A stretch of 34,787 nucleotides of DNA from Hyphomonadaceae bacterium (GTDB lineage Bacteria > Pseudomonadota > Alphaproteobacteria > Caulobacterales > Aquidulcibacteraceae), in NCBI GenBank assembly GCA_014378995.1, contig JACMMP010000224.1, positions 1 to 34,787 on the forward strand. The letters are read 5' to 3'. Below, in pieces: positions 1-34,787 of the stretch. A program made the translations under genes and the position numbers. Positions within the stretch are counted from its first letter, which is position 1. Every line of letters starts with the position of its first letter. The notes beneath the pieces are model-generated. The model ran no database searches. It saw only the letters and a program-made list of their open reading frames with translations, and had not been told where the DNA came from.

Positions 1-2847
<2,847 letters not shown>

Positions 2848-2872
2848 GGCGGACGCGCAAACGCACAAGCGG

Positions 2873-2904
2873 AAACGGCTCGGCAGCAATGCCGGGCCGT
2901 TTTT
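2873..2904 (+). terminator. Intrinsic terminator of rpoC
   Basis: An 11-bp stem (2874-2884 pairing with 2891-2901, with one G-U pair) closes a 6-nt loop and runs into a short T tract (2900-2904). It lies 26 nt after the rpoC stop and fits a rho-independent terminator. Confidence 0.85.
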
Positions 2905-2935
2905 GTTGGCGCACGCTGCGGCGGAGCGCGCGCAA

Positions 2936-2966
2936 TAAAAAGGCGCCGGATGGATCCGACGCCTTC
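2936..2966 (-). terminator. Intrinsic terminator of the 31-codon gene
   Basis: The 12-nt arms 2940-2951 and 2954-2965 pair with one G-U wobble. On the minus strand they are followed by a run of T (the A run at 2936-2940 on the plus strand). It lies about 75 nt downstream of the small minus-strand ORF at 3040-3135 and points the right way to end its transcript. Confidence 0.75.
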
Positions 2967-3039
2967 AGCTGTTCTGGCTTTGCATGTCTTGCCCGCCTGT
3001 TCTTGCGCCGTATTCGGTTCGGAAGCTGAGGCAAGAAGC

Positions 3040-3135
3040 TTACGCGGCGACGATCAAAGCGGCTTGGTTCAAAGTCGCGAAAGCGACCGGGGCGAACACG
3101 GCCAGCGCGGCGACGAGGGTGTAAAACTTGATCAT
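3040..3135 (-). CDS. Small hydrophobic peptide, 31 residues, likely exported or membrane-bound
   Basis: This ORF encodes 31 residues beginning MIKFYTLVAALAVFAPVAFA and ending in a short hydrophobic stretch after TLNQ. The ATG (3133-3135) is preceded by GGAG with a 7-nt spacer, a good ribosome binding site. The stop is TAA, and a minus-strand intrinsic terminator follows at 2936-2966. The peptide has a basic residue at position 3, a hydrophobic core, and the sequence AFA near residue 20. This resembles a signal peptide with an AxA cleavage site, which would release an 11-residue peptide. It could equally be a single-pass membrane peptide. Seen in sequence: ORF, RBS, terminator and hydrophobic profile. 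Function is unknown and I do not assign a family. A perfect palindrome lies 21 nt upstream of the start. Confidence 0.65.
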   Translation of the reverse strand: MIKFYTLVAALAVFAPVAFATLNQAALIVAA

Positions 3136-3155
3136 CTCAGGGCTCCGTCTCGGGG

Positions 3156-3174
3156 TCGGATCACCGTGATCCGA
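3156..3174. promoter_or_regulatory. Perfect 9-bp palindrome, candidate operator
   Basis: TCGGATCAC and GTGATCCGA are perfect inverted copies separated by one base. The site lies 21 nt upstream of the start of the 31-codon minus-strand gene and just outside transposon E1. It may be an operator or a 5'-leader hairpin; the sequence alone does not decide. Confidence 0.45.
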
Positions 3175-3228
3175 TGAGATGAAGGTAAGCGGCCGTTAGG
3201 CTTGTCGCTGTGACGGCGGTCACCGGCC

Positions 3229-3260
3229 CGCGACTCGGCAATGGTCACCTTGACATAGTA
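3229..3260 (+). repeat. E1 left target duplication and left terminal inverted repeat
   Basis: CGCGACTC (3229-3236) is the target duplication and 3237-3260 is the 24-bp inverted repeat. The repeat contains TTGACA (3250-3255), a consensus -35 box reading into the element. No equally good -10 follows on this side (GGTATC at the 17-bp spacing, or TGGTAT at 16 bp). Confidence 0.92.
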
Positions 3261-3270
3261 GGGGCTGCCT

Positions 3271-3453
3271 GTGGTATCTGATGAAAGACAGGCCGGCGCC
3301 GACACCCTCGTGGTCTCAGAAGAGGCCATCGAGGCTGCCGCATGGTTGCTGGCCGATCACACGTTCGCAGAGGGCCAGCCTACGATAGCGCAGGCGCGCG
3401 AGCTCATTCGTGAAGTGTTGCAAACCATGCGCGAAGCTCGTCCCGGCAACTAG
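3271..3453 (+). CDS. Small hypothetical protein in E1, 60 codons or fewer
   Basis: The ORF starts at GTG 3271 just inside the left end of E1 and encodes a mostly helical, acidic protein (SEEAIEAAAWLLADHTF near residues 16-32, then an ARELIREVLQTMREA helix). If the -35 box in the inverted repeat drives it, transcription would begin near 3284. The in-frame GTG at 3310 would then be the first usable start, giving 47 residues. Its last 50 nt overlap the 3' end of the minus-strand HEPN-like gene. I recognise no family. It could be a passenger gene of the transposon or a chance ORF. Confidence 0.4.
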   Translation: MVSDERQAGADTLVVSEEAIEAAAWLLADHTFAEGQPTIAQARELIREVLQTMREARPGN

Positions 3454-3979
3454 ATACCAACGGCTCAATGCGTGCGCGAATAGCGTGAAAGTGGTCAGCG
3501 TAAGCGTCGATTTGCTCAACATTGTAAGCATACAAGCCGACGCCAAAATTGAACTTCTTGGAGTACATCTCAAAGCCGCGCGGCGATTTTCGCGTGTCGT
3601 ACCACGTTGGAATTAGATACCAGCCGCTGTGGTCCTTCACTTTCGAACAAACGCCGTGAGCGATGTCATTTCTACGCGCGCCGAACTTCTCCACCAGCTT
3701 TAGGGCGTCCATGATCTCTTTGCGCGAGCCCGGAGTGGCGGCGGGGAAATATTCGGCCGCCTGCGACACTAACTGAAGGCGCGCGGCTCCTGAGATTAGC
3801 GTTCCGTATCCAGCACCAGCGCCGTCAGTTCGGGCGCCGATCAATTCCTCGTAGAGTTTTGATAGCTCATATTCCATGTATTCCCATGCAGAGAGGGATC
3901 GACCTACAGCGCGAAACAGTGAAGCCTGCGGGCTTCCCTGCGGCTGCATCGGTTGAATATCATACGGATTGACGGTCAT
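3404..3979 (-). CDS. HEPN-like hypothetical protein carried by E1
   Basis: The 191-residue soluble protein is mostly helical. It carries the sequence ARRNDIAHG (about residues 101-109), which matches the R-x4-H motif typical of HEPN-fold proteins; many of these are RNases in toxin or defence modules. Conserved aromatic residues follow (GWYLIPTWYD). It lies wholly inside transposon E1 and so is cargo. Its ATG (3977-3979) overlaps the ATG of the plus-strand small ORF at 3978 in the tetranucleotide CATG. The first ATG may not be the true start; an internal methionine lies at residue 11. The HEPN assignment rests only on the motif and the helical look; an RNase function is inference. Confidence 0.65.
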   Translation of the reverse strand: MTVNPYDIQPMQPQGSPQASLFRAVGRSLSAWEYMEYELSKLYEELIGARTDGAGAGYGTLISGAARLQLVSQAAEYFPAATPGSRKEIMDALKLVEKFGARRNDIAHGVCSKVKDHSGWYLIPTWYDTRKSPRGFEMYSKKFNFGVGLYAYNVEQIDAYADHFHAIRARIEPLVSSCRDELRAWFATLHE

Positions 3980-4139
3980 GGCTTCGCCCCCGAAAGACGA
4001 CGATTACAGCGCCGCAGAATCGCAGAAGCGCTTCGAGCAGGCCGTGGACGCGGCGCTGCGCACGCCGCCCATGCATCGCGCGCCCAAAAAATCCGCCAAG
4101 GCAAAGCCGAAAGCCAAAAAGGCGAAAGCAAAGCGTTAG
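3978..4139 (+). CDS. Small basic passenger protein of E1, 53 residues
   Basis: The ORF encodes an acidic, Ser/Ala-rich N-terminus (MASPPKDDDYSAAESQ), a short helix (KRFEQAVDAALRTPP) and a strongly basic tail of alternating Lys and Ala. Small proteins with an F-x2-A-x3-AL-x-TPP segment and a lysine-rich tail occur beside mobile and toxin-antitoxin-like genes in Proteobacteria; that recollection is not checked here. The tail could bind nucleic acid. The start codon overlaps the divergent HEPN-like gene, which suggests a paired and possibly co-regulated unit. Its ribosome binding site is weak. E2 carries a small protein of the same length (53 residues), also lysine-rich and with a similar FERA helix. 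Confidence 0.55.
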   Translation: MASPPKDDDYSAAESQKRFEQAVDAALRTPPMHRAPKKSAKAKPKAKKAKAKR

Positions 4140-4211
4140 GCATGGCGACGTTAGCTTGTCGCCATGCTGATCCGAGCGCTTGTGTTTGATGTTTCACCAT
4201 TGCTGGCGAAA

Positions 4212-4421
4212 TCACTCGCGAAAGTTCCGAATGATCTCGTCGAGAATGCGCTGCTTCGCGCCGCCGACGATCTCGCCCCACGTTTGATCGAAGCGAGCGT
4301 CGCAAGTGTTGCAAGTGACGACACTCGCGGGATCGTCTTGGTCCTCAACGTGAATGACGCCGCCGCCGCAGCGAGGGCAGTTGAAAGTCACCGGAACGTC
4401 GAATGAAGTTTGGTCGGGCAC
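4212..4421 (-). CDS. Small zinc-ribbon protein carried by E1
   Basis: The 69-residue protein has two CxxC knuckles, CPRC (residues 15-18) and CNTC (residues 37-40), 18 residues apart, which is the spacing of a zinc ribbon. The C-terminal third is a charged helix. The start is GTG at 4421, with AGGAG 8 nt upstream. It lies downstream of the transposase on the same strand, with about 240 nt between. No enzyme motif is visible. It may be an accessory nucleic-acid-binding protein of the transposon or a regulator of the neighbouring cargo; I cannot tell which. Confidence 0.6.
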   Translation of the reverse strand: MPDQTSFDVPVTFNCPRCGGGVIHVEDQDDPASVVTCNTCDARFDQTWGEIVGGAKQRILDEIIRNFRE

Positions 4422-4542
4422 TGGCGTAACTCCTGCGCTTCGCAGGACCGCCTTGACCTCTTGGTAATCGGATCGCGTATAATCCGACTCGTCGTTCCAT
4501 TGGTCCGGCGGCGATCCTGCAAGATTTGCCGGGCTTTCGACC

Positions 4543-4567
4543 GAAGGCGCCCCCCAAGGGCGCCTTC
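4543..4567 (-). other. Strong hairpin between transposase and zinc-ribbon gene
   Basis: GAAGGCGCCC (4543-4552) and GGGCGCCTTC (4558-4567) form a perfect 10-bp stem with a 5-nt loop. No T run follows on either strand. It lies about 100 nt after the transposase stop and may be an attenuator, an mRNA 3'-end stabiliser or a rho-assisted terminator. Confidence 0.45.
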
Positions 4568-4577
4568 AATCGTTTGG

Positions 4578-4604
4578 TCAACGAGAAGCTTCTCCCGGAC
4601 GCAT
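4578..4604 (-). CDS. Possible 8-residue leader peptide (MRPGEASR)
   Basis: A perfect AGGAGG lies 5 nt before the ATG at 4604, yet the frame stops after 8 codons. The strong hairpin at 4543-4567 follows 10 nt later, and the zinc-ribbon gene comes after that. The order of strong RBS, very short ORF and hairpin resembles an attenuation leader, but no run of regulatory codons is present. It may be the decayed start of a longer gene. Confidence 0.25.
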   Translation of the reverse strand: MRPGEASR

Positions 4605-4663
4605 TAAGGCCTCCTGAATCGTTCGGTAACGAAACAAGATTGCATTAGCGCTTACGCTTCTTG

Positions 4664-5623
4664 TTACGTCTGTGGGGGCGCTTCGCCTTCTTGGGCGTAG
4701 AGGTGGTCGAGACGAGTCCGCCGATAGGTCAGGCGCTTGCCGACGACGCCGGGGATTGCTTTCTCGAAACGCTGCTCGTCATTGACGCCAAGCGCCGTGC
4801 GCTCGTTGTAGCGATAGTCAGCCTCGCAAAGGTAGCGCTTCAAATGCTGCGACGAGACGTGAATGTAGGTCCCGCCGATCATGCGCTTTAGCGTCGAGAA
4901 ATAATTCTCGACGGTGTTGGTGTGGACGTCGCCGCGCACGTATTCTTCGACGCTGTGATTGACGGCGCTGTGTGCGGCCATGTCGCCGCCGATATAGGCG
5001 AACTGCGCCGCTTCATCGCTCATCAGGTGCGAATTGCGATCGATCTGCGAGTGCAGGATCGGGCGCAGCGTGGACGTTTTCACGTTGGGGACGTGACGCG
5101 AGCGCACCTTGCCGCCGCGCTCGACCAGCGCCAGCGCTTGCTCCTTCGGCGGCACGTGATGCTTGCGGTGACGGCCTTTGCCGCCGATCACGGTGGTGTC
5201 GGCCTCTACGAACTTGCCTTGGCCGCCCAGCGGCGGGTCAATCGCGTTCTGGCGCAGCGACTCACGAATACGGTGCATCAGAAACCAAGCGGTTTTCTTC
5301 GACACGCCAATCACGCGGCCCGCTTCGTTCGCGCTGATCCCGTTCTTCGCACTCATCAGCAATTGCGTGGCGAACAGCCACTTGTGCAGCGGCACATGCG
5401 AACGCTCGTAGAGCGTCCCCATGCGGACCGTGAAAGGCTCGCGGCAGGCGTTGCACTGATAGAGGCCAGGACGGGTCGTCTTGCCCTTCATCAGCGTCGC
5501 TTGATCGATCACGCCGCACTTGGGGCAGATCGGGCCATCCGGCCACAGGCGCTTTTCGAGGTAGGCGCGCGCGGCGTCCTCATCGTGGAAGATCGGATTG
5601 TTGTAGAGGCCAGCTTTCGACAT
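4664..5623 (-). CDS. IS1595-family (ISXO2-like) transposase of E1
   Basis: This 319-residue DDE-type transposase would cut and join the ends of E1. The N-terminal zinc ribbon has CPKC (33-36) and CNAC (57-60). A helix-turn-helix follows at about 96-120. The catalytic residues are D142 (VEAD), D203 (MSDEAAQF) and E239 (HTNTVEN). The family signature GKRLTYR is at about 295-301. The ATG is 49 nt from the right terminus. A promoter, TTGACA-17-TAGATT, ends 6 nt before the ATG, so the message is probably leaderless; GGGGG directly before the ATG is too close to act as a normal RBS. After GKRLTYR the +1 frame encodes a basic tail that runs past this stop to 4645, which suggests either a frameshift mutation or programmed frameshifting. 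Confidence 0.93.
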   Translation of the reverse strand: MSKAGLYNNPIFHDEDAARAYLEKRLWPDGPICPKCGVIDQATLMKGKTTRPGLYQCNACREPFTVRMGTLYERSHVPLHKWLFATQLLMSAKNGISANEAGRVIGVSKKTAWFLMHRIRESLRQNAIDPPLGGQGKFVEADTTVIGGKGRHRKHHVPPKEQALALVERGGKVRSRHVPNVKTSTLRPILHSQIDRNSHLMSDEAAQFAYIGGDMAAHSAVNHSVEEYVRGDVHTNTVENYFSTLKRMIGGTYIHVSSQHLKRYLCEADYRYNERTALGVNDEQRFEKAIPGVVGKRLTYRRTRLDHLYAQEGEAPPQT

Positions 5624-5629
5624 GCCCCC

Positions 5630-5658
5630 AATCTAGGGGTTGGGGCTTACTATGTCAA
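5630..5658 (-). promoter_or_regulatory. Transposase promoter of E1, -35 inside the terminal repeat
   Basis: On the minus strand TTGACA (5653-5658) is followed by a 17-bp spacer and TAGATT (5630-5635). Transcription would start at or next to the A of the ATG at 5623. The same geometry occurs in E2. Confidence 0.7.
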
Positions 5659-5679
5659 GGTGACCATTGCCCGCGACTC
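5648..5679 (-). repeat. E1 right terminal inverted repeat and right target duplication
   Basis: 5648-5671 is the exact reverse complement of 3237-3260. It is followed by CGCGACTC (5672-5679), the second copy of the 8-bp target duplication. Confidence 0.92.
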
Positions 5680-5681
5680 GG

Positions 5682-6431
5682 CTACATGAACCCCATATCC
5701 CGCTCGTGGGTCACGAAACGCCTGCCGCCGTCCACGTAAATGGTTTGCCCGGTGATGGCTTCACTCTCGATCAGAAACCGCACAGCCCGCGCGATGTCTT
5801 CCGGCGTCGGCCCTCGTTGCAGCGGCGTGTCGTTATGCAAGCGCTGGAAATCCGCTTCCGATTGGCCGGGCGCCGGCAGCACGTAACCCGGCGCGACGGC
5901 GTTCACGCGCACGAGCGGCGCCAGCGCCCGCGCCATCAAGTCGGTCGCGCCGGCCAGCGCGTATTTTGACAATGTGTAGCTGAAATGATCCGGGTAGGGG
6001 TTGGCCAGCTTGAAATCGAGGAAGTTCACCACCGAGCCGCGGGCGCCTTCCGGCAGCCCCTGCGCGAAGTCGCGCGCCAGCAGGGATGGCGTGAAGGCGT
6101 TGGTGGCGATGTGGCGCTGGAGTAGCTCTTCATCGAGCGTGGCGATGGTGTCGTGCTCGAACATCGCGGCGCAGTTCACGAGCGCTGACAGTGGCGCGCC
6201 CGCAGCCTGAGTTGCCGCGCCGATCAGCGCACTGCGCTCCGTGGCATTGTCGAGATCAGCGCCCACCGTCACCGCCGCGCCGCCCGCTGCGCCCGCTTCG
6301 GCGGCGACTTGCTCCGCCTCCGTCGCAGAGCGCCGATAGTGAACGACAACGCCCCACCCCGCGCGCGCCAACTCAAGCGCAACCGCGCGGCCTAAGCGTT
6401 GCCCGGCCCCGGTGACGAGGGCCCAGCTCAT
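5682..6431 (-). CDS. SDR-family oxidoreductase, pteridine-reductase/FolM-like
   Basis: This 249-residue short-chain dehydrogenase has a Rossmann cofactor site TGAGQRLGRA (7-16) with the TGxxxRxG form typical of pteridine reductases, and HYRRS (31-35) for NADPH choice. Other features are the NAA-type strand segment VNCAAMF, the catalytic YxxxK as YTLSK (about 151-155) and the C-terminal TGQTIYVDGG. Pteridine-reductase-like SDRs such as FolM reduce dihydropterins. The next gene upstream on the same strand is folB, also in the pterin pathway, which supports that role. A long inverted repeat lies between the two genes. The 3' end lies 2 nt from the target duplication of transposon E1 and is intact. 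The exact substrate is inference. Confidence 0.82.
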   Translation of the reverse strand: MSWALVTGAGQRLGRAVALELARAGWGVVVHYRRSATEAEQVAAEAGAAGGAAVTVGADLDNATERSALIGAATQAAGAPLSALVNCAAMFEHDTIATLDEELLQRHIATNAFTPSLLARDFAQGLPEGARGSVVNFLDFKLANPYPDHFSYTLSKYALAGATDLMARALAPLVRVNAVAPGYVLPAPGQSEADFQRLHNDTPLQRGPTPEDIARAVRFLIESEAITGQTIYVDGGRRFVTHERDMGFM

Positions 6432-6527
6432 CTTGGACCGCCGGCGTCCTCGCCGGCGCGGCGGTTAGTTCTGAAAAGCCCGAGCGGGTTGAAACACCGT
6501 CGCCGGCGAGGACGCCGGCGGTCCAAG
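6432..6527. repeat. 27-bp perfect inverted repeat between folB and SDR gene
   Basis: 6432-6458 and 6501-6527 are perfect reverse complements (starting CTTGGACCGCCGG) with a 42-nt spacer. Each arm also contains an internal CGCCGGCG-type palindrome. It looks like a REP/BIME-style dispersed repeat that can fold into a long hairpin between the two coding regions. No other full copy lies in this window. Confidence 0.8.
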
Positions 6528-6531
6528 TAAG

Positions 6532-6894
6532 TCATCGCTCCCTCCGGATCAGCACCGACACCATGCCGTCGCCGGAGAGCACCGATGGCTTTTTCACCGT
6601 GACTTCAACCCAGCGCGCGCGCTCGGAGAGGGCGAGGCAATGACCGGCGATGCGGTCGGCCAGCGTCTCGATCAGATGCGCGGGCGCGCCCAGATCGTCG
6701 CGGATGAAGTGCAGGATGCGGTCGTAGTCCAAAGTCGCGCCGATGCGGTCGTGCGCCACGTAGTCCGGAGGATCGGCGAGCCCCATCGCCACCGAGATGC
6801 GCACCTCTTGCGGGTTGGCCCGCTCCGGGTCGGGCACGCCGACGCGCACCAGCGCCTTGGCGTCGTCGATGCGGATGATCTGGAGGTCTGCCAT
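6532..6894 (-). CDS. folB: Dihydroneopterin aldolase
   Basis: The 120-residue protein matches FolB, which splits 7,8-dihydroneopterin into 6-hydroxymethyl-dihydropterin and glycolaldehyde in folate synthesis. Visible features are the N-terminal strand around LVRVGVPDPERANPQEVRIS, the segment ATLDYDRILHFIRD (compare the family's TIDYxxL), the helix LIETLADRIAGHCL with the conserved glutamate (xLIExLA), and VEVTVKKPSVL near the C-terminus, where the conserved K-P sits. The length is normal for the family. It begins 12 nt after the stop of the DMT permease and lies upstream of the pteridine-reductase-like SDR, so the three genes may be cotranscribed. Confidence 0.85.
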   Translation of the reverse strand: MADLQIIRIDDAKALVRVGVPDPERANPQEVRISVAMGLADPPDYVAHDRIGATLDYDRILHFIRDDLGAPAHLIETLADRIAGHCLALSERARWVEVTVKKPSVLSGDGMVSVLIRRER

Positions 6895-6906
6895 GGGATG
6901 ATTTAA

Positions 6907-7740
6907 TCAGCCAAAGGCGATGAGGCCAGCGCCTAGGCCGACGACGATCGCGCCCAGCCAGCGGCGCAGGCCAAGCCGCTCGCGCAGGATGAAGTAAGCG
7001 ATCAGCGCGCCGAACACGACGGAGGTCTCCCGCAGCGCCGTCACTTGCCCAATCGGCGCGAAGGTCTGCGCCCACAAGACGAGCCCATAACCGGCAAAGC
7101 TGATGATGCCGATGGCGATGCCGCGCCAAGGGGCGACGGCGGCGTCCCGCACCATGCGCGCCGGCCCACGCCGCCAAACCGCAAACGCGATCATCGGCAC
7201 GCCCATGATCCCGGAGGTCCACGCCACATAGACCAGCGCATCGCCGCCCGCACGCGCCCCAAGCGCATCCACCAGCGAATACGAGGCGATGCAGACGCCA
7301 ATGCCAAGCGCCCAGAGCGTGGCGCGCAGCGGCGCGTTGGGGCTGGCGCCGACGCAGAGCACGCCGAGCGACACCATAGCAATGCCGGCCGCTTTCACCG
7401 GCGGGGGAATTTCATGCGCCGCGAACGCCGCGCCCACCGACACAAGCAGCGGCGCCGAGCCGCGCGAGAGCGTGTAGATGTGGCTGAGCTCGCCCATGTC
7501 GTAGGCTTTGAACAGCGCCGCCCAGTAGACGAGGTGGATCAGCACCGAGGCGGCCAGGTACGGCCATGCTTCGACGCGCGGCGCGCCGAACGCTACGGCA
7601 ATCACAACCCAGGTGATGATCCCGCCAATCGCGATCAGGAATGCGTCGGCGACGCGATCGCGCCCACCCCTGAGCGCGGCGTTCCAACTGGCGTGAATGA
7701 GCGCCGAGCTTAACGCAGCGGCGATGGCGAGCAGCGGCAT
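6907..7740 (-). CDS. EamA/DMT-superfamily membrane transporter
   Basis: The 277-residue integral membrane protein has about ten hydrophobic segments arranged as two EamA-like halves. It starts MPLLAIAAALSSALIHASWN, and the N-H-A-S-W-N type start is frequent in this family. The second half ends with a glutamate/arginine signature (LRETSVVFGALIAYFILRERLG) that recurs in DMT permeases. Such proteins export small metabolites or amino acids; the substrate cannot be read from the sequence. The start is the ATG at 7740. The frame stays open further upstream, but that part runs antisense through the next gene and is arginine-rich. The gene precedes folB by 12 nt and is divergent from the gene at 7810. 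Confidence 0.82.
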   Translation of the reverse strand: MPLLAIAAALSSALIHASWNAALRGGRDRVADAFLIAIGGIITWVVIAVAFGAPRVEAWPYLAASVLIHLVYWAALFKAYDMGELSHIYTLSRGSAPLLVSVGAAFAAHEIPPPVKAAGIAMVSLGVLCVGASPNAPLRATLWALGIGVCIASYSLVDALGARAGGDALVYVAWTSGIMGVPMIAFAVWRRGPARMVRDAAVAPWRGIAIGIISFAGYGLVLWAQTFAPIGQVTALRETSVVFGALIAYFILRERLGLRRWLGAIVVGLGAGLIAFG

Positions 7741-7809
7741 GAGACGCGTTGTTATGGACCGCAATACCGCACGCGGTCCATACTTGGCGAAAGCGGAGGG
7801 CAGGGCGTC

Positions 7810-9027
7810 ATGAGCGCACAAGAATTCGATGTCATCGTCTATGGCGCGACCGGCTTCACCGGGCGGTTGGCGGCCGAGTATCTGCTGCGCACGTACGGCG
7901 CCGAGGGCGAGGTGCGCTGGGCGATGGCGGGCCGTGACCGCGAGAAGCTGAAGGCGGTGAGCATCAAACTCGGCGCGCCGATGAATTTTCCGCTGATTGA
8001 AGCGAAAACCTCGGACACTGGCGCGCTGGACGCGTTGGCGCATCGCACGCGCGCGGTGATCACGACGGTTGGTCCCTATCAGCTTCATGGCGAGCCGCTG
8101 CTCGCCGCCTGCGTGCGCGCGGGCACGGACTATGTCGATCTCTGCGGCGAGCCAAACTGGATGGCGGCGATGATCGCAAAGTACGAGAACCAGGCCCGCC
8201 AGAGCGGCGCCCGCATCGTGTTCTCGTGCGGCTTCGATTCTATCCCGTTCGATTGCGGTGTTTGGTTTTTGCAGCAGGAGGCGATCCGCCGCTTCGGCAA
8301 GCCGGCGCGCGACGTGCGCGGGCGCGTGCGCAAGATGCAAGGCGGTTTTTCCGGCGGCACCATGGCGTCGATGCTGGCGACGTTGGATGCGGCCAAGCGC
8401 GATCCGGGCATCGCTGCGCAAATGGCCGATCCGTTCGCGCTTTCGCCGCACCGGCTTTCGCCGCAGCCTTCAGGCGAAGACGTGACGCACGACGGTGACA
8501 TTCCGTCTTGGTCGGCGCCGTTCGTGATGGCTGCTATCAACACCAAGACCGTGCACCGCACCAACGCGCTGCGCAATTATCCGTACGGGCAGGATTTCAC
8601 GTACTCCGAAATGATGCTGACGGGCGATGGCGCGGCGGGTGAAAAGCGCGCCCGCGGCGCGCTCAATCAATCAAAGACGCAACAAGCGCTGCTCGGGTTT
8701 GCGCCGACGCGCTGGGCGTTGCGCCAGTTCGCGTTGCCGAAGCCCGGGCAGGGGCCGTCGAAGGAGGAGCGCGAGAGTGGCATGTACGAGGTGCTCTATG
8801 TCGGCGATGCCGGCGACGGGCGCTCTTTGCGCGCGGCAGTGAGCGGCGACAAAGATCCAGGCTACGGCTCGACCTCGAAGATGATCAGCGAAGCGGCGCT
8901 GACATTGATCGACGCGCCGCGCGACGCAACACCGGGCGGCATCTGGACCCCCGCCGCGGCGATGGGCGACGCGCTCATCGATCGCCTAGCGATGCGGGCC
9001 GGGTTGCGGTTTCAGTTGGAAAATTAG
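7810..9027 (+). CDS. Saccharopine dehydrogenase-like / trans-acting enoyl reductase family protein
   Basis: The 405-residue protein starts with an NAD(P)-binding Rossmann motif, VIVYGATGFTGRLAAEYL (about 8-25), followed by GRDREKL. The blocks TTVGPYQLHGEPLLAACVRAG and YVDLCGEPNWM are hallmarks of the saccharopine-dehydrogenase-like family. That family includes mycobacterial trans-acting enoyl reductases and eukaryotic SCCPDH. A serine-rich SCGFDSIPFD stretch follows. Members act on lipids or remain uncharacterised; a lysine-biosynthesis role is not implied. The gene is divergent from the DMT permease, with 69 nt between. It ends just before a 100-bp dispersed repeat that separates it from the convergent aminotransferase gene. 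Confidence 0.82.
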   Translation: MSAQEFDVIVYGATGFTGRLAAEYLLRTYGAEGEVRWAMAGRDREKLKAVSIKLGAPMNFPLIEAKTSDTGALDALAHRTRAVITTVGPYQLHGEPLLAACVRAGTDYVDLCGEPNWMAAMIAKYENQARQSGARIVFSCGFDSIPFDCGVWFLQQEAIRRFGKPARDVRGRVRKMQGGFSGGTMASMLATLDAAKRDPGIAAQMADPFALSPHRLSPQPSGEDVTHDGDIPSWSAPFVMAAINTKTVHRTNALRNYPYGQDFTYSEMMLTGDGAAGEKRARGALNQSKTQQALLGFAPTRWALRQFALPKPGQGPSKEERESGMYEVLYVGDAGDGRSLRAAVSGDKDPGYGSTSKMISEAALTLIDAPRDATPGGIWTPAAAMGDALIDRLAMRAGLRFQLEN

Positions 9028-9047
9028 TTCAAGCCAAAATTTAGCCC

Positions 9048-9147
9048 AGTCATTCCAGGCGAAGCGAAGCGGAGACCTGGAACCCAGGGCAACCTACGCA
9101 GTATTGGCCCTGGGTTCCAGATCGCGCTCCGCGCGTCTGGAATGACT
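9048..9147. repeat. Dispersed 100-bp inverted-repeat element, copy A
   Basis: The element starts AGTCATTCCAGG and ends in its reverse complement. A second nested pair (CTGGAACCCAGGG / CCCTGGGTTCCAG) sits in the middle, so the whole can fold into a long cruciform or hairpin. It lies between two convergent genes. A 99-bp relative with the same ends and core is at 19264-19362, also between convergent genes. Outer arms and core are shared; the loops differ. Confidence 0.82.
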
Positions 9148-9164
9148 CGATGTTTGTTTTCGCG

Positions 9165-10400
<1,236 letters not shown>

Positions 10401-10484
10401 TTAAGGCAACTCACGCAGCGATGCGAAAACGCCGCGTTTGACCGCCAACCGAGCGGCATTATATCCCCCCGAACGGAGGAATTC

Positions 10485-10850
10485 ATGCCGCTGCTGATGT
10501 GCCCGAACTGCAATGCCTCGATGAGCGAAGTGAAACGCGCCGATGTCGCCTTCGACATGTGCCCGACATGCCGGGGCGTCTGGCTCGACCGGGGCGAACT
10601 GGAAAAGATCATCGCCAGCGCCAAGGACGAGCGCGTCGCGTTCGAGCAGGACCGGACGCAATTCTATCAGGATCCCGACGCCTACCGCCGCAGCCACCAG
10701 GCGCAGCCGCAGCAACGTCCGCAGCAGGGCTACGGCGAACGGGGCGAATACGGTGAGCGCGGCGAACAAGGCGAGCGCGGCGAAGGCCAGTACGACCAGC
10801 GAGGCGGCCGTCGCCGCGGTGGTATGGGCCTGTTCGACATATTCGACTGA
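10485..10850 (+). CDS. TFIIB-type zinc-finger domain protein with GER repeats
   Basis: The 121-residue protein has an N-terminal zinc ribbon with CPNC (residues 6-9) and CPTC (26-29), followed by RGVWLDRGELEKII. This is the signature of the zf-TFIIB (DUF3197-like) domain of small bacterial proteins. The second half is low complexity: QPQQRPQQGYG, then a run of Gly-Glu-Arg-Gly-Glu units (GERGEYGERGEQGERGE), then RGGRRRGGMG and an acidic aromatic end LFDIFD. The start is the ATG at 10485, preceded by GGAGGA; the frame extends upstream without a better site. The role is unknown. The tail suggests a flexible, possibly nucleic-acid- or partner-binding region. It is followed after 84 nt by the outer-membrane receptor. 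Confidence 0.85.
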   Translation: MPLLMCPNCNASMSEVKRADVAFDMCPTCRGVWLDRGELEKIIASAKDERVAFEQDRTQFYQDPDAYRRSHQAQPQQRPQQGYGERGEYGERGEQGERGEGQYDQRGGRRRGGMGLFDIFD

Positions 10851-10934
10851 GCGCCTCGCGCCGTTCGCCGCGTCTACACGCGTGTCCGCAGCGCTGCGAT
10901 TGTTCCCCCTCCCGAATTCAGACAAAGGGAGGCC

Positions 10935-13094
10935 ATGGGCCCCTTCAATCGTCTGACTTGGCTTTTGTCCGCGTCGCTTGGCTTCGCCGCTGCGACAAGC
11001 GCTGCGCATGCGCAACAATCGCCGCCGCCCGCTGAGGCGCCCGCCGCCGAGGAAGGCGTGGAAAGCGACGAGATCGTCATTTTGGCGCAGCCCGGCGATC
11101 AGGTGCGCATCGACCGCCGCACCTACACTTTGCGCGACGACGCCACCGCGCAAAGCACCAACATGTTCGACGTGCTGGGGAGAATTCCATCCGTCAGCGT
11201 CTCGCCCGCGGGCGCCATCACGCTGCTTGGCGCTTCGAACGTCACCATCCAGATCAACGGCCAACCGGTGCCAGGCGCTAATCTCGAACAAGTGCTGCGC
11301 GGGCTGCCGGGCGCCAATGTCGAGCGTATCGAAGTCATCACCAACCCGTCGGCGCAGTATTCCGCGCAAGCTTCGGGCGGCATCATAAACATCATCACCC
11401 GCCAGCGTTTCGACAGCGGCTTCAGCGGCAATCTTCAAGCCGGCGCCGATACGTTGGGCGGCTATCATTTCGGCTTTGCGCCAAGCTATGCGCAAGGACC
11501 GTGGTCATTCAGCGGCCAAATCGGCGTCTACAATGGCGGGCAGGAAAACGATCTCAGCCGCGAGCGGCGCGAGAGTCCCGGCGGCGCGCTGACCACCGAA
11601 ACCGGCGCCCGCGACATGGCCTGGGACGGCTGGTACGCGAGCCGCCTAACGGCCGGCTACAGCCCGAACGATCGCCAGCGCATGAGCGTCGCGCTGGACG
11701 GCGGTGAATTCAATTTCGAGCAGAACCAGCTTTCAGAGTTCGCCGATGCGCTCGGGCCCGTCGCGGACCGCGCCTCTCACACGTCCAGCACGGGCGAACA
11801 GCGCCAGCTTACCTTCGACTTTCAGCAGCAGGGAGATCAGCCGCGCGAGTTGATGAAGCTCAACGTTTCGCTGTCGCAGTTCGTGAACTTGTCCGAAAAC
11901 CTCTATACTGAAACGCCCGTTCTCGGCGTCGCCAGCCAGTACGCTGCGCATGCGGAGCAAGAGGATCGAGGTTTCGACGCCAAGCTCGATTTTGAGCAGC
12001 CCTTCGAAGACGAGCGTTTTCTGACCTACGGCTTGGCTTTCGACAGTTCCAACGAAGACATCGAAAACGCGCTTGAAACGCTGGTCGGCGTCGGTCCGCC
12101 AGATTACCAAGCCTCGCTCGAAGGCGCGCAACAGACGCTTGCCGGCTATGTCACCTATCAGTTCGACACCGGCGACTGGACTTGGCTGCCGGGCCTGCGC
12201 GCGGAAAGCTATCGCCGCGAAGTGATTTCCGGCGGGCTCGAAACCGATGACCAGGAAACCCGGTTTTTCCCAAGCATCCACATCCGCCGCGCGCTGACGC
12301 CCGCGATCAACATCGATTTGAGCTACACCAGCCGCATCCAGCGGCCAGGCATCCAGCAACTCGATCCGGCGTTGCGCTTCATTGATGTGGACCGCGCCGT
12401 CTCCGGCAACCCCAACCTCGAACCGACGACGACGGACGCGTACGAAGCGAACTTCGTCTATCAGCGCAATGGCGTCAATTTCAGCGTTACGTTCTTCGAT
12501 CGCATCAGCGACGACATCGTCTCCCAATTCACTGAGCTGAACCCGGACGGCGTCATCGTCTCGACGCCCGTGAATGCGGGCACGAGCGAGCAGCGCGGCC
12601 TGCAAGTGTTGTGGCGCGGGCCGATCGGCGAGCGGTGGCGCTATTCGCTAAGCGGCAACGTGCTGAACCGCGAGTTCGATGTGCTGACGAGCGGCGGCGC
12701 CATCACCCGGCGCAGCGAGATCGAGTATGACGGCACAGCCCAGCTCGATTGGCGCGATCCGGACCAAAATGCGGTCGGCGCCGATCAGGTGCAGTTCGAG
12801 CTGCGCTTCCGCGGCCCGCGCTACGGCATCCAATCTGAGAGCGATCCGTTCGTGATGGCGAATTTCACGTGGCGGCGGCGGGTGACGGAACGGCTGTTCG
12901 CCGTCGTGATGGTGCACGACATTTTCAGCAGCACCGATCAGATATCGGAGATCACGACGACCGATTACGTGGAGCGCACCGAGTACAGCGCCGCCGGCGC
13001 GCGCGCGCGCGTTGCGCTGACCTATCAATTCGGTTCCGGCCCACAGCGCCCGCCCCAAGATCAAGCCCCCGGCGGCCCACCAATAATGCAATAG
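10935..13094 (+). CDS. TonB-dependent-receptor-like outer-membrane beta-barrel protein
   Basis: The 719-residue protein has a signal peptide ending AAHAQQ (cleavage near residue 26) and a proline/alanine/glutamate-rich linker. A plug domain follows, with NMFDVLGRIPSVSVSP, INGQPVPGANLEQVLRGLPGANVERIEVITNPSAQY and SGGIINIITR. The rest is a beta-barrel rich in alternating aromatic strands and ends in a strand around ALTYQFG plus a Pro/Gln tail. This is the pattern of outer-membrane receptors of the OMP_b-brl_3 / TonB-dependent type, which import siderophores, carbohydrates or other ligands; the ligand is unknown. The ATG follows GGGAGG with a short spacer. A possible terminator lies at 13120-13142. 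No regulator or transporter partner lies next to it. Confidence 0.88.
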   Translation: MGPFNRLTWLLSASLGFAAATSAAHAQQSPPPAEAPAAEEGVESDEIVILAQPGDQVRIDRRTYTLRDDATAQSTNMFDVLGRIPSVSVSPAGAITLLGASNVTIQINGQPVPGANLEQVLRGLPGANVERIEVITNPSAQYSAQASGGIINIITRQRFDSGFSGNLQAGADTLGGYHFGFAPSYAQGPWSFSGQIGVYNGGQENDLSRERRESPGGALTTETGARDMAWDGWYASRLTAGYSPNDRQRMSVALDGGEFNFEQNQLSEFADALGPVADRASHTSSTGEQRQLTFDFQQQGDQPRELMKLNVSLSQFVNLSENLYTETPVLGVASQYAAHAEQEDRGFDAKLDFEQPFEDERFLTYGLAFDSSNEDIENALETLVGVGPPDYQASLEGAQQTLAGYVTYQFDTGDWTWLPGLRAESYRREVISGGLETDDQETRFFPSIHIRRALTPAINIDLSYTSRIQRPGIQQLDPALRFIDVDRAVSGNPNLEPTTTDAYEANFVYQRNGVNFSVTFFDRISDDIVSQFTELNPDGVIVSTPVNAGTSEQRGLQVLWRGPIGERWRYSLSGNVLNREFDVLTSGGAITRRSEIEYDGTAQLDWRDPDQNAVGADQVQFELRFRGPRYGIQSESDPFVMANFTWRRRVTERLFAVVMVHDIFSSTDQISEITTTDYVERTEYSAAGARARVALTYQFGSGPQRPPQDQAPGGPPIMQ

Positions 13095-13119
13095 GGGGAG
13101 ATTATTCGCGTTTCCGCAC

Positions 13120-13142
13120 CCACCACGATCAGTGGTGGTTTG
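13120..13142 (+). terminator. Possible intrinsic terminator after the receptor gene
   Basis: CCACCAC (13120-13126) and GTGGTGG (13132-13138) form a 7-bp stem with a 5-nt loop, followed by TTT. It lies 26 nt after the receptor stop. The T run is short, so efficiency is uncertain. Confidence 0.5.
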
Positions 13143-13271
13143 GCGGCTTTTCAGCGCGGAACGGCTAGAATTGTGATCCCGAAGTAGGAACGGCTTTGCG
13201 GAACGCCAAAGGCCCGTTATTGGCCCAAAGCGGACGTTGGGCAAAAGCACACCCGATGCTACTGCTACCGG

Positions 13272-13745
13272 ATGTTGCGGAAGGCTCTCCTGTTCACGTG
13301 CATATTATTGTTGGCCTGCGAAGCTCGGCGCGTCGATGATGCAGGGTCCATCCTGCAAGTGGAGGAGAGTTTCGGTCCGGGATGCGGCGACGCCTGCGTG
13401 GTGGTCGTACTCGCCGCGGCTGCGGAGGGCCCCAAGTGGCCGCTAGAGCGAGCAAACATTTTTGCGGAAACCGCCCGTCTGACCGCGTACAATAGTGCTT
13501 TCGTTTCTGGCGCGATCATTAGTAGACCAGCTGAAACGCGAGGCGCCTACCCTGACGACGCCTGGGCGATCAGGTTCAGTTGCCCGCTGCAGTTCATCAA
13601 TGAGGAAGGTGCTCCGCGGGAGGTGCAACAATCTCCAGCAGCACACATTGTGATCCGTGCCACCAGCATTTGGCGAGCCGTCGAGTTGCGCACAGCTGTT
13701 GATCTAGAGCGGCTGAACGAGGTGTGCGCGCTGCAACCTCAATGA
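13272..13745 (+). CDS. Putative lipoprotein of unknown function
   Basis: The 157-residue protein starts MLRKALLFTCILLLAC, a lipoprotein signal peptide with a lipobox-like LLAC and the predicted lipidated cysteine at residue 16. The mature part has an acidic start, a region with two close cysteines (GPGCGDACVVVVLAA) and two further cysteines. I recognise no family. Its upstream region (13143-13271) shows no clear promoter. The codon use is slightly less GC-rich than its neighbours and the gene lies between the receptor and the GrpB-like gene, a stretch that looks like variable accessory content. Confidence 0.6.
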   Translation: MLRKALLFTCILLLACEARRVDDAGSILQVEESFGPGCGDACVVVVLAAAAEGPKWPLERANIFAETARLTAYNSAFVSGAIISRPAETRGAYPDDAWAIRFSCPLQFINEEGAPREVQQSPAAHIVIRATSIWRAVELRTAVDLERLNEVCALQPQ

Positions 13746-13881
13746 CTGAATTCGGCGAAAGCGCGCCGGTCGCCGGCAACTCGATTGACGGTCCGAGCTG
13801 GTGATAACCAGGCGTTCAAAATCGCCGGGCAGCTCGCCGTCCTTTCCAGAATGCATTGCGTGCCGTTACCCTGCTGCGACG

Positions 13882-14403
13882 ATGAAAGTGATCCGGCCCC
13901 ACGACCCCCGCTGGAAGGAGCTTTTCACCGTGGAAGCTCAGTCGTTGCGGGCGCAGCTTGGCCAAACCGCGCTGCAAATAGAGCACATCGGCAGCACCGC
14001 AATTCCAAACATCCTGGCCAAGCCCATCATCGATATTGTGGTGGAGGCTGCATCACTCGAGGATTTGGAAGCGCAGACCCCGGCGATGGTGAAAATCGGC
14101 TACGAGTCACGCGGCGAGCACGGGATTCCGGGTCGTCGATATTTCAAGAAACGGCGCGACGGCTCTGGCGTCGGGTATCACGTGCATAGCTTTGCGCGTG
14201 GCTCAACGCACATTGTACGGCATGTTCAGTTCCGGGATTTTCTCCTGCTGGAACCGGATGTGGCGCAAGAGTACAGCGCCCTGAAGCAAACCTTGGCGAG
14301 TTCAACGGGTGTGCTCGTTGACGACTACGTCCAGCGCAAATCGGAGTTTGTTGGTCGAGTTCAACGTCTGGCTTCGCTACGCTTTTCGGAAGCGGCAGAA
14401 TGA
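13882..14403 (+). CDS. GrpB family protein (nucleotidyltransferase-fold superfamily)
   Basis: The 173-residue protein has the family hallmark QIEHIGSTAIPNILAKPIIDIVV (about 36-58), in which the GS and the acidic residues correspond to the nucleotidyltransferase fold seen in GrpB/UPF0157 proteins. Next are GYESRGEHGIPGRRYFKK and a histidine-rich strand YHVHSFARGSTHIVRHVQFRDFL. Some relatives are fused to CoaE; the function of lone GrpB proteins is poorly defined. I take the ATG at 13882 because the family begins with a MxVxxxDPxWxxxF pattern (MKVIRPHDPRWKELF). The open frame reaches back to 13801 without similarity. Transposon E2 is inserted 22 nt after its stop (TSD included), leaving the gene intact. 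Confidence 0.82.
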   Translation: MKVIRPHDPRWKELFTVEAQSLRAQLGQTALQIEHIGSTAIPNILAKPIIDIVVEAASLEDLEAQTPAMVKIGYESRGEHGIPGRRYFKKRRDGSGVGYHVHSFARGSTHIVRHVQFRDFLLLEPDVAQEYSALKQTLASSTGVLVDDYVQRKSEFVGRVQRLASLRFSEAAE

Positions 14404-14425
14404 CGTCCTCCGGCGAAAAACGGTC

Positions 14426-14457
14426 ATTGCCCAGGCGATATTATACTTCCCGTACCC
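14426..14457 (+). repeat. E2 left target duplication and left terminal inverted repeat
   Basis: ATTGCCCA (14426-14433) is the duplication and 14434-14457 the inverted repeat. This end has CTTCCCG where the transposase end has CTTGACG, so the -35 box is lost on the cargo side. Confidence 0.9.
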
Positions 14458-14493
14458 AGGCGAAAGCTAAGTCCCCGTTTCTAAAGTAGACAG

Positions 14494-14530
14494 AAATAGA
14501 AACCCGCTTCCCCTCGGGCCTTTCCTATTT
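14494..14530 (-). terminator. Imperfect hairpin ending the E2 cargo operon
   Basis: On the minus strand AAATAG, AAA and CCCG pair in order with CGGG, TTT and CTATTT across small bulges. The hairpin ends in a T-rich stretch, about 40 nt after the membrane-protein stop and just inside the left end of E2. Confidence 0.5.
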
Positions 14531-14571
14531 GTGGATAGAGCTAGGATCGAAGTCCGCGAATAGGAAGCGCG

Positions 14572-14886
14572 CTACCAGCCAAGCATTTGCTTGAGCTCCG
14601 GCCATGACGGGGTCAGGTCCGTTAGCTGCAGAAACGCGACAAGCCAGAACCCAACAATCGCGCCAAGTATGTAGTAGGAAACCCGCGCATCCCAGGGGAA
14701 TGAATGATCTCTCGCCGAAAGAGATCGAAACGCGAGGGCCAAGCCAATCGTCGCGCCGATCGCACAAACCGCAATCCATTTTTCCGGATATGGCGCTGGC
14801 GTTTTGTACCCCGACCAATCCGACACCTTGAAGAGTATGGCCGCGTGGGCGGCGATCAAAGCGCCACGGAGCGTATAGTTGTTCAT
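14572..14886 (-). CDS. Small membrane protein carried by E2
   Basis: The 104-residue protein has hydrophobic segments at about 36-53 (WIAVCAIGATIGLALAF) and 70-88 (YYILGAIVGFWLVAFLQL), plus a weaker N-terminal one, so two or three membrane spans are likely. I recognise no family. Its ATG overlaps the stop of the 53-residue gene by 4 nt (ATGA), a sign of translational coupling. It is the last gene of the E2 operon. A small membrane protein next to a nucleotidyltransferase-fold protein could be an effector, but nothing in the sequence proves this. Confidence 0.6.
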   Translation of the reverse strand: MNNYTLRGALIAAHAAILFKVSDWSGYKTPAPYPEKWIAVCAIGATIGLALAFRSLSARDHSFPWDARVSYYILGAIVGFWLVAFLQLTDLTPSWPELKQMLGW

Positions 14887-15044
14887 TGGGCGCTTTCGCC
14901 CTGCGGTTTTTTGGGCGGCACGATCTTCCCAAACGCGCGCTCAAACGCTTCCGCGTTCTTGTCCGCGCCGAGCTCTTTCGCCGCTTCTTTGAAGCGCTCG
15001 TGTTGGGGTTTCTCGTTTGGATTAGTCGTTTTCTTCTTCGGCAC
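14883..15044 (-). CDS. Small lysine-rich passenger protein of E2, 53 residues
   Basis: The protein starts MPKKKTTNPNEKPQHERF and continues with a helix KEAAKELGADKNAEAFERAFG and a PPKKPQGE tail. The start is GTG at 15044 with AGAGG about 7 nt upstream. It overlaps the 3' end of the nucleotidyltransferase gene by 23 nt and the start of the membrane-protein gene by 4 nt. Small proteins with an ERFKEAA-x-ELG-A-D helix are common in Proteobacteria next to mobile genes; this is recalled, not checked. Like the small protein of E1 it has 53 residues, a central FExA-type helix and many lysines. The function is unknown. Confidence 0.65.
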   Translation of the reverse strand: MPKKKTTNPNEKPQHERFKEAAKELGADKNAEAFERAFGKIVPPKKPQGESAQ

Positions 15045-16062
15045 GGGCAAGCCTCTTCAGTTCAGGAAGTAGCTTCTTCAGTGTGGCCGGAAGCCAAGGC
15101 ATATCTTTCACATTCATTGATAGGCCCAAGTTTCGTTGGGCAAGTCTACACACAATGCGCGCGTGGGAGGCGTCTTTGACGCTCTTCAGTGCGTTTCGGC
15201 TGCCCTGTTTCGACACCCATAGCTTGTGAAGAGCAAAGGTCCTGGGTTCAGGAACGACTATGCGCAGCGGTAGGCCATCGGCGCCGACAACGGTTTGAGC
15301 GAACGCAGGCCCGGTCAACAGCCATTCAATATTCCCTATGGGTTGCGCCTCTACATCTCCAACCGGGCGCATAATCGCGATTTCCTCGTTCTCGGGCACG
15401 ATCAAGTCAACGATGTAGCCGCGATCATTGCGTACAATCATTCCATAGTCGGCAGTAAATGTGGGATCCACGCGCTGAAGGATGCTCATCAGTCCATCGC
15501 GACGAACTACACTTGTGGCCGACAGCAATAGCGAGTGTCGATTGTCCCATATGAGGTCTGCGTCGGTTGTCGTGGTATAGCGGCCGCCGACAAAGACGCC
15601 GGCAGCCATCTCGTAAGCATATAGAGCATTCGTACCGGCTACTATGATGTGGGGGCCCAGCAACCCCTCTCGGTCAAGCTCTCGAATAATCCGCGCCGCA
15701 ATGAGCGGGACGCGCGCTATGCCCACGGCCTTATTAACTGGAGCCATTTCTTCCGCGCGCGCGCGGAGCCGTCTAACGCGCGCGCGCAACGTTTTCATCC
15801 GCGCATCGTTTTCGACCTTCCGTCTTGCAAGCGCTGGCGTCTCTCGTCCAAGCGATTTCCGGTTGCCCTGAACCTTCTCGTATAAGTACCGTTTGCCCTT
15901 TGATGTGTGCCACGCGAGGCGCGGACTCATCTCCATATCGCGGTCAACGGGGCGCCAAGCGTCGAATAGCTGTTGGACGTCGATCAGTTGGCGACGTTGC
16001 TCTTCCGACAATTCTGAGTACAGCAAGTGGACCAAGCCTCTGAAATTACGCGGTTGTGTCAC
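15022..16062 (-). CDS. GSU2403-family nucleotidyltransferase-fold protein carried by E2
   Basis: The 346-residue protein has a coiled, charged N-terminal half (about 70-115) and a nucleotidyltransferase domain. The domain begins with IIVAGTNALYAYEMAAGV and has the catalytic acidic pair in TTTTDADLIW (D167 and D169). It then runs to a C-terminal region with HKLWVSKQ, where many relatives have a lysine. Proteins of the GSU2403 family resemble nucleotidyltransferases of toxin-antitoxin and abortive-infection modules; the activity here is inference. I prefer the GTG at 16062 (MTQPRNFRGLVHLLY). The TTG at 16092 lies in the first arm of a 14-bp inverted repeat and gives an unlikely N-terminus. GGGA lies 6 nt before the GTG. 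The gene lies downstream of the transposase on the same strand. Confidence 0.78.
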   Translation of the reverse strand: MTQPRNFRGLVHLLYSELSEEQRRQLIDVQQLFDAWRPVDRDMEMSPRLAWHTSKGKRYLYEKVQGNRKSLGRETPALARRKVENDARMKTLRARVRRLRARAEEMAPVNKAVGIARVPLIAARIIRELDREGLLGPHIIVAGTNALYAYEMAAGVFVGGRYTTTTDADLIWDNRHSLLLSATSVVRRDGLMSILQRVDPTFTADYGMIVRNDRGYIVDLIVPENEEIAIMRPVGDVEAQPIGNIEWLLTGPAFAQTVVGADGLPLRIVVPEPRTFALHKLWVSKQGSRNALKSVKDASHARIVCRLAQRNLGLSMNVKDMPWLPATLKKLLPELKRLARAEEEND

Positions 16063-16094
16063 TTTATCCCGATTCCAGGAAAAGTGACACAACC
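16052..16094 (-). promoter_or_regulatory. 14-bp perfect inverted repeat covering the nucleotidyltransferase start codon
   Basis: GGTTGTGTCACTTT (16052-16065) and its exact reverse complement (16081-16094) flank a 15-nt loop. In the minus-strand transcript the GTG start codon falls inside the second arm, and the GGGA Shine-Dalgarno-like sequence sits in the loop. It could be a hairpin that masks the start codon or a DNA operator. Confidence 0.65.
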
Positions 16095-16156
16095 AAGCGA
16101 TTTCAATTATTTAAGCCGCTTTCCCTTTCCATCGGGATCGTCGCTTACGCTTAACC

Positions 16157-17107
16157 TTAGGCTTCGGGCCTGATTTCCCGATCAACCGTTCGGTACGTCA
16201 GCCGCTTGCCCTTCACGCCTTCTACGATGCGGGCAAAGCGAGTGACGTCATCCACGCCGAGCTTGGCCCGGTGGCTGTAGCGGAAATCAAATTCCGCGGT
16301 GTAGCGGTGCAAGTGCTGGCGTCCGCAGTGTTGGTAGACGCCTTTCATGCCGCGCTTGAAAACAGAGTAATGGCCTTCAACGGTGTTGGTGTGGACCCAA
16401 GGCGCTTCCTTGCGGACGTACTCTTTTTCGCTGTGGTTTACGGCGTGGAAGGTTTGCTGCTCACCAGGGCGCTTGTATTGCGGCGCTTCGTCAGTGATCA
16501 AATAGGCTTCCTTCGCAACGTTCTCATTCAAGATGCGCTGCGTTTCTTCGGTGGTGAACTCGGTCATGACGAAAGAGCGCGCGGCGCCGCTGTCGCGATC
16601 GATTAGCGTCATGACGCGGTTATACATGCCGGCGTGATAGGAGCCGTCCTCACGCGGTTCTTTGCGGGGATCGATTCCTTGCAGCGTTTCGTCAGCCTCA
16701 AGACCGCCAAAGCCAGAACCGAACATGCCGCCGCTCGTGTCCTTCCTCGCTTCACGGATGCGGTGAGAGAGAAACCAGGCGCTCTTTAGCGTCACGCCCA
16801 GCGTGCGGTGCAGCTGGTTGGAGCTGATGCCCTTCTTGCTGGACGCGATCAGAAACATCGCCTGAAGCCAGATGTGCAGCTTGATGTGGCTGCTCTCGAA
16901 GATCGTCCCAACCTTCACCGTGAAAGGCTTGCGGCAGGAATAGCACTTGTAGACGCCCAGGCGGGTGCTCTTGCCCTTCAGGGCGCCGCTGTCATCGACC
17001 ACGCCGCAATGGGGGCAGACACGCCCGTTCGGCCACACGCGGGCTTCAACCCACTTGTAGGCCGCTGCTTCGTCGCGGAAGTGCTTGGCGTCTAGAACGC
17101 TACCCAT
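16157..17107 (-). CDS. IS1595-family transposase of E2
   Basis: This 316-residue DDE-type transposase has a zinc ribbon CPHC (31-34) and CYSC (55-58), a helix-turn-helix around 94-120, and catalytic residues D139 (LEADE), D206 (LITDEAPQY) and E244 (HTNTVEG). The family signature GKRLTYR is at about 300-306. It is well diverged from the E1 transposase but collinear with it. The ATG is at nucleotide 49 from the terminus, exactly as in E1, and TTGACG-17-TACCTT ends 6 nt before it, predicting a leaderless message. Past GKRLTYR the +1 frame encodes a Lys/Arg-rich tail (KPKVKRKRRSRWKGK) that runs to 16111, beyond the annotated stop. Confidence 0.93.
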   Translation of the reverse strand: MGSVLDAKHFRDEAAAYKWVEARVWPNGRVCPHCGVVDDSGALKGKSTRLGVYKCYSCRKPFTVKVGTIFESSHIKLHIWLQAMFLIASSKKGISSNQLHRTLGVTLKSAWFLSHRIREARKDTSGGMFGSGFGGLEADETLQGIDPRKEPREDGSYHAGMYNRVMTLIDRDSGAARSFVMTEFTTEETQRILNENVAKEAYLITDEAPQYKRPGEQQTFHAVNHSEKEYVRKEAPWVHTNTVEGHYSVFKRGMKGVYQHCGRQHLHRYTAEFDFRYSHRAKLGVDDVTRFARIVEGVKGKRLTYRTVDREIRPEA

Positions 17108-17113
17108 GCCCTG

Positions 17114-17142
17114 AAGGTAGCGGGTTCATTTGGGTACGTCAA
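17114..17142 (-). promoter_or_regulatory. Transposase promoter of E2, -35 inside the terminal repeat
   Basis: On the minus strand TTGACG (17137-17142), a 17-bp spacer and TACCTT (17114-17119) end 6 nt before the ATG at 17107. Position and spacing are the same as in E1. Confidence 0.65.
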
Positions 17143-17163
17143 GTATAATATCGCCATTGCCCA
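17132..17163 (-). repeat. E2 right terminal inverted repeat and right target duplication
   Basis: 17132-17155 matches the left end in 22 of 24 positions. ATTGCCCA (17156-17163) is the second copy of the target duplication. Confidence 0.9.
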
Positions 17164-17179
17164 CCGGCTCGCGGAGAAT

Positions 17180-17194
17180 GTTCTTGATATGTTC
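17180..17194 (+). promoter_or_regulatory. LexA box (GTTC-N7-GTTC) overlapping the radical SAM promoter
   Basis: GTTCTTGATATGTTC fits the alphaproteobacterial SOS box GTTC-N7-GTTC exactly. Its seven-base spacer contains the -35 hexamer of the downstream promoter, so LexA bound here would block RNA polymerase. Confidence 0.78.
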
Positions 17195-17212
17195 TCATTG
17201 GCGGACTATAGT
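17184..17212 (+). promoter_or_regulatory. Promoter of the radical SAM gene
   Basis: TTGATA (17184-17189), a 17-bp spacer and TATAGT (17207-17212) form a near-consensus sigma-70 promoter. The -10 box ends 7 nt before the ATG at 17220, so the message is probably leaderless. Confidence 0.7.
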
Positions 17213-17219
17213 CCTAGGC

Positions 17220-18293
17220 ATGTCACGCGACCCGCTGCATGGACGGGGCGCTCGCACCAATGCGAGCGGCCGCTACGAACGCTTTGCCCGCGAAGCCTTC
17301 GATGACGGCTGGAGCGCCGGCGAGCTGACGCCGCTTGAGACAATCGTGACGCCGGAGTTTGCGAAAACGATCATTTCCACCAATTCCAGCCCCGACATTT
17401 CGTTCGATCAGTCGATCAATCCGTATCGCGGCTGCGAGCACGGCTGCATCTATTGCTACGCGCGCCCCAATCACGCTTACGTCGGCTTATCGCCGGGACT
17501 GGATTTCGAGACCAAGCTGTTCGTGAAGGCGAATGCCGCCGAGCTGTTGGAGCAGGAGTTTTCCAAGCCCAGCTATCGCCCGCGCACGATCATGATGGGC
17601 GGCGTCACCGACATCTATCAGCCGATCGAGCGCGGATATGGCGTCACGCGCGCGCTGCTCGAAGTGATGGAGAAGTGGCGCCATCCGGTGGCGCTGATCA
17701 CCAAGTCGCATCTGGTGATCCGCGACATCGACATTCTGGCGCGCCTGGCCGAGCGCGGGCTGGCGAAGGCGGCGATTTCAGTGACGACGTTGGATCGGCG
17801 CATCGCGCGGGTGATGGAGCCGCGCGCGGCGGCGCCGCATCGGCGCATCGAGACGATCCGCATGCTGGCGGATGCGGGCGTGCCGGTGACGGTGATGGTC
17901 GCCCCCGTCGTGCCGGCGATCAACGACCGTGAGATCGAGGGCATTCTGGAAGAGTGCAAGAAGGCGGGCGCGAGCGCGGCGGGCTATGTGGTGTTGCGGC
18001 TGCCGCTCGAGATCAAGGATCTGTTCCGCGAATGGCTTGAGCAGCACTTCCCGGATCGGGCGACGCGGGTGATGACCCTGGTGCGCCAGATGCGCGGCGG
18101 GCGCGACTACGATCCGGAATGGGGCAAACGCCAGAAGGGAGAGGGGCCGTACGCCCAGCTGATCGCCAACCGCTTCGCCAAGGCGCTGAAAAGATTGGAG
18201 CTCGACAAGCCTAGACTTGAGCTTGACCACACCCAATTTCGCCGTCCGCTGGAGATTGGCGGCCAGACGGACATGTTCGCGGCCAACGATTGA
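17220..18293 (+). CDS. PA0069-family radical SAM protein (SplB-like), probably SOS-controlled
   Basis: The 357-residue radical SAM protein has the iron-sulfur cluster motif CEHGCIYCY (cysteines 72, 76 and 79). GLDFETKLFVKANAAELL, the MMGGVTDIYQPIE strand and PVALITKSHLVIRD follow, a layout shared by the PA0069 family and by spore photoproduct lyase. The family is suspected to take part in nucleic-acid repair, but its reaction is not established. The start is the ATG at 17220; the open frame reaches back into transposon E2, which cannot be the native coding sequence. The promoter carries a perfect LexA box, which fits a DNA-damage role. E2 is inserted 56 nt upstream of the start (TSD excluded) without touching the box. 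Confidence 0.85.
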   Translation: MSRDPLHGRGARTNASGRYERFAREAFDDGWSAGELTPLETIVTPEFAKTIISTNSSPDISFDQSINPYRGCEHGCIYCYARPNHAYVGLSPGLDFETKLFVKANAAELLEQEFSKPSYRPRTIMMGGVTDIYQPIERGYGVTRALLEVMEKWRHPVALITKSHLVIRDIDILARLAERGLAKAAISVTTLDRRIARVMEPRAAAPHRRIETIRMLADAGVPVTVMVAPVVPAINDREIEGILEECKKAGASAAGYVVLRLPLEIKDLFREWLEQHFPDRATRVMTLVRQMRGGRDYDPEWGKRQKGEGPYAQLIANRFAKALKRLELDKPRLELDHTQFRRPLEIGGQTDMFAAND

Positions 18294-18359
18294 TGGGTGG
18301 GGCATAGCCTACAGGCGGTTTCGCGCGTTATTAGCCTCGCAACATCGCAGGAGGACTTC

Positions 18360-19250
18360 ATGCGCATCGGCGGTCAACGGCGTTCGGACAATTTCCAAGA
18401 CCGCGGGCGCGGGGCGGGCGGCGGCGGTGGCGGCGGCGGGATGCTGTTCGCGCTGATCAGCCGGCTTGGCTTTCGCGGCATGATCCTCGCGGCGATCGTG
18501 CTGGGCGCTGTCTACTTCTTTATGCCGGGTCTGCGCGCGCCGCTGATGGGCGCGCTGGGGCTTGGCGGCGGCGAGGTGCAATCGGCCGGCAGCGTCTGCG
18601 AGACCGCCGCGGAAGCGTGCGATTTCTCACGCGCCGTGCTCGGCTCCACCGAGGACGTGTGGCGCACGCAATTCTCCCAAAGCCGTATGCCGCGTTATGG
18701 CGCGCAGCCGGGCGCTTACCAGGATCCAACGCTTGTCGTGTTCAGCGGCGGCGTCGCGACCGAGGGCTGCGGCTCGGCGTCGTCCGATGTTGGGCCGTTT
18801 TATTGCCCCGCGGATCGGCGCCTCTACATCGATCCGGCTTTCTACCAAGTGATGGAAAGCCGTTTGCGCGCGCCCGGTGATTTCGCGCAGGCCTATGTGA
18901 TCGCGCACGAAGTCGGTCACCACGTGCAGAACCTGATCGGCGCAAACCAGATTCAGGTGCAGGGCGAGAACCGCAACCAAACCTCGGTGCGGATGGAGTT
19001 GCAGGCCGATTGCCTGGCCGGCGTCTGGGGCCACACGGCGCAAGCCGATCTGGCGATCGACGAAACGGATTTACGCGAAGCGCTGACCGCGGCGCATGCG
19101 ATCGGCGATGACACGCTCGGCCAATCCAACGAACGCAATTTCACGCACGGCTCCAGCGCTCAGCGCATGAACTGGTTCCGCCGCGGCTTCGACAGCGGCG
19201 ACTCCCGTCAATGCGATACCTTCGCGGTGCAGGACTATCGCGCGCTTTAG
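18360..19250 (+). CDS. Neutral zinc metallopeptidase, YpfJ family, membrane-anchored
   Basis: The 296-residue protein starts with a charged, glycine-rich segment (RGRGAGGGGGGGG, about 15-27). One membrane span follows at about 38-56, then an extracytoplasmic peptidase domain with HEVGHH (H183, E184, H187) and a downstream glutamate/aspartate helix (ELQADCLAGVWGH). These are the family's zinc ligands and catalytic base. Four cysteines before the motif suggest disulfides. This is the KPN_02809/YpfJ neutral zinc metallopeptidase family, whose substrates are unknown. The ATG follows AGGAGG with a short spacer. It begins 66 nt after the radical SAM gene. A 99-bp dispersed repeat follows before the convergent LysR gene. 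Confidence 0.88.
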   Translation: MRIGGQRRSDNFQDRGRGAGGGGGGGGMLFALISRLGFRGMILAAIVLGAVYFFMPGLRAPLMGALGLGGGEVQSAGSVCETAAEACDFSRAVLGSTEDVWRTQFSQSRMPRYGAQPGAYQDPTLVVFSGGVATEGCGSASSDVGPFYCPADRRLYIDPAFYQVMESRLRAPGDFAQAYVIAHEVGHHVQNLIGANQIQVQGENRNQTSVRMELQADCLAGVWGHTAQADLAIDETDLREALTAAHAIGDDTLGQSNERNFTHGSSAQRMNWFRRGFDSGDSRQCDTFAVQDYRAL

Positions 19251-19263
19251 AACTTCAACTTCG

Positions 19264-19362
19264 AGTCATTCCGGACGCGCTTGCGCGATCCGGAACCCAG
19301 GGCCACCAGCACGTCGTTGGCCCTGGGTTCCGGGTTCTCGCGTTGCGAGCCCCGGAATGACT
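19264..19362. repeat. Dispersed inverted-repeat element, copy B
   Basis: This is the second copy of the element at 9048-9147. It has AGTCATTCCGG outer arms and the core GGAACCCAGGGCCA / TGGCCCTGGGTTCC. It again lies between convergent genes. Confidence 0.82.
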
Positions 19363-19375
19363 GAGGATGCGAGCG

Positions 19376-20266
19376 CTAAGCTTCCCAATCGTGGGATTGA
19401 TCGATCAGGAATTGGCGAAAGGCGGCGATGCGCTTGGAGCGCTTCAGGTCGCTTGGATAGATGAAATAAACCTCGAAACTCGGGCCTTTGAGGTCGGGCA
19501 GAACTTTCACGAGCTGCGGATTTTCGCGCGCCATATAGTCAGGCACGCTGGCGATGCCAAAGCCGGACTCCACCGCGCGCAGCATGCCGTAGACGTTGTT
19601 GATCTCGAGCAACGGTTGGCGCGGCTTAGCGTCTTCGCGGCCAGCGCGCTGCGCCCAATCCAGTTCGCGCATCGGGGTCGGGATGTTGGCTTGGTAGGCG
19701 ATGATACGGTGCTGATCGAGATCTTCGACGTTTTTCGGCGTGCCGTGACGCTGCAAATATCCCGCCGACGCATAAAGGCTGACGCGCACTTCGAGCAGTT
19801 TGCGCTGGATCAGGTCGGCGTGCGTGGCGGCCCATAGCCGGATCGCGCATTCGGCCTCTAACTTCAGCAGATCGTACTCGCGATCGTCGAGCATCACCTT
19901 GAGCCGCGTCTCGGGATAGGTGTCGGCGAAGGCGCCAAGGCGCGGCGCGAGCCATGTTGAGCCGAACGCGACCGGCGCCGTGACGGTCAAATCGCCGATC
20001 ACCTTTTCGCGCGCGTCCTTCAGCGTCGATTCCGCGATAACGGCCGCGCCCGCCATCTCGCGGGTAAATTCCCGCAGCGCCATGCCGGGGCCGGTGAGCA
20101 AAAGCCCGCGCGCGTGGCGCTGGAACAGCGGCACGCCCATCTCGTTTTCAAGCGCCGCAATCTGGCGGCTCACGGACGATTGGCTGACGCCAAGCTTTTC
20201 GGCGGCCGCGGTCAGGCTGCCGGTCTCGGCGGCAAAGTGAAACGTCTTGAGCTTGTCCCAATCCAT
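19376..20266 (-). CDS. LysR-family transcriptional regulator
   Basis: The 296-residue protein has an N-terminal winged helix-turn-helix (MDWDKLKTFHFAAETGSLTAAAEKLGVSQSSVSRQIAALE), with the recognition helix at about 29-43. A linker helix and a two-lobed effector-binding domain follow, of the type GDLTVTAPVAFGSTWLAPRL. Proteins of this subgroup usually act as tetramers and control a divergent gene or their own promoter. The start is ATG 20266, where the family homology begins; the frame extends 19 codons upstream without similarity. The divergent neighbour is the MscS-type channel gene, with about 110 nt between, so it is a candidate target. The effector is unknown. Confidence 0.87.
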   Translation of the reverse strand: MDWDKLKTFHFAAETGSLTAAAEKLGVSQSSVSRQIAALENEMGVPLFQRHARGLLLTGPGMALREFTREMAGAAVIAESTLKDAREKVIGDLTVTAPVAFGSTWLAPRLGAFADTYPETRLKVMLDDREYDLLKLEAECAIRLWAATHADLIQRKLLEVRVSLYASAGYLQRHGTPKNVEDLDQHRIIAYQANIPTPMRELDWAQRAGREDAKPRQPLLEINNVYGMLRAVESGFGIASVPDYMARENPQLVKVLPDLKGPSFEVYFIYPSDLKRSKRIAAFRQFLIDQSHDWEA

Positions 20267-20375
20267 CAAGGCCCGGCGGTCCCGACTGCGGAGGCGCCCA
20301 AATGGCTGCCTCGCGCGTTGCAATATTGCATAGCTCCCGCCGCCGGTCGATAGAGGAGCCTTGGGTCAGGCACAG

Positions 20376-21407
20376 ATGTTTGAGCAATTTCAGCGACTGA
20401 ACGATTTTGAGCTGATGCAGATCGGCGGCACCCAGGTGACGCTGGGTAGCGTCATCGGTTCGCTATTGCTGACGTTGGCTTTCATGGTCGCGGCTTGGGT
20501 CGCGGGCAGCGCGCTTAAGCGGCTGCGCACGCGCACGCGGGAGGGCAACGCCGCCCTCTACCTCACTGAGAAACTGCTCAGCTATGGCCTCGTCGTCGTT
20601 GGCGTGATCGCCGGTCTTTCGACGCTGGGGCTCGATCTCTCTTCGCTGACGGTGTTTGCAGGCGCCATCGGCATCGGTCTCGGCCTCGGCTTGCAGGGGA
20701 TCGTGAAGGAGTTCGTATCCGGCCTCGTGCTGATCTCGGACCGCGCCGTTCATATCGGCGATTATATCGAGCTCCCGGACGGCACGCGCGGCATCGTCCA
20801 AGAGATTGGCCCACGCGCCACGCGTATCCGCAACAACGACAACGTCTATCTGCTGGTGCCTAACTCGATGCTGATCGAGAACACGATGATCAATTGGACG
20901 CTGCGCGGCGACACGCGAAGGATTCACGTGCCGTTCGTTGTCGCCTATGGCGTCGACAAGGAAAAGGTGCGCGACGCCGTGCTCGCGGCAGCGCGGGAAG
21001 TGCCGTTCACCATGCCGGATACCGAAAATCGCAGAACGCAAGTCTGGATGACCGGCTTTGCCGACTCGGCGCTCAATTTTGAACTCGTGGTCTGGCCGGC
21101 GCTGGAGGCCGTGAAGCGCCCCAAGGCGATGAACGCAGCCTACACCTGGGCGATCGACGATGCGCTGCGCAAAGCGTGTATCGAAATTCCATATCCGCAA
21201 CGCGAAGTGCGCGTGCGCGGGTTCTTCGGTCACGAAGGCGAGGACGCGCTGCGCACGCTGCGGCTCGAGAGCACCGGCGAGGTCGAGGCGCCGGCTGAAA
21301 CCACCACAACCAACGACGCCGCCGACGACCTCATGCGCCCGCCGCCCGAACCGGAGCCGGAAGAACTGGAAAAAGACCCGTCGAAATCCAAGCAGCGCGT
21401 GGAATGA
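20376..21407 (+). CDS. Small-conductance mechanosensitive channel, MscS family
   Basis: The 343-residue membrane protein has an N-terminal span at about 25-45, a second at about 64-85, and the pore-lining helix with a glycine/alanine repeat (FAGAIGIGLGLGLQGIVKEFVSGLVLI). The MscS beta domain follows (VHIGDYIELPDGTRGIVQEIGPRATRIRNNDNVYLLVPNS) and then the C-terminal vestibule domain. An acidic/proline-rich tail (PPPEPEPEELEKD) is unusual. It would open under membrane tension to release solutes. The start may be ATG 20376 or the upstream in-frame TTG at 20361; I favour the ATG because AGGAG sits only 2 nt before the TTG. Its stop lies 3 nt from the convergent trxB stop. Confidence 0.87.
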   Translation: MFEQFQRLNDFELMQIGGTQVTLGSVIGSLLLTLAFMVAAWVAGSALKRLRTRTREGNAALYLTEKLLSYGLVVVGVIAGLSTLGLDLSSLTVFAGAIGIGLGLGLQGIVKEFVSGLVLISDRAVHIGDYIELPDGTRGIVQEIGPRATRIRNNDNVYLLVPNSMLIENTMINWTLRGDTRRIHVPFVVAYGVDKEKVRDAVLAAAREVPFTMPDTENRRTQVWMTGFADSALNFELVVWPALEAVKRPKAMNAAYTWAIDDALRKACIEIPYPQREVRVRGFFGHEGEDALRTLRLESTGEVEAPAETTTTNDAADDLMRPPPEPEPEELEKDPSKSKQRVE

Positions 21408-21410
21408 AGC

Positions 21411-22397
21411 TTAAGCCGCCGCGCCGGTTTTCGTTTTGCCGTGATCGAGTTCGATGGCGGAGAGGAAGCGCTCGGCTTCCAGCGCGGCCATGCAGCCGAG
21501 GCCCGCGGCGGTGACAGCCTGGCGGTAGATATCGTCGGCGACATCGCCGGCGGCGAACACGCCTGCGATGTTGGTCTCCGTCGTGCCGGGTTTCACATTG
21601 ATGTAGCCATTGTCGCTCATCGCCACTTGGCCCTTGAACAGCTCGGTCGCGGGCGCGTGGCCGATGGCGACGAAGACGCCGTCGAGCTTGCGCTCCTCGC
21701 GCGCGCCGGTCTTCACGTTCTTGATCACGATGCCGGTGACGCCCGGCGGGCTCTCCGTGCCTTCGATTTCTTCCACCGCATTGTCCCACACCACTTCGAT
21801 GCGCGGATGATTGAGCAGGCGCTCCTGCAGCACCTTCTCGGCGCGCAGTGAATCGCGGCGGTGGATCAAGGTCACTTTGCTGGCGAGGTGCGCGAGGTAG
21901 AGCGCTTCCTCCACCGCGCTATTGCCGCCGCCAATGACAGCGACTTCCTTGCCGCGGAAGAAGAAGCCGTCGCACGTCGCGCAGGCGGAGACGCCGAAGC
22001 CTTGGAATTTCTGCTCGCTCGGCAGGCCCAACCACTTTGCTTGGGCGCCGGTGGCGATGATCAGCGCATCCGCGAGATATACTTGGCCGCTATCGCCAGT
22101 CAGGCGGAAGGGGCGCCGATCCAGTTCGGCTTTGACGATGGTGTCTTCGACGATGTCCGTGCCGACATGCTTGGCTTGCGCGCGCATCTGCTCCATCAGC
22201 CACGGACCCTGGATCACATCGGCGAAACCTGGATAGTTTTCGACGTCGGTGGTGATGGTGAGCTGGCCGCCGGGCTGCAGGCCGGAGATCAGTAGCGGCT
22301 TACGCAGCGCTCGCGCCGCATAGATCGCCGCCGTGTAGCCGGCGGGCCCTGAGCCGATGATGATCACGGGGGCGTGGCGGGCGGCGGGTTCGGTCAT
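21411..22397 (-). CDS. trxB: Thioredoxin-disulfide reductase
   Basis: The 328-residue flavoenzyme transfers electrons from NADPH to thioredoxin. The FAD-binding GSGPAGYTAAIYAAR is at about 15-29, the redox-active CATC at 139-142, and the NADPH-binding GGGNSAVEEALYL follows. The C-terminal FAD motif is GVFAAGDVADDIYRQAVTAAGLGCMAA. Length and order are normal for bacterial TrxB. I take the ATG at 22397 (MTEPAARHAP); the frame extends 11 codons upstream. The gene converges on the MscS gene with only 3 nt between stops, and is divergent from the receiver protein gene. A fragment of the dispersed repeat core (TGGAACCCAGGGGC) lies in the divergent region at about 22508. Confidence 0.95.
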   Translation of the reverse strand: MTEPAARHAPVIIIGSGPAGYTAAIYAARALRKPLLISGLQPGGQLTITTDVENYPGFADVIQGPWLMEQMRAQAKHVGTDIVEDTIVKAELDRRPFRLTGDSGQVYLADALIIATGAQAKWLGLPSEQKFQGFGVSACATCDGFFFRGKEVAVIGGGNSAVEEALYLAHLASKVTLIHRRDSLRAEKVLQERLLNHPRIEVVWDNAVEEIEGTESPPGVTGIVIKNVKTGAREERKLDGVFVAIGHAPATELFKGQVAMSDNGYINVKPGTTETNIAGVFAAGDVADDIYRQAVTAAGLGCMAALEAERFLSAIELDHGKTKTGAAA

Positions 22398-22553
22398 GTC
22401 TTGGCCTTGCAGGGATTCGTCTGCGCCCAATATGGCGGCGGCGCCGCAGGCCCGAAAGACACGCTCTTATCCGCAATCACAGGGCTGGGCGCCGTGCAGC
22501 GATTGCTCTGGAACCCAGGGGCTTTATGATATGGCGGCACTTGGGGGCGTTGC

Positions 22554-22910
22554 TTGTCTGACCGTTACAAAATCCTTGTCGTCGAGGACGATGCGCTTAT
22601 CGCCATGGAGCTCGAAGAGCGGCTCCAGGACATGGGGTATGACGTTTTAGGCCCCGCCGCCACCGTCGAGGATGCGCGGCAGGTGCTGGACGGACAGCGC
22701 CCGGACGCCGCCCTGCTGGACTCAAACCTCGCTGGCGTCTCCAGCACGCAGCTTGCCGCATCGTTGGCGGCCGCGGGCGTGCCTGTGGCGTTCTGCACCG
22801 GGTACGACACGATCAAGAACCTCCCGCCCGAACTGAAAAACGCGCCGATCCTCACCAAGCCGATCGGCGACGCCGACCTGCTCAAGGTGCTCAAGCAGCT
22901 GATTAGCTGA
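22554..22910 (+). CDS. Single-domain response regulator (CheY-like receiver)
   Basis: The 118-residue protein is a lone receiver domain. The acidic pocket is E11, D12 and D13 (VVEDDALIAMELEERL), the phosphoacceptor is D56 (ALLDSNL), the switch threonine sits in CTGYD (about 81-85), and the conserved lysine is K102 (LTKPIG). It has no output domain, so it would act through protein contacts or as a phosphate sink. No histidine kinase lies next to it. The start appears to be TTG at 22554, with only a weak G-rich sequence upstream. Its relatives are common in Caulobacterales and Rhizobiales. The partner and the process are unknown. Confidence 0.85.
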   Translation: MSDRYKILVVEDDALIAMELEERLQDMGYDVLGPAATVEDARQVLDGQRPDAALLDSNLAGVSSTQLAASLAAAGVPVAFCTGYDTIKNLPPELKNAPILTKPIGDADLLKVLKQLIS

Positions 22911-22936
22911 AAATCCGAGTGCGTCCGCCCGCGGCG

Positions 22937-22965
22937 TTGCACCGTCTATGATTCGATGATACTAG
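22937..22965 (+). promoter_or_regulatory. Probable promoter and operator of the ars operon
   Basis: TTGCAC (22937-22942), a 17-bp spacer and TACTAG (22960-22965) lie 10 nt before the arsR ATG. The region 22963-22978 holds two tandem TAGAAAT units, an AT-rich patch in a GC-rich genome and a plausible ArsR binding site. Confidence 0.5.
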
Positions 22966-22975
22966 AAATATAGAA

Positions 22976-23308
22976 ATGAAAAACACCGACGCGATCGCGG
23001 CGCTCAGCGCCTTGGCTAACGACCATCGCCTCGCCGTCTTCAGGCTGCTGGTGCAGGCGGGGCCGGAGGGGAAAGCGGCAGGCGACATTGCGGCGAAGCT
23101 CGATCTGCCGGCGTCCTCGCTCTCGTTTCACCTCGCGCATCTGACCCGCGCGGGGCTGATCGACCAGCGGCGTGAAAGCCGCTCGCTGATCTATTCCGCC
23201 GACTTCACCGCAATGAACGGCCTTGTCGGCTTTCTGACCGAAAATTGCTGTGGCGGCGCTGCCTGCGCGCCGGCAGCTGCGACACCCGGCAAGAGGAAAG
23301 CATCATGA
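22976..23308 (+). CDS. arsR: ArsR-family arsenic-responsive repressor
   Basis: The 110-residue winged-helix repressor has a recognition helix in DLPASSLSFHLAHLTRAGLI (about 43-62) and a beta-wing RRESRSLIYS. Its metal-sensing cysteines lie at the C-terminal end, C91 and C92 (TENCCGG) with C97, rather than in the classic alpha-3 ELCVCDL position. This is the layout of the alphaproteobacterial ArsR type that binds As(III) through C-terminal cysteines. It would repress its own operon until arsenite binds. The stop overlaps the start of the arsenate reductase gene (ATGA), so translation is coupled. The arsC and aqpS neighbours make the arsenic role likely. Confidence 0.87.
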   Translation: MKNTDAIAALSALANDHRLAVFRLLVQAGPEGKAAGDIAAKLDLPASSLSFHLAHLTRAGLIDQRRESRSLIYSADFTAMNGLVGFLTENCCGGAACAPAAATPGKRKAS

Positions 23309-23832
23309 GCACTGCGCCGCATCGCGCTTACAACGTGCTTTTCTTGTGCACGGGCAACTCCGCGCGCTCGATCCTGGCCGAGGCGATCCTCTCTCGCCTT
23401 GGCGCGGGCAAGTTCACCGCCTATTCGGCGGGATCGCGGCCGAAGGGCGAAGTGCATCCCCACGCGCTGCGTCTGCTCGAGCGCTTCAACTACAGAATTG
23501 AAGGCTTCCGCTCGAAGAGTTGGGACGAGTTTGCGCAACCCGATGCGCCGCCGCTCGATTTTGTTTTCACGGTTTGCGACAACGCGGCCGGCGAAGTGTG
23601 CCCGGTTTGGCCTGGTCAGCCGATGACCGCGCACTGGGGCGTGCCCGATCCTGCTGCCGTGGTCGGCTCCGATGTCGATATCGGGAAAGCGTTCATCGAT
23701 ACATACAGCCGATTGAACAACCGCATGGCGATCTTTACGGCGCTCCCGTTCGAGGGCTTGGACAGGCTTTCGCTGCAAACCCGGCTGAATGAAATTGGCC
23801 GCACGCCAGATTCGCAGGCGCCGGGAGAATGA
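23305..23832 (+). CDS. arsC: Arsenate reductase, low-molecular-weight phosphatase type
   Basis: The 175-residue protein has the phosphatase-type active-site loop CTGNSARS (C15 to S22) and an acidic loop with AHWGVPDPAAV near residue 110. It also has a further cysteine pair (VCDNAAGEVCPVW) that can take part in the thiol relay of this enzyme class. It would reduce arsenate to arsenite in the cytoplasm using thioredoxin or glutathione; trxB lies about 900 nt upstream, but that may be chance. The ATG at 23305 overlaps the arsR stop, and GAGG precedes it. The frame extends upstream through arsR without meaning. The stop overlaps the start of aqpS by 4 nt. Confidence 0.88.
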   Translation: MSTAPHRAYNVLFLCTGNSARSILAEAILSRLGAGKFTAYSAGSRPKGEVHPHALRLLERFNYRIEGFRSKSWDEFAQPDAPPLDFVFTVCDNAAGEVCPVWPGQPMTAHWGVPDPAAVVGSDVDIGKAFIDTYSRLNNRMAIFTALPFEGLDRLSLQTRLNEIGRTPDSQAPGE

Positions 23833-24548
23833 GCTTCGCCTTGAGCCGGCGCGTCGCCGCCGAGACCGTCGGCGCGTTGATGCTCACTGCTGTCGTCATT
23901 GGCTCCGGCGTGATGGGCGAGCGCCTATCTGGCGGCAATGATGCGGTCGCCTTGCTCGGCAATACGCTTGCGACGGCGGCAATCCTTTATGTGCTGATCA
24001 CCGTGCTCGGCCCCATTTCCGGCGCTCACTTCAATCCGGCCGTCACGCTGATAGCTGCATTGCGGCGCGAACTCCCGGCATTGGAGGCGGCGCTCTACGC
24101 CGTAGCGCAGGTCGCCGGTTGCATTGCTGGCGCGATGTTGGCGCACGCGCTGTTCGAGACGCCGTTGCTGCAGGTCGCCACCACCGATCGCTCCGGCCTT
24201 GCGCAAATTGGTTCGGAAGCCGCGGCGACGTTTGCGTTGATCGCCTGCATTTTGTTGACGATGCGCGCGCGCAAAGAAGCGATCGCCGCGACCGTCGCGC
24301 TGACCATCGCGGCTGGGTATTGGTGGACGTCCTCCACATCGTTCGCCAATCCCGCCATCACCATCGCACGTGCGCTCAGCGATACGTTCGCGGGCATTCG
24401 CCCCGCCGATGTCGGCGGCTTCATCGTGGCGCAGGTGCTGGGCGCGCTCGCGGCGATGTTTGCGTGCAGTTGGCTTTATCGGACGCGCGCGGACCAGGCG
24501 GTGAGCACGGCGGCGGCGGCGCGGTCCGTTTCCAGCAGCGGCGGGTAG
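23829..24548 (+). CDS. aqpS: Aquaglyceroporin-like channel of the ars operon (AqpS-like)
   Basis: The 239-residue MIP-family channel has six hydrophobic spans and both pore motifs: NPA in HFNPAVT (N69) and NPA in FANPAITIARALSDTFAGI (N174). In the arsR-aqpS-arsC operon of Sinorhizobium meliloti the channel lets arsenite made by ArsC leave the cell, replacing an active ArsB or Acr3 pump. The same gene set here argues for that role. Its ATG overlaps the arsC stop by 4 nt. The last 73 nt (an Ala/Ser-rich tail) overlap the 3' end of the convergent ELM1-like gene. No arsB, acr3 or arsH is present in the window. Confidence 0.87.
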   Translation: MSFALSRRVAAETVGALMLTAVVIGSGVMGERLSGGNDAVALLGNTLATAAILYVLITVLGPISGAHFNPAVTLIAALRRELPALEAALYAVAQVAGCIAGAMLAHALFETPLLQVATTDRSGLAQIGSEAAATFALIACILLTMRARKEAIAATVALTIAAGYWWTSSTSFANPAITIARALSDTFAGIRPADVGGFIVAQVLGALAAMFACSWLYRTRADQAVSTAAAARSVSSSGG

Positions 24549-25474
24549 GTCCAGCTTTCGAGCCGCCCGTCAAACGGGCGGGCGCAGCCGCGTTTGGCGA
24601 GGCTTTTGTGGAAGTCGTCGAGCTTGCCGCCGGCGCCGTCGACCGCGAGCAGGTGGATCGGCTTGCCGGTGGCGGCGCCTTCGGTGGCCATATTGACGCT
24701 GTCGGCTGTGACGAAGATGTGGTCCGCCGCGCCGAGCATCGGGAAGTAGGGGTTGGGGCCTTCGCCCTCGTAGAAAACGACGCAGTGGGGCGCCAGCCAC
24801 GTCCGCAACTGCATGCGCGCGGCGTCGCCGGTGCGGCGCGAGAGCGTCACCATCAGGGTGCCCCCGGTTTGACGCTGCACGGAGACGAGCGCGTCGGCGA
24901 TCTCCCGCGCGCGCGTAGGGGAGATGTTCTGGCGCTTTGATTTGCCGCCGATGAGCACCGCGAAGCGTGGGCCGGGGAGATCTTCAAGCGCGGGCGTAAA
25001 GTCGATCAGCTCCTGGTCCAGCCGCTCCGGCGTCACGCGGTGGCAGGCGCCGACGATGGGCAGCACATTCGCGCCTTCGAGCCCGTCATGGATCGGCGGG
25101 ATGACAACGTCGAACTCGCGCGGATTTACGCGTGGGTCTTGCAGCTGCACCACGAACGTCCTGCCGCCGGACCAATCCTTTATGCCCAGTGCGAAGGGAA
25201 TCGAGGCGCGGCCGCAACCGATGAATATGTCGGGCCAAGGCGGGGCGATGTCGTCTGAACCCAATGTCGTCGCCAGCCTGGGCGCAAGGACAAAGCCCGC
25301 CGGCAACCAATTCCAAGGCGTCCGCAGGCTGATCCGTTTGGATGTCAGCTTGAGCGGCGCGCGCCGGCCGATCGCCTCCGCTAGGCCCAGCGCCTGGTTC
25401 TCAATTCCGGCGCGGCCGTCGGTGACGGTCCAGATGCGGATCGGATCGGCAGGCTGATAGCCGACACTTCTCAT
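24476..25474 (-). CDS. Mitochondrial fission ELM1 family protein (DUF1022)
   Basis: The 332-residue protein matches the bacterial ELM1/DUF1022 family: WTVTDGRAGIENQALGLAEAIG (about 15-36), then FIGCGRASIPFAL, VVQLQDPRVNPREFDVVIPPIHDG, LIGGKSKRQNIS, and TADSVNMATEGAATGKPIHLL. The layout resembles a GT-B glycosyltransferase. The plant homologue affects mitochondrial fission; the bacterial role is not known and may concern the cell envelope. The ATG at 25474 overlaps the stop of the DUF5615 gene (ATGA), so I take it rather than the upstream extension, which runs through that gene. The 3' end overlaps aqpS by 73 nt. Confidence 0.83.
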   Translation of the reverse strand: MRSVGYQPADPIRIWTVTDGRAGIENQALGLAEAIGRRAPLKLTSKRISLRTPWNWLPAGFVLAPRLATTLGSDDIAPPWPDIFIGCGRASIPFALGIKDWSGGRTFVVQLQDPRVNPREFDVVIPPIHDGLEGANVLPIVGACHRVTPERLDQELIDFTPALEDLPGPRFAVLIGGKSKRQNISPTRAREIADALVSVQRQTGGTLMVTLSRRTGDAARMQLRTWLAPHCVVFYEGEGPNPYFPMLGAADHIFVTADSVNMATEGAATGKPIHLLAVDGAGGKLDDFHKSLAKRGCARPFDGRLESWTYPPLLETDRAAAAVLTAWSARVR

Positions 25475-25842
25475 AAGAAAACGGGAAATGGCCGATAGCG
25501 ATAGCGCGTAGGACCGATCACGACAAAATTGCCGAGCGCCGCCTCCAGCGAAGGCGGCGCTAGTCGGCCGATCCAATCGGCGCGTTCGGTCTTGTGCACG
25601 AAAGGTGTCATCACGAGAATCACGCCGGGGGGCGGCCGAAGTCCGTCCCGGTAAATCAAATCGCCGAAGTCCGCGTCCTCAGTGACCAGGATACGATCTA
25701 GCGTGCACGCGAGATCGAGAATCTCGGCGTCTGCTGCGTTTGCGCCAATCCAGTCAGTGGTGAAGGCGGCCGGGGCCAAAGCGAGAAACGCCGGCGCGAC
25801 ATGTCGTCGATCGACGCACATGTCGAGCAGCAGTGACTTCAC
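25471..25842 (-). CDS. DUF5615 PIN-like protein, putative toxin
   Basis: The 123-residue protein starts MKSLLLDMCVDRR, and ILDLACTLDRILVTEDADFGDLIYRDG follows. These are the acidic sites of the DUF5615 / Mut7-C-like PIN-fold family: D7 after the first strand, and the TEDADFG block near residue 54. Such proteins sit beside DUF433 proteins in putative toxin-antitoxin modules and may be RNases. The start overlaps the stop of the DUF433 gene by 4 nt, and the stop overlaps the ELM1-like gene by 4 nt, so the three are translationally coupled. Activity is inferred from family and pairing. Confidence 0.8.
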   Translation of the reverse strand: MKSLLLDMCVDRRHVAPAFLALAPAAFTTDWIGANAADAEILDLACTLDRILVTEDADFGDLIYRDGLRPPPGVILVMTPFVHKTERADWIGRLAPPSLEAALGNFVVIGPTRYRYRPFPVFL

Positions 25843-26069
25843 GCTGGAACCAAGCCGTCGCTTCTGAGGAAGTCAGCTGCAAATGCGAGAGCCGCAAGCA
25901 CGTCCTCGCGTGTGATGAAGGGGTAGCCCTCCAGCACTTCTTCGATTGTGTCGCCCGAGCCGAGATAATCCAAAATGTGCTCGACCGGTAAGCGCGTGCC
26001 CTCAATGCACGGCTTTCCGCCCATCACGCCGGGGATCATCGTTATGCGGGGGTGCCGCTGCAGGTCCAT
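25839..26069 (-). CDS. DUF433 protein, putative antitoxin
   Basis: The 76-residue protein has the family pattern HPRITMIPGVMGGKPCIEGTRLPVEHILDYL, followed by a helix-turn-helix-like EEVLEGYPFITREDVLAALAFAADFL. DUF433 proteins are the antitoxin-type partner of DUF5615 proteins, and this gene overlaps that partner by 4 nt. It would bind the partner and probably its own promoter. It starts 46 nt after the greA stop on the same strand, so it may also be read from greA transcription. Confidence 0.82.
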   Translation of the reverse strand: MDLQRHPRITMIPGVMGGKPCIEGTRLPVEHILDYLGSGDTIEEVLEGYPFITREDVLAALAFAADFLRSDGLVPA

Positions 26070-26115
26070 CGCCAGAGTTTACACCAAGCCTATGCGCCCG
26101 AGAACGCTTTGAGCA

Positions 26116-26589
26116 TCAGAGGTACTTCACCTTGACGATCTCGTACGATTTGGGACCGCCAGGGGCCATGACCTCAACGACGTCGCCTTCCTCCTTGCCG
26201 ATCATCGCGCGCGCGATCGGGGAGGTGATGGAGATCTTGCCGGCCTTCACGTCGGCTTCGTCCTCGCCGACAATCTTATACTTTGATTTCTCACCCGAAT
26301 CTTCTTCGATCAGGTTCACGGTCGCGCCGAATTTGACCTGCTTGCCGGAGAGCTTCGAGACATCGATGATTTGCGAGCGCGCGATCCGGTCCTCGATGTC
26401 CGCCACGCGGGTTTCGATGAAGGCCTGGCGCTCTTTGGCCGCATGGTACTCGGCGTTCTCGGAGAGATCGCCGTGCGCGCGCGCTTCGGAGATGGCCTGA
26501 ATTACGCTCGGCCGCTCTTCCGTCTTGAGACGCTTCAGTTCTGCGTCGAGGGCTTGATAACCCTCGGCGGTCATTGGAATTTTTTCCAT
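26116..26589 (-). CDS. greA: Transcription elongation factor GreA
   Basis: The 157-residue protein has the N-terminal coiled coil ([52 protein letters not shown]). The acidic tip sequence [12 protein letters not shown] acts in the RNA polymerase secondary channel to trigger cleavage of backtracked RNA. A C-terminal FKBP-like domain with [18 protein letters not shown] follows. The length is normal (E. coli GreA has 158). The start is the ATG at 26589 after an ACACACAC run with no clear RBS; ATG at residue 6 is an alternative. It follows carB by 58 nt on the same strand, a common arrangement in this class. Confidence 0.95.
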
Positions 26590-26647
26590 GGGTGTGTGTG
26601 TAAAGTCCGTCTAGGGAAGATAAAGTTGTATCCGACCCGGCCCGACG

Positions 26648-29929
<3,282 letters not shown>

Positions 29930-29986
29930 GCGTCTCCGCCCGCGTCAAGCGGCCAAGAATCGATCCCTTTATCGGATCGCGCGTGC

Positions 29987-30397
29987 TTAAGCCCCACGAC
30001 CTTGAGGCGCAAGGGCGCCGGCGGCATACGCCGCGGCTACGGCCTCGATTTCCAGCAACCAGGCCTCATCGTAGATGCCGGCCAGGATGATGGTGATGGC
30101 CGGCGTGCGCTCGCCCAGGATGCTTGCGCGCAAACCCGCGCTTTGGGCGATCAGCGCCCGGTCGGAGAGGAAGATCGTTGCCTTAATCAGATTATCGAAC
30201 GTCATGCCCGCAGCCCTGAGCTGACGTTCGACATTGGCCCAGGCCACCCGGTACTGGCTTGGATAGTCCGGCGGAACGACCTGATCAGCATCCGCCGGAA
30301 CTTGTCCGCTCACGAACAGCAGGCGGGTGAACCCGGAGACCTCGCATGCTTCCGCGAACGCGATCTCTTTGTTTGGCGCAACGGGCGTGATCTTCAT
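29987..30397 (-). CDS. RidA family protein (enamine/imine deaminase type)
   Basis: The 136-residue protein has the YjgF/RidA fold pattern. FVSGQVPADA is at about 28-37, NVERQLRAAGMTFDNLIKATIFLSDR at 55-80, and RTPAITIILAGIYDEAWLLEIEAVAA at the end, where the family's I-E-A sequence lies. RidA proteins hydrolyse reactive 2-aminoacrylate and related imines. The arginine that binds the substrate carboxylate in true RidA lies near the R-x-A-I motif (residue 97 region, ERTPAITI). Subgroup assignment is uncertain. It starts 7 nt after the CPBP protease stop, so it probably belongs to that operon. Confidence 0.83.
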   Translation of the reverse strand: MKITPVAPNKEIAFAEACEVSGFTRLLFVSGQVPADADQVVPPDYPSQYRVAWANVERQLRAAGMTFDNLIKATIFLSDRALIAQSAGLRASILGERTPAITIILAGIYDEAWLLEIEAVAAAYAAGALAPQGRGA

Positions 30398-30404
30398 GGC
30401 GTCC

Positions 30405-31295
30405 TCAAGCTTGCGCGGGCACGGCGTCGGGCGGTGTCCCGCCGCGCTGTAGGACGACTACGACCGCGAACCCAATCGCCAAAGCGATAAAGCCGCCAAT
30501 GCCGACGGCGCCGTTCCATGGGAACGCCGCATTGCCAACCATCAGCACCGTCAACCCGCCGAGCGCATTGAATGTGCCGTGAAAGACGCCGGCGGCCCAC
30601 ACCGATTGCCCGCGGTCGCGCACCAGCGTCATCATCGGCGACAGTATCATGCAAAACACCGTGAAGAGGCCGACGCCGAGCAGCCGGTGGTCGGGATAGT
30701 TGTGGCCGAAGAGGTAGATCATCGGCGCATGCCAAATCCCCCAGAAGGCGCCAGTCGCTAGCGAAGAGCGCCAAAAGCCTGCGCCGCGCCATAGATCGTA
30801 TAGGTAACCGCGCCACCCGAGTTCTTCGCTGATTGTTAAAATCACTCCGTTGACCAGCGCGCCGAGGAGAAGCGCTTGCACGAGCACGATGACGCCGAGA
30901 AAGGGGATGGCGCGCGCTTGCTCAGCGGCTTGCGGCGATCTTGCTTCTGCCAGCGCGATGGCGGCGCTTCCCGGATCGACCAACCCGTGCGGCGACAAGG
31001 CTATAGTGAGCGCGACTGAACCGCTTGCGATCAGCACCGGGAAAAGCCAAGCCAGCAGCCACCACCAGTTCGGCTTGAACCGCAACCCAAGGGCTCCGAG
31101 GCGGCGCCCTTTCTCAAACGCTGTTGAACAAATCAGCGCTGCGATAGCCGGCCCGAACATCGAGAGTGTGAGGACGTAGAAGGCGCGCTGCGGGTCGTTG
31201 TGCCACCCCGCCGACCACCCGCCAATCACGATCCCCCACGTCACGGCGAAGGTAATCGCCAAGAAGATTACGGATTTCACTGTCGTCGACATCAT
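30405..31295 (-). CDS. CPBP family intramembrane metalloprotease
   Basis: The 296-residue membrane protein has about eight hydrophobic spans. The CPBP (Abi) motifs are EELGWRGYLYD (E157-E158, R162), FWGIWHAPMI (H189) and a third HGTFN (near 260), which supply the glutamates and histidines of the intramembrane active site. Such proteases process prenylated or bacteriocin-type substrates; the substrate here is unknown. Its ATG overlaps the stop of the ribbon-helix-helix gene by 4 nt (ATGA). It is the third gene of a four-gene unit, SPFH, RHH, CPBP and RidA. Confidence 0.86.
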   Translation of the reverse strand: MMSTTVKSVIFLAITFAVTWGIVIGGWSAGWHNDPQRAFYVLTLSMFGPAIAALICSTAFEKGRRLGALGLRFKPNWWWLLAWLFPVLIASGSVALTIALSPHGLVDPGSAAIALAEARSPQAAEQARAIPFLGVIVLVQALLLGALVNGVILTISEELGWRGYLYDLWRGAGFWRSSLATGAFWGIWHAPMIYLFGHNYPDHRLLGVGLFTVFCMILSPMMTLVRDRGQSVWAAGVFHGTFNALGGLTVLMVGNAAFPWNGAVGIGGFIALAIGFAVVVVLQRGGTPPDAVPAQA

Positions 31296-31486
31296 TCACC
31301 CCCACTCGTTTCCTCGTCAGCTGTAGTTCTCGCTTTAATCTTGAGCCCCCGCGCGCGCAGCGCTTCGCGCAGCAGGAACTCGATTTCCGCATTCACGCTG
31401 CGCAATTCTGCGCTCGCCAATCGCGCTATGGCGTCGTGAAGCGCTGGGTCCAGGCGCAGCGCGAAGGATTTGCGTTCGGACGGCAT
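31292..31486 (-). CDS. Small Arc-type ribbon-helix-helix protein
   Basis: The 64-residue protein has the Arc-like pattern SERKSFALRLDPALHDAIARLASAELRSVNAEIEFLLREALRARG. The beta strand (FALRLD) would enter the DNA major groove, and two amphipathic helices would form the dimer. The NAEIEFLLREAL helix is typical for the family. It lies 10 nt after the SPFH gene and is coupled to the CPBP protease gene by an ATGA overlap. It may repress this operon. Two ATATCA direct repeats 11 bp apart, upstream of the SPFH gene, are a candidate site for such a regulator. Confidence 0.8.
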   Translation of the reverse strand: MPSERKSFALRLDPALHDAIARLASAELRSVNAEIEFLLREALRARGLKIKARTTADEETSGGE

Positions 31487-31496
31487 TGGCTCGCCT

Positions 31497-32399
31497 CTAA
31501 TAAAGCGAGCCTGCGTTCACGACCGGCTGTGCGTCGCGATCGCCGCAGAGCACGACCAGCAGGTTCGACACCATGGTGGCGCGGCGTTCGTCGTCGAGCT
31601 GAACGATGTCGCGTTCGCTGAGCTGCTCGAGTGCGTGCTGCACCATCTCGACCGCGCCTTGTACGATGTAGCGGCGGGCGGCGAGCACAGCTTCCGCTTG
31701 CTGGCGCCGGAGCATGGCGCTTGCGATCTCGGGCGCGTAGGCGAGGTGGCTGAGCTTGGTCTCGTCGACCACAACGCCGGCGACGGAAACGCGATCCTGT
31801 AATTTTTCACGCAACATGGCTGAAACTTGGTCGGCGTCGCCGCGCAAGGTCGGCTCATCGTGTTCGGCGTGATCGTAGGAGAAGTGCGAGGCGATCTCGC
31901 GCACGGCGGTTTCGATCTGGATATCGACGAAGCGCTGATACTCATCGACGTCGAACAGCGCTTGTCCGGTGTCGGTGACCCGCCAGACAACGACGGCGGC
32001 GATTTCGATCGGATTGCCGCGGCGGTCGTTCACCTTGAGCTTCTCGCCGTTCACGTTGCGGACGCGCAGGCTGATCTTCTTGCGTGCGTACCAGGGGATC
32101 ACCCAGCGAAGGCCAGGCGTGCGGTCTGTGCCTTTATAATTGCCGAACAGCGTGATGGCCGCCGCTTCATTGGGTTGCAGCGTATAGAAGCCGGCGAGGG
32201 CGAACGCCGCGATCGTGATTGCGATAGTGTAGGCGATGATGCTGAGGGCTGAACCGCCACCGGACTCGGCGGCCGATATCGCATCAATGAGGCCCCAGCC
32301 CAGCACCCCGTGAAGCACGAGGAGAACGACGAGGATCATCCCCCCGTTCGATGTCTTGGCTTTGCGTTCCTGCGTGTGACTGAGCGCCTGAGCGACCAT
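31497..32399 (-). CDS. SPFH/Band 7 domain membrane protein
   Basis: The 300-residue protein has two N-terminal hydrophobic segments (about 22-45 and 56-75) followed by an SPFH domain. The domain begins GFYTLQPNEAAAITLFGNYKGTDRTPGLRWVIPWYARKKISLRVRN and continues with a typical ETAVREIASHFSYDH block. The C-terminal coiled part has RRQQAEAVLAARRYIVQGA. SPFH proteins form membrane-bound rings and organise or regulate membrane proteases. Here the operon itself includes an intramembrane protease. I take the ATG at 32399 because GGAGGG lies 4 nt before it; the frame extends 7 codons upstream to a TTG. Confidence 0.87.
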   Translation of the reverse strand: MVAQALSHTQERKAKTSNGGMILVVLLVLHGVLGWGLIDAISAAESGGGSALSIIAYTIAITIAAFALAGFYTLQPNEAAAITLFGNYKGTDRTPGLRWVIPWYARKKISLRVRNVNGEKLKVNDRRGNPIEIAAVVVWRVTDTGQALFDVDEYQRFVDIQIETAVREIASHFSYDHAEHDEPTLRGDADQVSAMLREKLQDRVSVAGVVVDETKLSHLAYAPEIASAMLRRQQAEAVLAARRYIVQGAVEMVQHALEQLSERDIVQLDDERRATMVSNLLVVLCGDRDAQPVVNAGSLY

Positions 32400-32424
32400 A
32401 ATTCCCTCCAATGCCATCAAAGTG

Positions 32425-32441
32425 ATATCACGTTAATATCA
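32425..32441. promoter_or_regulatory. ATATCA direct repeats, candidate operator of the SPFH operon
   Basis: ATATCA occurs at 32425-32430 and 32436-32441, 11 bp apart (one helix turn). The first copy forms the palindrome GTGATATCAC (32422-32431). Direct repeats of this spacing are typical targets of ribbon-helix-helix proteins, and one is encoded by the second gene of the operon. Confidence 0.4.
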
Positions 32442-32514
32442 AAAAGTTCCGGCCGCAAGTGAAAACGGAGCTGTTCACCTCGTTTCCAAATCGGCCGTTA
32501 ACGGCGCCGGGGGC

Positions 32515-34356
32515 ATGATCATCGTGCCTAAGCCTCGGTTTTTGGATATGAAAATGGTTAGCCGCCGGTCACCAATTGGAACGTTTGCGCGCAATCGCTC
32601 TGGCAACGTGGCCATGATGTGGGCGCTGATGGGCACGGTGTTGCTGGGCCTCATCGGCCTCACCGTGGACTTCACTCGCGCGCAGGCGCTCCGAGCGCAG
32701 ATGCAGAACGCCGTGGACGGTGCGGCTCTGGCCGCGGCGCGCGGCGACACCCTGACCGATGAGCAGCGCCACGCCGCGGCGCGCGCATTCTTCGACGCCG
32801 AAATGGGTGATTACGCTGCGGAGGCGACGCTTACGCTCACCGACGTTGGCGACAACGACGTGCAGGCTCGCGGATCCATGCCGATGCCGCTGGGCTTAGC
32901 GCAGATTGTCCGCAATGAGGATTGGACCTTGAGCGTGAGCTCGGAAGCGGAGCGCAGTGGCAACAATATTGAAGTTGCGATGGTCCTGGACGTCACCGGC
33001 TCAATGTCCGGTTCGCGCATCACGTCGTTGCGGACCGCGGCCACCAACCTCGTGAACACGGTCGTGCGCGACGAGCAGACGCCATATTATTCCAAGGTCG
33101 CGCTTGTGCCCTATTCGATGGGCGTCAACGCCGGCGCTTACGCCGACGAAGCGCGAGGCGCTATCGCCGCAGCGGAAAGCGTCACTAACGCCGCCTGGCA
33201 CGACGGGATTTCGCGCTCGATCTCCGGCATCACGCGCGCCAATCCGGGCGTTGTCACCTCCAACAATCACGGCTTCGCGAACGGCCAAACCATCTATATC
33301 AGCGGCGTCAACGGCATGACGCAAGTGAACAACCGCGTGTTCACCATCTCCAGCGTCAACACGAATACGTTCCGCCTCACGGGCGTAAACAGCAGCGGGT
33401 ACAATGCCTATACCTCCGGCGGCACAATCCGCCGCTGCCTCAACGCGACATGCTCGGTGGTGGTGACGTCGAACGGCCATGATTTCGCAGCCGCGGACCG
33501 GGTGTATTTCACCAGCGTCGGCGGCATGACGCAGCTCAACAACAATGTGTTCACGATTTCCGCCGTCACCTCCAACACCTTTACGCTGCAGGGCTCCGGC
33601 GGCGGCTACAGCGCGTACACGTCTGGCGGCAATGCATTTTGCGTGGTCAATGGCTGCGAGTATTTCGCCTTCAACAACGCTGCTTCCAATGCGCTTCGCG
33701 TCTTCCGCGTTAGCACGTGCGTAAGTGAGCGGCTTGGCCCCCAGGCGTCGAGCGATGCGGCGCCGGGCGGGGCGCGAGTTGGCTACAATTATCCAAGCAG
33801 CGCCAATGTCTGCCCGACCACCGGCGTGACGCCGTTGACGACCGATCGCAACTTGCTGAACACGCGCATTTCAGCCTTCCAGGCGGCAGGCTCGACGGCC
33901 GGCCACATTGGCCTTGCCTGGGGCTGGTACATGATTTCGCCGAATTGGGCGTCGCTGTTTCCAGCGGCCTCGCGCGGGGTCGCCTACAACACGCCAGAGA
34001 CGCTGAAGATCGTCGTGCTGATGACGGACGGCGCCTTCAACACCGGCTATTGCAACGGCGTCATCAGCCGCGATTCCAACAATGGCGCCGGCGCCGCGTC
34101 CGAGCGGATCAATTGCGACGCCACTAATGGCGCTCCATTTGCTCAGGCGGCGGAGCTCTGCGACGAGATGAAGGACGAAGGAGTCATCATCTACACAGTG
34201 GGCTTCGAGCTTAACGGCGACAATGCCGCCGAGGACTTCATGGAAGAGTGCGCGACCAGCTCAGATCACGCCTATCTCACCGGCGGCGGCGCAGAATTGA
34301 TTGCCGCCTTCGATGCGATCGCCGCTTCGATCTCACAGCTGCGCATCACACGCTAG
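32515..34356 (+). CDS. TadG-like pilus/surface protein with vWA domain and two inserted FCCH-like repeats
   Basis: The protein has up to 613 residues. The N-terminal part, RNRSGNVAMMWALMGTVLLGLIGLTVDFTRA (about 27-56), is the TadE/TadG type anchor. A vWA domain follows with a metal-site sequence DVTGSMS (159-165) and a late segment KIVVLMTDGAFNTGYC. Two related repeats are inserted inside the vWA domain. They lie at about 240-305 and 313-375, each with a NHGFANGQTIYISGVNGMTQ-like and VFTIS-x-V-x-(T/S)NTF core. They match the style of E1-FCCH-like repeats known from phage tail proteins. Eight or more cysteines suggest disulfides outside the membrane. ATG 32515 has no good RBS; ATG 32548 or 32554 may be the true start. 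No other tad genes are in view. Confidence 0.83.
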   Translation: MIIVPKPRFLDMKMVSRRSPIGTFARNRSGNVAMMWALMGTVLLGLIGLTVDFTRAQALRAQMQNAVDGAALAAARGDTLTDEQRHAAARAFFDAEMGDYAAEATLTLTDVGDNDVQARGSMPMPLGLAQIVRNEDWTLSVSSEAERSGNNIEVAMVLDVTGSMSGSRITSLRTAATNLVNTVVRDEQTPYYSKVALVPYSMGVNAGAYADEARGAIAAAESVTNAAWHDGISRSISGITRANPGVVTSNNHGFANGQTIYISGVNGMTQVNNRVFTISSVNTNTFRLTGVNSSGYNAYTSGGTIRRCLNATCSVVVTSNGHDFAAADRVYFTSVGGMTQLNNNVFTISAVTSNTFTLQGSGGGYSAYTSGGNAFCVVNGCEYFAFNNAASNALRVFRVSTCVSERLGPQASSDAAPGGARVGYNYPSSANVCPTTGVTPLTTDRNLLNTRISAFQAAGSTAGHIGLAWGWYMISPNWASLFPAASRGVAYNTPETLKIVVLMTDGAFNTGYCNGVISRDSNNGAGAASERINCDATNGAPFAQAAELCDEMKDEGVIIYTVGFELNGDNAAEDFMEECATSSDHAYLTGGGAELIAAFDAIAASISQLRITR

Positions 34357-34372
34357 AGCACGCTCTTCGCGA

Positions 34373-34787
34373 TCAGCGCTGCGGCGCCTGGAAGCTCACC
34401 GAGATGCGCGTTCGCGCGCCCACGGCGCTCTGCCCGTTGGAGAGCGTGGGGCTTGCGCGATAGGCGCTTGAAGCGCTTAGCGCGGCGCGGCCAAAGCCTT
34501 CGCCAGCCGGCGTTTCCGAGCCGATCGTGCACGCCACGCTGAGCGAGGATTGCACCACGCAATCAAGCATCACGCGTCCGCCTGTCCCTTCGCGCACTGC
34601 GCGCTGCGGGTAGAGTTCGCTGATGCGGCGCGCTGTCGGCCGCTGGGCCCAGCTGACCGTGCCCGGGGCGGCACGCGTTTCCGGCGGACCGGCCGTGTTT
34701 GTCGATGCCTGCGTCGTCGCGGCAGCCGGCGGGGGCGGGGAGAGTGGCACGACGGTGTTGGACGGCTGGGTCGCCGCCTGATCGGAA
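34373..34787 (-). CDS. TonB-like energy-transducer C-terminal domain protein (5' end outside window)
   Basis: The frame is open to the window edge, so the start is not visible. A Pro/Ala/Thr-rich linker (LSPPPPAAATTQAS) precedes RRISELYPQRAVREGTGGRVMLDCVVQSSLSVACTIGSETPAGEGFGRAALSAS. This matches the TonB C-terminal fold (YPxxAxxxGxxGxVxLxCxV). The two cysteines in LDC and SVAC occur in alphaproteobacterial relatives. TonB-type proteins pass energy from the inner membrane to outer-membrane receptors, and the receptor gene at 10935 is a possible but distant client. The gene is convergent with the TadG-like gene, with 16 nt between stops. Confidence 0.75.
   Translation of the reverse strand, partial: SDQAATQPSNTVVPLSPPPPAAATTQASTNTAGPPETRAAPGTVSWAQRPTARRISELYPQRAVREGTGGRVMLDCVVQSSLSVACTIGSETPAGEGFGRAALSASSAYRASPTLSNGQSAVGARTRISVSFQAPQR

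Follow-up and report, generated by a model that had tools for sequence, protein, structure and literature searches.

A probable promoter at the transposon end serving leaderless and leadered transposase genes in alphaproteobacterial IS1595-type elements

The window, which is the whole stretch of DNA analysed (34,787 nucleotides; contig JACMMP010000224.1 of assembly GCA_014378995.1), derives from a Hyphomonadaceae bacterium assigned to the family Aquidulcibacteraceae, hereafter the host family, of the alphaproteobacterial order Caulobacterales. It harbours two complete transposons, E1 and E2, the features of which are given below; nucleotide (nt) numbers within an element are counted inward from its outer end.

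3237-5671, minus strand: E1, complete IS1595-type transposon of 2435 bp (repeats, 8-bp duplication, Pfam PF12762 and PF12760)
3229-3236, no strand: left copy of the E1 target-site duplication, CGCGACTC (sequence)
5672-5679, no strand: right copy of the E1 target-site duplication, CGCGACTC (sequence)
5648-5671, minus strand: E1 terminal inverted repeat, transposase side, 24 bp, identical to the far-side copy
3237-3260, plus strand: E1 terminal inverted repeat, far side, 24 bp, with TTGACA here too (3250-3255)
5653-5658, minus strand: putative E1 -35 box TTGACA, nt 14-19 (sequence and promoter scan)
5630-5635, minus strand: putative E1 -10 box TAGATT, nt 37-42, the TAG within the box being an in-frame stop
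5626-5645, minus strand: candidate dyad or hairpin in E1, its arms on either side of the -10 box, nt 27-46 (pairing tests)
4664-5623, minus strand: E1 transposase, ATG at nt 49, the putative transcription start (ORF, Pfam)
14434-17155, minus strand: E2, complete IS1595-type transposon of 2722 bp (25-bp repeats, 92%; 8-bp duplication; Pfam)
14426-14433, no strand: left copy of the E2 target-site duplication, ATTGCCCA (sequence)
17156-17163, no strand: right copy of the E2 target-site duplication, ATTGCCCA (sequence)
17131-17155, minus strand: E2 terminal inverted repeat, transposase side, 25 bp, 92% against the far side
14434-14458, plus strand: E2 terminal inverted repeat, far side, 25 bp
17137-17142, minus strand: putative E2 -35 box TTGACG, nt 14-19 (sequence)
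14447-14452, plus strand: TTCCCG at the -35 position of the E2 far end, hence no -35 at an end that would need none (sequence)
17114-17119, minus strand: putative E2 -10 box TACCTT, nt 37-42, weak (sequence)
16157-17107, minus strand: E2 transposase, ATG at nt 49 (ORF, Pfam)

The transposases of E1 and E2, which are 44% identical, contain the DDE_Tnp_IS1595 domain (PF12762; 109.4 and 84.1 bits, respectively, with a cut-off of 27) and an N-terminal zinc ribbon (PF12760; 48.1 and 39.6 bits, with a cut-off of 25.4). The target duplication of the IS1595 family is 8 bp, the length displayed by both E1 (CGCGACTC) and E2 (ATTGCCCA), and the two elements also share with this family, characterized by an ISXO2-like transposase, the short inverted repeats and the presence of extra genes beside the transposase. 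At their far ends the two elements are unlike, TTGACA being present at both ends of E1 and TTCCCG at the far end of E2.

Read inward from position 5671, E1 displays TTGACA at nt 14-19, a 17-nt spacer, TAGATT at nt 37-42, six bases and the ATG at nt 49 (position 5623). In E2, read inward from 17155, TTGACG occupies nt 14-19 and, after a 17-nt spacer, TACCTT occupies nt 37-42; the ATG starts at nt 49 (position 17107), again six bases after the -10 box. The coordinates given in the original prediction for the -35 (inside the repeat), the -10 (nt 37-42) and the ATG (nt 49) of both elements were therefore right. A generic promoter scan names the E1 promoter (10 of 12 matches) and does not list that of E2; over 14 kb it found 2 promoter-like sites, fewer than the 3.5 found on average in shuffled sequences, and is, by itself, no evidence. 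The evidence lies in the geometry that is fixed among relatives.

Matches were found in the window's own genome (4 copies), in 28 of 60 genomes of the host family, in 73 of 289 and 68 of 289 genomes at class level and in 122 of 299 genomes at order level. Named genomes and viral contigs contributed the best 80 of 555 loci and, from a second search, the best 80 of 427, with 15 more added, a sample biased towards relatives of E1, and long stretches were taken at 52 host-family, 8 class-level and 60 order-level places, hand-picked among the matches listed and mostly having a profile match similar to E1 and E2. Element ends were assigned by a script from a repeat match (at least 17 of 26 positions) combined with an exact 8-bp duplication, the promoter sequence not being used, and start codons were assigned from a profile alignment followed by the nearest ATG. 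In a first set, 230 profile matches, 229 of them long enough, yielded 129 elements (97 had no exact 8-bp duplication with a repeat of at least 17/26, and three contigs were too short), reduced to 127 by dropping two elements with called starts at 286 and 383. A second set, from sister families, yielded 45 elements from 61 transposases and was reduced to 42 by removal of L399, a chance repeat, and of two elements whose first 60 nt duplicated those of elements already included. In total, 290 transposases gave 174 elements that passed and 169 that were kept, 116 being left out for lack of an exact duplication with a repeat or because of a contig end. Six starts were set by hand (L266 from nt 73 to 49, L415 from 61 to 49, L418 from 44 to 50, L430 from 97 to 67, L432 from 91 to 67 and L441 from 75 to 63). 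Outside this strict set, 13 of 24 host-family transposases have a TTGA placed as a -35 would be relative to an in-frame ATG, and 11 have none, nine of which resemble a subgroup with a different N-terminus (L259 and L267-L269 among others).

Comparison of these relatives shows a -35-like sequence that is fixed in position and frequently one-sided. TTGAC starts at nt 14 in 138 of the 169 transposase ends; at this position, 78 elements carry it only on the transposase side, 60 on both sides, 29 on neither and 2 only on the far side, and in the 127-element set the one-sided cases number 59 at the transposase end and 1 at the far end (p = 1e-16). Mismatch between the two ends, assessed in the same 127 elements, is highest at nt 16 and 17, the GA of TTGAC (0.33 and 0.31), and does not exceed 0.19 elsewhere in nt 1-24, the stretch matched between both ends within which the -35 (nt 14-19) sits. 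A -10-like TAnnnT starting at nt 36-38 is likewise present in 83 of 127 transposase ends versus 17 of 127 far ends. The predicted location of the -35 inside the terminal repeat is thus borne out, and the promoter-to-end geometry is common to a wide range of relatives. In the reading favoured here, binding by the transposase would keep both ends alike, except where one of them must act as a -35 box. Alternatively, TTGAC may be a mere part of the transposase-binding site, the shared distance a product of common descent and the promoter located elsewhere, as the 60 elements with TTGAC at both ends (E1 included) and the conservation of the whole repeat could suggest. This alternative is nevertheless very improbable in view of the one-sided occurrence of TTGAC (78 versus 2) while neighbouring positions of the repeat stay matched, of the restriction of the -10-like box mostly to the transposase end, and of the 22 changes of leader state on the best tree, described below, during which the -35 position stayed fixed.

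With respect to this end, comparison shows two states of the start codon, which lies at nt 48-51 in 43 of the 169 elements and at nt 61-84 in 126, with none at nt 52-60. A Shine-Dalgarno 4-mer (GGAG, GAGG or AGGA, 17 to 5 nt before the start) precedes 112 of the 126 late starts and none of the 43 early ones, those of E1 and E2 included. The leaderless design that had been proposed would apply to these 43 elements, in which the ATG is on, or at most 2 bases from, the putative transcription start site and no Shine-Dalgarno 4-mer is found. Beyond the host family, the majority of relatives have a leader, with starts at nt 61-84. The distance from the element end to the ATG does not vary freely, as anticipated, but neither is it a single constant. 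Similarly, of the notion that spacing and not sequence is conserved, the first half stands, while sequence was found to be kept as well (TTGAC, CTAGATT and the dyad round the -10).

The median distance from the start to the first CxxC is 31 codons for early and 29 codons for late starts in the 127-element set, while that from the element end to the first CxxC is 141.5 and 154 nt, respectively. Since the N-termini are nearly equal in length, the coding region appears to have been shifted towards the end rather than extended, and the similar start-to-CxxC and different end-to-CxxC distances suggest that the leader was lost or gained with little change in the protein. These values also bear on whether the start codon was misplaced, the true start lying downstream with its own Shine-Dalgarno sequence on a leadered mRNA. 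Although starts were called by profile alignment and nearest ATG from the sequence alone, such an error is extremely improbable, as a start at nt 49 gives N-termini nearly as long as those of leadered relatives and ATG is the start codon of every one of the 36 leaderless elements in the first set.

Of 28 host-family leaderless elements, 22 have a TAnnnT beginning at nt 37 (0.39 expected upon shuffling nt 25-48), as do 1 of 8 leaderless elements from other hosts (0.11 expected; the remaining ones in the first set have TAnnnT at nt 36 or 38-40) and 38 of 91 leadered elements (1.84 expected). The dinucleotide CA, a common transcription start, is found at nt 48-49 in 58 of the 126 leadered elements, the next best position within nt 42-55 accounting for 18. 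This peak argues for a single start site, nt 49, shared by both states; in E1 and E2 this site would be the A of the ATG. Together with the one-sided, end-fixed TTGAC, the peak suggests a promoter fixed to the end, with transcription starting near nt 49 and the ATG placed either on the start site or after a short leader.

The best explanation, which is considered highly probable, is that alphaproteobacterial IS1595-type elements carry one promoter fused to the transposon end and two alternative positions of the start codon, E1 and E2 being leaderless. The -35 (nt 14-19) would lie within the repeat recognised by the transposase and the -10 (nt 37-42) just inside it, with RNA starting at about nt 49. 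An ATG on the start site would yield a leaderless mRNA devoid of a Shine-Dalgarno sequence, the 5' ATG itself being the point of ribosome loading, while an ATG 12-35 nt further in would yield a short leader, usually containing a Shine-Dalgarno sequence. Transposase bound to nt 1-24 would cover the -35 and shut off its own gene, a plausible autoregulation given that this stretch, alike at both ends, spans the -35. In IS1 and IS30 the transposase promoter overlaps the terminal repeat, and autoregulation is the usual proposal. The elements described here resemble them in having the -35 inside the transposase-bound end, but differ in that a fixed promoter would serve both leaderless and leadered versions and in that the -35 is often found at one end only.

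Leaderless elements are unevenly distributed among hosts, accounting for 28 of 30 in the host family but for only 7 of the 42 elements from four sister families within Caulobacterales (Fisher p 3.6e-11); the two exceptions in the host family, L283 and L300, are leadered with starts at nt 63. If the hand-set starts are ignored, 27 of 30 host-family and 6 of 42 sister-family elements start at nt 51 or less, and nt 52-60 are still empty. Among 54 elements from named genomes only 5 are leaderless, all from Sphingomonadales, an order that contributes 5 leadered elements as well, and the 44 that remain, 12 of which have no assigned order, are all leadered. In the best tree built from the 169 transposases, a quick one in which 45 of 166 inner branches are open, leader state changes 22 times and host-family membership 13 times, starred branches alone forcing 16 (leadered, other hosts) and 11 (leaderless, host family), and four of the five nearest relatives of E1 by tree path are leadered. 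In independent pairs differing in leader state, the host differs in the same way in 7.2 pairs on average, in the opposite way in none and not at all in 8.8 (median p 0.0156, range 0.0039-0.0625, for 169 elements; median p 0.0078, range 0.0039-0.0312, without viral contigs). With the first 127 elements this test was not significant (median p 0.125), becoming so after addition of the 42 elements from sister families. As shown by this comparison of transposons, the leaderless state recurs across the transposase tree and its repeated changes are linked to the host family.

Such a link might simply reflect a general translation habit of the host family, an explanation that fits the contrast between 28/30 and 7/42 and the abundance of leaderless mRNAs in Caulobacter, reported as 375 or 9.6% of CDSs (PMC4117421). 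It is, however, unlikely, as a leaderless-like promoter was found in none of 42 transposase genes of the PF01527 and PF01609 families from the host family (42 of 60 loci fetched, two of the 42 having no start in reach and being left unscored), while the same leaderless classifier accepts 24 of the 30 host-family IS1595-type genes and none of the 126 leadered ones. A Shine-Dalgarno 4-mer precedes some in-frame start in 36 of these 42 genes. Since these other transposase genes of the host family look Shine-Dalgarno-led, the leaderless state seems to be specific to the IS1595-type transposon in this host rather than to belong to all mobile genes. Ordinary genes displayed no leaderless excess either, at low power: in two crude scans, each of 400 kb from host-family and other alphaproteobacterial genomes, no TAnnnT peak was found at the leaderless spacing before ATG, which is weak evidence given the unreliable start calls and the small number of genes with a clear upstream gap (122 per group).

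The leaderless elements of the host family often read CCCAAT-N6-ATTGGG round the -10. A fixed-register pairing test gave 0.477 at the best register against a per-column expectation of about 0.45, and a hairpin was first judged to be absent; a second test, in which adjacent registers were permitted and the 3' arms were dealt as units between elements, was picked after the first had been seen and reversed this result. The mean longest stem in 26 host-family leaderless elements is 5.31 versus 4.5 with dealt arms, and in 12 representatives less than 70% alike it is 5.25 versus 4.05 (p about 6e-4 with G-U pairs and 1e-3 without), the best register being centred at nt 36.5. No pairing signal was detected in leadered elements (3.49 versus 3.42 dealt) or in 15 leaderless elements from other hosts (3.47 versus 3.25, with 238 of 1000 shuffles as high). 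The stem comprises 6 bp in E1 and only 4 bp in E2. Moreover, in 22 of 28 host-family leaderless elements the nearest in-frame stop lies 4 codons 5' of the ATG, at the -10 (nt 37-39 for an ATG at nt 49). The stem would be missing from RNA begun at nt 49 and present beside the ATG in RNA arriving from outside.

The dyad may instead act at the DNA level, as an operator bound by a repressor, rather than as an RNA hairpin on read-through messages; an operator could also account for the host link. This is a possibility to be held with some reserve: its centre on the promoter, the CCCAAT/ATTGGG common to many arms and the absence of a dyad signal in leadered elements agree with an operator, whereas the arms vary and yet stay complementary beyond dealt arms in the 12 representatives, and in L272, L273 and L279 a six-base pairing depends on counting G-U pairs. 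If the RNA hairpin is retained, the leaderless design, the hairpin and the stop would together cause RNA from a neighbouring promoter to give little transposase. In IS10, IS50 and IS200, hairpins shield transposase genes from read-through by hiding the Shine-Dalgarno sequence. The stem proposed here is similar in that, located by the start codon, it would exist only in RNA from outside, but differs in that elements of the E1 and E2 type have no Shine-Dalgarno sequence to hide. Tentatively, the two positions of the ATG may constitute a switch, in which a leaderless lock, formed by loss of the Shine-Dalgarno leader and gain of hairpin and stop round the -10, would allow transposase to be made only from RNA begun at the element's own end, its repeated adoption in one family being an adaptation to host or context. 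The insulation from outside transcripts that had been predicted is favoured by the lack of a Shine-Dalgarno sequence, the in-frame stop at the -10 and the hairpin by the ATG. On the other hand, Caulobacter is reported to translate its mRNAs with equal efficiency whether they are leaderless, non-Shine-Dalgarno or Shine-Dalgarno (PMC4117421), which makes this step uncertain.

One gene family displaying both states on what seems to be the same promoter, with about 22 changes on the best tree, bears on the question of why leaderless and Shine-Dalgarno genes coexist in one cell and offers ready natural pairs, so that the cost and benefit of each state could be tested with matched constructs. The proposed arrangement would, moreover, offer a transposon an easy means of remaining silent once inserted into a transcribed gene. 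Promoters located in transposon ends are already known. Leaderless genes are known as well, with 375 reported in Caulobacter (PMC4117421) and 119 TSS-gene pairs in Zymomonas (PMC7566282). These alphaproteobacterial mRNAs have in common with the proposed ones an ATG at the transcription start and no Shine-Dalgarno sequence, but they are genes from mapped transcriptomes, whereas in the present case the state recurs within one family of transposons and is deduced by sequence comparison. Among open-access titles and abstract openings, no report was found of the promoter architecture of the IS1595 family or of a leaderless IS1595-type transposase. Nor were a fixed promoter with two leader states, their repeated change or the link to a host family encountered in this open-access literature.

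Further observations concern the passenger genes and neighbouring sequences. E1 and E2 each contain a small protein of about 53 residues (3978-4136, plus strand, and 14889-15047, minus strand, respectively), for which no Pfam family scored above cut-off (best 13.8 bits, DMP19, cut-off 25). By tblastn, a small protein with a lysine-rich tail has matches in 19 of the 169 elements, always opposite to the transposase, and the other small protein, matched in 42 of the 169, is in each case encoded on the transposase strand; the two never occur together in one element. E2 carries in addition a nucleotidyltransferase (NTP_transf_8, PF12281, 158 bits; 15022-16092, minus strand), for which no PADLOC match was found. 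Five IS1595-type transposase genes from the same genus (L287, L291, L301, L302 and L305, considered with about 1.2 kb around the transposase) combine a palindromic -35 (TTGACCGNTCAA) with identical leaderless spacing, but passed no repeat-plus-duplication test. Their gene unit is 75-97% alike in DNA and is preceded by a short common stretch that reads like the E1 small protein, and they are possibly a domesticated or differently ended group. Finally, a perfect, GC-rich 27-bp inverted repeat with a 42-nt loop lies at 6432-6458 and 6501-6527, and a 25-nt inverted repeat (84%) with a 15-nt loop lies at 16041-16105, at the start of the nucleotidyltransferase ORF and adjoining the E2 transposase ORF.
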